NCBI GenBank assembly: GCA_016790515.1
Contig: JAEUOY010000173.1
Location: 1 to 64,000, forward strand
Length of the DNA: 64,000 nt
Reading direction: 5' to 3'
Origin: Burkholderiaceae bacterium
GTDB lineage: Bacteria; Pseudomonadota; Gammaproteobacteria; Burkholderiales; Burkholderiaceae_C
This document shows positions 1 through 64,000 of the stretch, piece after piece. Each line of letters opens with the position of its first letter. Position 1 is the first letter of the stretch. The notes under the pieces were generated by a model. It worked only from the letters and a program-made list of their open reading frames with translations. It did no database searches and was not told where the DNA came from. The position numbers were made by a program, and so were the translations under genes.

Positions 1-453
1 GTCGGCCGGCTTGACGATGCTGCGCTGCGCGCCCGGGTGCAGGCAGAAGCGGCGGTTCCAGTCGACCGGGGCGGTACCGGCGTCGTCGCGCGCCAGCTCG
101 CCCCGCGCCGCCCGACCGGCCAGCACATCGGCATTGACGAAGTGGCCGCTGCGCTGGCGCGAGACGAGGAAGCCTTCGTCGTTGAGCTGCTGGTAGGCCA
201 GCACGACCGTGTTGCGCGCCACGCCGAGCTGTTCGGCCATCTCGCGGCTCGACGGGATCGGCACGCCAGGGGGCAACTGACCGTCGAGAATGGCCGTGAC
301 CATCATCTCGCGGATCTGCGCCTGCAGGCCCATGTTCGGGCGCGCGCAACGCTCCAGCAGCTGTTTCCACATCGCCGCATCGAGGCGCGGGTTCATGACG
401 CCACCGGCAAGCGGCACGGCCTCGCGGGCCGATGCTCGGCCCGAGGAAGACAT
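1..453 (-). CDS. MocR/TauR-like GntR-family regulator, N-terminal part (cut by window edge)
   Basis: This is the N-terminal 151 codons of a GntR-type winged-helix regulator of the MocR class, in which the DNA-binding domain is followed by an aminotransferase-like effector domain. Only the DNA-binding part and linker are inside the window. The translated minus strand shows the typical winged-helix stretch with SSREMAEQLGVARNTVVLAY and the following wing EGFLVSRQRSGHFV. The open frame runs off position 1. Two in-frame ATGs are possible, at 453 and at 396 (MNPRLDAAMWKQ); neither has a good ribosome site, so the start is uncertain. It is divergent from a TauE-type exporter and near xsc. TauR, the taurine regulator, belongs to this class, so a role in sulfonate control is a context inference. 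Confidence 0.8.
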   Translation of the reverse strand, partial: MSSSGRASAREAVPLAGGVMNPRLDAAMWKQLLERCARPNMGLQAQIREMMVTAILDGQLPPGVPIPSSREMAEQLGVARNTVVLAYQQLNDEGFLVSRQRSGHFVNADVLAGRAARGELARDDAGTAPVDWNRRFCLHPGAQRSIVKPAD

Positions 454-631
454 TCACGGCAGATCTTGGGCGACATCGTGAAGTCCAGGGAAGTGGCAGG
501 CGACACCGCACTCTACACGGAGCCCGGCGCTCGACCATGGGACGGCACGGCCCGCCCCCGCCCTGGCGTCACCCGACACCCGACGATCGCGCGCAGGCCG
601 CCGTGACGGTGGCACCAACGATCGCTCGCGT

Positions 632-641
632 CTGGTGCTAC
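632..641 (+). promoter_or_regulatory. candidate MocR/TauR half-site in the exporter promoter
   Basis: CTGGTGCTAC lies 35 bp before the TauE-family start. It resembles CTGGACYTAA, the half-site reported for TauR-type MocR regulators. A related CTGGACTTCA lies on the minus strand at 479-488, just upstream of the regulator. Similar elements precede xsc. This is a motif match by eye only. Confidence 0.35.
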
Positions 642-675
642 ACCGCCGGGACGCCGCCGCCCGACACTGCAGGAC

Positions 676-1434
676 ATGGGTCAACTCGCGCTCGCCTGCC
701 TGCCGTTCGCCGCCTGCGCCGCGCTCGCGACCGTGGCGCAGAACCTGACCGGATTCGCGTTCGCACTCGTCCTGCTCGGGCTCGTCGGCTTGTTCGACCT
801 GGTGCCGCTCGCCGATGCCGCCGACGCATCGTCGATGCTGACGCTGGTGCATGCCGCGATCCACTTCGGCGGAAGCGGGCTGACGCCGCATTGGCGCGTG
901 ATGCGGCCGGTGTTGTGGACGACCCCGCTCGGCGTCGCGGCGGGAGTGTTCCTGCTGGCCTGGCTGAGCTCGGGCGCGCTGTCGACGCTGCGTGCCGTGC
1001 TCGGCCTGGTGATCGTCGTCAGCGCCATCGTCCTCGTGACGAACGCGCGGCGGCGCGACATCGTCTCGGGCCCAACGCCATTCGCGATCGCCGGTGCGGT
1101 TTCGGGGTTGATGGGCGGCCTGTTCGCCAGCCCGGGGCCTCCGCTCGTCTACCACATGTACCGGCAGCCGCTGGAGCCGTCGGTGGTCCGGCAGTGCCTG
1201 TTGCTGGTCTTCGCCGCCAACGCCGCGCTGCGGCTGCTGATGGTGGGCTTTGCGGGTCGGCTGTCGCTCGACGCCGTCGTGCTCGCGCTCGCGGCAGCGC
1301 CGGCTGTTGCCGGCGCGAACCTGTGGCTTCGGCGCTCCGTGCGGGTGGACCACGGCGCCACGCTGCGCGTGCTGGTTGCCGCGCTGCTGGTCGCGGCCGG
1401 CGCGATCCTCGTCGTCGATGGGATCGGCGCCTGA
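676..1434 (+). CDS. TauE/SafE-family membrane exporter (probable sulfite/sulfonate-sulfur export)
   Basis: A 252-aa, almost entirely hydrophobic protein with the layout of the TauE/SafE (DUF81) family. It has an N-terminal bundle of membrane segments, a short charged loop (NARRRDIVSG, about residue 120), then a second bundle starting with SGLMGGLFASPGPPLVYHMY, the family's repeated glycine/proline-rich helix entry. The protein acts in the inner membrane. In Cupriavidus, TauE is proposed to export the sulfite released by Xsc. Here it is divergent from a MocR-type regulator and about 3.8 kb from xsc, so the same job is likely but not proven. The ATG at 676 is the first good start and leaves a 222-bp divergent promoter region. 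Confidence 0.8.
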   Translation: MGQLALACLPFAACAALATVAQNLTGFAFALVLLGLVGLFDLVPLADAADASSMLTLVHAAIHFGGSGLTPHWRVMRPVLWTTPLGVAAGVFLLAWLSSGALSTLRAVLGLVIVVSAIVLVTNARRRDIVSGPTPFAIAGAVSGLMGGLFASPGPPLVYHMYRQPLEPSVVRQCLLLVFAANAALRLLMVGFAGRLSLDAVVLALAAAPAVAGANLWLRRSVRVDHGATLRVLVAALLVAAGAILVVDGIGA

Positions 1435-1688
1435 GGTCGAGACTCAGCGAGTAGGGCAAGTGCAGACACCACTCGCGACGGCCATTCCTTCAACCGACCG
1501 GAGTTCGGGAATGGGATGAAGAGACTTGACGACAAGAACGCCTCACCCAAGTACGCACGCGCCGCCGGCGGGACCGAGCAGCGTCTGTACATGCTGGCGG
1601 CCTGGCGCGAACCGGGCAGCCTGAACACCTCGAGGGGACGCCACGCCGAGTTCGGCGGCCGCGGCGCGTCGCCAGTTCACCTTGCCGC

Positions 1689-2231
1689 GTGGCCGTTGCC
1701 GGCCAGGTGCCCGGCGCGGACGGCATGGTCCGCCGCATCCTGACGATGCACCCGCGCCAGCCCGAGGCGACGCACCTCGCGGTGCGCGACGGCCGGGTGC
1801 TCGCGGTCGGCGACCTCGACCGAATGCGCGGCTTCGCCGCGATCGCCTGTGCGCAAGGGGCGACGACGGCGACCGACCTGGTCAACAGGCTGGGCGCGGA
1901 CGACATCGCGGTGCTCGAGCGCGCTACCGCCGACGACGGCTACGGTCTGCGCATCCTGCCGGCCTTCCAGGCCTTCCAGGCCTTCCACGGCGGCCACGGC
2001 GCTCGCGAGGGCGCCGAAGACATGCGCGCGCCGATCGTGCGCAACACCGACCGGCTGCGCTACGGGCGGGTCGAGATGATGCTGGACGGGTCGATCCAGT
2101 CTGCCGGCCGCCACGGTTCGCTGCGTACGACCCTCGTGCCGCCCGCGGGGGAGGCTGCGGTCGTGGTCGCGATCGGCCTCGCGGGTCGGCTGCCTCGGCC
2201 GGCACTCGACGCGCCGTTCGCCGGTGCCTGA
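1689..2231 (+). pseudogene. degraded YtcJ-type amidohydrolase remnant
   Basis: The reading frame carries two separated pieces of a YtcJ-like metal-dependent amidohydrolase. The first is an N-terminal strand region (RRILTMHPRQPEATHLAVRD followed by GRVLAVGDLDRMRG). It joins directly to a mid-protein segment (CAQGATTATDL, then DDGYGLRILPAFQAF and GRVEMMLDGSIQSAGR). The intervening metal-binding HxH region, several hundred bases in intact genes, is missing, and nothing of the C-terminal half follows. The frame after about 2110 resembles nothing. A triple 9-bp repeat sits inside. I read this as a deletion remnant that cannot be a functional hydrolase. The original substrate is unknown. Confidence 0.6.
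1961..1987 (+). repeat. three tandem copies of GGCCTTCCA
   Basis: A perfect 9-bp unit is repeated three times and encodes AFQAFQAFH in the amidohydrolase remnant. It is a short slippage-type expansion, consistent with relaxed selection on this pseudogene. Confidence 0.85.
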
Positions 2232-2249
2232 AGCCGGCCTTGGGTCCGC

Positions 2250-3995
2250 TCAGCGCCGCCGCCCGGCGAGCCCGCGCACGATCTCGACCAGGCCAGCATT
2301 GCCGATGCCGGCCGCCACGTCGAGCGCGACCGACCGCGGGTAGTACGGGCCGAGGTCGAGCCCGACACCGATGCCGCCGATCTCGACCGCGCCCTCGGCG
2401 ACGCGACGCGCGACCACGTCGCGCAGGTGGTGGTCGAGGTAATGCCCGTCGTTGGCCAGCGCGGTGGCGCTGTCCATCGGGCTGCCGTCGGACACGACCC
2501 ACAGCAGCCGGCGCGCGACGTCGCGCGCCAGCAGCCGCTCGCAGGCCCAGTCGACCGCCTCGCCGTCGATGCCCTCGCGGAAGCGGTCGGCCTTCAGCAG
2601 CGCGGCGATATCGCGCCGCGCGCGCGACCACGGCGTTGCCGCGTCCTTGAACACCAGGTGGCAGCGCTCGGCCAGCCGGCCCGGGTGGCGCGGCCGGCCC
2701 GCGCGCTGCCAGTCGTGCCGGGCGCGACCGCCGTTCCAGTCGCCGGTGGTGAAACCCAGCAGCTCGCAGTCCGCGCCTGCACCCTCGACGGCGCGGGTGA
2801 GCAGGTCGGCCAGCATTGCCACCGGCTCGATCTGCCCGCGCATCGACCCCGAGCAGTCGATCAGGATCGCGATCGCGCAGTCGGCCTGCGGCACCGTGCG
2901 CTCGCGGCGGAACAGCCGCCGCTCGGCCGGTGAGGCGACCAGCTGCGCGAGGCGTCGCGCGTCGATCCGACCTTCCTCCTCGCCGTCGTCCCAGCCGTCG
3001 CGCGTCGGCACGGCGAGCAGCGCCTGCAGTTCACGCGCCAGCCGCGCGGCGTTCAGTCCCTGTTCGACGATGCGCCGGTCGATGCGCGCGCGGTACTCGT
3101 CGAGCAGGTCGCGGCGGATGCCGACGGCGGCGCGCTGCTCGCGGTCGTAGGCGGTGCTGAAGACGCGGTAGGCGTGCCCGGTGTCGGCGAAGACGCGGCT
3201 GTCGCCGCTGGCCACCTGCGCGATGCCGTCGTCGGCGTCGCCATCGAAGTCGGTCCACAGCGCGAAGCGCGCGGCGCGCGCCGCTTCGGTGTCGTTGTCG
3301 TCGTCTCCCCGCCGCGTGTGCGCGGCGCCGTCGCCGGCGGCGGCCAGCGACGCCGCGGCCCAGCGTGCAATCGCCAGTGCGTGGCCGGCGTAAGCCACCT
3401 GGTCCAGCCGCGTGCGGCGCAGCCCGGCCAGTGCCGCGCCGATCGCCGGCACGACGGCCGCGCGGGTGGCCTCGATCAGGTCCTCGGTCGCCTCGACCAC
3501 CGGCTCGCCGCTGACGCGGCTGCGCGCGATCTGCGCCAGCGTGTACAGCAGCAGCCCGCGGTCGGTCTCGACCAGGCCGCTCGCGTGAAAGGCCAGCGAC
3601 CAGGCGACGAAGCGGTGGCGCAGGTTGGCGCGCACGCCGGGCAGGTCGGCGAGCGACTCGCAGCGCAGCTGCTCGAGCAGCTCGAACACCCATCGCTCGG
3701 TGCGGTCGGCGCTCAGGTGCCGGCGGTGCAGCGCGGCGTCGGACCGCGCGACGCGCAGCGCCAGGCCGTCGGCCGCGCCGCGGAACGACCCGAATTCGTC
3801 GCCGGCCTCCACCGCGGGCTCCAGATGCGGGCCGAAGCGCGGCAGCAGCGTCGCGCCGCGCCACAGCCTGCGGCCGCGCAGTTGCAGCGCGGGGTCGGCG
3901 GCCAGCGCGCGGATGGCCGCCGCGCAGAGTTCGTCGACGCGCTGCTGGCGCCGCGTGGCCGCGGCGGCGGCTGCCGGGTCGGGCACCGGCCCCAT
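2250..3995 (-). CDS. cobT: CobT-like cobaltochelatase subunit (VWA domain protein)
   Basis: A 581-aa protein with a helical N-terminal domain, an acidic linker (DDDNDTEAARAARF and nearby), and a C-terminal von Willebrand A domain. The MIDAS motif is intact (AILIDCSGSMRGQ), followed by ERCHLVFKD and LLWVVSDGSP. CobT is the large AAA-partner subunit of the aerobic cobaltochelatase CobNST, which inserts cobalt into hydrogenobyrinic diamide. The start overlaps the cobS stop as TGATG, implying coupled translation. No cobN and no other cobalamin gene lies in the window, and the pair sits back-to-back with xsc. It could therefore be a metal-insertase pair serving another enzyme. The family assignment is firm; the substrate is not. 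Confidence 0.85.
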   Translation of the reverse strand: MGPVPDPAAAAAATRRQQRVDELCAAAIRALAADPALQLRGRRLWRGATLLPRFGPHLEPAVEAGDEFGSFRGAADGLALRVARSDAALHRRHLSADRTERWVFELLEQLRCESLADLPGVRANLRHRFVAWSLAFHASGLVETDRGLLLYTLAQIARSRVSGEPVVEATEDLIEATRAAVVPAIGAALAGLRRTRLDQVAYAGHALAIARWAAASLAAAGDGAAHTRRGDDDNDTEAARAARFALWTDFDGDADDGIAQVASGDSRVFADTGHAYRVFSTAYDREQRAAVGIRRDLLDEYRARIDRRIVEQGLNAARLARELQALLAVPTRDGWDDGEEEGRIDARRLAQLVASPAERRLFRRERTVPQADCAIAILIDCSGSMRGQIEPVAMLADLLTRAVEGAGADCELLGFTTGDWNGGRARHDWQRAGRPRHPGRLAERCHLVFKDAATPWSRARRDIAALLKADRFREGIDGEAVDWACERLLARDVARRLLWVVSDGSPMDSATALANDGHYLDHHLRDVVARRVAEGAVEIGGIGVGLDLGPYYPRSVALDVAAGIGNAGLVEIVRGLAGRRR

Positions 3996-4975
3996 CAGGG
4001 CGTCCCGAGCTGCAGCGCGTACGAGGACTCGAGTTCGCGGTCGAAGCAGCGCTGGAAGTACTCGGCGACGATCGCCCGCTCGGCCTCGTCGCACTTGTTC
4101 AGGAACGCGAGCCGGAACGCCACCGCCGGATCGCCGAAGATCTCGCAGTTCTCGGCCCAGCTGATCACGGTGCGCGGCGACATCAGCGTCGACAGGTCGC
4201 CGGCGGCGAAGCCCTGGCGCGTCAACGCGGCCAGCGCGACCATGCGTTCGACCAGCGTGCGGCCGCGTGCGGTCGCCTTGTGCGGGACCCGTGCCATGAC
4301 GATCGCCACTTCCTCGTCGGCCGGCAGGTAGTTCAGTGTCGCGACGATGTTCCAGCGGTCGATCTGCGCGTGGTTCAGCCGCTGCGCGCCCTGGTACATG
4401 CCGCTCGGGTTGCCCAGCCCGAGCGTGTTCGCGGTGGCAAACAGGCGGAACGCCGGGTGCGGGTGGATCACCCGGTTCTGGTCGAGCAGCGTGAAGCGGC
4501 CGTCGCGTTCGAGGATGCGCTGGATGACGAACATCACGTCGGGCCGCCCGGCGTCGTACTCGTCGAAGATCAGCGCTACCGGCCGCTGCAGCGACCACGG
4601 CACGATGCCCTCCTGGAACTCGGTGACCTGGCGGCCTTCGCGCAGCACCACCGCGTCGCGGCCGACCAGGTCGAGCCGGCTGATGTGGCCGTCGAGGTTG
4701 ACGCGCACGCAGGGCCAGTTCAGGCGCGCAGCGACCTGCTCGATGTGGGTCGATTTGCCGGTGCCGTGCAGCCCCTGCACGAGCACGCGGCGGTTGTGCG
4801 CGAAGCCGGCCAGCAGCGCCAGCGTGACGTCGGGCACGAAGCGGTACGCCGGGTCGACGTCGGGAACATGCTCGTCGCGCTCGGCGAACGCCGGCACCGT
4901 GAGCGCGCTGTCGATGCCGAACAGCTCGCGCACCGGCAGCTGAAGGTCGGGGGACTGGTCGCGCAGTTCGGGCAT
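3995..4975 (-). CDS. cobS: CobS-like cobaltochelatase subunit (MoxR-type AAA ATPase)
   Basis: A 326-aa AAA+ ATPase. The N-terminus (MPELRDQSPDLQLPVRELFG) and the following residues match CobS. Walker A is VLVQGLHGTGKSTHIEQ, Walker B is ALIFDEYDAGRPDV, and the sensor region is LFATANTLGLG. CobS forms a hexameric ring with CobT and drives metal insertion by CobN using ATP. The start chosen (ATG at 4975) gives the family-typical N-terminus; longer versions run into promoter sequence. It is the first gene of the cobST pair and is divergent from xsc across a 243-bp region holding MocR-like half-sites, so co-regulation with sulfonate use is possible. Confidence 0.88.
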   Translation of the reverse strand: MPELRDQSPDLQLPVRELFGIDSALTVPAFAERDEHVPDVDPAYRFVPDVTLALLAGFAHNRRVLVQGLHGTGKSTHIEQVAARLNWPCVRVNLDGHISRLDLVGRDAVVLREGRQVTEFQEGIVPWSLQRPVALIFDEYDAGRPDVMFVIQRILERDGRFTLLDQNRVIHPHPAFRLFATANTLGLGNPSGMYQGAQRLNHAQIDRWNIVATLNYLPADEEVAIVMARVPHKATARGRTLVERMVALAALTRQGFAAGDLSTLMSPRTVISWAENCEIFGDPAVAFRLAFLNKCDEAERAIVAEYFQRCFDRELESSYALQLGTP

Positions 4976-5029
4976 GGCTTCGTCTCGTGGGGATCGGACC
5001 GCCAGGGTACGGGGCCGCGCGCAGCGCGC

Positions 5030-5110
5030 GTAGGTCCAGTGCGCATCGATCGTGCGGGCCAGATCGCGGCACCGCCGCTGGTGCCTACGAAAGCGCGGAT
5101 CTGGATCTAT
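5030..5110. promoter_or_regulatory. cobS/xsc divergent promoter region with MocR-like half-sites
   Basis: Three elements related to CTGGACYTAA occur within 81 bp. CTGGACCTAC is on the minus strand at 5039-5030. CTGGTGCCTAC is at 5078-5088 on the plus strand, and CTGGATCTAT is at 5101-5110 on the plus strand. The two plus-strand copies start 23 bp apart, about two helix turns, as direct repeats for MocR proteins usually do. No clear -10/-35 was identified. Confidence 0.4.
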
Positions 5111-5218
5111 GGGCCCGCCGCCGCAGCCGCCACAGTAGCGCCATGCGCCAAGGCCCCGAGCCGTCCATGCCGGACCCTGGCGCAGCCCCTCATCCGACCT
5201 GCCGAACCAGGAGACCCC

Positions 5219-7039
5219 ATGAAACCGATGGAACTGCCCGCTGACCGCCCCGTGACCCGCGGGGTGCAGAAGATGACCCCCTCCGAAGCCTTCGTCGAGA
5301 CGCTGGTCGCGCAAGGCGTCGACACGATGTTCGGCATCATGGGTTCGGCGTTCATGGACGCGATGGACATCTTCGCGCCGGCCGGCATCCGCATGATCCC
5401 GGTCGTGCACGAGCAGGGCGCCGCGCACATGGCCGACGGCTATGCCCGCGTCAGCGGCCGCCACGGCGTGACGATCGGCCAGAACGGCCCGGGCATCAGC
5501 AACTGCGTGACCGCGATCGCCGCCGCGTACTGGGCGCACAGCCCGGTCGTGATCATCACCCCCGAGACCGGCACCAACAGCATGGGCCTGGGCGGCTTCC
5601 AGGAGGCCAACCAGCTGCCGATGTTCCAGGAGTTCACCAAGTACCAGGGCCACGTCACGCACCCGGCGCGCATGGCCGAGTACACCGGCCGCTGCTTCGA
5701 CCGCGCACTGTCCGACATGGGCCCGACGCAGCTGAACATCCCGCGCGACTACTTCTACGGTGAGATCAGCTGCGAGGTCCCGAAGCCGATCCGCGTCGAG
5801 CGCGGCCCCGGCGGCGAGGCGAGTCTGTTCGCCGCGGCCGAACTGCTGGCGAACGCGAAGTTCCCGGTCATCCTGGCCGGCGGCGGCGTGGTGATGGGCG
5901 ATGCGGTCGCGGAGTGCAAGGCGCTCGCCGAGCGGCTCGGCGCGCCGGTGGCCACCGGCTACCTGCGCAACGACGCGTTCCCGGCCAGCCACCCGCTGTG
6001 GGCCGGCCCGCTGGGCTACCAGGGCAGCAAGGCGGCGATGAAGCTGATCGCGCAGGCCGACGTGGTGATCGCGCTCGGCTCGCGCATGGGCCCGTTCGGC
6101 ACGCTGCCGCAGCACGGCCTGGACTACTGGCCGAAGGAAGCCAGGATCATCCAGGTCGAGGCCGACCACACGAACCTCGGGCTGGTCAAGAAGATCGCGG
6201 TGGGCATCCACGGCGACGCGAAGGCGGTGGCCAGGGCGCTGCTGGCGCGCATCGACGGCGCGAAGCTGGCCTGCGACGCGACCCGGGACGAGCGGGCGAA
6301 GAAGATCGCCGCCGAGAAGGCCGCCTGGGAAGCCGAACTCGACGGCTGGACCCACGAGCGCGACCCGTACAGCCTGGACATGATCGAGGAAGCCAAGGGC
6401 GAGAAGCCGTTCTCCGGCGGACAGTACCTGCACCCGCGGCAGGTGCTGCGCGAGCTGGAGAAGGCGATGCCCAAGCGCGCGATGGTCTCCACCGACATCG
6501 GCAACATCAACTCGGTGGCCAACAGCTACCTGCGCTTCGACGAGCCGCGCTCGTTCTTCGCGCCGATGAGCTTCGGCAACTGCGGCTACGCGCTGCCGAC
6601 CATCATCGGCGCCAAGTGCGCGGCCCCGGACCGGCCGGCGATCGCGTACGCCGGCGACGGCGCATGGGCGATGAGCATGGTCGAGATCATGACCGCCGTG
6701 CGGCACGACCTGCCGGTCACCGCGGTCGTGTTCCACAACCGTCAGTGGGGCGCCGAGAAGAAGAACCAGGTCGACTTCTACAACCGCCGCTTCGTCGCCG
6801 GCGAGCTCGAGAACACCAGCTTCGCGGGCATCGCGAAGAGCATGGGCGCCGAGGGCATCGTCGTCGACCGGCTGGAGGATGTCGGCCCGGCATTGAAGAG
6901 GGCGGTCGACCTGCAGATGAACGAAGGCAAGACCTGCGTCATCGAGATCATGTGCACCCGAGAGCTCGGCGACCCGTTCCGCCGCGACGCGCTGAAGAAG
7001 CCGGTGCGTCTGCTCGAGAAGTACCGCGACTTCGTCTGA
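5219..7039 (+). CDS. xsc: sulfoacetaldehyde acetyltransferase
   Basis: Xsc is a thiamine-diphosphate enzyme that converts sulfoacetaldehyde and phosphate to acetyl phosphate and sulfite, the desulfonation step of taurine and related C2 sulfonates. The 606-aa product matches the family length (about 590-600). The TPP-binding glutamate lies in VVHEQGAAHMADGYARVSG (E65), and the GDG-to-N cofactor motif is GDGAWAMSMVEIMTAVRHD, with the closing N in VVFHNRQWG, starting near residue 479. The ATG at 5219 has an AGGAG five bases upstream. Upstream in-frame codons cover only promoter and the cobS antisense. It is followed 66 bp later by pta and then yeiH, probably one operon. No taurine dehydrogenase or transaminase is in view, so the source of sulfoacetaldehyde is not known. 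Confidence 0.95.
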   Translation: MKPMELPADRPVTRGVQKMTPSEAFVETLVAQGVDTMFGIMGSAFMDAMDIFAPAGIRMIPVVHEQGAAHMADGYARVSGRHGVTIGQNGPGISNCVTAIAAAYWAHSPVVIITPETGTNSMGLGGFQEANQLPMFQEFTKYQGHVTHPARMAEYTGRCFDRALSDMGPTQLNIPRDYFYGEISCEVPKPIRVERGPGGEASLFAAAELLANAKFPVILAGGGVVMGDAVAECKALAERLGAPVATGYLRNDAFPASHPLWAGPLGYQGSKAAMKLIAQADVVIALGSRMGPFGTLPQHGLDYWPKEARIIQVEADHTNLGLVKKIAVGIHGDAKAVARALLARIDGAKLACDATRDERAKKIAAEKAAWEAELDGWTHERDPYSLDMIEEAKGEKPFSGGQYLHPRQVLRELEKAMPKRAMVSTDIGNINSVANSYLRFDEPRSFFAPMSFGNCGYALPTIIGAKCAAPDRPAIAYAGDGAWAMSMVEIMTAVRHDLPVTAVVFHNRQWGAEKKNQVDFYNRRFVAGELENTSFAGIAKSMGAEGIVVDRLEDVGPALKRAVDLQMNEGKTCVIEIMCTRELGDPFRRDALKKPVRLLEKYRDFV

Positions 7040-7105
7040 GCGCGTTGCGGGGGGTGGGCCACGCCCCGCACCCCAACGAGACCCGACCTCCACCGAGGAG
7101 CTTGC

Positions 7106-8062
7106 ATGCTTGCCGAACTCGAGCCGGCCGACCGGCTTGTGCGCCCCCACCTGGACCGCCTGGTGCGGGACGCACGCGGCCGCGGACCGCTGCCGCTCGC
7201 CGTTGTCTATCCCTGCGACAAGGCGTCGATCGACTCCGTCGCGGCTGCGGCGGACGCCGGACTGATCGTCCCGCTGCTGGTGGGGCCGGCGGCACGCATC
7301 GCCGCCGCCGCGGCAGCCGCCGGAGCGGACCTGTCGCGCTGGCGCTGCCACGACACCGGCGAAGACCCGCGCGACGCCGCCACGACGGCCGTCGCGCTGT
7401 GCGGCGACGGCTCGGCCTGCGGGCTGATGAAAGGCAGCCTGCACTCGGACGACCTGCTGGCTGCAGCGCTGTCGCGCCAGGGCGGCCTGCGCAGCAGCCG
7501 CCGCGTCAGCCACGCGTTCGTGATGGACCTGCCGGGGTGCGGCCGCCCGCTGCTGTTCACGGATTGCGTCGTCAACATCGCCCCCGATCTGATCGACAAG
7601 CGCGACATCGTGCAGAACGCGATCGACCTGGCGCTGATGCTCGGCATCGTCGAGCCGAAGGTCGCGATCCTGTCGGCGGTGGAGACCGTCAATCCTTCGA
7701 TTCCCGGCACGCTGGACGCCGCCGCGCTGTGCAAGATGGCCGATCGCGGCCAGATCGTGGGCGGCTTGCTCGACGGGCCGCTGGCCTTCGACAACGCGAT
7801 CTCGGCTGAGTCGGCGCGCAACAAGGGCATCACCTCGGCCGTGGCTGGCCAGCCGGACGTGCTGCTCGTTCCCAACCTCGAGGCCGGCAACATGCTGTAC
7901 AAGCAGCTCGTCTATCAGGCCGGTGCCGACTGTGCCGGCCTGGTGCTCGGCACACGCGTGCCGATCGTGCTGACCAGCCGCTCGGACTCGGTCGCCAGCC
8001 GGGTCGCGTCGTGCGCGCTGGCGGTGCTGGCGGCCGCCGGCCGGCCGCGGGTGGCGTCATGA
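7106..8062 (+). CDS. pta: phosphate acetyltransferase of the Xsc pathway
   Basis: A 318-aa single-domain phosphotransacetylase of the short type, lacking the N-terminal DRTGG extension of enterobacterial Pta. It contains FVMDLPGCGRPLLFTDCVVN and NIAPDLIDKRDIVQNAIDLA, plus the SRSDS-type C-terminal loop (VPIVLTSRSDSVASR) that binds acetyl phosphate/CoA. It would convert the acetyl phosphate made by Xsc into acetyl-CoA. An xsc-pta order is well known in sulfonate degraders. Its stop overlaps the next start as ATGA, indicating translational coupling to the yeiH-type exporter. Confidence 0.92.
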   Translation: MLAELEPADRLVRPHLDRLVRDARGRGPLPLAVVYPCDKASIDSVAAAADAGLIVPLLVGPAARIAAAAAAAGADLSRWRCHDTGEDPRDAATTAVALCGDGSACGLMKGSLHSDDLLAAALSRQGGLRSSRRVSHAFVMDLPGCGRPLLFTDCVVNIAPDLIDKRDIVQNAIDLALMLGIVEPKVAILSAVETVNPSIPGTLDAAALCKMADRGQIVGGLLDGPLAFDNAISAESARNKGITSAVAGQPDVLLVPNLEAGNMLYKQLVYQAGADCAGLVLGTRVPIVLTSRSDSVASRVASCALAVLAAAGRPRVAS

Positions 8063-9174
8063 GGCGTCGCCCGACCTCCGCAGTGGCGGCTCCGATCGCA
8101 GCCGCGAAGCACGCCGCCGACCCGGTGAGCGCCGGCGAGCCGGCGGTGCCCGCCGGCGCCCCGCGCCTGCACGGGCCGCGCGCGCTGCTGCCCGGCAGCG
8201 GCCTGAGCGCGGTGATCGCGCTCGCGGCAACCTTTGTCTCGACGCTGCACGGCGGGCCGCAGTTCCTCTACGCCTTGTTCTTCGGGGTCGCCTTCCACTA
8301 CCTGAGCCACGACCCGACCACCAAGCCGGGGGTCGACTTCTGCGCGCGCAACGTGCTGCGGCTGGGCGTCGGCCTGCTCGGCGCGCGGATCACCGCCGCG
8401 CAGATCGCCGGGCTGGGCTGGACCACGGCGGCGATCGTGGTCGCCGCGGTCGTGACGACGATCGTCTGCGGCGTCTGGCTCGGTCGCCGCCTCGGCCTGA
8501 GCCGCGCGCAGAGCGTGCTGTCGGGCGGCGCGGTCGCGATCTGCGGCGCCTCTGCGGCGCTGGCGATCTCGGCCGTGTTGCCGCGCGAGAAACACGGCGA
8601 CCGGTTCACGCTGATGGTGGTCGTCACGGTGACCGTGCTGTCGACCGTGGCGATGGTGATCTACCCGCTGGTGTGCCGGCTGCTGGACCTGCCGCCGGAT
8701 CTGGCGGGCCTGTTCCTCGGCGGCACGATCCACGATGTCGCGCAGGTGGTCGGTGCCGGCTATACGCTGAGCCACGAGACCGGCGACTATGCGACGGTCG
8801 TCAAGCTGTTCCGCGTCGCGATGCTGGCGATCGTCGTCGTCGTGGTGTCGAGCCTGTTCAAGGCCGAGCGCGAGCGTGTGGCGGCGGACCCGCGCGGCGG
8901 TGCCGCGCCGGCGCGGCAGGCACTGGTTCCCTGGTTCCTGTGGGTCTTCGTCGCGCTCGTCGTCGCCAATTCGGTCGGCGCCATGCCGGCCGCGCTGCAG
9001 CAGCAGCTGGGCGAACTGTCGCGCGGCTGCCTGGTGGTGGCCATCGCGGCGCTGGGCGTCAAGACGTCGTTTGCGCAGCTGGCGCGGGCCGGCTGGCGGC
9101 CGTTCATGCTGTTGCTGGTCGAGACGCTGTGGATGGCCGGGCTGGTGATCGCCGCCGTGTTGTTGGTGCGATGA
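8059..9174 (+). CDS. yeiH: YeiH/UPF0324-family membrane exporter
   Basis: A 371-aa multi-pass membrane protein of the YeiH (Cons_hypoth698) family. The family signature segments are visible: GVDFCARNVLRLGVGLLGAR near residue 95, LSGGAVAICGASAALAISAV near residue 155, and FLGGTIHDVAQVVGAGYTLS near residue 215. The N-terminal 45 residues are alanine-rich and polar before the first membrane segment. The ATG at 8059 overlaps the pta stop (ATGA), which favours it over the earlier codon at 8011. YeiH homologues recur beside xsc and are suspected sulfate or sulfite exporters. That function is inferred from context. Confidence 0.85.
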   Translation: MRRRPTSAVAAPIAAAKHAADPVSAGEPAVPAGAPRLHGPRALLPGSGLSAVIALAATFVSTLHGGPQFLYALFFGVAFHYLSHDPTTKPGVDFCARNVLRLGVGLLGARITAAQIAGLGWTTAAIVVAAVVTTIVCGVWLGRRLGLSRAQSVLSGGAVAICGASAALAISAVLPREKHGDRFTLMVVVTVTVLSTVAMVIYPLVCRLLDLPPDLAGLFLGGTIHDVAQVVGAGYTLSHETGDYATVVKLFRVAMLAIVVVVVSSLFKAERERVAADPRGGAAPARQALVPWFLWVFVALVVANSVGAMPAALQQQLGELSRGCLVVAIAALGVKTSFAQLARAGWRPFMLLLVETLWMAGLVIAAVLLVR

Positions 9175-9254
9175 GGTCCCCGTCCGCTGCGGCTGATGAC
9201 GTTCGCGCCGTCGGCAACCGGGTTGACGAGCACGCCCTGGTGGCGCGGTCCGCG

Positions 9255-9462
9255 AAGCGCTGCCTGGTCATCGATCCGAACACCACCGCCCGTGTCACGG
9301 AGACCGTGCCGGCCGCGTGCCGGCGCGCGCAGCCCGGCGTGTCATGGGAAGGTGCGGCGGCGCGCTTCGGCGTCGCCTGCATCGCCGACGAGGTCGCGTC
9401 TGCCAAGGCTGCACATGCCGCGCTCGACGCCTTCGAGGCCTTCCATGCCGGGCACGACACAT
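9255..9462 (+). pseudogene. hydantoin/Asp-Glu racemase fragment
   Basis: The frame contains KRCLVIDPNTTARVTETVPA, matching the N-terminal strand and substrate-binding NPNTT-type loop of hydantoin racemase. It then has ARFGVACIADEVASAKAAHA followed by ALDAFEAFHAGHD, which aligns with a later part of the same fold. The catalytic cysteine regions and everything downstream are missing, and the frame then changes to nnrS-like sequence. An ATG at 9171 overlapping the yeiH stop would give an in-frame leader of about 28 codons with no family resemblance. This is a truncated remnant. Confidence 0.55.
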
Positions 9463-9489
9463 TGGCAGATTGCGCAGCATGCGTCCGGC

Positions 9490-10200
9490 CACTGGATGTC
9501 GAGCCGGTCGGTCCTCGGGGTGGTGTCCTTGTTTGCGCTGCAAATGCGGTTCATGGGCGGCCGCATCGCGGCACCCGCAATCGCCGGCCAGTTCCATCAC
9601 CAGGGCCAGAACCTCGCGGCTCGGGTGCAGCCGCGCATCGAAGCGGCGCTGCTCGTGGCCGGCATCATCACTCCCCTGGCGCTGGCCGTGCCGGGATGGC
9701 ATGCCCTTGCCGGCGCATCGGCGGCGGTCTCCGGCGTCCTCGCGCTGATTCGCCTGGGGCGCTGGCGCTTGTGGGCGTTGCGTGGCCGCGCCGACCCGTG
9801 TTGCCTGTCGGTGGGCTGCGCCTGGCTGGCAGTGGTCCAGCTCGCGTTGGGTGAGTCGGTTGCCGGTGGCCGCCTGGGACTTGCAGCGGTCCACGTCACC
9901 ACTGTCGGCGCATCGGGGATGCCGAGCTTCAATGTGATGGCAACCTTCTGAACGCTGCGCGCGCGGCGTGGCCTGGCCGATGTGGCGCTGATCGTCCGGG
10001 GCACGGCATTGCTCGCTGCCGCCACCTTCCTGCGTGTGCTGGGTGCTCGGCTGCGATCGATCCGTGGCCCTGGTTTGCGCTCGCCGCTGCCTGCTGGTCA
10101 GCGGCCTTCGTGCTTCTGCCCGGGCTCTTGTGGCGCTGCCTGCGTGCGTTCAGGGCCCGGTCAGTCCGTCGGCATTGGACGCGTTCGCGACATTCGCTGC
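9490..10200 (+). pseudogene. nnrS remnant (broken by a stop and a frameshift)
   Basis: NnrS is a haem- and copper-containing membrane protein linked to nitric oxide resistance. From about 9500 the frame reads VVSLFALQMRFMGGRI, then QPRIEAALLVAGIITPLALA and further hydrophobic helices typical of the family's second half. It is stopped at 9949-9951. The family resemblance continues after the stop (GLADVALIVRGTALLAAATF) and then shifts frame near 10050, ending with IDPWPWFALAAACWSAAFVL and LLPGLLWRCLRAFRARSV. The N-terminal half is missing. The remnant lies tail to tail with the NO reductase gene norB, its usual partner. Confidence 0.65.
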
Positions 10201-10305
10201 CGCGTCGAAAGTAGTCGGTGAAGGCGGTGAGTTTCATGGCGAGGTCGATGCCCGAAGCGGGGCGAGGAGGGCCGAGGCCCTCCGCGTTCGCGTCAGCGCC
10301 TGGCG

Positions 10306-12567
10306 TCAACGTTCGATGGTCGCCGGCCTGGCGCCGACGGGCGCCTGCAGGTTCGACTTGCGGCGCAGCAGGTACAGCGCGTAGAGGCCGAGGAAGACGC
10401 TGCCGGCCGCGAAGACGATGTCACCGGGCACCCGCAGCCAGACCAGGCTCTCCATCACCGGCGAGTGGATCACCTCCGGCGAGCGGGCGTACCACAGGCC
10501 GGTCGTGATCGCGTGATAGGCCTGGTAGATGCCAGCGGGCAGCAGCGACATGAACACCATCATCGCCAGGCCGATGTTCAGGCTCCAGAAGGCGGGCTTC
10601 AGGAACCGGTCGGCATGCAGCGCGCGGTCGTACAGGCCGCGCAGGCAGAACAGCATCAGGCCGATGCCGAGCATGCCGTACACGCCGAACAGCGCCGCAT
10701 GGCCGTGGGCCGCCGTCATGTTCAGCCCTTGCACGTAGTACAGCGAGGCGGGCGGGTTGATGGCGAAGCCGAGCAGCCCCGCGCCGACGGTGTTCCAGAA
10801 GCCGACCGCGACGAAGGACAGGATGACCCACTTGTACGCACCCAGCCAGGCCACGTTCCTCGAGCGTCGCCAGGTCTGCAGGGCCTCCAGGCCGATCAGC
10901 GTCAGCGGCACGACTTCGAGCGCCGAGAACACCGCGCCGACGGCAATCACCGAGGTCGGCGTGCCGGTCCAGTACAGGTGGTGCAGCGTGCCCAGGATGC
11001 CGCCGAACAGGAAGACGATGGTCTCGGCGACGATGGCACGGTTGGCCGACGCCGCTCGCACCAGGCCCAGGTTCGTGAAGATCAGCGCGACGACCGCGGT
11101 GGCGAAGACCTCGAAGAAGCCTTCGACCCACAGGTGCACGAGCCACCAGCGCCAGTACTCGATCATCGAGTAGTGCGTGTGCTGCCCCCAGGTGAGCGAG
11201 GTGGCGTAGAAGCCGCCGATGCAGGTCGCCGACAGGAACACCATCGCGATCAGGCCGCGGGTCTCCGAAGGCTTCTTCAGCGCGGGCCACAGCGCGCGGC
11301 CCAGCAGCAAGACCCAGAACAGCAGGCCGACGAACAGCAGCACCTGCCAGAAGCGGCCCATGCTGGTGAACTCGAGGCCCTGGTTGCCGAACCAGAAGCT
11401 GTAGTCGATGCCGCGGTGCTGCAGCGTGCCCAGCCAGCCGGTGATGGTCGAGCCCAGGACGACGACGATGAGCGCCCAGAACAGGGCATCCACGCCGAGC
11501 TTCTGGAATCTGGGTTCACGGCCCGAGAGCAGCGGCGCGACGTACAGGCCGGTGGCGAGCCAGGCGGTGGCGATCCAGAAGATGCCGATCTGGGTGTGGA
11601 CCGTGCGGCTGATGGTGTAGGGCAGGACCTGCGCCAGCGGGATGCCGAAGAACGACTGGCCTTCGACCGCATAGTGCGCGGTGACGACGCCCATGCCGAT
11701 CTGCAGCAGCATCAGGCCGATGACGGTGAAGAAGTACTTGCGGGTCGCCTTCATCGACGGCGTGGCCTTGGCGCCCAGCAGCGGGTCGGTCTTCGGCACG
11801 GCAGCCTGCTCTTCGTGCGCGTCGCCCTTGTGCAGCCACAGCATCGCGGCGATGCCGGCCAGCAGCAGGATGATGCTGGCCATCGACCACATCGCGGCCG
11901 ATCCGGTCATCGTGTTGCCGACCAGCGGCTCGTGCGGCCAGTTGCTGGTGTAGGACAGGCCGGTCTCGCCCGGGCGGTCGGTGGTGGCGGCCCAGGCGGA
12001 CCAGAAGAAGAAGGCGGTGAGCGCCTGGCGGTGTTCCTTCTCGGGCAGCGCGTCTTCGGTCATCGCGTACTGGTCGCGCAGCTTCTCGAGCTTCGGGTCG
12101 GTGCCGAACAGGCCTTCGTAGTGCGACGCGACGGCGCGGATGGCCTGGGCACGCTCCCGGGAAACGGTGATCCGGCCCGTGGTCTCGTCGTAGGTGTTGC
12201 GCCGCATCTCGGCGCGCACACGCGAGTCGACGGCGGCCTTGTCGGCTTCATCGAGCTGGGCGCCGGCGCTGCGGATCGTCTGCAACGTCGTCGCCTCGCG
12301 GTGCAGCCAGTCGGCTGACCAGTCGGGCGCGACGTAGCTGCCATGGCCCCACACGGTGCCGAGTTGCTGGCCGCCCGCGGCCAGCCAGGCCTGCTGGCCC
12401 AACTGGACCTGCTCGCCGGTATAGAGCACCTCGCCCTCGGCCGTCACGACCTGCTTGGGGATGGGAGGGGCGAAGAGATAGATCTGCCATCCGAGGTACC
12501 CGAGGGCACCGAAGGACAGGACGAAGATGAGGCCCAGCCAGCGCCAGAGCCTGCTTGTGGCATTCAT
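10306..12567 (-). CDS. norB: quinol-dependent nitric oxide reductase (qNOR)
   Basis: A 753-aa member of the haem-copper oxidase superfamily that reduces two NO to N2O with electrons from quinol. The first membrane helix (about residues 10-32) and the large periplasmic N-terminal extension (to about 220) are those of the single-subunit qNOR rather than NorCB. The core follows with metal-binding histidines in TISRTVHTQIGIFW, WRWWLVHLWVEGFFEVFATA, GTLHHLYWTG and LNMTAAHGHAALFGVYGMLG. The protein is intact and sits in the inner membrane. It is the last gene of a DUF3079-DUF2249-norB string on the minus strand with an NsrR-like site upstream. Detoxification or a terminal denitrification branch are both possible, since no nirK/nirS or norC is in view. 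Confidence 0.95.
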   Translation of the reverse strand: MNATSRLWRWLGLIFVLSFGALGYLGWQIYLFAPPIPKQVVTAEGEVLYTGEQVQLGQQAWLAAGGQQLGTVWGHGSYVAPDWSADWLHREATTLQTIRSAGAQLDEADKAAVDSRVRAEMRRNTYDETTGRITVSRERAQAIRAVASHYEGLFGTDPKLEKLRDQYAMTEDALPEKEHRQALTAFFFWSAWAATTDRPGETGLSYTSNWPHEPLVGNTMTGSAAMWSMASIILLLAGIAAMLWLHKGDAHEEQAAVPKTDPLLGAKATPSMKATRKYFFTVIGLMLLQIGMGVVTAHYAVEGQSFFGIPLAQVLPYTISRTVHTQIGIFWIATAWLATGLYVAPLLSGREPRFQKLGVDALFWALIVVVLGSTITGWLGTLQHRGIDYSFWFGNQGLEFTSMGRFWQVLLFVGLLFWVLLLGRALWPALKKPSETRGLIAMVFLSATCIGGFYATSLTWGQHTHYSMIEYWRWWLVHLWVEGFFEVFATAVVALIFTNLGLVRAASANRAIVAETIVFLFGGILGTLHHLYWTGTPTSVIAVGAVFSALEVVPLTLIGLEALQTWRRSRNVAWLGAYKWVILSFVAVGFWNTVGAGLLGFAINPPASLYYVQGLNMTAAHGHAALFGVYGMLGIGLMLFCLRGLYDRALHADRFLKPAFWSLNIGLAMMVFMSLLPAGIYQAYHAITTGLWYARSPEVIHSPVMESLVWLRVPGDIVFAAGSVFLGLYALYLLRRKSNLQAPVGARPATIER

Positions 12568-12606
12568 GATGTGTTCTCTGAAGAGTGTTGGAAGAAGTCC
12601 TCGGGA

Positions 12607-12897
12607 TCAGGCAGCGCCGCCGCACACACCGCAACAGCCGCCGCTGGCGTGCGAGCGCACCGGCTTGCCGATGCTCACTCGCCAGACCTCGGGCCCGTTC
12701 TCCAGGTACGACCACGAGTAGCGGCCGGGCGCTTCGGCTTCGAGCCGATGGCGCAGCGGTTTCGGGTCGTGGTCGTTCACGATCTCCAGGGCCTGACCCG
12801 TGGCAAGCTCGCGCAAGGCCGCAAGGATGGCCGCGTGGCGCTCGCGCGGCACGAGGGTTCTGACGTCGATGGTGTTGTCGGCGGTCGAGCTGATCAT
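12607..12897 (-). CDS. DUF2249-domain protein
   Basis: A 96-aa soluble protein whose core, IDVRTLVPRERHAAILAALR through ATGQALEIVNDHDPKPLRH and YSWSYLENGPEVWRVSIGK, is a DUF2249 domain, a TusA-like fold. The C-terminus ends in a cysteine-rich tail (SGGCCGVCGG) that could bind metal. DUF2249 genes are common beside norB and haemerythrin-type NO-repair genes, so a role in NO stress is inferred from position. The chosen start (MISSTADNTIDVRTL) begins directly before the domain. A longer frame to 12957 would add a proline-rich leader of no family resemblance. It is 39 bp upstream of norB. Confidence 0.8.
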   Translation of the reverse strand: MISSTADNTIDVRTLVPRERHAAILAALRELATGQALEIVNDHDPKPLRHRLEAEAPGRYSWSYLENGPEVWRVSIGKPVRSHASGGCCGVCGGAA

Positions 12898-12981
12898 GGC
12901 GTTCTCTGGGTGAATGGAGGGTGGCTGCGGGCTCGGGGCTGGAGGCCGAGGGGGCATTCGCTGGCACGGCGGAGTGCGGCG

Positions 12982-13188
12982 CTACGGTCGAGTCGACGGC
13001 CGTCGAGGTTCGGCGGCCTCCCGGGCATCGAGGCCGAACGACATCCAGTCGTCGCCAAACAGCTCGACCGGGTGCTGCGTGCGCACCGACCCGTTGCCGC
13101 ACATGAGCGAATCCGCCGGGCAGTAGCGGTCGCAGCCCCAGCACAGTCGCTCCGGGTGTTGCGGCTTGATCGGAAACTTCCTGGCCAC
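12982..13188 (-). CDS. DUF3079 cysteine-rich small protein
   Basis: The product contains KFPIKPQHPERLCWGCDRYC, then PADSLMCGNGSVRTQHPVEL and FGDDW, the diagnostic DUF3079 sequence. Its four cysteines are spaced like a small metal- or Fe-S-binding knuckle. Function is unknown. I chose the GTG at 13188 (VARKFPIK, 68 aa) because it has AGGA eight bases upstream and matches the family's N-terminus. ATGs at 13221 and 13236 are in frame but lie inside an NsrR-like palindrome, which would be an odd place for coding sequence. It heads the string DUF3079-DUF2249-norB, suggesting a role in NO or nitrosative stress. Confidence 0.78.
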   Translation of the reverse strand: MARKFPIKPQHPERLCWGCDRYCPADSLMCGNGSVRTQHPVELFGDDWMSFGLDAREAAEPRRPSTRP

Positions 13189-13218
13189 GCGGGTGGTCCT
13201 GGTCGAAGGTGTTTTGAA

Positions 13219-13237
13219 CATGTAGGAAATGTACATC
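13219..13237 (-). promoter_or_regulatory. NsrR-like operator upstream of the DUF3079-DUF2249-norB string
   Basis: Read on the minus strand the sequence is GATGTACATTTCCTACATG. It has the form GATGYA-N7-TRCATC known for NsrR, the NO-sensing Fe-S repressor, with eleven of twelve half-site bases matching. It lies about 31 bp before the preferred DUF3079 start. No nsrR gene is in the window. Confidence 0.5.
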
Positions 13238-13529
13238 TTTTAGGCGATGGAGTGTAGATGCATGAGGAATAGGCCTTCAGGCTGGTCCTTGCTTCTTCTC
13301 GATCTGGGCCAGGTTCTGCGTCGATGCCCTCGTGGCGGTCGGATTGCTCGAACCTTGCAGCCAGCGCGATGGCGCAGAGGTCGCCTGGACGCTGCTGGGC
13401 GCGTGCCCTGCACGACGATGCCGTGTCGAGAGCGGCAAGCGCGATGGACAACGGTTCGTGCAACCGGATGCGCCGTAACAACGGCGCCCGAGCCGTGCCC
13501 ATCGGCCATGACCACCAGCGTGGCAAGCC
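13238..13529. other. 292-bp stretch without a recognisable gene
   Basis: Open frames exist on both strands, but none resembles a known protein and none has a convincing start. It lies downstream of the acr3 fragment in the same orientation and may be further decayed sequence of the arsenic operon. Confidence 0.4.
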
Positions 13530-13910
13530 ACGTGGCGATCGGCCGTGGTCCGGTCCAGGCCAGCGCGGCGTCGAAGGCGGCCTGGCCTCGCGCCCGCCAG
13601 GCCTTGCGCCAGGCCTGCCCGATCAGCACCGGGATCACGATGTACAGCACCGCAGCGCATTCCAGGGCAGGCCGATCGACGACAGCCCGAGCAGCAGCGC
13701 GACGATGGGCGCGAAGGTGAACACCATGATGGTGTCGTTCAGCGCCACCTGTCTCGGCCTGAACGGGTTGACCGAGGGGCCCGGGTGGCTGCCTGCGGAG
13801 TGCGCCTCGAGCTGCCCCCGGCCCAGGCCGTTCAGGATGCCCTCGGCCATGATCGACCGCACCGGGCTGTGCATGCAGGCGATGAGCACGCTGCAGACCT
13901 GGTCGCTCAT
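13530..13910 (-). pseudogene. arsC-acr3 chimeric remnant
   Basis: From the ATG at 13910 the frame reads MSDQVCSVLIACMHSPVRSI, then MAEGILNGLGRGQLEAHSAG and SHPGPSVNPF. This is the N-terminal half of a thioredoxin-type arsenate reductase (low-molecular-weight phosphatase fold, CX5R loop preserved as CMHSPVR). After RPRQ it switches in frame to VALNDTIMVFTFAPIVALLL and GLSSIGLPWNAL, an internal part of the ACR3 arsenite efflux pump. Near 13655 the frame shifts and the pump sequence continues as VLYIVIPVLIGQAWRKAWRA and further, ending around 13530. Most of both genes is deleted, so neither arsenate reduction nor arsenite export can come from this locus. Confidence 0.7.
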
Positions 13911-14355
13911 GGAGCGCCTCCCTGAGTTGGGCTGCTCGGGACACGGCAGGTGGCGCACGCCGTGCCGGATGGCACCGCATCGCAGCCGACGGCCTGGCAG
14001 CAGTGCGCCGGCAGGCAGGTGAGCCCTTCGTTCGTCGTCGTGGTCGGGATGGTCTCGCGCTCGACTTCGAACACGCAGTCGGTCAGCAGGGCGTCGCGCG
14101 CCGGCGCGCGCACGGCATGGCCGTCGAGCCTGCCCTCGAGTCAGGGCAGATCAAGGCCATGGCGGTGGCGCTGCCGGTGGTTGTCGGCGCCAGGCTCGGC
14201 AACGCGCTGCGCGCACGCCGCAGGCCCTTGTGCGGTGTGTCGACCATCAGGTCGGTGTTGGTCGGGTCCTGGGTCGTGGTGATCTGGCGATGGATGACAG
14301 TCCGGCGACAGGCAACGATGCCGCGGGCGCCCGCGCGATGCGCCAGCGCATGAGA
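13911..14355. other. 445-bp stretch between two arsenic-gene remnants, no intact gene
   Basis: One minus-strand frame gives a cysteine-containing peptide (ETIPTTTTNEGLTCLPAHCC, ending at 13907), but I do not recognise it. Its position between arsI and arsC remnants suggests it derives from the same operon. No promoter or repeat is clear. Confidence 0.4.
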
Positions 14356-14669
14356 TCAGCAGCAGGACGGCTGAGGCTTCACCGGGATGCCGATCGGCTT
14401 GCCGCGCGGCGCGGGCGTGCAGCAGCCGGCGCCGAGGCGTCGATCGATGCCGCCTCGCTGACGACGGGGATGTCGCCCAGCGTGTGGAAGTGCTCCCAGG
14501 CGATGCGCTGCGGGTCGGCAACCCAGTGCTCCTCGCTGCTCGCGTCGCAGCAACTCGTCTCGCCGTCGTCGAGAAGGGCCATGTCAGCGGATTCCGCGCG
14601 CGCCTTCAGCTCGGCCAGTTCGACCAGCCCGTCGGTCTGGAAACCCAGATCGTCGGGTCCGCGCCGCAT
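14356..14669 (-). pseudogene. arsI/cadI (organoarsenical lyase) C-terminal remnant
   Basis: The minus strand encodes LGFQTDGLVELAELKARAES, then EEHWVADPQRIAWEHFHTLG and DIPVVSEA, which is the second half of the ArsI/CadI vicinal-oxygen-chelate protein that cleaves carbon-arsenic bonds. A frameshift near 14440 separates this from the family's cysteine-rich tail, found in the next frame as CCTPAPRGKPIGIPVKPQPSCC split by its stop at 14356. The N-terminal half is absent. With arsC and acr3 fragments downstream it marks a former arsenic-resistance operon. Confidence 0.7.
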
Positions 14670-14882
14670 GCCCGCCGGGTGGCGAGGTGGCCGTTGCCTA
14701 GGGGGCGTACCGGGCGACGATCGAGGCGTCCCCCGGGCGTTCCCGCCGCGCGGCTCATCGACGCCCGTTCGACCCGCGCCCGCCCCGGCACGCGCGCGAC
14801 GATCGGCGCGGGTCCGGCCACGGCGGTGGCGCCAGCCGGCTCGCCCGGTGCCCCTGCCGCCAGTCCGGCGTCGATCGCCGGT

Positions 14883-17321
14883 TCAGCGTTCGGAGGCCAG
14901 CGTCAGCAGGACGTCGAGCAGCACGTTCGCCCCGCGCAGCAGATCGGCAGCCTCGGTGTGCTCGCGCGGGTTGTGGCTGATGCCCATCACGCTGGGCACG
15001 AAGATCATCGCCGACGGGCAGATCCTGGCCAGCATCTGCGCGTCGTGGCCCGCGCCCGAGGTCATGCGCCGCGTCCGGTGCCCGCGCGCCCGGGCACTGG
15101 CTTCGATGAGCCGCACCAGGCGTTCGTCGAAGCGCACCGGCTCGAAGCGGGCCAGCCGCCGCGTCTCGACCGACACCGACTGTTCGATACCCAGACGCCG
15201 GACGAAATCCGCCAGCTCCTGCTCGGCACGCTGCAGCGTCGCCTCGTCGGTGTTGCGCAGGTCCACCCTTACGGTGGCGCGCTCGGCGATCACGTTGATC
15301 AGGTTGGGGTGCAGGGCCATGGCGCCGACCGTCGCCACCTGGCTGCCGCCGTAGCGCTGCGCCAGCTCACGCACGAAGACGGCGATCGCCGCCGCGCAGT
15401 AGCCGGCGTCGCGGCGCAGCCGCATCGGCGTGGTGCCGGCGTGGTTGGACTGTCCGGTGATCGTGAACTCCTGCCAGGAGATGCCCTGCAGGTCCTGCAC
15501 CGCGCCGATCTCGAGGCCCTCGGCCTCCATCACCGGGCCTTGCTCGATGTGGAGTTCGACATAGGCATGCGGCACGATGGCCCCGCAGGCCATGTCGCCC
15601 GCATAGCCGATGCGCGACAGCTCGTCGCCCAGCCGCTTGCCATCGCTGTCGAGGCTGCCCAGTGCCTGCTCGAGCGGATGGCCGCCCGCATGGACCAGCG
15701 AGCCCATCATGTCCGGCTGGAAGCGCACACCTTCCTCGTTCGTGAACGCCGCCACGACCAGCGGCCGCTCCAGCACCCGCTGGCGATCGTTGAGCCAGCG
15801 CACCACCTCGAGCCCGGCCAGCACGCCGTAGTGGCCGTCGTAGCGGCCGCCGGTGGCCACGGTATCGATGTGCGAGCCGGTCATCACCGGCGCGGCGTCG
15901 GTCCGGTCGGCACGGATGCCGAAGATGTTGCCGATGCGGTCGACGCGGACCACGAGCCCCAGTGCCTTCATCCAGCGCACGAGCTGGTCGCGGCCCCGCT
16001 GGTCGGCATCGGTCAGCGCGATGCGGCAGACACCGCCGCCGTCGATGGCACCGATGGCCGCTTGGGCCGCGATCCGTTGCATCAGCCGCGCCTGCGAGAG
16101 GCCCTCGCGATCGAGCCAGGCGCGCTGTGCCGCCAGCACGTCGTCGGCCGCTCGCCCGACGATGCCCGCATACACGCCGGGGGCGGTGGCGCCCTCGGTG
16201 CTGATCAGCAGGACGCGGGACTGCGCGTCGAGTCTCGCCGCCTGTCGACCCGCGTCCGATTCCATCAGCGCCTGCAGCGCGGCCAGTCCCGCGACCGCGG
16301 ACTCGCCGGCGACCAGCGGCACATCGCCGTGCACGCCCTCGGCGAGCAGGCGCATCGCGGCTTCGGCCTGTGCATCGGAGACCGTCATGAAGAGGTCGAC
16401 CGAGGGCTGCAGGAAACGCCACGCCAGCGGCGATGTCTCGCCACAGGCCAGGCCGGCCATCACCGAGTCGACGCTGCCCGATGCCCGGGCCGGCCGGCCG
16501 GCAATGGCACTCTGGTACAGGCAGTCGGCCTGTTCGGGCTCGACCACGATGACGCCGGGACGATGGGCGCCGTACCGCTCCCAGAACACGCCGACGATGG
16601 CGGCGGCCATGCCGCCGACACCACCTTGCAGGATCAGGTGGGTCCAGGGGCAGCCGCCGGCGTCGTCGGCGTTCGCCAGCAGTTCCTCGGCGACGATGCC
16701 GTAGCCCTGCATCACGTCGCGCGGCACCGCCTCGCAGCCCTCGCAGGAAGTGTCGGACACCACCTCCCAGCCGTTGACCCGGGCCAGGCGCGCCGCCTCG
16801 CCGACCGATTCGTCGTAGTTGCCGGCGATGCGGACGATCTCGGCGCCGAACGCCGCGATGGCTTGTTCCCGTTCGTCGCTGACCTTGGCGTGCAGCACGA
16901 TCACGCAGCGGCAACCGACACTCTGCGCTGCCGCCGCCAACGCGCGGCCGTGGTTGCCGTCGGTGGCGCTGACGACGACGAAGTCCTTCAGTGCCTGGGC
17001 GTGCCGGCCGGCGAGCAGCTCGGCGCCCGACCAGCCGTGCTGCGCGAAACGCCGCTGCACCAGCTGGAGCAGTGCGTTGGGCGCCCCCAGCGCCTTGAAG
17101 CTGCCGAGCGGCGAACGCTTCGATTCGTCCTTGACCGTGAGGCTGGCGATGCCGAGCGTCCTGGCCAGGCCCGGCAGCGACCAGGCGGGCGTCGGATACG
17201 CGGACAGCCCCGGCCAGCCGGCCAGGCGCCGGCTCGCGGCCCGGGCCTCGGACAAGCTCAGCAGCGACCGCAGGTCGGCGTCGTAGGGCCGGCGGACGGC
17301 GCGGGGGTTGGATCGGAACAT
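14883..17321 (-). CDS. fusion of diaminopropionate ammonia-lyase with an M20 carbamoylase/allantoate-amidohydrolase-type hydrolase
   Basis: One uninterrupted 812-codon frame. Residues 1 to about 400 are a PLP enzyme of the diaminopropionate ammonia-lyase (YgeX) type: the PLP lysine is in SPLGSFKALGA (K76), SATDGNHG gives D121, VSDTSCEG gives D190, and the phosphate loop is LQGGVGGMAAA. Residues from about 408 to the end are a dinuclear-metal M20 hydrolase of the N-carbamoyl-L-amino acid hydrolase/allantoate amidohydrolase group. They open with IDGGGVCRIALTDAD and keep GSHIDTVATGGRYDGHYGV (H484, D495), FTNEEGVRF (E529, E530), ELHIEQGP, SGAGHDAQ and SHNPREHT. Both halves look complete. In E. 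coli, ygeX and the M20 gene ygeY are neighbours, so the fusion joins two enzymes already linked by genome context. It is divergent from yaaA across 459 bp. Confidence 0.85.
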   Translation of the reverse strand: MFRSNPRAVRRPYDADLRSLLSLSEARAASRRLAGWPGLSAYPTPAWSLPGLARTLGIASLTVKDESKRSPLGSFKALGAPNALLQLVQRRFAQHGWSGAELLAGRHAQALKDFVVVSATDGNHGRALAAAAQSVGCRCVIVLHAKVSDEREQAIAAFGAEIVRIAGNYDESVGEAARLARVNGWEVVSDTSCEGCEAVPRDVMQGYGIVAEELLANADDAGGCPWTHLILQGGVGGMAAAIVGVFWERYGAHRPGVIVVEPEQADCLYQSAIAGRPARASGSVDSVMAGLACGETSPLAWRFLQPSVDLFMTVSDAQAEAAMRLLAEGVHGDVPLVAGESAVAGLAALQALMESDAGRQAARLDAQSRVLLISTEGATAPGVYAGIVGRAADDVLAAQRAWLDREGLSQARLMQRIAAQAAIGAIDGGGVCRIALTDADQRGRDQLVRWMKALGLVVRVDRIGNIFGIRADRTDAAPVMTGSHIDTVATGGRYDGHYGVLAGLEVVRWLNDRQRVLERPLVVAAFTNEEGVRFQPDMMGSLVHAGGHPLEQALGSLDSDGKRLGDELSRIGYAGDMACGAIVPHAYVELHIEQGPVMEAEGLEIGAVQDLQGISWQEFTITGQSNHAGTTPMRLRRDAGYCAAAIAVFVRELAQRYGGSQVATVGAMALHPNLINVIAERATVRVDLRNTDEATLQRAEQELADFVRRLGIEQSVSVETRRLARFEPVRFDERLVRLIEASARARGHRTRRMTSGAGHDAQMLARICPSAMIFVPSVMGISHNPREHTEAADLLRGANVLLDVLLTLASER

Positions 17322-17780
17322 GGCAGGGGGGCTGTGCAGGTCAGGAAGGGGAGTCGTCGCTGCCGTCTTCAGCGGGCTGTCGTTGTCATGGCGCTTGCTC
17401 CTCGAAGCCGATGCGGCGATTGTTGGCGCATGGGGGCGCGCATCCACCGAGATTTCAGTCGCCGACGACGCCTTTGTGTCGTCATGGCTTGCGCAGGATC
17501 GATGACGTCGTGGGCAGCGAGATGGGCTCGATCCGACCGGGCCCTGGCCGGTGCAGCCGCCGGGCCCGCGGCGTCGGGCCCGGCGCAGGGAATCGGGCGG
17601 GCAAGGGCGGTGGCCCGAACCCGGGTTCGGCTTCCATGTGATGATCGACGGCGCAAGACCGGGTCGCCGGCAGCTGGCCGGGCGCCTCGCGCGGCGCCCG
17701 GCTGCCGCGAAGGCGCCGGGTCGCCGCAGTGGCCTGCGCGGTCGCCGGACGGCGCAGATCGACGGATCCACCGACTACCC
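17322..17780. other. divergent intergenic region between the fusion gene and yaaA
   Basis: About 460 bp without a supported gene. One inverted repeat, GACGAC-N8-GTCGTC at 17464-17483, could be a regulator site. No strong -10/-35 pair was seen and the fusion gene start at 17321 lacks an obvious Shine-Dalgarno. Confidence 0.4.
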
Positions 17781-18572
17781 ATGCTCTTCGTCCTCTCCCC
17801 CGCCAAGACCCTCGATTACGAGCGACCGCTCCCGCGCGGTGCCTCCCGACGTGCGACCGGACCGCAGTTCGTGCCGCAGGCCGCGGTCCTGATCGAGCTG
17901 CTGAAGTCCTTCACGCCGCCGCAGTTGTCGCGCCTGATGGACTTGTCCGACGAACTGGCGGCGCTGAACGCGGCGCGCTATGCCCGCTGGCAGCCCTTGC
18001 ACGACGCCGGCAACAGCCGGCCGGCGGTGCTGGCCTTCAACGGCGACGTCTACGCGGGGCTGGACGCGCGCAGCCTGACCGGCGCCGACCTCGGCTGGGC
18101 CCAGGACCACCTCGTGATCCTGTCGGGGCTCTACGGCGCGCTGCGACCGTTCGACCGGCTGCAGCCCTACCGGCTCGAGATGGGCACCGCGCTGGCCAAC
18201 GCCCGCGGCAGCGATCTCTATGCCTATTGGGGCGACACGGTCGCGGACTACCTGACGCAGCGCCTGGCCGCCGCCCGGCAGCCGACGATCGTCAACCTGG
18301 CCTCGCAGGAGTATTTCGAGGTCGTCCGGCGGCCGGCGCTGGGCGCGCGGATCGTCGACTGCCGGTTCGAGGACTGGGACGCCGCCTCGGGCCGGTACAA
18401 GGTGATCGGCGTCTTCGCCAAGCGGGCCCGCGGCCTGATGGCGCGCCATGCCGTCCGGCACCGCGTGCGCAGCGTCCAGGCGCTGCAGGGTTTCGACGCC
18501 GAGGGCTATGCGTTCGACCGGGCTGCGTCGGCCGCCGACCGGCTGGTCTTCCGCCGCCGCAGGGCCGGCTGA
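17781..18572 (+). CDS. yaaA: YaaA/DUF328 family peroxide-stress protein
   Basis: A 263-aa cytoplasmic protein beginning MLFVLSPAKTLDYERPLP, the conserved YaaA N-terminus. It continues with FNGDVYAGLDARSL, LSGLYGALRPFDRLQPYRLE and NLASQEYFEVV. In E. coli YaaA lowers free iron and protects DNA and protein from oxidation during peroxide stress; the biochemical activity is not settled. Length equals the family norm. The start is fixed by the conserved N-terminus, because upstream in-frame codons have no resemblance. Confidence 0.93.
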   Translation: MLFVLSPAKTLDYERPLPRGASRRATGPQFVPQAAVLIELLKSFTPPQLSRLMDLSDELAALNAARYARWQPLHDAGNSRPAVLAFNGDVYAGLDARSLTGADLGWAQDHLVILSGLYGALRPFDRLQPYRLEMGTALANARGSDLYAYWGDTVADYLTQRLAAARQPTIVNLASQEYFEVVRRPALGARIVDCRFEDWDAASGRYKVIGVFAKRARGLMARHAVRHRVRSVQALQGFDAEGYAFDRAASAADRLVFRRRRAG

Positions 18573-18636
18573 GAACCCGCCCGCGGCCGCCGCGGCGGCG
18601 GGCCGGTCCCTGGGGCGGCGCTGCCAGAATGTGGCC

Positions 18637-19503
18637 ATGAGCGGTTCGCAGGTCGTCACGCCGGAGTTGCGCCAGTGGATCATCGAGCAGGTCCAGGCGG
18701 GCTGCCAGCCCGCCGAGGTGCTGGCGTCGATGCGATCGAGCGGCTGGGACGAGGACGTGGCCATCGCCGCGCTGGAACACACGCTGCAGCAGTTCACCGC
18801 CGATCCGCTGCGGGTGCCGGCGCAGGGCCTGGCCCTGCCGCCCGCCGTGCGGGTTCCCGAGCCTGCGCTGGCGGGTTCACCCAGCCGGCTGTGGGCCGGC
18901 GACCGCGAGGTCTCGGTGCTGGTGATGCTGCGCAACCCGCCGCTGGTGGTCCTCGGCGGCCTGTTGTCCGACGAGGAGTGCGATGCGCTGGTCGCCGCTG
19001 CGGAGCCGCGGCTCGCGCGCTCGGAGACGGTCGTGCTCGAGACCGGGGGCAACGAGATCAATCCGTCGCGGACCAGCCGGGGCATGTTCTTCGGCCGCGG
19101 CGAGACGCCGCTGTGCCAGCGCATCGAGGCGCGCATCGCCGCGCTGGTGAACTGGCCGGTGGTCAACGGCGAGGGCCTGCAGGTGCTGCACTACCGGCCC
19201 GGCGCCGAGTACAAGCCGCACCACGACTACTTCGACCCCGGCCAGCCCGGCATGGCGGCGGTGCTGCGGCGCGGCGGCCAGCGGGTGGCCACGCTGGTGA
19301 TGTACCTGAACACGCCGCAGCAGGGTGGCGGCACCACCTTCCCCGACCTGTCGCTCGAGGTGGCGCCGATCAAGGGCAATGCGGTGTTCTTCAGCTACGA
19401 CCGCCCGCACGCGACCACCCGCACGCTGCACGGCGGCGCGCCGGTGATCAGCGGCGAGAAGTGGGTGGCCACCAAGTGGCTTCGCGAGGGCGAGTTCATT
19501 TGA
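18637..19503 (+). CDS. prolyl 4-hydroxylase-like 2-oxoglutarate/Fe(II) oxygenase
   Basis: A 288-aa protein with an N-terminal helical segment of about 55 residues (LRQWIIEQVQAG and on) followed by a prolyl 4-hydroxylase alpha-type dioxygenase domain. The iron ligands are H195 and D197 in KPHHDYFDP and H265 in RTLHGGAPV. K275 in GEKWVATKW is placed to bind 2-oxoglutarate. The family hydroxylates prolyl residues or other small targets, and the bacterial substrate is unknown. The ATG at 18637 is used because sequence before it has no coding character. It is convergent with the next gene. Confidence 0.88.
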   Translation: MSGSQVVTPELRQWIIEQVQAGCQPAEVLASMRSSGWDEDVAIAALEHTLQQFTADPLRVPAQGLALPPAVRVPEPALAGSPSRLWAGDREVSVLVMLRNPPLVVLGGLLSDEECDALVAAAEPRLARSETVVLETGGNEINPSRTSRGMFFGRGETPLCQRIEARIAALVNWPVVNGEGLQVLHYRPGAEYKPHHDYFDPGQPGMAAVLRRGGQRVATLVMYLNTPQQGGGTTFPDLSLEVAPIKGNAVFFSYDRPHATTRTLHGGAPVISGEKWVATKWLREGEFI

Positions 19504-19527
19504 CGGCGGTAGCTGGCCTGCCCGGTC

Positions 19528-19562
19528 TCAAGGAAACGCCGGGCCGTCCCAAGTTTCCTTGA
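19528..19562. terminator. inverted repeat between convergent genes
   Basis: Perfect 10-bp arms TCAAGGAAAC (19528-19537) and GTTTCCTTGA (19553-19562) flank a 15-nt loop. They sit between the stops of two convergent genes. The arms are symmetric and could stop transcription from either side, but there is no long T run. Confidence 0.5.
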
Positions 19563-19577
19563 CCCCCGCGGGGGGGC

Positions 19578-19598
19578 GGGCCGGGCGCAGCCCGGCCC
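19578..19598. terminator. GC-rich hairpin, possible bidirectional terminator
   Basis: Nine-base arms GGGCCGGGC and GCCCGGCCC enclose a GCA loop just before the minus-strand stop at 19608. It forms a tandem pair with the repeat at 19528-19562. Similar GC-rich hairpins are common between convergent genes in Burkholderiales. Confidence 0.5.
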
Positions 19599-19607
19599 TG
19601 GGGGCGC

Positions 19608-20972
19608 TCAGAAGGTGACGGTCTCGCCGTGCTGCGGCACCCGGGCGGCCCAGCCCAGCCGGTCCTTGATGCGCAGTCGCAGCGCATCGGCCGCGTCGGG
19701 CTCGCCGTGCACGACGAAGGTCTGGCGCGGCGCGCCGGGCATCCGCTGCAGCCAGGCCAGCATTTCCTCGGCGTCGGCATGGCCCGAGAAGCCTTCCAGC
19801 CCGGTGATCGCGGCGCGTACCGGCACGTACTCGCCGAAGATCTTCACCTCGCGGTCGCCGGCCAGCAGCCGCGCGCCGCGGCTGCCGCCGACCTGGAAGC
19901 CGGCAAAGACCACGTGGTTGCGCTCGTCGGGCGCCAGCCTGGCGAGGTGCAGCAGCACGCGGCCGCCGGTGGCCATGCCGCTGGCCGAGATGATCACCGC
20001 CGGATGGCGCGAGTTCGCGAGCCTCTGCGACTGCAGCACGCTGGTCACCAGCTGCACGCCGTCGCACAGGCAGCTGATCTCGCGCTGCGGCACGCGCAGC
20101 AGCCGCCGGTAGCGGCTGTACAGCGCGGTGGCCTCGATCGCCATCGGGCTGTCGAGGTAGATCGGCAGCCGTTGCGGGATCTCGCCGGCGCGCTTCAGGC
20201 GCTGCAGCACCAGCAGCAACGCCTGGGCGCGGCCGACCGCGAACGCCGGCAGCAGCACCCGGCCGTTGCGCGCGACGGTGTCGCGCACGATCCGGGCCAG
20301 CGCGGCGGGCGCCTCATGCTCGGCGCCGGCCAGGTGCAGGCGGTTGCCGTAGGTCGATTCGACCAGCAGCACGTCGGCCGCCGGCAGCACCTGCGGCGGC
20401 GGCATCAGCAGGTCGTGGGCGCGGCCGACGTCGCCGGAGAAGGCCAGCGTCTGGCCGCGGTGCGTCAGCGCCACCGAGCAGGCGCCCAACAGGTGCCCCA
20501 CCGGCGTCAGCGTGACCGTCACGTCACCCAGCGCGAGGCGGCGGCCCGGCGCCAGCGGCAGCAGCCTGGCGATCGCGCGGCGGGCATCGGCGCGGGTGTA
20601 CAGCGGCAGCGCCTTCTCGTGGCGCGAGAAGCCGCGGCGGTTGGCGCGCCGGGCGTCCTCCTCCTGCAGGTGGGCACTGTCGAGCAGCAGCACCTCGGCC
20701 AGGTCGCGGCTGGCCGGCGAGGTGTAGATCGGGCCGCGGAAGCCCGACTTCACCAGCAGCGGCAGCCAGCCGCTGTGGTCGACATGGGCATGGCTGAGCA
20801 CCACCGCGTCGATCTCGTGCGCCGGCACGCCCAGCGGCGCCCAGTTGCGCTCGCGCAGCACCTTGTAGCCCTGGAACAGGCCGCAATCGAGCAGGATGCG
20901 CTGCTCGCCGATCGTCACCAGGTGGCGCGATCCGGTGACGGTGTCGGCGGCGCCGAGGAACTGGATCTGCAT
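19608..20972 (-). CDS. beta-CASP metallo-beta-lactamase-fold protein (RNA-processing type)
   Basis: A 454-aa protein. The metallo-beta-lactamase core has the zinc motif SHAHVDHSGWLP and further ligands in PVGHLLGAC and FSGDVGR. It is followed by a beta-CASP domain (GRVLLPAFAVGRAQALLLVL, IYLDSPMA) and the C-terminal RNA-specificity motif ASGMATGGRVLLHL plus GFSGHADAEEML. These features match the YsfJ/CPSF-like exonuclease or phosphodiesterase group. Bacterial members are thought to process RNA, but the target is unknown. Start at 20972 (MQIQFLGAADTVTGS) is the family N-terminus. Confidence 0.88.
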   Translation of the reverse strand: MQIQFLGAADTVTGSRHLVTIGEQRILLDCGLFQGYKVLRERNWAPLGVPAHEIDAVVLSHAHVDHSGWLPLLVKSGFRGPIYTSPASRDLAEVLLLDSAHLQEEDARRANRRGFSRHEKALPLYTRADARRAIARLLPLAPGRRLALGDVTVTLTPVGHLLGACSVALTHRGQTLAFSGDVGRAHDLLMPPPQVLPAADVLLVESTYGNRLHLAGAEHEAPAALARIVRDTVARNGRVLLPAFAVGRAQALLLVLQRLKRAGEIPQRLPIYLDSPMAIEATALYSRYRRLLRVPQREISCLCDGVQLVTSVLQSQRLANSRHPAVIISASGMATGGRVLLHLARLAPDERNHVVFAGFQVGGSRGARLLAGDREVKIFGEYVPVRAAITGLEGFSGHADAEEMLAWLQRMPGAPRQTFVVHGEPDAADALRLRIKDRLGWAARVPQHGETVTF

Positions 20973-20994
20973 CGCTGGCCTCCTCGTCAGGGTC

Positions 20995-21426
20995 TCACCG
21001 GGCGTCCAGCGACTGGTATTCGAAATACTTCTGGCCGCCGAAGGCGATCGCGCCCATCAGCACCGTGCCGCCGACCAGCAGCGCGATCACCACGGCGATC
21101 ACCGCGCCCCAGCCGCTGGGCGTTGCCGGCTGGCCCGGGTGGTGGCGGGCAGCCCATCGCTCGTCGGGCGTCAGCCCGATGACGATCGCCGCCAGCATGC
21201 CCGCCACCAGCATCAGCCCCAGCAGCGGGATCAGCAGCCAGGCGGCATGGTCGTCCTGCCCCAGGTTGTGCATGCGGATCGCACCGGCCAGCCCGAGCAG
21301 CGTGGGCAGCGGGTGCAGCCAGCCGATCCGGTCGCGCCCGCCATACAGGTAGAAGCGGTGCGCGCCCAGGCTGCCCAGCCCCAGCGCCAGCCAGGCGGCC
21401 AGGGTCTTCGAACGGCGGCGGGGCAT
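20995..21426 (-). CDS. TM2-domain-like small membrane protein
   Basis: A 143-aa protein with a basic N-terminus followed by KTLAAWLALGLGSLGAHRFY and LYGGRDRIGWLHP. This is the TM2-type hairpin of two helices with a GxHRFY turn. Another one or two hydrophobic segments follow (LLIPLLGLMLVAGMLAAIVI and VIAVVIALLVGGTVLMG). Function of such proteins is not defined. It lies between a GNAT acetyltransferase and the beta-CASP gene, all on the minus strand with short gaps. Confidence 0.75.
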   Translation of the reverse strand: MPRRRSKTLAAWLALGLGSLGAHRFYLYGGRDRIGWLHPLPTLLGLAGAIRMHNLGQDDHAAWLLIPLLGLMLVAGMLAAIVIGLTPDERWAARHHPGQPATPSGWGAVIAVVIALLVGGTVLMGAIAFGGQKYFEYQSLDAR

Positions 21427-21436
21427 CGGGTCGGCT

Positions 21437-21973
21437 TCAGTCGGCCGCCGGCTGGCTGGCGCCGACGCCGAGCGAGCGCTGCATCAGCACCACGTCCAGC
21501 CAGCGGCCGAACTTCCAGCCCGAGGCCTTCAGCACGCCGGTGTGCTCGAAACCCAGCGCGGCGTGCACGCCGATCGAACCGGCGTTGGCGGCGTCGCCGA
21601 TCACCGCCAGCATCTGGCGCGCGCCGGCGGCCTCGCAGCGGCCGACCAGCTCGGTCAGCAGCAGGCGGCCGACGCCCTGGCCGCGTGCGTCGGGGTGCAG
21701 GTAGATCGAGTCCTCGAGGCAGAAGCGGTAGGCCTTGCGCGGGCGGAAGGTGTTGGCATAGGCATAGCCCAGCAGCCGGCCGCGGCGCTCGGCCACCAGC
21801 CAGGGCAGGCCGTTGGCCAGCACGTCGTGGCGGCGGCGGGTCATCTCGGCGGTGTCGGGCGGGTCGAGCTCGAAGGTGCCGGTGCCGTTGAGCACCGCCT
21901 CGGCATAGATCGCGGTGATTTCGGGCAGGTCGGCCACCGTGCTGGGGCGGATCGTCAGGGCGGTGTGGGGCAT
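21437..21973 (-). CDS. GNAT N-acetyltransferase of the phosphinothricin-acetyltransferase type
   Basis: A 178-aa acetyl-CoA-dependent acetyltransferase. IRPSTVADLPEITAIYAEAV and FRPRKAYRFCLEDSIYLHPD match the Pat/MddA subgroup, and the acetyl-CoA loop is ARGQGVGRLLLTEL. The C-terminus has the subgroup's GFEHTGVLKASGWKFGRWLD. The family acetylates amino-acid analogues such as phosphinothricin, methionine sulfone or sulfoximine; the actual substrate here is not shown. It is divergent from rpsP. Confidence 0.88.
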   Translation of the reverse strand: MPHTALTIRPSTVADLPEITAIYAEAVLNGTGTFELDPPDTAEMTRRRHDVLANGLPWLVAERRGRLLGYAYANTFRPRKAYRFCLEDSIYLHPDARGQGVGRLLLTELVGRCEAAGARQMLAVIGDAANAGSIGVHAALGFEHTGVLKASGWKFGRWLDVVLMQRSLGVGASQPAAD

Positions 21974-22013
21974 CTTGCGAAAAACAGGTGGCAGCCGTTT
22001 GTCGATGACAGTT

Positions 22014-22019
22014 TATAAT
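22014..22019 (+). promoter_or_regulatory. -10 box for the rpsP operon
   Basis: A perfect TATAAT occurs inside GTTTATAATGCGCGG, unusual in such GC-rich DNA, about 190 bp before rpsP. The -35 region is poor (around CAGCCG at 21992). Transcription would start near 22026 and leave a leader of about 180 nt. Confidence 0.6.
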
Positions 22020-22205
22020 GCGCGGTTTTCGGCGACGGCGGGCGGCTGACAGGCCCTCTGCGTATCTACGGCGCCGGACTGTGCCGCACCCAGGCTGGCA
22101 GGCATCGCATGGCGATGCAGGCGAAGCGGGCACGGCAACCCGATGGAACGGCTCCGAGTGTCTCCGGAGCCCGCCCGTCGCCCACGAATTTTTCGGAAGA
22201 TCAAC

Positions 22206-22493
22206 ATGGTCGTCATTCGGCTGGCACGCGGCGGCGCCAAGAAGCGCCCCTTCTACAACATCGTCGTCGCCGATTCGCGCGAACGCCGCGATGGTCGCTA
22301 CCTCGAGCGCCTGGGGTTCTACAACCCGATGGCCGCCGGCGGCGAGCAGCCGCTGCGCGTCGCGATGGACCGCGTCAGCTACTGGACCGGCGTCGGCGCG
22401 CAGCTGTCGCCCACCGTCAAGCGCCTGGTCGTCACCGCGGCCAAGGCCCAGGTGATGCCGGCCACCCCGGCCGCCGCGGCTGCCGCCGCCTGA
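22206..22493 (+). CDS. rpsP: 30S ribosomal protein S16
   Basis: A 95-aa ribosomal protein starting [20 protein letters not shown], with the S16 signature [20 protein letters not shown]. The alanine-rich C-terminal tail is typical of betaproteobacteria. GGAAG lies seven bases upstream of the ATG at 22206. It opens the conserved rpsP-rimM-trmD-rplS operon. Confidence 0.98.
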
Positions 22494-22536
22494 TCGTGCC
22501 GCGGCACGCGCCGCGGCTTGCGGGCTGAGCCCGGCC

Positions 22537-23130
22537 GTGGCCGTCGATCCCTTCGAGCCGGCCTTCCCCGGCGACGCCGTCGAGGTCGGCCGCGTGCTCG
22601 GCGCCTGGGGTATCAAGGGCGCCATCCGCGTGCTGCCGTTCGCCAAGGACCCGCAGGCGCTGTTCTCGTCGCGCCGCTGGTTCATCCGCCCGCCCGAGGC
22701 GCCGCGCGCCCCTGCGCCGGCGAAGCCGGTGGTCTATCCGTCGCTGCTGCGCATCACGCAGGCCCGCGAGCAGGGCGACGATGTCGTCGCCACCGCGCAG
22801 GAACTGCCCGACCGCGCCGCCGCCGAGGCGATGAAGGGCGCGCGCGTCTTCGTCGCCCGATCGAGCTTTCCGACCGCCGGTGACGGCGAGTACTACTGGG
22901 TCGACCTGATCGGGCTGGCGGTGGTCAACCGCCAGGGTGAGGCGCTGGGCACCGTGATCGACCTGCTCGACACCGGCGCGCACAGCGTGCTGCGCCTGCG
23001 CCGCCCCGGCGCCGCCGAGGGCGCGCCGCCCGACGAATCCGAGCGCCTGATCCCCTTCGTCGCCGCCTACATCGACCAGGTCGACCTGGCCGGGCGCCGC
23101 ATCACGGTCGACTGGGGCCTGGACTACTGA
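22537..23130 (+). CDS. rimM: 16S rRNA processing protein RimM
   Basis: A 197-aa protein that assists maturation of the 30S head by binding S19. The N-terminal domain starts [20 protein letters not shown], and the C-terminal PRC-barrel has [20 protein letters not shown] and [14 protein letters not shown]. It contains an insertion rich in Pro/Ala ([13 protein letters not shown]) seen in relatives. The start is GTG at 22537, 44 bp after rpsP. Confidence 0.95.
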
Positions 23131-23141
23131 CGCTGGCTGGC

Positions 23142-23909
23142 GTGCGCTTCGACGTCATCACGCTGTTCCCCGAGCTCTTTGCGCCGCACCTGACGCAGGG
23201 CATCACCCGCCGCGCGTTCGACAGCGGCCAGGTCGACGTGCGGCTGTGGCCGCTGCGCGACTTCGCCGAGGACGCCTACCGCCGGGTCGACGACCGGCCC
23301 TACGGCGGCGGCCCCGGCATGGTGATGCTGGCCGAACCGCTGCAGCGGGCGCTGGCGGCGGTGCGCGGCGACCGCGGCCCGGCGCCGGTCCCGGTGGTTC
23401 ACTTCAGCCCGACCGGCGCGCCGCTGACGCAGTCGCTGGTGCGGCAGATGGCCGACGGGCCCGGCGCGGTGCTGCTGTGCGGCCGCTACGAGGGCATCGA
23501 CCAGCGGCTCATCGACAGCGAGGTCACGCTCGAGCTGAGCCTGGGCGACTTCGTGCTGTCGGGCGGCGAACTGCCGGCGCTGGCGCTGCTCGACGCGGTG
23601 GCCCGGCTGCAGCCGGGCGTGCTGACGGCGCAGTCGCACGAACAGGACAGCTTCTCGGGCGACGGGCTGCTCGAGGGCCCGCACTACAGCCGGCCCGAGC
23701 TGCTGGACACCCGCCAGGGCCCGATGGCGGTGCCGCCGGTGCTGCTGAGCGGCCACCATGCGCAGATCGAACGCTGGCGGCGCGAGCAGTCGCTGCGCCT
23801 GACCGCGCTGCGCCGGCCCGACCTGATCGCCGCGGCGCGCAGCGCCGGGCGGCTGTCGGCGGCCGACGAGAAGATCCTCGCGGCGCTGGCTCAGCCGTCC
23901 AGGCTATAA
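23142..23909 (+). CDS. trmD: tRNA (guanine-N1)-methyltransferase
   Basis: TrmD methylates G37 of tRNAs to prevent frameshifting. The 255-aa product begins [20 protein letters not shown] (GTG start at 23142) and has the family motifs [18 protein letters not shown] and [13 protein letters not shown], the knot segment [18 protein letters not shown], and [18 protein letters not shown]. It follows rimM by 11 bp. The stop codon lies within a TATAAT (23905-23910) that might provide a secondary promoter for rplS. Confidence 0.97.
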
Positions 23910-23910
23910 T
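23905..23910 (+). promoter_or_regulatory. possible secondary -10 box before rplS
   Basis: TATAAT overlaps the trmD stop, 114 bp before the rplS start. No good -35 is visible, so this may be chance. Downstream the leader holds a short direct repeat, ACTCGAGCA twice. Confidence 0.3.
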
Positions 23911-24023
23911 CAAAGGCTTTTCGATCCTCTGCCGGGCAGAACTCGAGCAAGACTCGAGCACGAACAGGCCGCCATAGGGGCGCCTGTCGACAGCGCCGGC
24001 ACGATCGCACCAGGAGAAGACCC

Positions 24024-24377
24024 GTGGACCTGATCCGCACCCTCGAACAGGAAGAGATCGCTCGCCTGAACAAGACGATTCCCGCGTTCGCCCCCGGCGA
24101 CACCGTGATCGTCAGCGTCAACGTCGTCGAAGGCACCCGCAAGCGCGTACAGGCCTACGAAGGCGTGGTGATCGCCAAGCGCAACCGCGGCCTGAACAGT
24201 AGCTTCATCGTGCGCAAGATCTCCAGCGGCGAAGGCGTCGAGCGCAGCTTCCAGCTCTACAGCCCGCTGATCTCGGGCATCGAAGTCAAGCGCCGCGGCG
24301 ACGTGCGCCGCGCCAAGCTGTACTACCTGCGCCAGCGCTCGGGCAAGTCGGCGCGCATCAAGGAGAAGCTCGCCTGA
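24024..24377 (+). CDS. rplS: 50S ribosomal protein L19
   Basis: A 117-aa ribosomal protein at the 30S-50S interface. It has [40 protein letters not shown] and [20 protein letters not shown], all typical of L19. The start is GTG at 24024 with an AGGAG upstream. The stop lies within a small hairpin (CCTGAAC-GAA-GTTCAGG) that is part of a 28-bp sequence repeated 95 bp downstream. Confidence 0.97.
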
Positions 24378-24391
24378 ACGAAGTTCAGGCC
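24364..24391 (+). repeat. 28-bp repeat, copy 1 (overlaps the rplS stop)
   Basis: This copy covers the last four rplS sense codons, the stop and 14 bases beyond. It is identical to 24459-24486. It contains a 7-bp hairpin with a GAA loop (arms CCTGAAC and GTTCAGG). Confidence 0.85.
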
Positions 24392-24458
24392 GGTGCCATC
24401 CGTGCAGCGGAGGGCACCGCGGGGTGTGAAGCACACCGGCAGCGAACGCGCGATGCGC

Positions 24459-24486
24459 AGAAGCTCGCCTGAACGAAGTTCAGGCC
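24459..24486 (+). repeat. 28-bp repeat, copy 2
   Basis: Identical to 24364-24391, starting 95 bp later, outside any gene. It probably arose by local duplication of the rplS 3' end. Confidence 0.85.
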
Positions 24487-24587
24487 AGCGCCGCAGGCGC
24501 TGCGTCGCGCGAAGCGCGGCGGGGAGCGGACGAGGCGACGCGGCGAAGCCGCCCGCCTCGAGAGCGGGCGCCGAGCCTCTTGCAGCC

Positions 24588-24619
24588 ACAAGCCGCCCCC
24601 GGGCGGCTTGTTTTCTTCC
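24588..24619 (+). terminator. rho-independent terminator of the rpsP operon
   Basis: An 11-bp stem (ACAAGCCGCCC against GGGCGGCTTGT, closing on a two-base CC gap, so really a shorter stem with a four-base loop) is followed by TTTCTTCC. This is the clearest intrinsic terminator in the window. It lies 23 bp before the next gene. Confidence 0.85.
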
Positions 24620-24641
24620 GACCCGGCAGAATCTGCAGTCG

Positions 24642-25352
24642 ATGAGCAACCCGGCCGGGCCCCGCATCACCGACCCGCAGGCAATTCCCGTCGACGGTGT
24701 CGACGACCACCTGCCGCCGGTGCCGTTCGAGCGGTTGCAGCCCGGCGCGCTGCGCGAGCGCTTCGCCGCGCCGCCGGTCTGGACGCCCGAGATCTCCGGT
24801 GACGGCGCGCGCTTCAACCCGCAGCGCGCGCCGGCGGCGGCCGCGGTGCTGGTGCCGCTGGTGATGCGCGACGGCGGGCTGCAGGTGCTGCTGACGATGC
24901 GCACCGCCCATCTGCGCGACCATGCCGGGCAGATCAGCTTCCCCGGCGGCCGGGTCGAGGCGCACGATGCCGATGCCGTCGCGACCGCCCTGCGCGAGAC
25001 CGAGGAAGAGGTCGGGCTGGACCGCCGCCACGTCGAGGTGATCGGCGCGCTGCCGACCTATTCGACGGTGACCGGTTTCGTCGTCACGCCGGTCGTCGCG
25101 CTGGTCGAACCCGGCTTCACGCTCGCGCTCGACGACTTCGAGGTGGCCGAGGCCTTCGAGGTGCCGCTGCCGTTCCTGATGACCCCGGCCCACCACCGCC
25201 GCCACCGCTTCGAGATGGCCGGCGTGCAGCGCCAGTTCCTGTCGATGCCCTGGCAGGGCATTGCCGCCGACGGCCGGCCGCGACCGTACTTCATCTGGGG
25301 CGCGACCGCCGCGATGCTGCGCAACCTGTACGGCTTCCTGGCCCGCGGCTGA
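24642..25352 (+). CDS. Nudix hydrolase, CoA pyrophosphatase type (NudL-like)
   Basis: A 236-aa protein with a Nudix box matching the CoA-diphosphatase subgroup: GQISFPGGRVEAHDADAVAT then ALRETEEEVGL, preceded by VLLTMRTAHLRDHAGQ. The extra LLTxR...HxGQxxFPGG signature identifies the CoA/acyl-CoA pyrophosphatase branch rather than ADP-ribose or 8-oxo-dGTP enzymes. The N-terminal 60 residues are proline-rich. ATG 24642 follows the rpsP-operon terminator, so it has its own promoter. It is followed 28 bp later by a CobD-like gene. Confidence 0.88.
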   Translation: MSNPAGPRITDPQAIPVDGVDDHLPPVPFERLQPGALRERFAAPPVWTPEISGDGARFNPQRAPAAAAVLVPLVMRDGGLQVLLTMRTAHLRDHAGQISFPGGRVEAHDADAVATALRETEEEVGLDRRHVEVIGALPTYSTVTGFVVTPVVALVEPGFTLALDDFEVAEAFEVPLPFLMTPAHHRRHRFEMAGVQRQFLSMPWQGIAADGRPRPYFIWGATAAMLRNLYGFLARG

Positions 25353-25380
25353 TCCGGCCCGCCCGGTATCATCGGGCACG

Positions 25381-26367
25381 ATGAGCTTCTTCGCCGTCCT
25401 GCTGGCCCTGGTGATCGAGCAGCTCAAGCCGCTGCCGCGCGACAACTGGGTGCACCACGGGCTGGTGTCCTGGGTCGGCTGGGCCGGCCGCAACTTCGAC
25501 GCCGGCCGCGAGCACCATGCCTGGGTCGTCTGGAGCGTGTCGGTAGGCGTGCCGGGGCTGCTGCTGGCGGCGGTGTACCTGGCGATCCACCACTGGAGCC
25601 TGTTGCTGGCGCTGCTGTTCGACGTCGCGGTGCTGTACCTGACGCTGGGTTTTCGCCAGTTCAGCCACTACTACACCGACATCCGCGACGCGCTGGACCG
25701 CGGCGACGAGGCCGAGGCGCGCCGTCTGCTCGCCGAATGGCGCCACTTCGACGCCAGCGAGCTGCCGCGCACCGAGCTGTTGCGCCACGTGATCGAGCAT
25801 TCGCTGCTGGCCGCGCACCGCCATGTCTTCGGCGTGTTCTTCTGGTTCGTGCTGTTCTCGACGCTGGGCCTCGGGCCGCTGGGCGCGGTGCTCTACCGGA
25901 TGGCCGAATTCAGCGCGCGCTACTGGGCCTACCCGGCCAAGTCGCTCGGCGTGCCGGCCAACGAGCGGCTGATGGAGGTGTCGCAGAAGATGTTCGCGCT
26001 GATCGACCACGTGCCGTCGCGCCTGACGGCCTTCGGCTTCGCGGTGGTCGGCAACTTCGAGGAAGCGATCAACGCCTGGCGGCGCGATGCGGCGCGCTGG
26101 AAGCATGCCAACGAAGGCGTGATCCTGGCGTCGGCCGCCGGTGCGGTCGGCGTGCAGCTGGGCGGCAACGCCGCGCCGGGGGTCACGCCCGACCGGTCGC
26201 GCGGCTTCGAGGCCGGCCCGGTCGAAGACCCGGGCGCCGACGGCTCGACGGCCGGCGATCCGCCGCAGCTCGGCCACCTGCGCAGCATCGTCGGGCTGGT
26301 CTGGCGATCGGTCGTGCTGTGGATGCTGCTGGTCGCCCTGCTGACCCTCGCCAACCTCGTCGGCTGA
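25381..26367 (+). CDS. CobD/CbiB-like membrane protein
   Basis: A 328-aa inner-membrane protein starting MSFFAVLLALVIEQLKPLPR with several hydrophobic segments. It contains ALLFDVAVLYLTLGFRQFSH, FWFVLFSTLGLGPLGAVLYR and a region around HVPSRLTAFGFAVVGNFEEA that resembles CobD/CbiB of adenosylcobalamin synthesis. Betaproteobacteria carry such a CobD-like gene away from cobalamin clusters, and its function is unproven; AmpE-type annotations also occur. No cobalamin genes are adjacent here. Confidence 0.72.
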   Translation: MSFFAVLLALVIEQLKPLPRDNWVHHGLVSWVGWAGRNFDAGREHHAWVVWSVSVGVPGLLLAAVYLAIHHWSLLLALLFDVAVLYLTLGFRQFSHYYTDIRDALDRGDEAEARRLLAEWRHFDASELPRTELLRHVIEHSLLAAHRHVFGVFFWFVLFSTLGLGPLGAVLYRMAEFSARYWAYPAKSLGVPANERLMEVSQKMFALIDHVPSRLTAFGFAVVGNFEEAINAWRRDAARWKHANEGVILASAAGAVGVQLGGNAAPGVTPDRSRGFEAGPVEDPGADGSTAGDPPQLGHLRSIVGLVWRSVVLWMLLVALLTLANLVG

Positions 26368-26394
26368 CTCCTGCGCGCCGACTTTGCGTGAGCG

Positions 26395-27309
26395 TCAGTA
26401 ACGCTTGACCGAGAGCTCGGCGCGCAGCTCGGTATAGATGCGGTAGCGCGACGGGTGGATCGCGCCCCGGGCCAGCGCATCGCGCACGCCGCAGCCGGGC
26501 TCGTGCAGGTGGCTGCAGTTGTAGAAGCGGCAGGTCTGGGCATGCTCGCGGATGTCGGGCATCAGCGCGGGCAGGTCGGACGGCTCGAGCTGGCGCAGGC
26601 CGAACTCCTGGAAGCCCGGTGAATCGATCAGCGCGCTGCGCCGCGCCTCGTCGAGCCAGTACCAGCGGGTGTCGGTGGTGGTGTGGCGGCCGGTGTTCAG
26701 CGCCTTCGAGATCTCGCCGACCTGCGCCGCCGCGGCCGGCACCATCAGGTTGATCAGCGTGCTCTTGCCCATGCCGCTGGGCCCGAGCACCAGCGTGGCC
26801 TTGGCCGCCAGCAGCGGCGCCAGCAGCGCACGCGCCGCGTCGCCGCGCGCCTTCAGCGACAGCTCAATCACCGCCACGCCCATCGCCCGGTACGGCGCCA
26901 GCCGCTCGCGCGCCGCGGCCACTTCGGGCAGGTCGGTCTTGTTCAGCACGATCAGGGTCGGGATGCCGGCCGAATCGGCCGCGATCAGCGCCCGCGCCAG
27001 CTGGGTCTCGGCGTACATCGGCTCGACCGCCACCAGCACCAGCAGCTGGTCGAGGTTGGCGGCGAACGACTTGGTCTTCCACTCGTCCTGGCGGAACAGC
27101 AGGTTGCGGCGCCCGGCCACCTTGTCGATCACGCCCTCGTCGCCGGCGGGCTGCCAGTGCACCCGGTCGCCGACCACCACCTCGCTCTTCTTGCCGCGGG
27201 CGTGGCACAGCAGCCGCTGGCCGTCGGCTGCCTCGACCATGCAGTGGCGGCCGTGCGCGGCGACGACCAGGCCGTTGCCGGGCAGTCCGGCCGCGCCGCC
27301 GTCGCTCAA
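26395..27309 (-). CDS. rsgA: ribosome small-subunit-dependent GTPase A
   Basis: A 304-aa circularly permuted GTPase that helps 30S maturation. An N-terminal OB fold (GLVVAAHGRHCMVEAADGQR) is followed by the G4 motif VLNKTDLPE, then G1 LGPSGMGKSTLINLM, then G3 DSPGFQEFGL. The C-terminal zinc knuckle is CRFYNCSHLHEPGCGV. All motifs are present in the permuted order expected. It is preceded on the same strand by an M48 peptidase gene, itself downstream of the divergent orn promoter. Confidence 0.96.
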   Translation of the reverse strand: MSDGGAAGLPGNGLVVAAHGRHCMVEAADGQRLLCHARGKKSEVVVGDRVHWQPAGDEGVIDKVAGRRNLLFRQDEWKTKSFAANLDQLLVLVAVEPMYAETQLARALIAADSAGIPTLIVLNKTDLPEVAAARERLAPYRAMGVAVIELSLKARGDAARALLAPLLAAKATLVLGPSGMGKSTLINLMVPAAAAQVGEISKALNTGRHTTTDTRWYWLDEARRSALIDSPGFQEFGLRQLEPSDLPALMPDIREHAQTCRFYNCSHLHEPGCGVRDALARGAIHPSRYRIYTELRAELSVKRY

Positions 27310-27379
27310 TGGTGCACCCTTGGGCCTGCGGCCGGTCCCGCCACGCGGGTAGGAGCCCCTTCGGGCGGCCGTGCGGGGC

Positions 27380-28651
27380 TCATGCCGTGGCGGGCGGCAG
27401 CGCGGCCAGCCTCTCGCTGGCCGGCGGATGCGAGTAGTAGAAGCGCACGTACAGCGGGTCGGGGGTCAGCGTCGCGGCGTTGTCCTCGTGCAGCTTCAGC
27501 AGCGCACGCGCCAGGTCGGCGCCGCTGGCCTGGGCGCAGGCATAGGCATCGGCCTGGAACTCATGGCGGCGCGACAGCTGGGCCAGCAGCGGCGAGACGA
27601 AGAAGCCGAACACCGGCACCACGCTCAGGAACAGCAGCAGCGCCAGCGCGTCGTTGGGCGCGCCGAGGTTCGGCATCACGCCCAGTCCCAGGTAGAACCA
27701 GCTCTGGCCGGACAACCAGCCCAGCAGCGCCAGACCGGCCAGGCTGGCGGCGAACATCACCACCAGGCGCTGGGTGATGTGGTGGTGCTTGAAGTGGCCC
27801 AGTTCGTGCGCCAGCACCGCCTCGACCTCCGGCGGCGACAGCTTGTCGAGCAGGGTGTCGAAGAAGACCACCCGCTTGGCCGCGCCCAGCCCGGTGAAAT
27901 AGGCGTTGCCATGGGCCGAGCGGCGGCTGCCGTCCATCACGAACAGGCCCTTGGCGGCGAAGCCGCAGCGCTGCATCAGGGCCTGCACCCGGGCCTTCAA
28001 GGCCTCGTCGGCCAGCGGGGTGAACTTGTTGAACAGCGGCGCGATCAGCGTCGGGTACAGCACCATCGCCAGCAGGTTGAAGGCGGCCCAGGCGCCCCAG
28101 GCCCACAGCCACCACATCGCGCCGGTGGCGCCCATGATCCACAGCACCGCGGCGGCCAGCGGCAGGCCGATCACGACGCCGATCGCCGCCGCCTTGAACA
28201 GGTCGGTCAGCCACAGCCGCGAGGTCGTGCGGTTGAAGCCGAAGCGCTGCTCGATACGGAAGGTGCCGTACCACTCGAAGGGCAGGTCGAGCAGCGCGCC
28301 GATCAGCGTGAAGGCGGCCAGCAGCGCCAGCTGGTAGGCCATCGCGCCGAAACGCGGTTCGACGGCGTCGCGCAGCGCGGCGTTCAGCGCGTCCAGCCCG
28401 CCGAGCAGCGTCCAGCCCAGCAGCAGCACGCTGGCGAAGGCGGTGGCCAGCAGGCCGAAGCGGCCCTTGGCCAGCGTGTAGTCGGCCGCACGCTGGTGCG
28501 CGGCCAGCGTGACCGCGCCGGCAAAGGCCGGCGGCACGCGGTCGCGGTGGGCGGCGACATGGCGCATCTGGCGCGTGGCGAGCCACAGCTTGATGCCCAG
28601 CGAGAGCACCAGCGCGGCGGCGAACAGCAGGGTCAGCGGCATCGGCGACAT
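27380..28651 (-). CDS. M48-family (Ste24/CAAX prenyl protease-like) membrane metallopeptidase
   Basis: A 423-aa membrane protease. About five to seven hydrophobic segments surround the zinc motif [11 protein letters not shown] (H282, E283, H286), and the third zinc ligand glutamate is in [11 protein letters not shown]. The N-terminal M48_N region contains [19 protein letters not shown], the hallmark of Ste24-type enzymes. Bacterial substrates are unknown; quality control of membrane proteins is a common suggestion. It is divergent from orn. Confidence 0.9.
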
Positions 28652-28741
28652 GGCGCGAAGTGTAGGGGGGCCGGGCGGTCGCTGCAGGCGCGCGATCGAG
28701 GGCCGCGAATGACGGCCGTCGGGGGCTGCGACAATGATCGA

Positions 28742-29314
28742 ATGAGCACCCGCCCCGACGCACCCGCGCTGTCACCGAGCGACCAGAACCTGGTCTGGAT
28801 CGACCTCGAGATGACCGGCCTGTCGCCCTTCACCGACCGCATCATCGAGATCGCGGTCATCGTCACCGACCCGCAGCTGAGCGTGCGCATCGAGGGCCCG
28901 GTGTTCGCGATCCACCAGAGCGACGCGGTGCTCGACGCGATGGACAACTGGAACAAGGGCACGCACGGCAAGAGCGGGCTGATCGACCGCGTGCGGGCGT
29001 CGACGGTCGACGAGGCGGCGGCCGAGGCGCAGCTAATCGACTGGCTGAAGGCCTACGTGCCCAAGGGCAAGAGCCCGATGTGCGGCAACTCGATCTGCCA
29101 GGACCGGCGCTTCCTGGCCAAGGACATGCCCAGGCTGGAAGACTTCTTCCACTACCGAAACCTCGACGTCAGCACGCTGAAGGAGCTGGCGCGGCGCTGG
29201 AAGCCGGCGGTGCTCGACAGCTTCAAGAAGGCCCAGTCGCACACCGCGCTGGCCGACATCCACGAATCGATCGACGAGCTGCTGCACTACCGGCAGCACC
29301 TGTTGAGCGTCTGA
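28742..29314 (+). CDS. orn: oligoribonuclease
   Basis: A 190-aa DEDDh 3'-to-5' exonuclease that degrades di- and short oligoribonucleotides, including pGpG from c-di-GMP turnover. Exo I is [11 protein letters not shown] (D21, E23), Exo II includes [13 protein letters not shown], and Exo III is [19 protein letters not shown]. Length is the family norm. ATG 28742 is preferred because it lies just before the conserved region. It is divergent from the M48 peptidase gene with about 90 bp between. Confidence 0.97.
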
Positions 29315-29347
29315 CCGGCGCCGGGCGGTCGGCCCGCGCAATCGCGT

Positions 29348-29704
29348 TCAGACGGCCAGCAGGTCGACCTCGAAGATCAGCGTCGCGTTCGGCGGAATCA
29401 CGCCGCCGGCGCCGCGCGCGCCGTAGCCGAGTTCGGCCGGGATCTGCAGCACCCGGGTGCCGCCGGTCTTCATGCCCTGCACGCCTTCGTCCCAGCCGCG
29501 GATCACCATGCCGGCGCCGAGGTGGAAGCGGAACGGGTCGCCGCGGTCCTTGCTGGAATCGAACTTGCGGCCGCGGCCGTCGGCGGCGGCGGGGTCGTGC
29601 AGCCAGCCGGTGTAGTGCACGGTGACCTGGGCGCCGGCGGTCGCTTCGGCGCCGGTGCCCGGCGTGGTGTCGTCGTACTGCAGGCCGGAGGCGGTGGTGA
29701 TCAT
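29348..29704 (-). CDS. FKBP-type peptidyl-prolyl isomerase
   Basis: A 118-aa single FKBP domain with no signal peptide, so cytoplasmic. It has VTVHYTGWLHDPAAADGRGR, KFDSSKDRGDPFRFHLGAG, MVIRGWDEGVQGMKTGGTRV and YGARGAGGVIPPNATLIFEV, covering the whole proline-isomerase active site. I start at the ATG 29704 (MITTASGLQY), which matches homologues, rather than a TTG at 29722. It is separated from gluQ by 36 bp on the same strand. Confidence 0.92.
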   Translation of the reverse strand: MITTASGLQYDDTTPGTGAEATAGAQVTVHYTGWLHDPAAADGRGRKFDSSKDRGDPFRFHLGAGMVIRGWDEGVQGMKTGGTRVLQIPAELGYGARGAGGVIPPNATLIFEVDLLAV

Positions 29705-29740
29705 GACGGGGGTCCAGTTCAACAGGAGAGGGGGTCGGCA

Positions 29741-30634
29741 TCATGCCATCGCCGGCTCGGCGGGCCAGGCGGCGGCCCAGGCCGCGGCGGCTGCCGCCAG
29801 CCCCTCGCCGACGGTCGCGCCCGGCAGCGGCGGCAGGCCCAGCACCGCGGCGGCGGCGCGCAGCGCGACCAGCGGGTCGCCGGTGTCCAGCGCCTTCGCG
29901 CCGTTCTGCTTGCTCAGCTTGTGGCCGTCGGCGCCCAGCACCAGCGGCGTGTGCAGGTAGCGCGGCGTCGGCAGCCCCAGCAGGCGCTGCAGGTGGATCT
30001 GGCGCGCGGTGTTGTCGGCCAGGTCCTCGCCGCGCACGACGTCGGTGACGCCCTGCGCGCCGTCGTCGACGACCACCGCGAGCTGGTAGGCCCACAGCCC
30101 GTCGGCGCGCTTCAGCACGAAGTCGCCGACCGCCTGGGCCACGTCCTGCCGCTGCGCGCCGAGGCGGCGGTCGCACCAGTCGATCACGATGCCGGCACCC
30201 TGGGCGTCGACCGTGCGCAGCCGCATCGCCCGGGCCGGCCTGCCGTGCAGCCCGCTGCGGCAGGTGCCGGGGTAGACGCGCTCGCCGAAGCGCCGGTGGT
30301 CGCTGCCCCGCGCCGCCAGCGCGCCTTCGATCTCGCGCCGCGTGCAGCCGCAGGGGTAGGCCCAGCCGGCGGCCAGCAACCGGTCCAGCGCCGCCTGGTA
30401 CAACGCACCGCGGCCGGATTGCCACAGCGGCGGCTCGTCCGGCTGCAGGCCCAGCGCCGCGAGCTGCGCGACGATCGTCTCGGCCGCGCCGGGCAGGCAG
30501 CGCGGCGTGTCGACGTCCTCGATGCGCAGCAGCCAGCGCCCGCCGCGGGCGCGCACGTCGAGCCAGCTGGCCAGCGCGGCGACCAGGCTGCCGGCGTGCA
30601 ACGGGCCGGTCGGCGAGGGCGCAAAACGACCCAC
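29741..30634 (-). CDS. gluQ: glutamyl-queuosine tRNA(Asp) synthetase
   Basis: A 297-aa paralogue of glutamyl-tRNA synthetase lacking the anticodon-binding domain. It attaches glutamate to queuosine in tRNA-Asp. The HIGH-like motif is [20 protein letters not shown], the KMSKS-like motif is [16 protein letters not shown], and the zinc ligands lie in [12 protein letters not shown] and YPGTCRSG. The start is a GTG at 30634 (VGRFAPSP), because no in-frame ATG lies close and the sequence before it is not conserved. Confidence 0.93.
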
Positions 30635-30677
30635 GACAGGGCCGACGACAGGGCCGCTCAGACAGCCGGCCACCCAC

Positions 30678-31670
30678 TCACTCCACCGGCACCGGCAGGC
30701 CGACGTAGCGCTCCAGCAGCGCGCGGCGGGTGGCCGGGCTCTCCAGCTGGTCGAGCCACCACTGCAGCGCCAGGCCCTGCGGCGCCTTGCGCGGCTGCGA
30801 GGTGGCCGCCGTGCGCCAGGCATAGCCGAACTGCGAGGGCAGGCGCGCGCGCTGCACCGGCCTGGCCACCAGCCGGCCCAGCCGCAGCTGCTCGCGCACC
30901 TGCGGTTCGGGCACGAAGCCGACGCCCAGGCAGCGCATCAGCGCCTCGATCTTCGCGGCCATCGACGAGACGGTGAACACGTCCTGCCCGGGCAGCAGGT
31001 TGACGGTGATCGGCGCCAGCTTCTGCGCCGAATCGGCCACCGCCACCGCGCGGTGGGCCATGATCTGCGCATCGCTCAGCGGCTCGTCGGCGCGTGCCAG
31101 CGGATGGTGCGGCGCCATCGCGAAGACGAACTCGACCGCGCCGAGCGGCCGCAGCTCGATGCCCGACTGCGGCGGCGAGGTCATCATCGCGCCGATCACC
31201 AGGTCGGCCTGGCCGTGCACCAGCGCCTCCCACAGCCCGGCCATCACCTCGCTGCGCAGCCTCAGCCGGGTGCCGGGGCCGCGGTCGTCGGCGCCGCGCA
31301 GCGCGTAGAAGCCCTCGACCAGCTCGAAGATCGTCAGCCGCGAGATCACGTCGTCGACGGCCACCGTCAGCTCGCTCTCCCAGCCGGTGGACACGCGCCG
31401 CACCCGGTTGGCCACCGCGTCCATCTCGGCGAGCAGGCGGCGGCCTTCGTCGAGCAGCTCCTGGCCGGCGGCGGTCAGCTGGGCCTGGCGCGAGCGGCGG
31501 TCGAACAGCAGCACGTCGAGCGCGTCCTCGAGCTGGCGCACGCTGTAGGTCAGCGCCGACGGCACCCGGCCCAGCTCGCGCGCCGCCGCGGCGAAGCTGC
31601 CGCTGCGGGCGATGATGTCCATCATCTGCAGGGCTTCGGGGGTCAGGGCGTTGCGGCGCGGCGGGTTCAT
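30678..31670 (-). CDS. LysR-family transcriptional regulator
   Basis: A 330-aa regulator with an N-terminal winged helix ([40 protein letters not shown]) and a C-terminal periplasmic-binding-protein-like effector domain. It is divergent from a pirin gene with 94 bp between starts, and this pairing is common in Burkholderiales. It probably controls the pirin gene and itself. No convincing T-N11-A site was picked out. Confidence 0.93.
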
Positions 31671-31764
31671 GGCGGTTTCATCTTATTTGAATGGCCGCTT
31701 CAAGACGATGCCGGCCCGGCCGAACGCTGGTGGTGCGACGATGCAGGCCTCGAAGGAGACGACC

Positions 31765-32466
31765 ATGATCACCCTGCGCCGCAGTGCCGACCGGGGCTAT
31801 GCCGACCACGGCTGGCTCAAGAGCTTCCACACCTTCTCGTTCGCCGACTACCACGACCCGGCCCACATGGGCTTCGGCAACCTGCGCGTCATCAACGAGG
31901 ACCGCATCGCGCCCGGCACCGGCTTCGGCACCCATGGCCACCGCGACATGGAGATCGTCAGCTACGTGCTCGAAGGGGCGCTGGCGCACCAGGACAGCAT
32001 GGGCAACGGCACCGCGATCCTGCCCGGCGAGGTGCAGCGGATGAGCGCCGGCACCGGCGTGCGGCACAGCGAGTTCAACCACGTGAAGGACCGGGCCACG
32101 CATTTCCTGCAGATCTGGATCCTGCCGGACCGCGCCGGCATCGCACCGGGCTACGAGCAGAAGGCCTTCTCCGACGCCGACAAGCGCGGCCGGCTGCGGC
32201 TGGTGGCCTCGTCCGACGGCCGCGACGGCGCGGTCACGCTGAATGCCGATGCCGCGATCCGCGCCGGGCTGTTCGACGGCGACGAAGCGGCCGAGCTGGC
32301 GCTGGACCCGGCGCGGCGCACCTGGGTGCACGTGGCGCGCGGCGCGGTCAGCGTCAACGGCCAGGCGCTGCAGGCGGGCGACGCGATCGGGCTGGCCGAC
32401 GAGCCCCGGCTGACGATCTCGGGCGGGCAGGGCGCCGAGGTGCTGGTGTTCGACCTGGCGCGCTGA
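31765..32466 (+). CDS. pirin-family bicupin
   Basis: A 233-aa two-domain cupin. The metal site of the N-terminal cupin is complete: H57 and H59 in GTHGHRDME, H101 and E103 in GVRHSEFN. Family members such as YhhW act as quercetin dioxygenases or as redox-sensing regulators. ATG 31765 has AAGGAGA seven bases upstream, which settles the start. It is divergent from a LysR regulator. Confidence 0.93.
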   Translation: MITLRRSADRGYADHGWLKSFHTFSFADYHDPAHMGFGNLRVINEDRIAPGTGFGTHGHRDMEIVSYVLEGALAHQDSMGNGTAILPGEVQRMSAGTGVRHSEFNHVKDRATHFLQIWILPDRAGIAPGYEQKAFSDADKRGRLRLVASSDGRDGAVTLNADAAIRAGLFDGDEAAELALDPARRTWVHVARGAVSVNGQALQAGDAIGLADEPRLTISGGQGAEVLVFDLAR

Positions 32467-32653
32467 GTGGCGGCAGCGCGAAGCTGTGGTGCGCGGCTTT
32501 GGTCTGCGGTTCAAGCCACGCACGCAGGCGTTGCTAGCCTGGTGAGGCCGAGAGTCTTGTCGAGGAGGTGCTGACCGGCGAAGCGATCGCGTGATGCTGG
32601 GGCCTGCATTGCCGGCTGACTGATCTCGGGGGACGGGCCGAAGGGCTCTTGAC

Positions 32654-32668
32654 GACCCGAACCGGGTA
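32654..32668. promoter_or_regulatory. distal palindrome of the sulfatase locus
   Basis: GACCCGAACCGGGTA matches TACCC-N5-GGGTA except for the first base. It lies 196 bp upstream of the proximal copy and could bind a second regulator dimer for looping, or be chance. Confidence 0.4.
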
Positions 32669-32849
32669 TCCAGCTGCCCGGATCGATGGTCGTGAAGCAG
32701 TCCTCGGCGGGCGCCATCGGTCCAGTGGCACCCGCGAAGCCCGCAATAGGCAGGGTTCGGCGGATCCGTCGATCGCCACTTCTGCCCGGTGCAGAACGAA
32801 GGGCGGGCGTGCCGCTGGGGGCTGGAGCAGCCCCATGACACTGCAGGCG

Positions 32850-32864
32850 TACCCAAAACGGGTA
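32850..32864. promoter_or_regulatory. proximal TACCC-N5-GGGTA palindrome before the porin-like gene
   Basis: TACCCAAAACGGGTA, followed by AT, ends 58 bp upstream of the porin-like gene start. The same palindrome (TACCCATATTGGGTA, also followed by AT) precedes the winged-helix regulator at 39569. A shared operator is the simplest explanation. Confidence 0.6.
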
Positions 32865-32922
32865 ATCCGGTGGTGATCGCGCCGACCGTGTTGGCCCTGC
32901 CGCCGATAAGCTCGCCAGCACC

Positions 32923-34377
32923 GTGAAGTCCACTCGTCACCGCCGGCTACTTCCGTCCCTCCGTCGCCTGAGCGTTGCCGCCTGCGCACTGGTGCTGGCC
33001 ACTTCGGCGGCAAGTGCGCAAGACAATGCGGGCGCAGGTTGGAGCCGGTCTCTCGGACCGCTTGAACTGCGCGGCGGCATCGACACCTACAGCGCGTATT
33101 ACGCGATGCGCGGCACCTGGTGGAATCTGGCTGCAAGCTCGGCACCGACATTCGATATGGACCGAAGCTTCGCCGAGTTGTGGATGCAGCCGAAGCTGGA
33201 CGGACGCTACAAGCTCGGGAACGATCGCGAGGCCTACGCTTCACTCTCGGTGGGCGCGACGCAGACACTGGGGTCCGACGCCTTCGACTACAGGAACGAA
33301 GGTGAGGTGCGCTTCGGCTCTGCGGCGCTCGGCCTGCGCGGCAAGGCGAGTGACTGGACCTACGACGTTTCGTTCGGCCGCCAGCCGTTCACTCTCGGCA
33401 CCGGCATGCTGCTCACCGCCGGCTCGTCCAACGGCTACTCCTGGGGAGGCGGTGCGTCGGCGCAGCGAAAGACCTGGGGGCGAAGTCTGGTGGCACGCGC
33501 CGGCACGGGCGAGTGGACCGGCACCGCCTTCGCCCTCGAGCCTGATGAGGCGCCGGAGGCACGTACCGAGACCCGCGTGCAAGGTGTCGCGCTCGAGTGG
33601 GCGCGTCCGCAGATGGGCAAGGCGGGTCTCGCCTGGTTCACGTCGCCTCGCTCGCAGGCCATCTACCCCGGAGATCTGGCGCCTCTCGTCTTCATCGAAA
33701 AAGGGCGTGAAGGGCTCGACACCTGGCACGGCTGGGCGGACATCACGGGCCTCCTGCCCGCCTTGCCAACGCTCGGGTTCCGCGCCGAGTTCGCGCAGCA
33801 ACGCAACGACATCACGCGCGCCGACGGAAGCCGTGATCCCATGAAGGCCAGCGCCTGGCTTGTGGGCGCTAGCTGGTGGGCGCAGGATCTGCCCTTCGCG
33901 CCGAAGTTCACCTATCACGTCGCGCGCTTCACGGGCGACAAGCCCGACACCCCTACCTACGAACGTTTCGACCCGATGTTCTGGGGCAACGGCCTCGAGA
34001 ACTGGTGGTTCGGTGCCAACGGCGCGTACTCGTGGCTGAACGCCAACCTGCGCGCACGGCGCTTCATCGTCGACGCCTACCTGTCGGCGCAGGACATCCT
34101 GCAGTTCCAGTACGTGCGCGCTGAAGCCGACCAGCTCAACAGCGCGGTGCAATTCGGCCAGGGTGTGAGCTTCACGAGCGGCGGCCTGGTGGTGGGTGTG
34201 CCGCAGGCTGAGCTGTCCGATGAGTTCTACCTGCAGTACGCGCGCGTCTTCAATCCGAAGCTGATCGCCATCGCGTTCGTGTCACGCAGCAACCCGGGTG
34301 CCGGGCTCAAGGCGAATGCCCCGCAGGGGACCACCGCCTGGACAACCCTGGGCGTCGGCCTGACGGCCAACTTCTGA
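32923..34377 (+). CDS. outer-membrane beta-barrel (porin-like) of the sulfatase locus
   Basis: A 484-aa exported protein. A basic start and hydrophobic core (LSVAACALVLATSAASAQ) form a signal peptide cut near residue 32. The rest consists of alternating amphipathic strands rich in aromatic girdle residues, and the last residue is phenylalanine (GVGLTANF), as expected for a BAM-assembled barrel. No specific family is certain; it most resembles large selective channels for organic anions. The only start is a GTG at 32923. It is followed by the sulfatase-maturing enzyme and the sulfatase, so uptake of sulfate esters across the outer membrane is a reasonable inference. Its codon usage is less GC-biased than neighbouring core genes. 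Confidence 0.75.
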   Translation: MKSTRHRRLLPSLRRLSVAACALVLATSAASAQDNAGAGWSRSLGPLELRGGIDTYSAYYAMRGTWWNLAASSAPTFDMDRSFAELWMQPKLDGRYKLGNDREAYASLSVGATQTLGSDAFDYRNEGEVRFGSAALGLRGKASDWTYDVSFGRQPFTLGTGMLLTAGSSNGYSWGGGASAQRKTWGRSLVARAGTGEWTGTAFALEPDEAPEARTETRVQGVALEWARPQMGKAGLAWFTSPRSQAIYPGDLAPLVFIEKGREGLDTWHGWADITGLLPALPTLGFRAEFAQQRNDITRADGSRDPMKASAWLVGASWWAQDLPFAPKFTYHVARFTGDKPDTPTYERFDPMFWGNGLENWWFGANGAYSWLNANLRARRFIVDAYLSAQDILQFQYVRAEADQLNSAVQFGQGVSFTSGGLVVGVPQAELSDEFYLQYARVFNPKLIAIAFVSRSNPGAGLKANAPQGTTAWTTLGVGLTANF

Positions 34378-34437
34378 CGATGGATTCGTCCGGCGCGACG
34401 GCCGTGGGCCGACCTGCCAAACCGACGCTCGGGAACC

Positions 34438-35700
34438 ATGGCTGACCCCGCCCGCACGGCCGTTAGGCCGGTGAGTCATCTCCCCCCGCTGCCGCCGGGG
34501 CGGCAGTACCGCTTCCACACCATGATCAAGCCGGCCGGGGCACTGTGCAACCTCGACTGCCCGTACTGCTTCTACCTGCACAAGACCGAGCTGCTCGGCC
34601 ACGAGCCCAACGCGCGCATGGCGGCCGACCTGCTGGAGCAGCACATCCGCCAGTACATCGAGGCCCAGACCGGCGACGAGGTGGTGTTCTCGTGGCAGGG
34701 CGGCGAGCCCACCGTGATGGGCCTGGGCTTCTACGAGAAGGTGGTGGCATTGCAGGCGAAGTACGCCAAGCCCGGCCAGCGCATCGAGAACGACCTGCAG
34801 ACCAACGGCGTGCTGCTTGACGAATCCTGGGTGCACTTCCTGAAGGCCCACGGCTTCCACGTCGGCCTGAGCCTGGACGGCCCGCAGGACCTGCACGACA
34901 AGTACCGCCCCACCAAGGGCGGCACGCCGACCTTCGACAAAGTGATGGCCGCCGCGGCGCTGCTCGCCCAGTTTGAGGTGCCGTTCGCGCTGCTGTGCGT
35001 GGTGAACCGCGATGTCGCGTGCCGGCCGCTGGAGGTGTGGCGCTTCCTCACCAGCATCCCAGGCACCTTCCGCGTGCAGTTCACGCCCTGCGTCGAACCG
35101 CGCGCGATCAAGCAGCAGGGGCCGGCGCTGACAGATGCCGCGGCTCCCGTCGTCGGCAGCCCGCGCACCCGCCCGGAACATCCGCTGTCCCTCGTCACCG
35201 AGTGGTCGGTCGACGCGCGCGACTACGGCGAGTTCCTGTGCACCATCTGGCGCGAGTGGCTCGCCAACGACTTCGGCCGCGTGCACGTCAACGTCTTCGA
35301 AAGCGCGGTGGCGCAGTCGCTCGGCCTGCCGGCGCAGATGTGCACCGCCGCACCCATCTGCGGCAAGGCGATGGCGCTCGAGCACGACGGCAGCCTGTAC
35401 AGCTGTGACCACTTCGTCTACCCCGAGTACAAGCTCGGCAACATCCGCGACACGCACGAGGGCGATCTGGCCTTTTCAAAGCAGCAGATCGCCTTCGGCC
35501 TGGCCAAGCGTGACACGCTGCCGGCCTACTGTCGCGGCTGCGCGCAGCTGCCGCTGTGCTGGGGCGAGTGCCCGAAGAACCGGCTGATCGCCACGCCCGA
35601 CGGCGAGCCCGGCCTGAACAATCTCTGCGAAGGCCTGAAGCGCTTCTACGCCCAGGTGCAGCACGACATGCCCCTCATCCGACGGCGGCTCGGCCGCTGA
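34438..35700 (+). CDS. anaerobic sulfatase-maturing enzyme (radical SAM)
   Basis: A 420-aa radical-SAM protein that oxidises the catalytic Ser or Cys of sulfatases to formylglycine. The SAM cluster motif is CNLDCPYC (C37, C41, C44), SAM-binding residues lie in SWQGGEPTVMGLGFYEKVV, and LQTNGVLLDESW and SLDGPQDLHDKYRP follow. The C-terminal SPASM region has cysteines in MCTAAPICGKAM, LYSCDHFVYPEYKLGN and YCRGCAQLPLCWGECPKNR for two more Fe-S clusters. The neighbouring sulfatase carries a Ser-type motif, its expected substrate. Despite the name, it occurs in aerobes too. Confidence 0.92.
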   Translation: MADPARTAVRPVSHLPPLPPGRQYRFHTMIKPAGALCNLDCPYCFYLHKTELLGHEPNARMAADLLEQHIRQYIEAQTGDEVVFSWQGGEPTVMGLGFYEKVVALQAKYAKPGQRIENDLQTNGVLLDESWVHFLKAHGFHVGLSLDGPQDLHDKYRPTKGGTPTFDKVMAAAALLAQFEVPFALLCVVNRDVACRPLEVWRFLTSIPGTFRVQFTPCVEPRAIKQQGPALTDAAAPVVGSPRTRPEHPLSLVTEWSVDARDYGEFLCTIWREWLANDFGRVHVNVFESAVAQSLGLPAQMCTAAPICGKAMALEHDGSLYSCDHFVYPEYKLGNIRDTHEGDLAFSKQQIAFGLAKRDTLPAYCRGCAQLPLCWGECPKNRLIATPDGEPGLNNLCEGLKRFYAQVQHDMPLIRRRLGR

Positions 35701-35740
35701 ATCCCTCCCCCGACAGAGCCGCCATGAAGGAGTAGCGCTC

Positions 35741-37282
<1,542 letters not shown>

Positions 37283-37299
37283 CCAAGGAGCATTTGATA

Positions 37300-37599
37300 G
37301 TGCGACGCTTTCGTCTAGGTTTGCAGGCCCTCTCGCTCTGCGCGGGACTCGCACTGTCCCCGATGGCCCTTTCAGCGTCGCCGCCCGAGGGCAGCGATCC
37401 CGAAGAGCAGATCGATGAGGGTCTGAAGGGCTTCGGCTACCTGGCCGGTCTGTCCCTGGGTTGTGTGGCGACGGAGCAGCGAAAGGCCCTGGAGCGCGAG
37501 GTCATGGACCTCAACGCAGAGATCAGTCGCCTGCTCGGCATCGACCGGGCCTTCCTTTTCACGGCCAGTTTTGGAAATGGCACAGGCGTCGAACTGTGA
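37300..37599 (+). CDS. small exported protein downstream of the sulfatase
   Basis: A 99-aa protein with a signal peptide (RLGLQALSLCAGLALSPMAL) and a short helical mature part that contains one cysteine (LSLGCVATEQRKALEREVMD). I do not recognise the family. GTG 37300 is chosen because AAGGAG lies nine bases upstream. A GTG at 37279 overlapping the sulfatase stop is the alternative. The stop overlaps a following 27-codon frame (GTGA). Confidence 0.55.
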   Translation: MRRFRLGLQALSLCAGLALSPMALSASPPEGSDPEEQIDEGLKGFGYLAGLSLGCVATEQRKALEREVMDLNAEISRLLGIDRAFLFTASFGNGTGVEL

Positions 37600-37679
37600 A
37601 GATCGAGGATTGCAAGACCGTTCTCACGCGCTACGAGGCCCGGGTTGCCAAGTTCCGCCAAGGCAGGGGGAGCAAGTGA
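37596..37679 (+). CDS. 27-aa mini-ORF or frameshifted tail of the previous gene
   Basis: GTG 37596 overlaps the previous stop (GTGA), and the frame ends with TGATG overlapping the next gene. The peptide is VKIEDCKTVLTRYEARVAKF plus seven residues, helical and charged. It may be a separate coupled peptide, or the true C-terminus of the 99-aa protein displaced by a one-base frameshift. I cannot decide from sequence alone. Confidence 0.35.
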   Translation: MKIEDCKTVLTRYEARVAKFRQGRGSK

Positions 37680-38134
37680 TGAGGGCGCCGATCCTGGGGC
37701 TCATGGTCGCGATCCTCGCCACCGACTTGTTGTTGCCTGCCCAGGCTCTGGCGCAGAGCTGGGAGGTCCGCCGCGAAATTCGTGAAGGCGCCCGCAGCGT
37801 GGCGCGAGAGAAGCGTGAAGCCGCGCGCGAGTTGCGCAGGTGCACCACCCGCGAGTGCGCGCGCCGTGAGGTCCGCGAGGGCTACCGGGAGGTCAATCGG
37901 GAGCGGCGTGAAGCTCGCCGCGAGATCCGTCGGGAAGTCCGGGAAGACGTGCGCGACCAATACTGGCGCGACGGGCATTACTACCGCGATGGTCGCTACT
38001 GGGACCGTGACGAATACATGCGGCGCTACTACGGCCACGATGACGACAACGGTAACAACGTGCTCGCGGGCGTCCTCATCGGTGCAGCGGTCGTTGGGGT
38101 GACTGCCGCCATCATCAGTTCGCAGGACGACTGA
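37679..38134 (+). CDS. exported Arg/Glu-rich protein with a C-terminal membrane segment
   Basis: A 151-aa protein with a signal peptide (APILGLMVAILATDLLLPAQ) followed by a highly charged helix of repeated RE/RRE units (VRREIREGARSVAREKREAA and on to about residue 100). An aromatic DGHYYRDGRYWDRDEYMRRY segment follows, then a glycine-rich hydrophobic stretch (NVLAGVLIGAAVVGVTAAII) that could anchor it in a membrane. Similar proteins are seen in Burkholderiales with no known role. It is coupled to the upstream mini-ORF by TGATG. Confidence 0.65.
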   Translation: MRAPILGLMVAILATDLLLPAQALAQSWEVRREIREGARSVAREKREAARELRRCTTRECARREVREGYREVNRERREARREIRREVREDVRDQYWRDGHYYRDGRYWDRDEYMRRYYGHDDDNGNNVLAGVLIGAAVVGVTAAIISSQDD

Positions 38135-38166
38135 GCGCGCAGTGCCAAGCCGCCCCGCCGGACTCG

Positions 38167-39375
38167 TCAGCCGAGCCAGCGGAAGGCGATCGTCAGCAAC
38201 ACGGCATTGGCCGTGTCCTGGAACAACGAGGCCGCGATGGTGATGCCCAGCAACGCGCGCGGCGTCTCGCCATAGCGCAGGTTCAACCGCCGCATCACGG
38301 CCAGGCCTACCGGCATCGCGCCCAGCGCGAACCCCATGAAGCCGCCGCTCGCGGCGGCCGCGTCCCTGTCTCGGCCGTCGAGCAGGAAGACCACAGCGAA
38401 GGCGACCAGCACCACCACACAGATCTGCACCACCGTCGCACTCAGGATCATCGGCAGGTGCGCGACCAGCGACGACCAGTCGAGCGAGAGCAGCGCAATC
38501 GCCAGGAAGATGCGCAGCGCCAACGTCCCGATCAAGTCGGTGACCTCGGTGTCGATGGGCTTGCGCAGCAGATCAGCGGCGTTGGTGAGCGCCACGCCCA
38601 CCAGCATCGCGGTCAGGAAACCCGGCAGGTCGATGCTGGTGGCGTCGGCAAAGGCCCGCTTCAGCACGGCGCCGACACCCAGGCAGATCAGCACCAACAG
38701 CAGGCATGGCAGCCAGCGGTCGGACGAAAACGGCGGTTCGCGTTGCGGCGATACCGGTCCGGTGACGATGGCGTGTTTCCCCTGCGCGTCAGGAACCGCA
38801 CCGCGACTGGTGCGCGCTCGTTTCATGAGCCAGCCCGCAACCGGCCCCGCCACCAGGCCGCCGACGATCAGACCGAGCGTGGCGCTGCCGATCCCGATCT
38901 CGAATGCGCCCGGCAGCGCCGCGGCCAGCGGCGCGGCCGACCAGGCGGTCGCCGTGCCGTGGCCGCCGACAAAGGCGATGCTGCCCATGAACAGCCCGAG
39001 GGCAGCCGGCTGGCCGAACGCCTGCGCCACCAGCACGCCCGCGTTGTTCTGCAGCGTGATGATGGCGACGATTGCGACGCAGATGACGAGCGCGGTGCGG
39101 CCCGCCGTCAACAACTGGCCGAGGTGAGCAGCCATGCCGAGCGTGGCGAAGAACACCAGCAGCAGCACGTCGCGCGGGGCAGTGGTGAGCTTGACATCGA
39201 CGACCGCCGTCTCTCGCAGCAGGGCGAGCAGCAGCGAGATCACCAGCCCCGCGCTGACGGCAGGCGGAATGTTGCTGCGTTCGAGCCAGTCGAGCCGGCG
39301 ATTGAACCACTTGCCAACCTCGATGGTCACCAGCGCCAGCGCCAGCGTCCAAGTGCCTGACAGTTCGATGTTCAC
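38167..39375 (-). CDS. gltS: GltS-family sodium:glutamate-type symporter
   Basis: A 402-aa inner-membrane transporter with about ten hydrophobic segments. It shows the GltS-type repeated glycine-rich re-entrant motifs: FMGSIAFVGGHGTATAWSAA in the first half and SGGFMGFALGAMPVGLAVMR in the second. GltS takes up glutamate with sodium. Here it stands in a sulfatase locus, divergent from a regulator and with a shared operator-like palindrome, so it may instead carry the organic anion freed by the sulfatase. That substrate is speculation. Confidence 0.82.
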   Translation of the reverse strand: MNIELSGTWTLALALVTIEVGKWFNRRLDWLERSNIPPAVSAGLVISLLLALLRETAVVDVKLTTAPRDVLLLVFFATLGMAAHLGQLLTAGRTALVICVAIVAIITLQNNAGVLVAQAFGQPAALGLFMGSIAFVGGHGTATAWSAAPLAAALPGAFEIGIGSATLGLIVGGLVAGPVAGWLMKRARTSRGAVPDAQGKHAIVTGPVSPQREPPFSSDRWLPCLLLVLICLGVGAVLKRAFADATSIDLPGFLTAMLVGVALTNAADLLRKPIDTEVTDLIGTLALRIFLAIALLSLDWSSLVAHLPMILSATVVQICVVVLVAFAVVFLLDGRDRDAAAASGGFMGFALGAMPVGLAVMRRLNLRYGETPRALLGITIAASLFQDTANAVLLTIAFRWLG

Positions 39376-39492
39376 TGGTTTCCCTCGATCAAATGCGCCA
39401 GCACACTGTGCTGCGGTCGCGTACTCGCCAGAACTCGCGGATCGATTGAACCAGCGGGCACACTGCTTGGGCGGTACGCCTCAGACGGAAGA

Positions 39493-39507
39493 TACCCATA
39501 TTGGGTA
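39493..39507. promoter_or_regulatory. TACCC-N5-GGGTA palindrome between gltS and the regulator
   Basis: TACCCATATTGGGTA lies 61 bp before the regulator start and about 118 bp before the gltS start, in their divergent promoter region. It matches the copy at 32850-32864 in both arms, spacing and the AT that follows. It is the best candidate operator for the regulator at 39569. Confidence 0.65.
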
Positions 39508-39568
39508 ATATCGTCGCACGCGGCGGTGCCGAGTAGCGATCGCGCCGGCGATCTTCGAGGAGGTGCGC

Positions 39569-40054
39569 ATGGTCAGGGACAAGCCGGGCTTCGAAGTAAA
39601 CCGCGCGCGGATCTCGGTCGCGCTGTCCCAGTTCACCGTGCCGCTACTCAGTCGCATCTATCAGGCCTTCGACGGTGACATGGTGATGGCCATCGTTCTG
39701 GGTGAGATCGCCCACCGCAATGTCGGGGCTTGGCTCGCGAGTCAGGAGAATCCCGAGGCAGCGCTGGACGATCCGGACCTCCGGACAAGCCTGATGCGGC
39801 CCTGCAATGCGCTCTCGATTGCCGAGGCCTGCAAGCTGCCGCGGGAGACCGTGCGCCGCAAAGTCGTGATACTCATCGAGCGCGGCTACCTGTATCGCAA
39901 TGACGAGGGCTTCCTGTACCTGACGCACAACGTGGGCGACGACTTCGTGGACATGACCGCTGAAATCGTTGAGCACCTCCTTGCCACGGCACGCCGGCTC
40001 GAGTCGCTGCTCGAGGGTCTGCCAACGCCGCTGCCCCCATTGCGTCTCGATTGA
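39569..40054 (+). CDS. winged-helix transcriptional regulator of the sulfatase locus
   Basis: A 161-aa protein. Residues 82-105 form a helix-turn-helix (ALSIAEACKLPRETVRRKVV) and residues 106-119 a wing (RGYLYRNDEGFLYLT). The first 75 residues are a mostly helical domain that may dimerise or bind an effector. I do not recognise a named family. A GAGGAGG directly upstream favours ATG 39569 over the GTG at 39563. Its position next to a TACCC-N5-GGGTA palindrome that recurs before the porin-like gene suggests it controls the sulfatase genes. Confidence 0.72.
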   Translation: MVRDKPGFEVNRARISVALSQFTVPLLSRIYQAFDGDMVMAIVLGEIAHRNVGAWLASQENPEAALDDPDLRTSLMRPCNALSIAEACKLPRETVRRKVVILIERGYLYRNDEGFLYLTHNVGDDFVDMTAEIVEHLLATARRLESLLEGLPTPLPPLRLD

Positions 40055-40481
40055 CCGATCTCGGTGCGCGAGCAGACGGCGCACAGGCACGTACAACACC
40101 GCGCCGTCAACGAATCACGGACACCAGAGGTAGACCGAAGGGGCGGGCGCTCTGACCAGCCGCTGCCTCTCGTGTAGCTGAGCAGCGACCGGAGGAAAGC
40201 CCCAATGGATCGCGCAGGGCCGAGCTCGACGCAGTGCGTCAGACGTTCTGGATGACATTCCCTTGCAGGATCACAGCAATTCTGTTGTCGCGGCGGAAAG
40301 CGGCCAGGTGCGGGCGGCAGGAAGTGGCCGACTGCCGACTCCGATGAGCGGCCGCTTGCTGTCAGCATGATCCCCATGCGCCTCGTCAAGACAGAACGAC
40401 AGGACATCGGCGCACCCTGACGTCAGCCCCGAAGCCGGCCTGCGCGCGCGGCTGCTGCCTGGGCTGCGCGCGGTGCGCAGG
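40055..40481. other. 427-bp gene-free region right of the sulfatase locus
   Basis: Frames on both strands are short of stops but resemble nothing known. No promoter, hairpin or repeat stands out. With the gap at 32467-32922 it brackets the sulfatase locus. Confidence 0.4.
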
Positions 40482-41564
<1,083 letters not shown>

Positions 41565-41736
41565 GGCTCAGTACCTGCTGCGTCGCGGCGCCCAGCCGGT
41601 ACTGTCGCTGTCGTGCATCTCGCCCCCTTCTCCGGCACAGCTATGTCGCCATGCAAAGTAGCGGCGCGGCCAGGCCGCCCGCTTGCGTTGCATCAAGACG
41701 CGGCGCTTCGACCTGCGGGCGCCGGCCGGTGGTGGG

Positions 41737-42552
41737 TCAACCGGCCGCGGCCACCGCCGGCCTGGCCGCCTCCTTCACCGCCTGCACGCCGCCCAGCACG
41801 TCGCCGACGATCAGGATCGCCGGGCTGCCGATGCCGGCCTGCCGGGCATCGGCCACCAGCCGCCCCAGCGTCGTCACCAGCCGGCGCTCGCCTTCGGTGC
41901 TGGCCTGTTGCACCAGCGCGGCCGGCGTGTCGGCGCCGAGAGCGGCGAGCAGCCCGGCCTGGATCTGCGCCAGCCGCTGCACGCCCATGTAGACCACCAG
42001 CGTGATCTGCTGTGCGGCCACCGCGCCCAGCGTGGGCCAGTGCAGCGCGTCGCGGCCCTCGCCCGGGTGGCCGGTGACCAGCAGCACGCCGCGCGCCTGC
42101 GCGCGGTGGGTCAGCGGCACGCCCAGCGCGGTGGCCGCCGCGACGCCCGACGAGATGCCGTTGACGATGCGCACCGCGATGCCGGCGTCGCGCAGGTGCT
42201 CGGCTTCCTCGCCGCCGCGGCCGAAGATGCCCGGGTCGCCGCCCTTGAGCCGCACCACCGTCTCGCCGCGACGGGCCTCGGCGACCATCAGCCGGTCGAT
42301 GAAGGCCTGCGGCGTGCTGGCGCAGCCGCCGCGCTTGCCGACATGGACGATGCGCGCGCTGCGGCGGGCGTAGCGCAGCACGCCGTCACCGACCAGGTCG
42401 TCGACCAGCAGCACGGTGGCGCTGCGGATCGCCTTGACGGCCTGCAGCGTCAGCAGGTCCGGGTCGCCGGGGCCGGCGCCGACCAGGCTGACGCTGCCGG
42501 CGCAGGCCGTCCCGCGGCGTGCTTCGGGCGACCTCTTCGGTCGCGTGGTCAT
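41737..42552 (-). CDS. cobA: uroporphyrinogen-III C-methyltransferase
   Basis: A 271-aa SAM-dependent enzyme making precorrin-2, the precursor of sirohaem. It has VSLVGAGPGDPDLLTLQAVK, VRLKGGDPGIFGRGGEEAEH and VNGISSGVAAATALGVPLTH, the three SUMT motifs. It lacks CysG's dehydrogenase/ferrochelatase part. As the last gene of the nitrate-assimilation operon it supplies sirohaem for NirB. Its start overlaps the nasA stop (ATGA). Confidence 0.94.
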   Translation of the reverse strand: MTTRPKRSPEARRGTACAGSVSLVGAGPGDPDLLTLQAVKAIRSATVLLVDDLVGDGVLRYARRSARIVHVGKRGGCASTPQAFIDRLMVAEARRGETVVRLKGGDPGIFGRGGEEAEHLRDAGIAVRIVNGISSGVAAATALGVPLTHRAQARGVLLVTGHPGEGRDALHWPTLGAVAAQQITLVVYMGVQRLAQIQAGLLAALGADTPAALVQQASTEGERRLVTTLGRLVADARQAGIGSPAILIVGDVLGGVQAVKEAARPAVAAAG

Positions 42553-45323
42553 GCGGCCTGCTCCGTGGCCAGACTGCGCTGCACCCGCTGGCGCAGCGCC
42601 GGCAGGCAGCTGCCGCACTGGGTGCCGCATTTCAGCGTCGCCTGCAGTTGCGCCAAACGGGCCTCGGCGCCGCCTTCGCAGCGGGCCAGGCAGGCGCCGA
42701 TCTCCGGGTCGGTGACGTCGAAGCAGCTGCAGACCTGCGCGCCGCGGCGCGGCGGCGCGAGCGGCGGCGTCGCGCTGCCGGCCAGCAGCGCGCGGCCGTA
42801 GGCCTCGGCCGACAGGCCGTCGACCAGCAGTGTGCCGACCCAGCCCGCAGCCCGGGTGTCGCCAGCCAGCAGGAAGGCCTGCACCCGCGCGCCGCCATCC
42901 TCGGCCACCAGCCGCACGCTGCGGTGCTGGCCGCGCCGCGGATCGCTGTAGCGCAGCACGTCGGGCTGGTCCAGTCCCAGCAAGGATTCGACCTGTTTCA
43001 GCCACGCGGGCTCCGGCGCGGCCGGCGCCGCGGCGCGCAGCCAGACACCGACCCGCCCCGGTTCGCGGCCGAAGGGCATGCACGCGGCATAGTCGAACTC
43101 GGCGCAGGCGGCCAGCAGTTCGGCGCGCCGTTCGAGCACCACCTCGGCCGGCAGCCAGGCGCGGGCCTGCAACTGCCAGGGCAGCGCCGCCTTGGTGATC
43201 TTCACCGCGGCGTGCTTCAGCTCGGGCTGCCGGCTCTGCGGACAGAACGCCGGCGAAGTCAGCGCGTTGATACCGCCGCGGTGTCGCCCGCCCAGCACCT
43301 CGTCGCCCCAGTGCATCGCGACGAAGGCCTGCGCCGGCGCGACCGCGGTGCTGGGCTGCACCGGCAGCACCACGCGGCCGCGGCGCGACTGCACCTGCAC
43401 CGGGTCGCCGGCCTCCAGCCGCAGCCGCGCCAGGTCGCTGGGGTGCATGTCCACGGTCGGTTCGGCGGCGTGGCCATACAGCCTGCCGAGCGTGCCGGTG
43501 CGCGACAGGCCATGCCAATGGTCGCGCAGCCGGCCGGTGTTCAGGCTGAACGGGTGCGAGGCGTCGCGCTTCTCGGCCAGCGCGCGCGGGCTGACCGCGG
43601 CGAACTTCGCGCGGCCATCGGCGGTCGGGAAGACGCCGTCGGTGTACAGCCGCGGCGCGCCGGCCGCCTGGCCCTCGCGCAGCGGCCATTGCTGCGGGCC
43701 CTGCTGCTCCAGCATCGCCCAGCTCAGGCCGGTGATGTCGAGGTCGCGCCCGCGTGTGCTCTCGCGGTGCTCGTTCCATAGCGACTCGGCCGTGTCGAAG
43801 TCGAACAACGAACCGCCGTCGGCGCGGCGCGGCGGCAGCAGGGCCTCGAGCCGCTTGGCCACGTCGACGGCGATCTGCCAGTCGTGGCGCGCCTGGCCCG
43901 GCGGGGGAACCGCCGCGCGCACCCGGCTGATGCGGCGCTCGCTGTTGGTCACCGTGCCGTCCTTCTCGCCCCAGGTGGTGGCCGGCAGCAGCAGGTCGGC
44001 ATAGGCCGCGGTCGCGGTGGTCGCGAAGGCCTCCTGCACGATCACGAATTCGGCGCGCTCGAGCGCGCGGCGCACGGTGGCCTGGTCGGGCAGGCTCTGG
44101 GCCGGGTTGGTGCAGGCTATCCACAGTGCGGCGATCTCGCCATCGGCTGCTGCCTGGAACATCTCGACCGCGGTCTTGCCGGGCCGCGCCGGCACGTCGC
44201 TCAGGCCCCACAGCGCGGCGACCTCGGCGCGGTGCTGCGGGTCGGCCAGGTCGCGATGCGCCGACAGCAGGTTGGCGAGTCCGCCGACCTCGCGCCCACC
44301 CATCGCGTTGGGCTGGCCGGTCAGCGAGAACGGCCCGGCGCCCGGCTTGCCGATCTGCCCGGTGGCCAGGTGCAGGTTGATCAGTGCGGCGTTCTTGTCG
44401 GTGCCGCTGACGCTCTGGTTCAGCCCCTGGCAGTACAGCGACAAGGTCGGGGTAGCCTGGCCGAACCAGCGCGCCGCCTGCACCAGGTCGGCCTCGCGGA
44501 TGCCGCACAGCCGCGCGGTCTCGGCCGGCGTCTGGTTGCGCACGATGTCGCGCAGCGCATCGAAGCCGCGGGTGTGGGCGTCGATGTAGGCGCGGTCGCC
44601 CCAGCCCTCCCACAGCAGCAGGTGCAGCAGGCCGTTGAACAGCGCGACGTCGGTGCCGGGCAGGATCTGCAGGTGCAGGTCGGCGGCCTCGGCGGTCTCG
44701 GTGCGGCGCGGGTCGACGACGATCCACTTCTGCTGCGGGTTCGCGCGCTTCGCGTCCTCGAGCCGGCGGAACAGCACCGGGTGCGCCCAGGCCATGTTGC
44801 TGCCGGCGATGAACACCGTGCCGGCGTGGTCCAGGTCCTCGTAGCTGCAGGGCGGCGCGTCGGCGCCCAGCGTCGCCTTGTAGCCTGCCACCGCGCTGCT
44901 CATGCACAGCCGGCTGTTGGTGTCGACGTTGTTGGTGCCCAGCAGCCCCTTGGCCAGCTTGTTGAAGGCGTAGTAGTCCTCGGTCAGCAACTGGCCGCTG
45001 ATGTACAGGCCGATCGCGTCGGGGCCGCGGCTCGTGGCGATCTGCGCCAGCCGGCCGGCGGCTTCGTCGATGGCGGCGTCCCAGCTCACCGGCTCGGGCC
45101 GCGCTCCGCGCTGTGCCCGGCGCATCGGCTGCAGCAGCCGGGTCTGGCGCGTCACCGAGATGCTGGCGGTCAGGTGCAGCGTGCTGCCCTTGGTGCACAG
45201 GCGGCCGAAGTTGGCCGGGTGCTCGGGGTCGCCACGCACGCCGGTGATCTGGCCGCCCTCGCTGGCGATCAGCACCCCGCAGCCCACGCCGCAGTAAGGG
45301 CAGGTGGACGCGGTCTCGGTCAC
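42549..45323 (-). CDS. nasA: assimilatory nitrate reductase catalytic subunit
   Basis: A 924-aa cytoplasmic molybdopterin enzyme reducing nitrate to nitrite. An N-terminal [4Fe-4S] site (C8, C11, C15, C43 in STCPYCGVGCGVL and GRLCTKG) is followed by the Mo-bis-MGD domains (NNVDTNSRLCMSSAVAGYKA, LYCQGLNQSVSGTDKN, TGQPNAMGGREVGGLANLLS). The C-terminal 55 residues form a BFD-like [2Fe-2S] domain (VCSCFDVTDPEIGACLARC, LKCGTQCGSCLPALR), as in Klebsiella NasA. The GTG start at 45323 overlaps the nirD stop; a longer frame upstream is antisense to nirD. No NasC-type reductase gene is nearby. Confidence 0.93.
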   Translation of the reverse strand: MTETASTCPYCGVGCGVLIASEGGQITGVRGDPEHPANFGRLCTKGSTLHLTASISVTRQTRLLQPMRRAQRGARPEPVSWDAAIDEAAGRLAQIATSRGPDAIGLYISGQLLTEDYYAFNKLAKGLLGTNNVDTNSRLCMSSAVAGYKATLGADAPPCSYEDLDHAGTVFIAGSNMAWAHPVLFRRLEDAKRANPQQKWIVVDPRRTETAEAADLHLQILPGTDVALFNGLLHLLLWEGWGDRAYIDAHTRGFDALRDIVRNQTPAETARLCGIREADLVQAARWFGQATPTLSLYCQGLNQSVSGTDKNAALINLHLATGQIGKPGAGPFSLTGQPNAMGGREVGGLANLLSAHRDLADPQHRAEVAALWGLSDVPARPGKTAVEMFQAAADGEIAALWIACTNPAQSLPDQATVRRALERAEFVIVQEAFATTATAAYADLLLPATTWGEKDGTVTNSERRISRVRAAVPPPGQARHDWQIAVDVAKRLEALLPPRRADGGSLFDFDTAESLWNEHRESTRGRDLDITGLSWAMLEQQGPQQWPLREGQAAGAPRLYTDGVFPTADGRAKFAAVSPRALAEKRDASHPFSLNTGRLRDHWHGLSRTGTLGRLYGHAAEPTVDMHPSDLARLRLEAGDPVQVQSRRGRVVLPVQPSTAVAPAQAFVAMHWGDEVLGGRHRGGINALTSPAFCPQSRQPELKHAAVKITKAALPWQLQARAWLPAEVVLERRAELLAACAEFDYAACMPFGREPGRVGVWLRAAAPAAPEPAWLKQVESLLGLDQPDVLRYSDPRRGQHRSVRLVAEDGGARVQAFLLAGDTRAAGWVGTLLVDGLSAEAYGRALLAGSATPPLAPPRRGAQVCSCFDVTDPEIGACLARCEGGAEARLAQLQATLKCGTQCGSCLPALRQRVQRSLATEQAA

Positions 45324-45679
45324 GCGGCGGCCTGGGCGGGGTCGACCGCCAGCGTGCGCAGCTCGTCGGCGTCCAGCGACACCTCGCCGCCGGCGCTGAC
45401 CTGCACCGCGAAGCGCGTCGTGCAGCCGGCATCGGGCGCGCGGGCGCAGCCGTCGGCCAGCTCGATGGTCCAGTTGTGCAGCGGGCAGGCCACGCTGTGG
45501 CCGAAGACGATGCCCTGGCTCAGCGGCCCGCCCTTGTGCGGGCAGCGGTCGAGCAGCGCGAAGACATGGTCGTCGGCGGCGCGGAACAGCGCCACCGCGA
45601 CCCCTTGGCTGCGCGCGACGCGGCGGGCGCCGAGCGGCGGGATGTCCTGCACGTGGCAGATGGCGATCCATTCAGACAT
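45320..45679 (-). CDS. nirD: nitrite reductase (NADH) small subunit
   Basis: A 119-aa Rieske-like protein with the [2Fe-2S] ligand pattern in LDRCPHKGGPLSQG and ACPLHNWTIEL. It forms the NADH-dependent assimilatory nitrite reductase with NirB. A GGAG precedes the ATG at 45679. It is 11 bp downstream of nirB and overlaps nasA. Confidence 0.94.
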   Translation of the reverse strand: MSEWIAICHVQDIPPLGARRVARSQGVAVALFRAADDHVFALLDRCPHKGGPLSQGIVFGHSVACPLHNWTIELADGCARAPDAGCTTRFAVQVSAGGEVSLDADELRTLAVDPAQAAA

Positions 45680-45690
45680 CGGTGTTCTCC

Positions 45691-48150
45691 TCAAACCGGC
45701 GCCGCGACCGGCGTGAACTGGCGCAGGTCGACCTGCGCCTGCTGGTGCTGAAACCAGGGGTCGGGCTCGCCGTCGAGCGCGAACTGCAGCCGCTCCCACA
45801 GCGCCTTGCGGCCCTCGGCGTCGTCGAGGATGCGCTTCTTCACGTGGTCGAGCCCGACGCGGTTGACGTAGTGCACCGTGCGTTCGAGGTACCAGCCCTC
45901 CTCGCGGTAGAGCTGGCAGAACGCGCCGGTGTACTCCAGCACCTCGTCGGCGGTCTTCAGCTTGACGAGGAAATGCGCGACCTCGGTCTTGATGCCGCCG
46001 TTGCCGGCGACGTACCTCTCCCCGCCCGAATCGACGCCGATGATGCCGACGTCCTTGATGCCGGCCTCGGCGCAGTTGCGCGGGCAGCCGCTGACCGCGA
46101 ACTTCACCTTGTGCGGCGCGTACATGCGCCACATCGCGCGCTCCAGGTCCTTGCCCATCTGGGTCGAGTCCTGGGTGCCGAAGCGGCACCATTCCGAGCC
46201 GACGCAGGTCTTCACGGTGCGCAGCGCCTTGGCATAGGCGTGGCCGCTGGGCATGCCGATGTCCTGCCAGACCGCCGGCAGGTCCTCCTTCTTCACCCCC
46301 AGCAGGTCGATGCGCTGGCCGCCGGTGACCTTGACGGTGGGGATCTTGTACTTGTCGACCACGTCGGCGATGCGGCGCAGCTCGTCGGCACTGGTCTCGC
46401 CGCCCCACATCCGCGGGATCACGCTGTAGCTGCCATCCTTCTGGATGTTGGCGTGGCTGCGCTCGTTGATGAAGCGGCTCTGCGGGTCGTCCTGCGCCTC
46501 CTTCGGCCAGGTGCTGATCAGGTAGTAGTTCACCGCCGGGCGGCAGCTCGCGCAGCCGTTGGGCGTGCGCCAGTCGAGCAGGCGGTAGACCGCGTCGATC
46601 GTCAGCAGGTGGTGCTCGCGGATCGCGTCACGCACCACCTGGTGGCCATGGTCGGTGCAGCCGCACATCGCCTTGGTCTTCGGCGTCGCGCTGTAGTCGC
46701 CGCCGGCGGTGAACATCAGCAGCTGCTCGACCAGCCCGGTGCACGAGCCGCAGGATGCGCTGGCCTTGGTGTGCTTGCGCACCTCGTCGAGCGTGAACAG
46801 GCCTTTTTCCTTGATCGCCTTGCAGATCGTGCCCTTGGTCACGCCGTTGCAGCCGCAGACCTCGTCGGCGTCGGCCATCGCCGCGGCCTTGCTGTGGCCC
46901 TGGTGGCCGGTGTCGCCGATGTTGCTTTCGCCGAACATCAGCTTGTCGCGGATGTCGGCGATCTTGCGGCCGTCGCGCAGCAGCTTGAAGTACCAGCTGC
47001 CGTCGACGGTGTCGCCGTACATCACCGCGCCGACCAGCTTGTCGTCCTTGATCACCAGCTTCTTGTAGACGCCGCCGAAGGGGTCGCTCATCACGATCTC
47101 CTCGCAGTCGGCGTCCTCGGGCTTGCCGGTCTTCGCGCCCATGAACTGGCCGGCGCTGAACAGGTCGATGCCGGTCACCTTCAGCTTGGTGCTGGTCTGG
47201 CTGCCGGTGTAGCGGCCGATGCCGAAGTGCGCCAGGTGGGTGGCGCAGACCTTGCCCTGCTCGAACAGCGGCGCGACCAGGCCGTAGGCGATGCCACGGT
47301 GCGCGGCGCATTCGCCGACCGAGTAGATGCGCGGGTCGGTGATCGTCTGCATCGTGTCGTTGACGACGACGCCGCGCTGGCAGTGCAGGCCGCAGGCCTC
47401 GGCCAGGTCGGTGTTCGGGCGGATGCCGGCGGCCATCACCACCAGGTCGGCGGGGATCTCGCTGCCGTCCTTGAACTGCACCGCGGCGACGCGGCCCGAG
47501 GCGCCGGCGACCAGCGCCTGGGTCTGCGCGCCCATCATGAAGCGCAGGCCGCGGTCCTCGAGCGATTTCTGCAGCAGCTTCGCGGCCACGTCGTCGAGCT
47601 GGCGCTCCATCAGCCACGGCATGATGTGCACCACGGTCACCGTCATGCCGCGCAGCATCAGGCCGTTGGCCGCCTCCAGCCCGAGCAGGCCGCCGCCGAT
47701 CACGACCGCGTGCCGGTACTTGCTGGCCGCGTCGATCATCGCCTGGGTGTCGGCGATGTCGCGGTAGGCGATCACGCCGGGCAGGTCCTTGCCCGGCACC
47801 GGCAGGATGAACGGGTGCGAGCCGGTGGCCAGCAGCAGCCGGTCGTACGGTGCCTCGGTGCCGTCGGCGGCGCGCACGACGCGCTCGAGGCGGTCGATCT
47901 GCGTCACCTTCTTGCCGGCGTGAAGCGTGATGCCGTGCTCGGCGTACCACGACAGCGGGTTCAGGACGATCTCGTCGAGCGTCTGCTCGCCGGCCAGCAC
48001 CGGGCTCAGCAGGATGCGGTTGTAGTTGGGGTGCGGCTCGGCGCCGAACACGGTGATGTCGTAGAGGTCGGGCGCGATCTTCAGCAGCTCTTCGAGCGTG
48101 CGCACGCCGGCCATGCCGTTGCCGACCATCACGAGGTTCATCTTCTTCAT
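45691..48150 (-). CDS. nirB: nitrite reductase (NADH) large subunit
   Basis: An 819-aa enzyme reducing nitrite to ammonium. The FAD/NADH module (MVGNGMAGVRTLEELLKIAP, VVIGGGLLGLEAANGLML) is followed by two BFD-type [2Fe-2S] segments (VCGCNGVTKGTICKAIKEKG, SCGSCTGLVEQLL) and by the sirohaem/[4Fe-4S] domain with cysteines in TCVGSEWCRFG and GCPRNCAEAG. It is complete. The ATG at 48150 (MKKMNLVMVG) has GGAAG upstream. Sirohaem should come from the operon's cobA. Confidence 0.96.
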   Translation of the reverse strand: MKKMNLVMVGNGMAGVRTLEELLKIAPDLYDITVFGAEPHPNYNRILLSPVLAGEQTLDEIVLNPLSWYAEHGITLHAGKKVTQIDRLERVVRAADGTEAPYDRLLLATGSHPFILPVPGKDLPGVIAYRDIADTQAMIDAASKYRHAVVIGGGLLGLEAANGLMLRGMTVTVVHIMPWLMERQLDDVAAKLLQKSLEDRGLRFMMGAQTQALVAGASGRVAAVQFKDGSEIPADLVVMAAGIRPNTDLAEACGLHCQRGVVVNDTMQTITDPRIYSVGECAAHRGIAYGLVAPLFEQGKVCATHLAHFGIGRYTGSQTSTKLKVTGIDLFSAGQFMGAKTGKPEDADCEEIVMSDPFGGVYKKLVIKDDKLVGAVMYGDTVDGSWYFKLLRDGRKIADIRDKLMFGESNIGDTGHQGHSKAAAMADADEVCGCNGVTKGTICKAIKEKGLFTLDEVRKHTKASASCGSCTGLVEQLLMFTAGGDYSATPKTKAMCGCTDHGHQVVRDAIREHHLLTIDAVYRLLDWRTPNGCASCRPAVNYYLISTWPKEAQDDPQSRFINERSHANIQKDGSYSVIPRMWGGETSADELRRIADVVDKYKIPTVKVTGGQRIDLLGVKKEDLPAVWQDIGMPSGHAYAKALRTVKTCVGSEWCRFGTQDSTQMGKDLERAMWRMYAPHKVKFAVSGCPRNCAEAGIKDVGIIGVDSGGERYVAGNGGIKTEVAHFLVKLKTADEVLEYTGAFCQLYREEGWYLERTVHYVNRVGLDHVKKRILDDAEGRKALWERLQFALDGEPDPWFQHQQAQVDLRQFTPVAAPV

Positions 48151-48172
48151 CGGAATGCTTCCAGCCAGAGGT

Positions 48173-49153
48173 TCAGAAGTACCAGGCGACGACCGCGACG
48201 ACGCGGCCGGACTGCAGCACCGGCAGCGCGACGATCGCCTGCAGGCCCAGCGCGCTGGCAGCGATGCCGACGCCGCCGGGCTCCTTGCCGGCCTTGGCGC
48301 CGACCGCGGGCACGCCGCTGGCGAAGGCCTGGCCGATCGCACCCTGGCCGCTGGCCACGCGCTGGTCGAGCGGACCGACGTCCAGCTCGCCGGCCAGCTC
48401 GCAGAAGCCTTCGCTGCGCATCAGCGCGCTGCCGGCCGGGTCGGGCAGCCAGGTCTCGAAGCGGCGAACGATCGGGGTCGCCAGCGCCGACAGGAAGGCC
48501 ATCACGTAGTGGTCGCCGTCGGCCGCCGGGCCCGGGCTGCAGGGGATCGCGAAGCCGCGGTTGATGCCCACCTTCTGCGCGCTGTCGGCACGCAGGAAGC
48601 GGCCGCCCTTGCCCAGGTCGGGCATGAACACCGGCCGGCCGCGCTCCCAGGCCAGGCCGGGCAGGCCGGTGCCCTTGCGGAACGCGGTGCGGCGCGAGAT
48701 GAACTCGAACGCGTCGGCGGTGGCACCGTAGTAGCCGTCGTCCAGCGTCATGTCCCTGGAGATCGCCGGCTGGTTGCGCCACAGCTCGATCGCGCCGGCC
48801 TGCTGCTCGCCGGCGCCGCAGAAGATCAGCACGACGGCCTCGAGCTTCGCCCCGCTGAACACCGGCAGCGCGATGCCGCAGCTCAGCCCGTCGGCATGCG
48901 CGGCGGCGGTGCGGCGGAAGATGGAGCCCTCGACGTCCTTCAGCACGATCGGCCGGCCGCTCTCCCAGGCCTGGCCGGGCAGGCCCTCGCCGCGGCCGAA
49001 GCACATCTGCCGGCTCAGCATGCCGAAGCGCTGAGCCGCGCCGTACCAGGCGCCGCCCAGCTCGAGCAGGGCGCCGTCGGCGTCGGGCACCCAGACCTCG
49101 ACGACGCGGATGAAGGTGGCGGCGGTGGCCTGGGACACGATCTCGGCGGTCAT
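48173..49153 (-). CDS. tandem GAF-domain protein inside the nitrate operon
   Basis: A 326-aa soluble protein made of two related halves. The first has FGRGEGLPGQAWESGRPIVL and GIALPVFSGAKLEAVVLIFC; the second has RKGTGLPGLAWERGRPVFMP and a later AIVALPVLQSGRVVAVVAWY. The repeated GLPGxAWExGRP signature is typical of GAF sensor domains. No kinase, HTH or ANTAR output domain is attached. Its start overlaps the stop of the ABC ATPase gene (TGATG) and it lies just before nirB, so it may sense nitrate, nitrite or redox state for the pathway. The function is unproven. Confidence 0.78.
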   Translation of the reverse strand: MTAEIVSQATAATFIRVVEVWVPDADGALLELGGAWYGAAQRFGMLSRQMCFGRGEGLPGQAWESGRPIVLKDVEGSIFRRTAAAHADGLSCGIALPVFSGAKLEAVVLIFCGAGEQQAGAIELWRNQPAISRDMTLDDGYYGATADAFEFISRRTAFRKGTGLPGLAWERGRPVFMPDLGKGGRFLRADSAQKVGINRGFAIPCSPGPAADGDHYVMAFLSALATPIVRRFETWLPDPAGSALMRSEGFCELAGELDVGPLDQRVASGQGAIGQAFASGVPAVGAKAGKEPGGVGIAASALGLQAIVALPVLQSGRVVAVVAWYF

Positions 49154-49962
49154 CACGCGGCCCTCTCGACATGGCTGTGGCGCGTGTACAGGAAGTCGAT
49201 GACCTCCTTGCGGTACTGCACGTAGGCGCGGTCCTCGACCAGTTCGACGCGGTTGCGCGGCCGCGGCAGGTCGACGCGCAGCACCTCGCCGATCGTCGCC
49301 GCGGGGCCGTTGGTCATCATCACGATGCGGTCGCTGAGCAGCACCGCCTCGTCGACGTCGTGGGTCACCATCATCACGGTGGCGCCGGTGGTGGCGACGA
49401 TCTTCAGCAGTTCGTCCTGCAGCCTGGCGCGGGTCAGCGCGTCGAGCGCGCCGAAGGGCTCGTCCATCAGCAGCATCTTCGGCTCCATCGCCAGTGCCCG
49501 GGCGATGCCCACGCGCTGCTTCATGCCGCCGGAGATCTCGTGCGGGCGCTTGGCCACCGCATGCGACATGCCGACCAGCTCCAGCGCGGCCAGCGAGCGC
49601 TCGCGCAGCCGGGCCTTGCCTTCCTTGTCGCCGAACACCCGCTCGACCGCCAGGTGAACGTTGTCCAGGCAGCTCAGCCAGGGCAGCAGCGAGTGGTTCT
49701 GGAACACCACGCCGCGGTCGGGGCCGGGGCCGCTGAGCTCGCGGTCGTCGAGCAGCAGCACGCCGCTGGTCGGCACGGTCAGCCCGGCCACCAGGTTCAG
49801 CAGCGTCGACTTGCCGCAGCCCGAATGGCCGATCAGCGAGACGAACTCGCCCTGCTCGACGTCCAGCGCGATGTCGCGCAAGGCGACGAAGGGGCCGCGC
49901 TTGGTTGAGAAAGTCATGCCGACGTCGCTGATCTGCAGCATCGGTTTGCCGTTGATTCGCAT
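49153..49962 (-). CDS. nrtD: nitrate ABC transporter ATP-binding protein
   Basis: A 269-aa ATPase of the nitrate/sulfonate/taurine family. It has Walker A LIGHSGCGKSTLLNLVAGL, the signature ISGGMKQRVGIARALAMEP and Walker B LLMDEPFGALDALTRARLQ. It lacks the C-terminal binding-protein-like domain of NrtC, so it corresponds to NrtD/NasD. It sits 11 bp downstream of the permease. Confidence 0.92.
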   Translation of the reverse strand: MRINGKPMLQISDVGMTFSTKRGPFVALRDIALDVEQGEFVSLIGHSGCGKSTLLNLVAGLTVPTSGVLLLDDRELSGPGPDRGVVFQNHSLLPWLSCLDNVHLAVERVFGDKEGKARLRERSLAALELVGMSHAVAKRPHEISGGMKQRVGIARALAMEPKMLLMDEPFGALDALTRARLQDELLKIVATTGATVMMVTHDVDEAVLLSDRIVMMTNGPAATIGEVLRVDLPRPRNRVELVEDRAYVQYRKEVIDFLYTRHSHVERAA

Positions 49963-49973
49963 GGTCGCCCCCT

Positions 49974-50876
49974 TCAGCTGTAGTCGAAGCGCCGGGCGAT
50001 GGCCATCAGCGACCATTCGAGCAGCAGCCCGACGATGCCGATGACGAAGATCGCGATGATGATGTGGGCCACGTTCAGGTTGTTCCACTCGTCCCAGACC
50101 CAGAAGCCGATGCCGACGCCGCCGGTCAGCATCTCGGCGGCGACGATCACCAGCCAGGCCGTGCCGACGCTCAGGCGCACGCCGGTCAGCAGGTAGGGCA
50201 TCACCGAAGGCAGCAGGATGCGGGTGGCGATGCGCCATTCGCTGAGCTTGAGCACGCGCGCGACGTTCAGGTAGTCCTCGGGCACGCGCTGCACGCCGAC
50301 CGCGGTGTTGATCACCATCGGCCAGATCGAGCAGATGAAGATCGTCCAGATCGCCGCCGGGTTGGCCGACTTGAACACCAGCAGGCCGATCGGCAGCCAG
50401 GCCAGCGGCGAGACCGGCTTGAGCAGGCTGACCAGCGGCGAGACCATGCGGTTGAGCAGCGCGAAGCGGCCGATCAGGAAGCCCAGCGGGATGCCGACCA
50501 CCGCCGCCAGCCCGAAGCCCAGGCCGACCCGCTCGAGCGAGAACAGGATGTTCCAGCCGATGCCCTGGTCGTTCGGCCCGTTCGAATAGAACGGGTTCGC
50601 GAACAGCTTGACCGCCGCGTCGAAGGTGGCCGCCGGCGTCGGGAACGCGCCGCCCTTCTGGGTCGACAGTGCCCAGATGCCGACCAGCAAGGCCATGCCG
50701 GCCAGCGGCGGCAGCAGCTTGCCCATCAGCGCCGACCAGTCGAACGGGTCGCGCGGGGCGCGGGCGGGCTTGACGGCCGGGGCCGGCGTGGGCCGCGCGG
50801 TGGCGGCGGGCGCCGGCTTGGCGTCGGCCAGCACCTGGGCGGCTTCCTGCGGAGAATGGAAAACGGCACTGACCAT
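49974..50876 (-). CDS. nrtB: nitrate ABC transporter permease
   Basis: A 300-aa inner-membrane permease with about six helices and the EAA-type loop region (VPEDYLNVARVLKLSEWRIA). The NrtB-specific GVRLSVGTAWLVIVAAEMLT and GGVGIGFWVWDEWNNLNVAH are present. An N-terminal cytoplasmic extension of about 50 residues rich in Ala and Pro precedes the first helix. GAAGGAG supports the ATG at 50876. Confidence 0.93.
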   Translation of the reverse strand: MVSAVFHSPQEAAQVLADAKPAPAATARPTPAPAVKPARAPRDPFDWSALMGKLLPPLAGMALLVGIWALSTQKGGAFPTPAATFDAAVKLFANPFYSNGPNDQGIGWNILFSLERVGLGFGLAAVVGIPLGFLIGRFALLNRMVSPLVSLLKPVSPLAWLPIGLLVFKSANPAAIWTIFICSIWPMVINTAVGVQRVPEDYLNVARVLKLSEWRIATRILLPSVMPYLLTGVRLSVGTAWLVIVAAEMLTGGVGIGFWVWDEWNNLNVAHIIIAIFVIGIVGLLLEWSLMAIARRFDYS

Positions 50877-50922
50877 GGTCGGCTCCTTCGTCGATGTTCG
50901 GTGGCGTGGGGCAGCCCGGTCT

Positions 50923-52200
50923 TCAGGCCGCGCTGGCGCGGACCTTGAAGCCGTCGGCGTACTTGGCCGGGTCCTTGCCGTCCCAGACCACACCGTCGAT
51001 CAGCTTGCTGCTGCGCAGCGGGTCCTTGGGCAGGTTGACCTTCAGCGCGCTGGCGGCCTGCTTGTAGAGGTCGACCTGGTTGATCTGCTTGGCCACCGCC
51101 AGGTAATCGGGGTGGTCCTTCAGCAGGCCCCAGCGCTTGTGCTGGGTCAGGAACCACATGCCGTCGCTGAGGTACGGGAAGTTCACCGCGCCGTCGCCGA
51201 AGAACTTCATGTAGTTCGGGTCGTCCCAGGTCTTGCCCAGGCCGTTCTGGTAGCGGCCCAGGATGCGCTGGTTGATCGCGTCGACGCTGGTGTTGACGTA
51301 GCTCTTGTCGGCGATCGTCTCGGCCATCTTGTTCTTGTTCTGCAGCCCGGCGTCGATCCAGCGGCCGGCCTCGAGCACCGCCATCATCACCGCGCGCGCG
51401 GTGTTCGGGTACTTCTTGACGAAGTCGCCGGTGGTGCCCAGCACCTTCTCGGGATGGTCCTTCCAGATGTCCTGGGTGGTCACCGCGGTGATGCCGATGC
51501 CGTCGATGATCGCGCGGTGGTTCCAGGGCTCGCCGACGCAGAAGCCGTCCATGTTGCCCACCCGCATGTTGGCCACCATCTGCGGCGGCGGCACGGTGAT
51601 GACCTTGGCGTCCTTCATCGGGTTGATGCCCGCCGAGGCCAGCCAGTAGTACAGCCACATCGCGTGGGTGCCGGTCGGGAAGGTCTGCGCGAAGGTGTAC
51701 TCGCGCTTCTCGGCGGCCATCGCCTTGGCCAGGCTGGCGCCGTCGACCGCGCCCTTGTCGGCCAGCTTCTTGCTCAGCGTGATGGCCTGGCCGTTGTTGT
51801 TCAAGGTCATCAGCACGGCCATGTCCTTCTTCGGCCCGCCGACGCCCAGGTGCACGCCGTAGACCAGGCCGTACAGCACATGCGCCATGTCGAGCTCGCC
51901 GTTGACCAGCTTGTCGCGCACGCCGGCCCAACTGGCTTCCTTGGTCGGCACGATCTTCACGCCGTACTTCTTGTCGAAGCCCAGCACGCTGGCCATCACG
52001 ACGCTGGCGCAGTCGGTCAGCGGGATGAAGCCGATCCTGACCTCTTCCTTCTCGGGCTTGTCGCTGCCCTGGGCGTAGACCGCGGCGCGCAGCGCCGGGT
52101 CGATGACGAGGCCGGCGGTGGCGACGGCGGCAGTCTGGATGATGCGGCGGCGTGACATGTCGGGGGCCTCGGCAGCGGGGGTGTTGCGGGTTGCGGTCAT
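50923..52200 (-). CDS. nrtA: nitrate ABC transporter substrate-binding protein (Tat-exported)
   Basis: A 425-aa periplasmic protein of the NrtA/CmpA family. A twin-arginine signal is visible (DMSRRRIIQTAAVATAGLVI). The mature part has VRIGFIPLTDCASVVMASVL, VPPPQMVANMRVGNMDGFCV and GEPWNHRAIIDGIGITAVTT, which line the nitrate site in known structures. AAGGATCTCC precedes the ATG at 52200. It opens the structural operon and is preceded by a 124-nt leader with ANTAR-type hairpins and a sigma-54 promoter. Confidence 0.94.
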   Translation of the reverse strand: MTATRNTPAAEAPDMSRRRIIQTAAVATAGLVIDPALRAAVYAQGSDKPEKEEVRIGFIPLTDCASVVMASVLGFDKKYGVKIVPTKEASWAGVRDKLVNGELDMAHVLYGLVYGVHLGVGGPKKDMAVLMTLNNNGQAITLSKKLADKGAVDGASLAKAMAAEKREYTFAQTFPTGTHAMWLYYWLASAGINPMKDAKVITVPPPQMVANMRVGNMDGFCVGEPWNHRAIIDGIGITAVTTQDIWKDHPEKVLGTTGDFVKKYPNTARAVMMAVLEAGRWIDAGLQNKNKMAETIADKSYVNTSVDAINQRILGRYQNGLGKTWDDPNYMKFFGDGAVNFPYLSDGMWFLTQHKRWGLLKDHPDYLAVAKQINQVDLYKQAASALKVNLPKDPLRSSKLIDGVVWDGKDPAKYADGFKVRASAA

Positions 52201-52236
52201 GGAGATCCTTCGAAAGAAGCCGTTGGAAACGACGAA

Positions 52237-52268
52237 GGCCCGCCGCACGTCGCTGCGTGCGGCGGGCC
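52237..52268 (-). terminator. leader terminator of the nitrate operon (attenuator)
   Basis: A perfect 13-bp stem (arms GGCCCGCCGCACG and CGTGCGGCGGGCC) with a six-base loop lies in the nrtA leader, followed on the minus strand by TTCGTCGTTTCC. Its 5' arm overlaps the second ANTAR hairpin, so the two structures exclude each other. Confidence 0.8.
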
Positions 52269-52318
52269 TCGTTGCCCTGGTCCGTACTGTTCCGGTGCCG
52301 CGACGCCATTGCCGCGGC
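52264..52318 (-). promoter_or_regulatory. ANTAR-binding RNA element (two A1/G4 hexaloop hairpins)
   Basis: On the minus strand P1 (52318-52297) has arms GCCGCGGC and GTCGCGGC with the loop AATGGC. After 19 nt, P2 (52277-52264) has arms GGGC and GCCC with the loop AACGAG. Both loops are six bases with A at position 1 and G at position 4, the known recognition pattern of ANTAR proteins. NasT, an ANTAR protein, is encoded just upstream. Confidence 0.85.
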
Positions 52319-52334
52319 CTTGAACACTCCCGTT

Positions 52335-52350
52335 TGCAAGCAACGTGCCA
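52335..52350 (-). promoter_or_regulatory. sigma-54 promoter of the nrtA operon
   Basis: TGGCACGTTGCTTGCA on the minus strand matches the -24/-12 consensus TGGCACG-N4-TTGCW throughout. Transcription should begin near 52324, six bases before the first ANTAR hairpin. Confidence 0.9.
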
Positions 52351-52381
52351 ATGGTCATTGCCTGGGAAGCACCGGCTTGGC

Positions 52382-52396
52382 GCACCGCCGGAGTGC
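52382..52396. promoter_or_regulatory. NtrC-like enhancer site
   Basis: GCACCGCCGGAGTGC fits the NtrC core GCAC-N7-GTGC and lies about 58-72 bp upstream of the predicted start. A further half-site, TGCACC, is at 52413-52418. Control by nitrogen limitation is implied. Confidence 0.7.
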
Positions 52397-52513
52397 GATG
52401 CTCATGCTGCACTGCACCATGCTGGGTCCTGGGCCGACGGCTCGCCCACGGCCTCGCAGAGCTCGGCCGCTCCGGCAGGCACGAACAGTCCTCAGCACGG
52501 TTCGTGTCCGGCC

Positions 52514-53119
52514 TCAGCCCAGCAGCGATTCGACGTCGATCACCCGTTCGGCCGCATCGCGCAGCTTCAGGCCCTTCTTCATCGCCAGGTCCTGCAGGAA
52601 GCGGTGCGCCTCGGGTTCGCTCAGGCCCTTCTTGCCCATCAGCAGGCGCTTGGCGCGGTCGATGGCCTTGCGGTCGGCCAGCTCGCTGCGCGCCGCGTCG
52701 AGCTCGCTGCGCAGCGCCTGTTCACCGGCGAAGCGTGCAACCGCCACGTCGATCACCGCCTGCACCCGCTCGGGCTTCAGGCCCTTGACGACATAGGCCG
52801 AGACGCCGGCGCCGATCGCGCTGTGCATCGTCGGCCGGTCGGGGTCGTCGGTGAACATCACGATCGGCCGCCTCGCGTCGCGGGTGGCGATCACGATGTG
52901 TTCGAGCACGTCGCGCACCGCGCTGTCGCTCTTGACGACGACCACGTCGGGCCGCAGCCGGGCCATCGCCTCGGGCAGCGACGCGTCGCCGGCGCGCACG
53001 CCCAGCACCAGGTGGCCGGCATCGGCCAGCGCGCCCGAGATCGCGACCGCGTCGTCCGAGGTCTCGGCGAAGGGGTCGGTGACGATCAGCACCGACAGGA
53101 TGGGTCCGTGGACGGCCAT
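52514..53119 (-). CDS. nasT: NasT-type ANTAR response regulator
   Basis: A 201-aa RNA-binding regulator. Residues 1-125 are a receiver-like domain (VLIVTDPFAETSDD, RPDVVVVKSDS). Residues about 130-198 form the ANTAR three-helix domain (ADRKAIDRAKRLLMGKKGLS, EPEAHRFLQDLAMKKGLKLR). ANTAR proteins stabilise dual-hexaloop leader hairpins and thereby prevent a terminator from forming. In other bacteria NasT is held inactive by the nitrate sensor NasS; no nasS is visible here. Start 53119 leaves a 74-bp divergent region to the DUF599 gene. Confidence 0.93.
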   Translation of the reverse strand: MAVHGPILSVLIVTDPFAETSDDAVAISGALADAGHLVLGVRAGDASLPEAMARLRPDVVVVKSDSAVRDVLEHIVIATRDARRPIVMFTDDPDRPTMHSAIGAGVSAYVVKGLKPERVQAVIDVAVARFAGEQALRSELDAARSELADRKAIDRAKRLLMGKKGLSEPEAHRFLQDLAMKKGLKLRDAAERVIDVESLLG

Positions 53120-53193
53120 GTTGCGCGGGATAGCAAGACATGCGCCAGCCGCGGCAGCCCGGTCCGAACCCGCCGACGCGACAATGGCAGGGC

Positions 53194-53910
53194 ATGAACA
53201 CCCTGCCGACGCTGTTGACGCTGCTGCCCTGGCCCGACTGGCTGGCGGTGGCGCTGTTCTTTGCCGGCTGGGTGGGCTACGCCTACTGGGCCAAGCGCCG
53301 GGCCGCGGTGCGGCCGGCGATCCTGGCCACCACCAACCAATGGCGGCGGCGCTGGATGCTGCAGGCCACCTTCCGCGAGAACCGCATCGTCGATGCGGCG
53401 GTCACGCAGAGCCTGTCGGCCAGCCCGTCGTTCTTCGCGTCGACCAGCATCCTGATCATCGGCGGCCTGCTCGCGGCGATGGGCAGCACCGAGAAGGCCA
53501 GCGACCTGGTGCAGGAGATCCCGTTCGCGGCCCGCACGTCGATGCTGGTGTTCGACCTGAAACTGGCGCTGCTCGCGGCGATCTTCGTGCATGCCTTCTT
53601 CCGCTTCACCTGGAGCCTGCGGCAGTACAGCTTCGGCGCGATCATCGTCGGCGCTGCACCCGAGGCGAAGCAGTTCGCCACCGATGCCCAGCGAGAGGCC
53701 TTTGCCGATCGCGCCGGCCGGGTGATGGGCCTGGCCGCCGAGACCTTCAACGACGGCCTGAGGGCCTATTACCTGTCGTTCGCCGCGGTGGCCTGGTTCT
53801 TCTCGCCCTGGGCCTTCATCGCCGCCACCGGCGCGGTGCTGTGGGTGCTGTACCGGCGCGAGTTCCACTCCGAGGTGCTGGGGGCCCTGCGCGACGGCCT
53901 GGATCTCTGA
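53194..53910 (+). CDS. DUF599 membrane protein
   Basis: A 238-aa protein with four or five hydrophobic segments and the DUF599 core: GYAYWAKRRAAVRPAILATT, NQWRRRWMLQATFRENRIVD, SPSFFASTSILIIGGLLAAM and FKRF-like FFRFTWSLRQYSFGAIIVG. Function unknown. Its stop codon directly abuts the stop of the convergent hydrolase gene (TGATCA), leaving no room for a terminator. Confidence 0.85.
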   Translation: MNTLPTLLTLLPWPDWLAVALFFAGWVGYAYWAKRRAAVRPAILATTNQWRRRWMLQATFRENRIVDAAVTQSLSASPSFFASTSILIIGGLLAAMGSTEKASDLVQEIPFAARTSMLVFDLKLALLAAIFVHAFFRFTWSLRQYSFGAIIVGAAPEAKQFATDAQREAFADRAGRVMGLAAETFNDGLRAYYLSFAAVAWFFSPWAFIAATGAVLWVLYRREFHSEVLGALRDGLDL

Positions 53911-54939
53911 TCAGCGGCTGGCCGCCGACGCCGCGATGGCCGGGAGGGCCGGGCCCCCGACCGCCGACGCGGCAGCGGAGGGCAACGCGGCGATGGCCAG
54001 GAAGGCCTTGACCTCGGCCACCGTGCGCTGCGGGTCCTCCTCGTGCGGCACATGCCCCAGGTCGTCGAACAGCACGGTCCTGGCGCCCGCGATGTCGGCG
54101 GCAAAGCGCTGCGCGGTCGCCGGCGGGATCAGGTGGTCGCGGCCGCCCCACAGGATCAGCGTCGGCGCGCTGACACCGTCCACCCGGGCCACCCCTTCCT
54201 TCGAAGACCAGGTCTGCGCCCGCTGCACCAGTGCGGCGCGGTTGCCTGCGCGCAGCGTCAGCTCGAAATAGCGGTCGACCAGCGGCTCGGTGATCTTTGC
54301 CGGATCGCCATACACCGCGCGCAGCCCCTGCACCACCAGCGGCCGCGGCAGCAGGTGTTCGGTGACATGGCCCAGCACCGGCAGGCGGGCGATCTGCCAG
54401 CCCAGCGGCACGTTCTTCGCGTCCAGCGGGTAGCCGGCCGCATCGACCAGCACCAGCTGCGCCACCCGCTGCGGCGCCAGCGCGGCGATGCGCCAGGCCA
54501 CCTCGCCGCCCAGCGAGTTGCCGGCGATGACGAACCGCGGCACCGCCAGCCGGTCGAGCACGTCGAGCACGAAGCGGGCGTAGTTCGGCCCGGTGTAGGT
54601 CTGGCCGGCGTAGCGGCCGGCGAACGGGCCGGTCAGGCCGAAGGCCGGCAGGTCCAGGCTGATCACCCGGCGCTGGCCGCGCAGCGCCCTGGTCCAGCCC
54701 TCCCAGGTGTGCAGGCTGGCCGAGGTGCCGTGCAGCAGCACGATCGGCACCGGGTCGTCGCGCGGGCCTTCGTCGCGGTAATGCACCAGCTGGCCGCCGA
54801 GGTCGAGAAACTCCGACGGCGGCGGCGCCCAGCGCGCGACCAGGGTCTCGACCGCGCGATCGGGTGCGCGCACCAGCGGCAGCGCCAGCGCCGTCAGCAG
54901 CAAAAGGACGCCGAACAGGCGGATCAGCAGCCCGGCCAT
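53911..54939 (-). CDS. membrane-anchored alpha/beta hydrolase
   Basis: A 342-aa protein with an N-terminal membrane segment (LLIRLFGVLLLLTALALPLV), then an alpha/beta hydrolase fold. The oxyanion motif is VLLHGTSASLHTWEGW, the nucleophile elbow AGNSLGGEVAW, the acid in LILWGGRDHLIPP and the histidine in LGHVPHEEDP, so the triad is complete. Esterase or haloperoxidase-like activity is likely and the substrate unknown. The C-terminal 25 residues are alanine-rich. It lies 3 bp downstream of trhO. Confidence 0.85.
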   Translation of the reverse strand: MAGLLIRLFGVLLLLTALALPLVRAPDRAVETLVARWAPPPSEFLDLGGQLVHYRDEGPRDDPVPIVLLHGTSASLHTWEGWTRALRGQRRVISLDLPAFGLTGPFAGRYAGQTYTGPNYARFVLDVLDRLAVPRFVIAGNSLGGEVAWRIAALAPQRVAQLVLVDAAGYPLDAKNVPLGWQIARLPVLGHVTEHLLPRPLVVQGLRAVYGDPAKITEPLVDRYFELTLRAGNRAALVQRAQTWSSKEGVARVDGVSAPTLILWGGRDHLIPPATAQRFAADIAGARTVLFDDLGHVPHEEDPQRTVAEVKAFLAIAALPSAAASAVGGPALPAIAASAASR

Positions 54940-54942
54940 GTT

Positions 54943-55683
54943 TCAGGCCGGTGCCAGGCTGGGTGCCAGCGCCTCGCGCCCGTCGAACACGAAACAGGCG
55001 CCGTGCCAGCCGGGCGCCCGGCCGCCCGTCTCCTCGAAGTACTTCAGGATGCCGCCTTCGAGCTGGAAGACGCTCGCCACGCCCAGCTGCTGCATCACCA
55101 GCGCCGCCTTCTCGCAGCGGATCCCGCCGGTGCAGTAGCCGACGATGGTGTGGCCGGCGAGCTCGTCGCGGTGGGCGGCCAGCGCAGCGGGAAAGTCGCT
55201 GAAGCGCGACAGCCGCCAGTCGACCGCGCCGTCGAAGGCGCCGGCATCGACCTCGAAGGCGTTGCGGGTGTCCAGCAGCCTGACCGGCCGGCCCTCGTCG
55301 CAGCGGCCCTGCGCGATCCAGCGCGCCAGCGTCGCGGCGTCGACCGCCGGCGCACGGCCCGCGGCCGGGCGGATCGCCGGCAGGTTCATCCGGATGATCT
55401 CGCGCTTGACCTTGACCTTCAGCCGCCGGAACGGCTGCGTCTCGCTCCAGCTCTGCTTGACCGCCAGGCCGGCGAAGCGCGGGTCGCTGCGCAGCATCTC
55501 GAGCCAACTGGCCACGGCGTCGGGCGGCCCGGCCAGGCACAGGTTGATGCCCTCCTCGGCCAGCAGCACGGTGCCCTTCAGGCCGCCGTCCCCAGCCTGC
55601 TGAAACAGCCGCTCGCGCAACCGTCCCAGGTCGTCCAGCGGCACGAAGCGGTAGGCGGCAATGTTCAGGACACGATCGGTCAT
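54943..55683 (-). CDS. trhO: tRNA uridine-34 hydroxylase, rhodanese type
   Basis: A 246-aa TrhO (YceA) protein that hydroxylates U34 of tRNAs using O2. The N-terminal acylphosphatase-like domain has LKGTVLLAEEGINLCLAGPP, and the rhodanese domain has LLDTRNAFEVDAGAFDGAVD. The active-site loop is YCTGGIRCEKAA with C184 and C190. It is somewhat short compared with the E. coli protein because the C-terminal cysteine-rich tail is absent. It is divergent from dnaE. Confidence 0.9.
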   Translation of the reverse strand: MTDRVLNIAAYRFVPLDDLGRLRERLFQQAGDGGLKGTVLLAEEGINLCLAGPPDAVASWLEMLRSDPRFAGLAVKQSWSETQPFRRLKVKVKREIIRMNLPAIRPAAGRAPAVDAATLARWIAQGRCDEGRPVRLLDTRNAFEVDAGAFDGAVDWRLSRFSDFPAALAAHRDELAGHTIVGYCTGGIRCEKAALVMQQLGVASVFQLEGGILKYFEETGGRAPGWHGACFVFDGREALAPSLAPA

Positions 55684-55757
55684 CGGCGGGATTGTAGGAA
55701 TCGGCCGCGAGTCGGCCGGGCGTCGACAGGTGGGAGGGCCTCCCTACAATCGCGAGG

Positions 55758-59330
<3,573 letters not shown>

Positions 59331-59434
59331 AGGCCGGCACTGACAAATCCTTACCGGCGCGGCAGACAACCGCGGCGGGCGGTGCGGCGTTGAACCTTCG
59401 GCACCGGCGCCCCTGCCGGTGAAGGACGCTCGAA

Positions 59435-59833
59435 ATGATCCTCGACAACCGCTCGTGGCCTGCCGCTTCGGCGCTGGCCGCCGTGCTGCTGGCGGTAGCG
59501 CCGGCGCACGCTGCCGACGTCGATGTCGGCGTGTCGATCGGCTTCAGCCAGCCGGGCGTCTACGGCCGCATCGACATCGGCACCTACCCGCAGCCGCAGG
59601 TGATCGTGGCCCAGCCGGTGATCATCCACAAGCCGGCCCGCGTGCCGCCGCCGGTCTACCTGTGGGTGCCGCCCGGCCACCAGAAGCACTGGAAGAAGCA
59701 CTGCAAGGAGTACGGCGCCTGCGGCGTGCCGGTGTACTTCGTCAAGGACGAGTGGTACCAGCAGACGGTGGTGCATGGCAAGGGCGGCGGCGAGGGCAAG
59801 GGTCACGGCAAGGGCCACGACAAGGGCCGCTGA
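59435..59833 (+). CDS. small exported basic protein
   Basis: A 132-aa protein with a signal peptide (SALAAVLLAVAPAHA, cut near residue 27). A mature region of short strands (DVDVGVSIGFSQPGVYGRID) and a proline-rich turn follow, then a basic cysteine-containing part (HQKHWKKHCKEYGACGVPVY, FVKDEWYQQ) ending in Gly/Lys/His repeats (GKGHGKGHDKGR). Such proteins are frequent in Burkholderiales and have no known function. The His/Lys tail could bind metal. Confidence 0.68.
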   Translation: MILDNRSWPAASALAAVLLAVAPAHAADVDVGVSIGFSQPGVYGRIDIGTYPQPQVIVAQPVIIHKPARVPPPVYLWVPPGHQKHWKKHCKEYGACGVPVYFVKDEWYQQTVVHGKGGGEGKGHGKGHDKGR

Positions 59834-59877
59834 GCGGCAGACGTGGCCGCTACGCGCGGCCGGCAGGGACACGGCCC

Positions 59878-61143
59878 ATGTCCGATCCGGCGACCACCGC
59901 GCTGCTGCTCGGCGGCGGAGGCGCCCGCGCGGCCTACCAGGTCGGCGTGCTGCAGGCGATCGCCCGCCTGCGCCGGGAGGTGGCGGCCGACGCGCTCGGC
60001 GGCCCGTTCGCGCTGATCTGCGGCACCTCGGCCGGGGCGATCAACGCCGCCGCGCTGGCCTGTCACGCCGACGACTTCGACGGTGCCGTCGACCGCCTGG
60101 TCGCGGTGTGGCAGGACTTCCGGGCCGCCCAGGTCTACCGGGCCGATGCGCCGGGCCTGATGCGCAGCGGTGCACAGTGGCTCACGATGCTGGCCTTCGG
60201 CTGGGCGCTGAGCCGGTTCCGCCTGGCCCAGCCGCGATCGCTGCTGGACAATTCGCCGCTGCGCGAGCTGCTGGCGCAGATGGTGCCGCTCGAGCGGCTG
60301 CCCGCACTGCTGGCAGGCGGGCAGCTGCGGGCGCTGGCGATCACCGCATCGGGCTACGGCAGCGGCGACCACGTCACCTTCTACCAGGCCGCCGGCGGCG
60401 CCGCGCCCTGGGTGCGATCGATGCGCCAGGCACTGCCGGCCCGCCTGAGCCACGAGCACCTGCTCGCCTCGTCGGCGATCCCCTTCGTGTTCCCGGCGGT
60501 CGAACTCGACCGAGACGGCCGTCGCGAGTGGTTCGGCGACGGGTCGATGCGGCAGATCGCGCCGATCGCGCCGGCGATCCACCTCGGCGCGCAGCGGGTG
60601 CTGGTGATCGGTGCCGGCCGCATGAACGAGCCGCCGGGGCGCCGGGTCGACAGCGCCGGCTATCCCAGCCTGGCGCAGATCGGCGGCCATGCGCTGTCGG
60701 GCATCTTCCTCGATGCGCTGATGCTCGACATCGAGCGCCTGGAGCGCATCAACCGCACACTCGCGCTGCTGCCCGACGACCAGCGCCGGGCCACGCCGCT
60801 GCGTCCGGTGCAGGCGCTGGTGATCGCGCCGAGCCGGCGGCTGGACGACCTGGCGGCCGAGCACATCGACGCGCTGCCGCGGCCGGTGCGCGTGATGCTC
60901 GGCGGCGTGGGCGTGCGCAGCCGGCGCTCGCGCCACGATCCGCGCGGCAGCGCGCTGGCCAGCTACCTGCTGTTCGAATCGCGCCACACCCGGGCCCTGA
61001 TCGCGCTGGGGCGGGCCGACACGCTGGCGCGGCGCGAGGAAGTGCGGGCGTTCTTCGGCTGGCCGCAGCGGCGCGTCAGCCCGGCTTGCAGCACTCGAAC
61101 TCCCACAGCAGGTGGCTCAGCCGGCCCTTGCGCCGGTAGTTGA
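59878..61143 (+). CDS. patatin-like phospholipase
   Basis: A 421-aa lipid acyl hydrolase with the Ser-Asp dyad of patatins. The oxyanion loop is LLGGGGARAAYQVGVLQAI, the nucleophile S51 is in CGTSAGAINAAA, and the aspartate is in EWFGDGSMRQ. The C-terminal region (about 330-400) is typical of the bacterial DUF3336-lacking type. The last 22 codons overlap the end of a convergent methyltransferase gene and read as antisense, so the natural C-terminus is unusual. No signal peptide. Confidence 0.88.
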   Translation: MSDPATTALLLGGGGARAAYQVGVLQAIARLRREVAADALGGPFALICGTSAGAINAAALACHADDFDGAVDRLVAVWQDFRAAQVYRADAPGLMRSGAQWLTMLAFGWALSRFRLAQPRSLLDNSPLRELLAQMVPLERLPALLAGGQLRALAITASGYGSGDHVTFYQAAGGAAPWVRSMRQALPARLSHEHLLASSAIPFVFPAVELDRDGRREWFGDGSMRQIAPIAPAIHLGAQRVLVIGAGRMNEPPGRRVDSAGYPSLAQIGGHALSGIFLDALMLDIERLERINRTLALLPDDQRRATPLRPVQALVIAPSRRLDDLAAEHIDALPRPVRVMLGGVGVRSRRSRHDPRGSALASYLLFESRHTRALIALGRADTLARREEVRAFFGWPQRRVSPACSTRTPTAGGSAGPCAGS

Positions 61144-61675
61144 AGCGCCGGAACCGCTGGTGCAGCGTCAGCGTCGTGCCGGCCTCCCAGCTGTCGCGCG
61201 ACACCACCCATTCGACCCGTCGGGCGCTGAAGTCGCCGCTGAAGCCGTACATCCGCCCCAGCGGATCGGGCCCGGTGAAGTACAGGTGGGTCTGCTCGGT
61301 GATGATGTTGACGTGGGTGGGATCCTGGAACGCCTGCTCCGACGGGTAGCAGGGTGTCAGCGCCCACAGCCGCCCGCCCGGGCGCAGCACGCGGGAGATC
61401 TCGTTCATCAGTTCGATGAACGGAAAACGCGTGCTGCGGCCGTCCGCGGTGGCCAGCACACGGGGCACGTGCTCGATCAGGTCGAACGCCGAGACCGAAT
61501 CGAAGTGGCTGTCGGCAAACGGGATCGGCTCGAGCGTCAGGTTGGCCCGCACGATGGTGGCGCCGGGTTGCTCGCGCGCCGCGATGTCGACACCGAAGAG
61601 TTCGTCGCGCCGGTAGGGGTTGCGCGGCACCGGGCCGCAGCCCAGGTCGAGGTGGCGGGTGCTGGGGCGGGCCAT
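61076..61675 (-). CDS. SAM-dependent methyltransferase of the glycan cluster
   Basis: A 199-aa class I methyltransferase. Motif I is HLDLGCGPVPRNPYRRDELF, and later motifs are VSAFDLIEHVPRVL and VLRPGGRLWALTPCYPSEQA. It lies in a minus-strand cluster with glycosyltransferases, so a sugar or polysaccharide target is plausible. AAGGATCC supports the ATG at 61675. An ATG at 61720 overlapping the upstream stop (ATGA) would give 214 residues and cannot be excluded. Its 3' end overlaps the patatin gene by 68 bp. Confidence 0.8.
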   Translation of the reverse strand: MARPSTRHLDLGCGPVPRNPYRRDELFGVDIAAREQPGATIVRANLTLEPIPFADSHFDSVSAFDLIEHVPRVLATADGRSTRFPFIELMNEISRVLRPGGRLWALTPCYPSEQAFQDPTHVNIITEQTHLYFTGPDPLGRMYGFSGDFSARRVEWVVSRDSWEAGTTLTLHQRFRRFNYRRKGRLSHLLWEFECCKPG

Positions 61676-61716
61676 GGATCCTTCGGAATGCAGCGGTCGC
61701 GATCGATGAGAGGCGT

Positions 61717-62547
61717 TCATTGTCGGCGCCACCAGCGCGCCAGCGCCAGCCGCAGGCGCAGCCGCAGCGTGCGGCGGTCGTTCATGCCCAGGCGCCGGCG
61801 CTTGTCCAGGATCGCCGCGGCGGTGTCGAGCCGGCCCAGCGCGATCAGCGTGGCGCACAGGTCGTGGGCATCCAGGCCGCGCGCCAGGCTGTCGGGCAGG
61901 CCGCGCACCAGCGCATGCAGTTCGTCGGCCGGCATCACCCGATGCAGGTTGAACAGCCCGTGAAAGCCGAAGGTCGGCCCGCCGGGCGGCAGCCGCTCAT
62001 AGGCGAACCGTGCGGCCAGCTCGACCGGCGCGAAGCGGATGCCGTGCTCGCCTTCGAGCCGCGGCCGGTTGTCGTGGCAGATGCAGGTGTCTTCGGGATG
62101 GCGCACGAGCATCGCCGGATCCATCAGCGCCTGCAGCAGCCGGCGGCTGCGCAGCGAAAAGCCGCCGTTGCCCACGGCACGCTCGGGCGGCTGGTTGCGC
62201 AGCGGCGCGCCGATGTAGTCGTACTGCAGGAAGGCCGGATCCCACTGCGAGGCATCGAGCACGAAGCCGTCCCACTGCACCACCAGCAGGTGCGGGCTGG
62301 CGACGTGGGGCAGCAGCCCGCGCAGCATGAACTCGGAGTAGGCCGGCACCGAATCGACCTGCAGCGGCAGCACGCGAATGCCTGCAGGCGGCTGCGGCAC
62401 CCGGGACGGATCGCTGAAGAGCAGGGCGTCGGCAAAGTCCACCTGTTCGCGGCAGCGCTGCATCGCGGCGATGCCCAGCTCGGGCGTGCGCGTGTCGACG
62501 CAGACCAGCGTGACCTCGGGCAGCGATAGCCGCGACAGGCCCGTCAT
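61717..62547 (-). CDS. DUF5672-family protein (glycan cluster)
   Basis: A 276-aa protein with the DUF5672 pattern: VTLVCVDTRTPELGIAAMQR, VQWDGFVLDASQWDPAFLQY, DYIGAPLRNQPPERAVGNGG and FSLRSRRLLQAL. The family sits among glycosyltransferases and is thought to be one, but activity is unproven. A C-terminal basic helix follows. Its start overlaps the stop of the preceding glycosyltransferase (ATGA). Confidence 0.82.
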   Translation of the reverse strand: MTGLSRLSLPEVTLVCVDTRTPELGIAAMQRCREQVDFADALLFSDPSRVPQPPAGIRVLPLQVDSVPAYSEFMLRGLLPHVASPHLLVVQWDGFVLDASQWDPAFLQYDYIGAPLRNQPPERAVGNGGFSLRSRRLLQALMDPAMLVRHPEDTCICHDNRPRLEGEHGIRFAPVELAARFAYERLPPGGPTFGFHGLFNLHRVMPADELHALVRGLPDSLARGLDAHDLCATLIALGRLDTAAAILDKRRRLGMNDRRTLRLRLRLALARWWRRQ

Positions 62548-63617
62548 GGACCGACCAGCGCGCGGTACAGCGCGATGTGGGCCTCGGCACACCGGGCCCA
62601 CGAGAACCCGCGCGCGTGGGCGACGATGGCCTCGGCGCGCCCCGGCGCCGCATCGGCGGCCAGCCCGGCCTCGACCACCGAGCGCATCGCCGCGCCGTCG
62701 AAGCCGTCGAAGTAATGCGCCACCGCGCCGCCGACCTCGGGCAGCGAGGTCAGGCGCGACAGGAACACCGGCTTGCCGAAGTGCATCGCCTCGATCGGCG
62801 GCAGGCCGAAGCCCTCGGCCAGCGACGGGAACAGGAAGCCGCGGCAGCCGGCGTACAGCGCCGCCTTCTGGCCGACACTCAGGTCGAGCTGCATCACCAC
62901 GTTGCGCAGGCCGCGCGCGGCGATCAGCCGGCGCACCTCGTCGGTGTAGGTGCTGGTCGCGCCGGCCAGCACGATGCGCTGCCCGGGCCAGGCGTCGGCC
63001 AGCGCCAGCAGCGCGACGATGTTCTTGCTCGGCGCCATCCGGCTGACGTGCAGCAGGTAGGGCGGGCCGTCGCTGATGCCGGTGACCGGCTCGCGCGGCA
63101 CCGCGCTCAGGTCGGTGGCGCCGTTGTGGATCACCTGCAGCGGCACCGGCACCGGGGCCAACTCGCGCAAGATGTCCTGCGCCACATGGTGGGTGATCGC
63201 GATCGCCGCGTCGCAGCGCGCCAGCCGACGGCGCTGGCGCTGGCGGTAGCGCTCGACCTTGTCGGCGCTCTTCGAATGCAGGAAGTTCAGGTCGTGCACC
63301 GTCTCGACCAGCCGCCGCGTGCCCAGCGGCGCGCGCAGCCGGTTGTGCTGGTGCAGCAGGTGCCACAGTGCAAAGCGCGTCGCGCGCAGGTGCAGCCAGC
63401 GCTGGGTGGTGTGGGTCGCCAGGTAGCCGACCTGCTCGCCGAACACGCCGTGGAACTGGCGCGGCAGGTGGAAGTGCAGCTGCCAGCCGAATTCGTCGCG
63501 CAGCCGCGCTGCCTGCGCCGCCAGCGCCCCGCCCAGCTGGCGCGAGAACTCGCCCAGGCCGTCGTGCCAGTGCGACAGCCGGCCCAGGCTCAAGCCGATG
63601 TGGCGGGGCGCCGGCAT
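62544..63617 (-). CDS. glycosyltransferase family 4 (GT-B fold)
   Basis: A 357-aa glycosyltransferase. The acceptor-side domain has GLSLGRLSHWHDGLGEFSRQ and LVETVHDLNFLHSKSADKVE. The donor-side domain has YLLHVSRMAPSKNIVALLAL and the GT4 EX7E-type motif in SLAEGFGLPPIEAMHFGKPV. The sugar is unknown. ATG 63617 (MPAPRHIGLS) is used because an earlier codon at 63737 would run through the gene upstream. The coupled stop-start overlaps place it in an operon with the DUF5672 gene. Confidence 0.88.
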   Translation of the reverse strand: MPAPRHIGLSLGRLSHWHDGLGEFSRQLGGALAAQAARLRDEFGWQLHFHLPRQFHGVFGEQVGYLATHTTQRWLHLRATRFALWHLLHQHNRLRAPLGTRRLVETVHDLNFLHSKSADKVERYRQRQRRRLARCDAAIAITHHVAQDILRELAPVPVPLQVIHNGATDLSAVPREPVTGISDGPPYLLHVSRMAPSKNIVALLALADAWPGQRIVLAGATSTYTDEVRRLIAARGLRNVVMQLDLSVGQKAALYAGCRGFLFPSLAEGFGLPPIEAMHFGKPVFLSRLTSLPEVGGAVAHYFDGFDGAAMRSVVEAGLAADAAPGRAEAIVAHARGFSWARCAEAHIALYRALVGP

Positions 63618-63619
63618 GT

Positions 63620-64000
63620 TCAGCCGCTGCCGGCCGGCTGCGGCAACTGCGCGCGGACCTCGGCCATCGCCTCGGCCACCGTCGGCCAGCGTGGCCAGTG
63701 GCGCAGCACCCGCACCTGCGGACCCCAGGGCGCCCACTGCTCGGGCTTGGTCGGCCCCAGCACGCTGAGCACCGGCGCCCCGACCGCGGCGGCCAGGTGG
63801 GCCGGTCCGGTGTCGTTGCTGACCACCAGCGCGGCGCGGCGCAGCAGGCCGCCGTAGACGCCGAGCTTCACGCCGGGCAGCCCGCGCACGCCGGGGTGGT
63901 CGCGGGTGATGATCTCGTCCTCGCCCGGGCCGGGGCAGGCGACGATGTCGCGGCCGGTCTTCAGCAGCTCGCGCGTGAAGTCGGCGAACGCCGGCCAGGT
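63620..64000 (-). CDS. glycosyltransferase family 9, C-terminal part (cut by window edge)
   Basis: The last 126 codons of a heptosyltransferase-like GT9 enzyme. The family motif VSNDTGPAHLAAAVGAPVLS and its continuation LGPTKPEQWAPWG are present, followed by the C-terminal helix. GT9 enzymes build lipopolysaccharide core. The start and N-terminal domain lie beyond 64000. It is 2 bp upstream of the GT4 gene. Confidence 0.85.
   Translation of the reverse strand, partial: TWPAFADFTRELLKTGRDIVACPGPGEDEIITRDHPGVRGLPGVKLGVYGGLLRRAALVVSNDTGPAHLAAAVGAPVLSVLGPTKPEQWAPWGPQVRVLRHWPRWPTVAEAMAEVRAQLPQPAGSG

Follow-up and report, generated by a model that had tools for sequence, protein, structure and literature searches.

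A conserved natural fusion of diaminopropionate ammonia-lyase with a carbamoylase-type M20 hydrolase, possibly acting on ureido-diaminopropionate

A single reading frame in a 64,000-nucleotide stretch of Burkholderiaceae DNA (contig JAEUOY010000173.1; the whole stretch is called the window below) joins a diaminopropionate ammonia-lyase (DAPAL) to a metal hydrolase of the M20 hydantoinase/carbamoylase type. The fusion is real, conserved and common to several bacteria. Its parts come from families already known, and E. coli offers an earlier case of DAPAL coupled to an M20 hydrolase. We tentatively interpret the protein as a bifunctional, catabolic ureido-diaminopropionate hydrolase/lyase, in which the two halves would probably act one after the other, hydrolase first. 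The gene and its parts are arranged as follows:

14883..17321, minus strand: fusion gene, 812 amino acids, ATG at 17321 and stop at 14885-14883, frame uninterrupted
16137..17321, minus strand: DAPAL domain, residues 1-395, with K76, D121 and D190 (PRK08206; Foldseek)
16095..16148, minus strand: linker, residues 392-409, a predicted helix (392-405) and a short turn (AlphaFold model; alignments of fused proteins)
14886..16094, minus strand: M20 hydantoinase/carbamoylase domain, residues 410-812 (TIGR01879; Foldseek match to 5i4m)

The original description gave no strand for the gene. The mechanically defined reading frame extends further 5' to a GTG at 17771; relatives align only from about the ATG at 17321. 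Pfam recognizes PALP at residues 42-375 (188 bits) and Peptidase_M20 at residues 481-806 (91 bits) of the 812-residue protein. In NCBIfam, residues 5-395 match the diaminopropionate ammonia-lyase model PRK08206 with 466.3 bits (cut-off 276), while the lyase half stays under the cut-off of the YgeX equivalog TIGR03528 (293.6 vs 532.25 bits). Foldseek matches this half to E. coli DAPAL, 4d9i (TMt 0.87). K76, D121 and D190 align with the corresponding lysine and aspartates of E. coli YgeX; by the roles in YgeX, we take K76 to be the PLP lysine and D121 and D190 the two catalytic aspartates.

The hydrolase half belongs to the carbamoylase/allantoate-amidohydrolase branch of M20 and lies outside the YgeY family. 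Residues 412-807 match the hydantoinase/carbamoylase model TIGR01879 with 402 bits (NCBIfam cut-off 204), and Foldseek matches the half to the carbamoylase-family structure 5i4m (TMt 0.84). The AllC allantoate deiminase equivalog TIGR03176 was not reached (277.3 bits, cut-off 597.75), and the YgeY models TIGR03526 and PRK13004 (cut-offs 321.5 and 321 bits) did not appear among the 25 top-scoring of 60 NCBIfam rows, a list that went down to 60 bits at its 25th row. TIGR01879 enzymes of known substrate act mainly on carbamoyl compounds. At 23 positions the fused proteins agree with hydrolases linked to D-carbamoylase genes, and both differ from a paralogue that lies beside dihydropyrimidinase. 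E. coli AllC matches these two groups at 10 of the positions and the paralogue at 2; at the other 11 it matches neither side.

With both halves above NCBIfam cut-offs, the frame does hold two complete enzyme domains, as originally predicted. The active sites described as intact (K76, D121, D190, H484, D495, E529, E530) are all present and are invariant in the fused relatives, as are H591, N676, R689 and H783. We take H484, D495, E529, E530, H591 and H783 to be the metal-site residues and the base glutamate. Invariance was read from an alignment that sets the window protein against 16 of its fused relatives; a script alignment (21 rows, 20 fused loci) agrees.

The same architecture occurs as an uninterrupted frame in at least 17 further distinct genomes or contigs, the window being counted separately; they come from 20 loci, three of which are second copies of the same sequence. 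Ten of 200 genomes of the same family, its own genome included, carry the full fusion without stops. In a second collection, where at least 597 stretches matched, 11 of the best 80 loci are fused in one frame, 26 encode the hydrolase and DAPAL as separate genes no more than 6 kb apart on the same strand, in both gene orders, and 43 show one of the two genes only. Among these best loci the homologues are therefore not all split near residue 400. The 11 fused loci come from Variovorax, Ideonella, Rubrivivax, Aquabacterium, Acidovorax, Rhodoferax, other Burkholderiales/Burkholderiaceae and one proteobacterium. Loci of three Variovorax strains (L045, L052 and L053) have the neighbourhood of another (L107/L027) and encode the lyase without the hydrolase domain, which is fused in that other strain; this contrast is domain loss inside one genus.

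Sequencing, assembly or a frameshift could in principle have joined two neighbouring genes, as the genome around the window is a draft with parts missing and separate adjacent pairs occupy those 26 loci. Such an artefact is extremely improbable. We rejected it on the open frame and similar linker in at least 17 distinct relatives, the invariant residues and the codon periodicity, which is continuous through the junction: third-position GC stays at 0.85-0.96 over the entire frame. Linker residue Q399 is invariant among the aligned fused proteins. An AlphaFold model built from 17 fused sequences (mean pLDDT 80, pTM 0.79) predicts that residues 392-405 form a helix (with block means of 91 and 88) running into the second domain, which is partly less certain, with four short segments below 50.

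In 14 of 17 fused loci, a gene for an M20D deacylase (>250 bits) lies within 100 bp of the lyase, the fused gene following it; these M20D genes are 63-100% identical to the Variovorax one. An Lrp-type regulator (>60 bits) is present in 11 of the 17 and D-carbamoylase in none. Seven of ten lyase-only loci keep the M20D-lyase pair without the hydrolase (gap ≤40 bp). In the split loci of the sister group described below, M20D exceeds the threshold in 8 of 12, with pieces of it in two more, and Lrp is found in 11 of 12. The M20D protein passes the TIGR01891 cut-off and scores 317 bits with the model of the N-acetyl-diaminobutyrate deacetylase DoeB2, below its cut-off of 550. The constant partner of the fused-type lyase is thus M20D, as would suit N-acyl substrates. 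Next to the window gene there is neither an M20D nor an Lrp-type gene; for M20D its genome holds only paralogues of 40-45% elsewhere, and the window neighbours (NorB, YaaA) give no functional link to the fusion. The nitric oxide reductase NorB gene (10306-12567, minus strand) includes a cytochrome-c-like N-terminal domain. Between 13240 and 13980 on the minus strand, translations in two frames are broken by stops and frame changes, and the region looks like a decayed ars remnant. By eye we take its pieces to resemble an ArsC-type arsenate reductase and an ACR3-type arsenite transporter; the two open reading frames scanned there had no Pfam match.

The history of the fusion was examined with trees of both halves. 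In a hydrolase tree under the C20 mixture model (52 rows, including 22 of the 62 loci of the nearest unfused hydrolases, group B), the fused domains group as a single clade (98/92) whose sister is the M20D/Lrp-type hydrolases of split loci (100/99 for the two together), and this pair adjoins the D-carbamoylase-linked group. A quick tree also returned one fused clade (97) with its position among the other groups unresolved, and a 71-row LG tree joined the fused and split M20D types (98/99) and left fused monophyly open. The clade result depends on the model and the rows, and the C20 tree is the one relied upon. The fused lyases, in a tree of 45 hand-picked rows, are not one clade; a tree constrained to unite them is worse by 174 log units (AU p 2e-37). 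The fused proteins are basal in their own clade, lyase-only relatives and those of hydrolase-lyase order are nested within, and the fusion trait requires 6 changes on this tree.

Because the fused hydrolases form one clade and the fused lyases do not, the simplest reading is a single fusion followed by repeated loss of the hydrolase domain. Among the Pseudomonas/Cupriavidus lyases, again on the simplest reading, the gene in front would be a hydrolase of its own, drawn from the sister clade. A search for hydrolase relics downstream of 11 lyase-only genes gave nothing significant (best E 0.8). Several lyase-only proteins have a linker-like AAQ..WL tail, a possible relic; the unrelated split lyases compared with them were covered as far as their matches extended.

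Urate degradation offers a precedent for the pairing of such enzymes. As two papers describe (PMC12507026, PMC12990295), the reductive urate pathway removes two ureido groups from 2,3-diureidopropionate to give diaminopropionate, which YgeX converts to pyruvate. They report that albizziin (3-ureidoalanine) with YgeY and YgeX yields pyruvate in vitro (PMC12507026; also PMC12990295). Which ureido group leaves first is disputed there (PMC12507026, PMC12990295).

The surroundings of the nearest unfused hydrolases resemble this pathway in part. A D-carbamoylase-like nitrilase gene accompanies them at 53 of 62 loci (within 1.5 kb at 41) and is absent at 9. The same 62 loci include DAPAL at 23, Se-type xanthine dehydrogenase (XDH; by similarity) at 15, SsnA at 13, an F420 LLM oxidoreductase at 9, a D-aminoacylase-like gene at 7, a peptide-type binding protein at 7, hydantoinase at 4, a YgeY/ArgE-like gene at 3, YgfK at 2 and Lrp at 1. 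As a control, we used paralogous TIGR01879 hydrolases at 27 loci (after three fusion loci had been taken out; two of the 27 overlap), where a dihydropyrimidinase-like gene occurs within flanks of up to 1.5 kb at 16 and D-carbamoylase at none. Nine loci (L082, L083, L084, L094, L095, L096, L099, L102, L103), on contigs of Acidimicrobiia, Ilumatobacteraceae or other Actinomycetota, combine the hydrolase with D-carbamoylase, Se-type XDH, an SsnA-like protein and the F420 LLM oxidoreductase. These nine apparently encode a urate-type reductive pathway in which the TIGR01879 hydrolase and a nitrilase-type D-carbamoylase replace YgeY and YgeW/UacY. In the two loci scanned, L082 and L091, the XDH exceeds the TIGR03311 cut-off, and the SsnA proteins score best with SsnA models and remain under the cut-offs.

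Other arrangements are found as well. Near the hydrolase of L068, L077, L091 and L093, and by eye L037, lies another PALP-type enzyme of about 486 amino acids, cysteine-synthase-like (the L077 copy was scanned). It may replace DAPAL, which was not detected at four of its five loci. Rhizobium sp. ACO-34A is annotated with two divergent groups, containing dihydropyrimidinase and a transporter, DAPAL, the hydrolase and an N-carbamoyl-D-amino-acid hydrolase. In Paraburkholderia, Pseudomonas, Shinella and R. beringeri, the hydrolase and DAPAL lie together, each time with an annotated Lrp-type gene, and the split clusters of the last three also include an annotated M20-type or YxeP hydrolase.

Whole-genome searches, which covered D-carbamoylase, Se-type XDH and SsnA, found no close D-carbamoylase in ten fused genomes (best matches ≤34% identity) and no Se-type XDH over the cut-off (best 509 bits vs 830, in G046). 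Such an XDH was also missing from three unfused genomes of the D-carbamoylase type (0/13 in all). The best match to E. coli SsnA in the ten fused genomes had 29% identity and two genomes had no match; this is a weak test, as true cluster SsnA proteins themselves reach only 31-38% with that query. The window's genome is 82% complete, which makes absences there weaker still. On the D-carbamoylase and XDH results, we rejected a complete urate pathway for these fused genomes; ureido- or acyl-diaminopropionate would therefore be imported.

The mechanism we propose is that the C-terminal metal hydrolase would act on an N-carbamoyl-2,3-diaminopropionate, of which 3-ureidoalanine is the likeliest, and strip it of its carbamoyl (ureido) group, releasing CO2, ammonia and 2,3-diaminopropionate, which the N-terminal PLP lyase would break down to pyruvate and two ammonia. 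The fusion would in this way perform the last two steps of ureido-diaminopropionate breakdown. Beside the unfused relatives, the D-carbamoylase would take the 2-ureido group, the role proposed for UacY or YgeW, with the 3-ureido group falling to the TIGR01879 hydrolase. Fused genomes would obtain ureido- or acyl-diaminopropionate from outside, for example the plant amino acid albizziin, and the hydrolase domain may add a second, ureido, entry to a lyase that is perhaps supplied mainly by an acyl substrate. The substrate, the order of the steps and the import are what we infer from families and gene contexts.

For action on a ureido compound we counted the context of the hydrolase family (D-carbamoylase at 53 of 62 loci, 0 of 27 in the paralogue control), the pairing of hydrolase and DAPAL in both gene orders (26 of the best 80 loci) and the agreement with AllC at 10 of 23 group-specific positions; the substrate of AllC, too, is a diureido acid. 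We also counted the formation of pyruvate from albizziin by YgeY and YgeX (PMC12507026). Counted against it were the lack of a close D-carbamoylase or Se-type XDH in the fused genomes, a lyase score under the YgeX equivalog cut-off, and the tight M20D linkage of fused and lyase-only loci, which would suit an imported, perhaps acyl, substrate. The hydrolase context points to ureido forms, the N-carbamoyl option of the original prediction; the lyase context points to the M20D deacylase.

It is possible, if doubtful, that the hydrolase half, with or beside M20D, takes N-acyl-diaminopropionate as its substrate and cuts off the acyl part (acetyl, oxalyl, succinyl or a plant conjugate) before the lyase degrades the product. 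M20D within 100 bp of the lyase at 14 of 17 fused and 7 of 10 lyase-only loci argues for this, together with its presence, whole or in pieces, in the sister-group split loci and the Lrp-type regulator of fused (11/17) and split (11/12) loci. The mainly carbamoyl substrates of TIGR01879 enzymes and the D-carbamoylase genes beside the nearest unfused hydrolases argue against it. No gene specific to oxalyl compounds was noticed. We consider it unlikely that the two activities are unrelated or serve parallel substrates (such as N-carbamoyl amino acids generally), with expression or stability as the reason why the fusion persists. Several losses of the hydrolase domain from a lyase that stays in place indicate that the lyase can do without it, and no lyase was detected at 39 of the 62 loci of the nearest unfused hydrolases, some on short contigs; yet hydrolase and lyase meet repeatedly, fused and in lyase-hydrolase and hydrolase-lyase order.

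Extending the proposed ureido hydrolase/lyase function, the fusion might be a one-protein aerobic form of the last two reductive-urate steps, using a non-YgeY branch of M20. Its hydrolase would stem from the family found in urate-type clusters, in Acidimicrobiia as well as Proteobacteria, with hydrolase and D-carbamoylase in place of YgeY and YgeW/UacY. Burkholderiales would live with its help on ureido- or acyl-diaminopropionate taken up from outside, e.g. albizziin. We regard this wider picture as rather doubtful. If true, it would give a substrate class to a family annotated only as 'hydantoinase/carbamoylase' or 'allantoate amidohydrolase', and would mean that urate-type ureido steps arose with non-orthologous enzymes. 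It would also provide a single protein for testing the disputed removal of the 2- versus the 3-ureido group, with pyruvate as read-out, and a way to recognize from their genomes bacteria that break down the non-protein amino acids of legumes.

Searches of the open-access literature found no paper on a natural DAPAL-carbamoylase fusion; this is weak evidence of absence, in line with the original remark that no described fusion was known. The closest known system is in E. coli, where ygeX and ygeY do lie side by side, as had been noted (3,007,510-3,009,975). YgeX shares its lyase fold and catalytic residues with the fusion, and YgeX and YgeY together share with it the proposed logic of consecutive ureido hydrolysis to diaminopropionate followed by a PLP lyase yielding pyruvate. 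By this analogy (PMC12507026), the idea that the hydrolase feeds diaminopropionate to the lyase stands in outline; nothing points to the N-oxalyl form suggested with it. However, the E. coli enzymes are encoded by two genes and YgeY belongs to another M20 branch, whereas the fusion is one polypeptide with a TIGR01879 hydrolase and lacks the upstream urate genes of the reductive system nearby. TIGR01879 L-carbamoylases, beta-ureidopropionases (8c46, 8apz, 1r3n) and the Burkholderia structures 5i4m and 5thw have the fold and the aligned His, Asp, Glu, Asn and Arg residues of the hydrolase half, but they are separate enzymes (about 32-47% identity) and none of those listed unites both folds. E. 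coli AllC is of the same superfamily but comes without a lyase. The split DAPAL-hydrolase pairs of Rhizobium, Pseudomonas, Halomonas, Alcaligenes and others differ in that the enzymes are encoded separately, in many cases beside a D-carbamoylase or M20D gene and sometimes in reversed order, but they place the same two families side by side.
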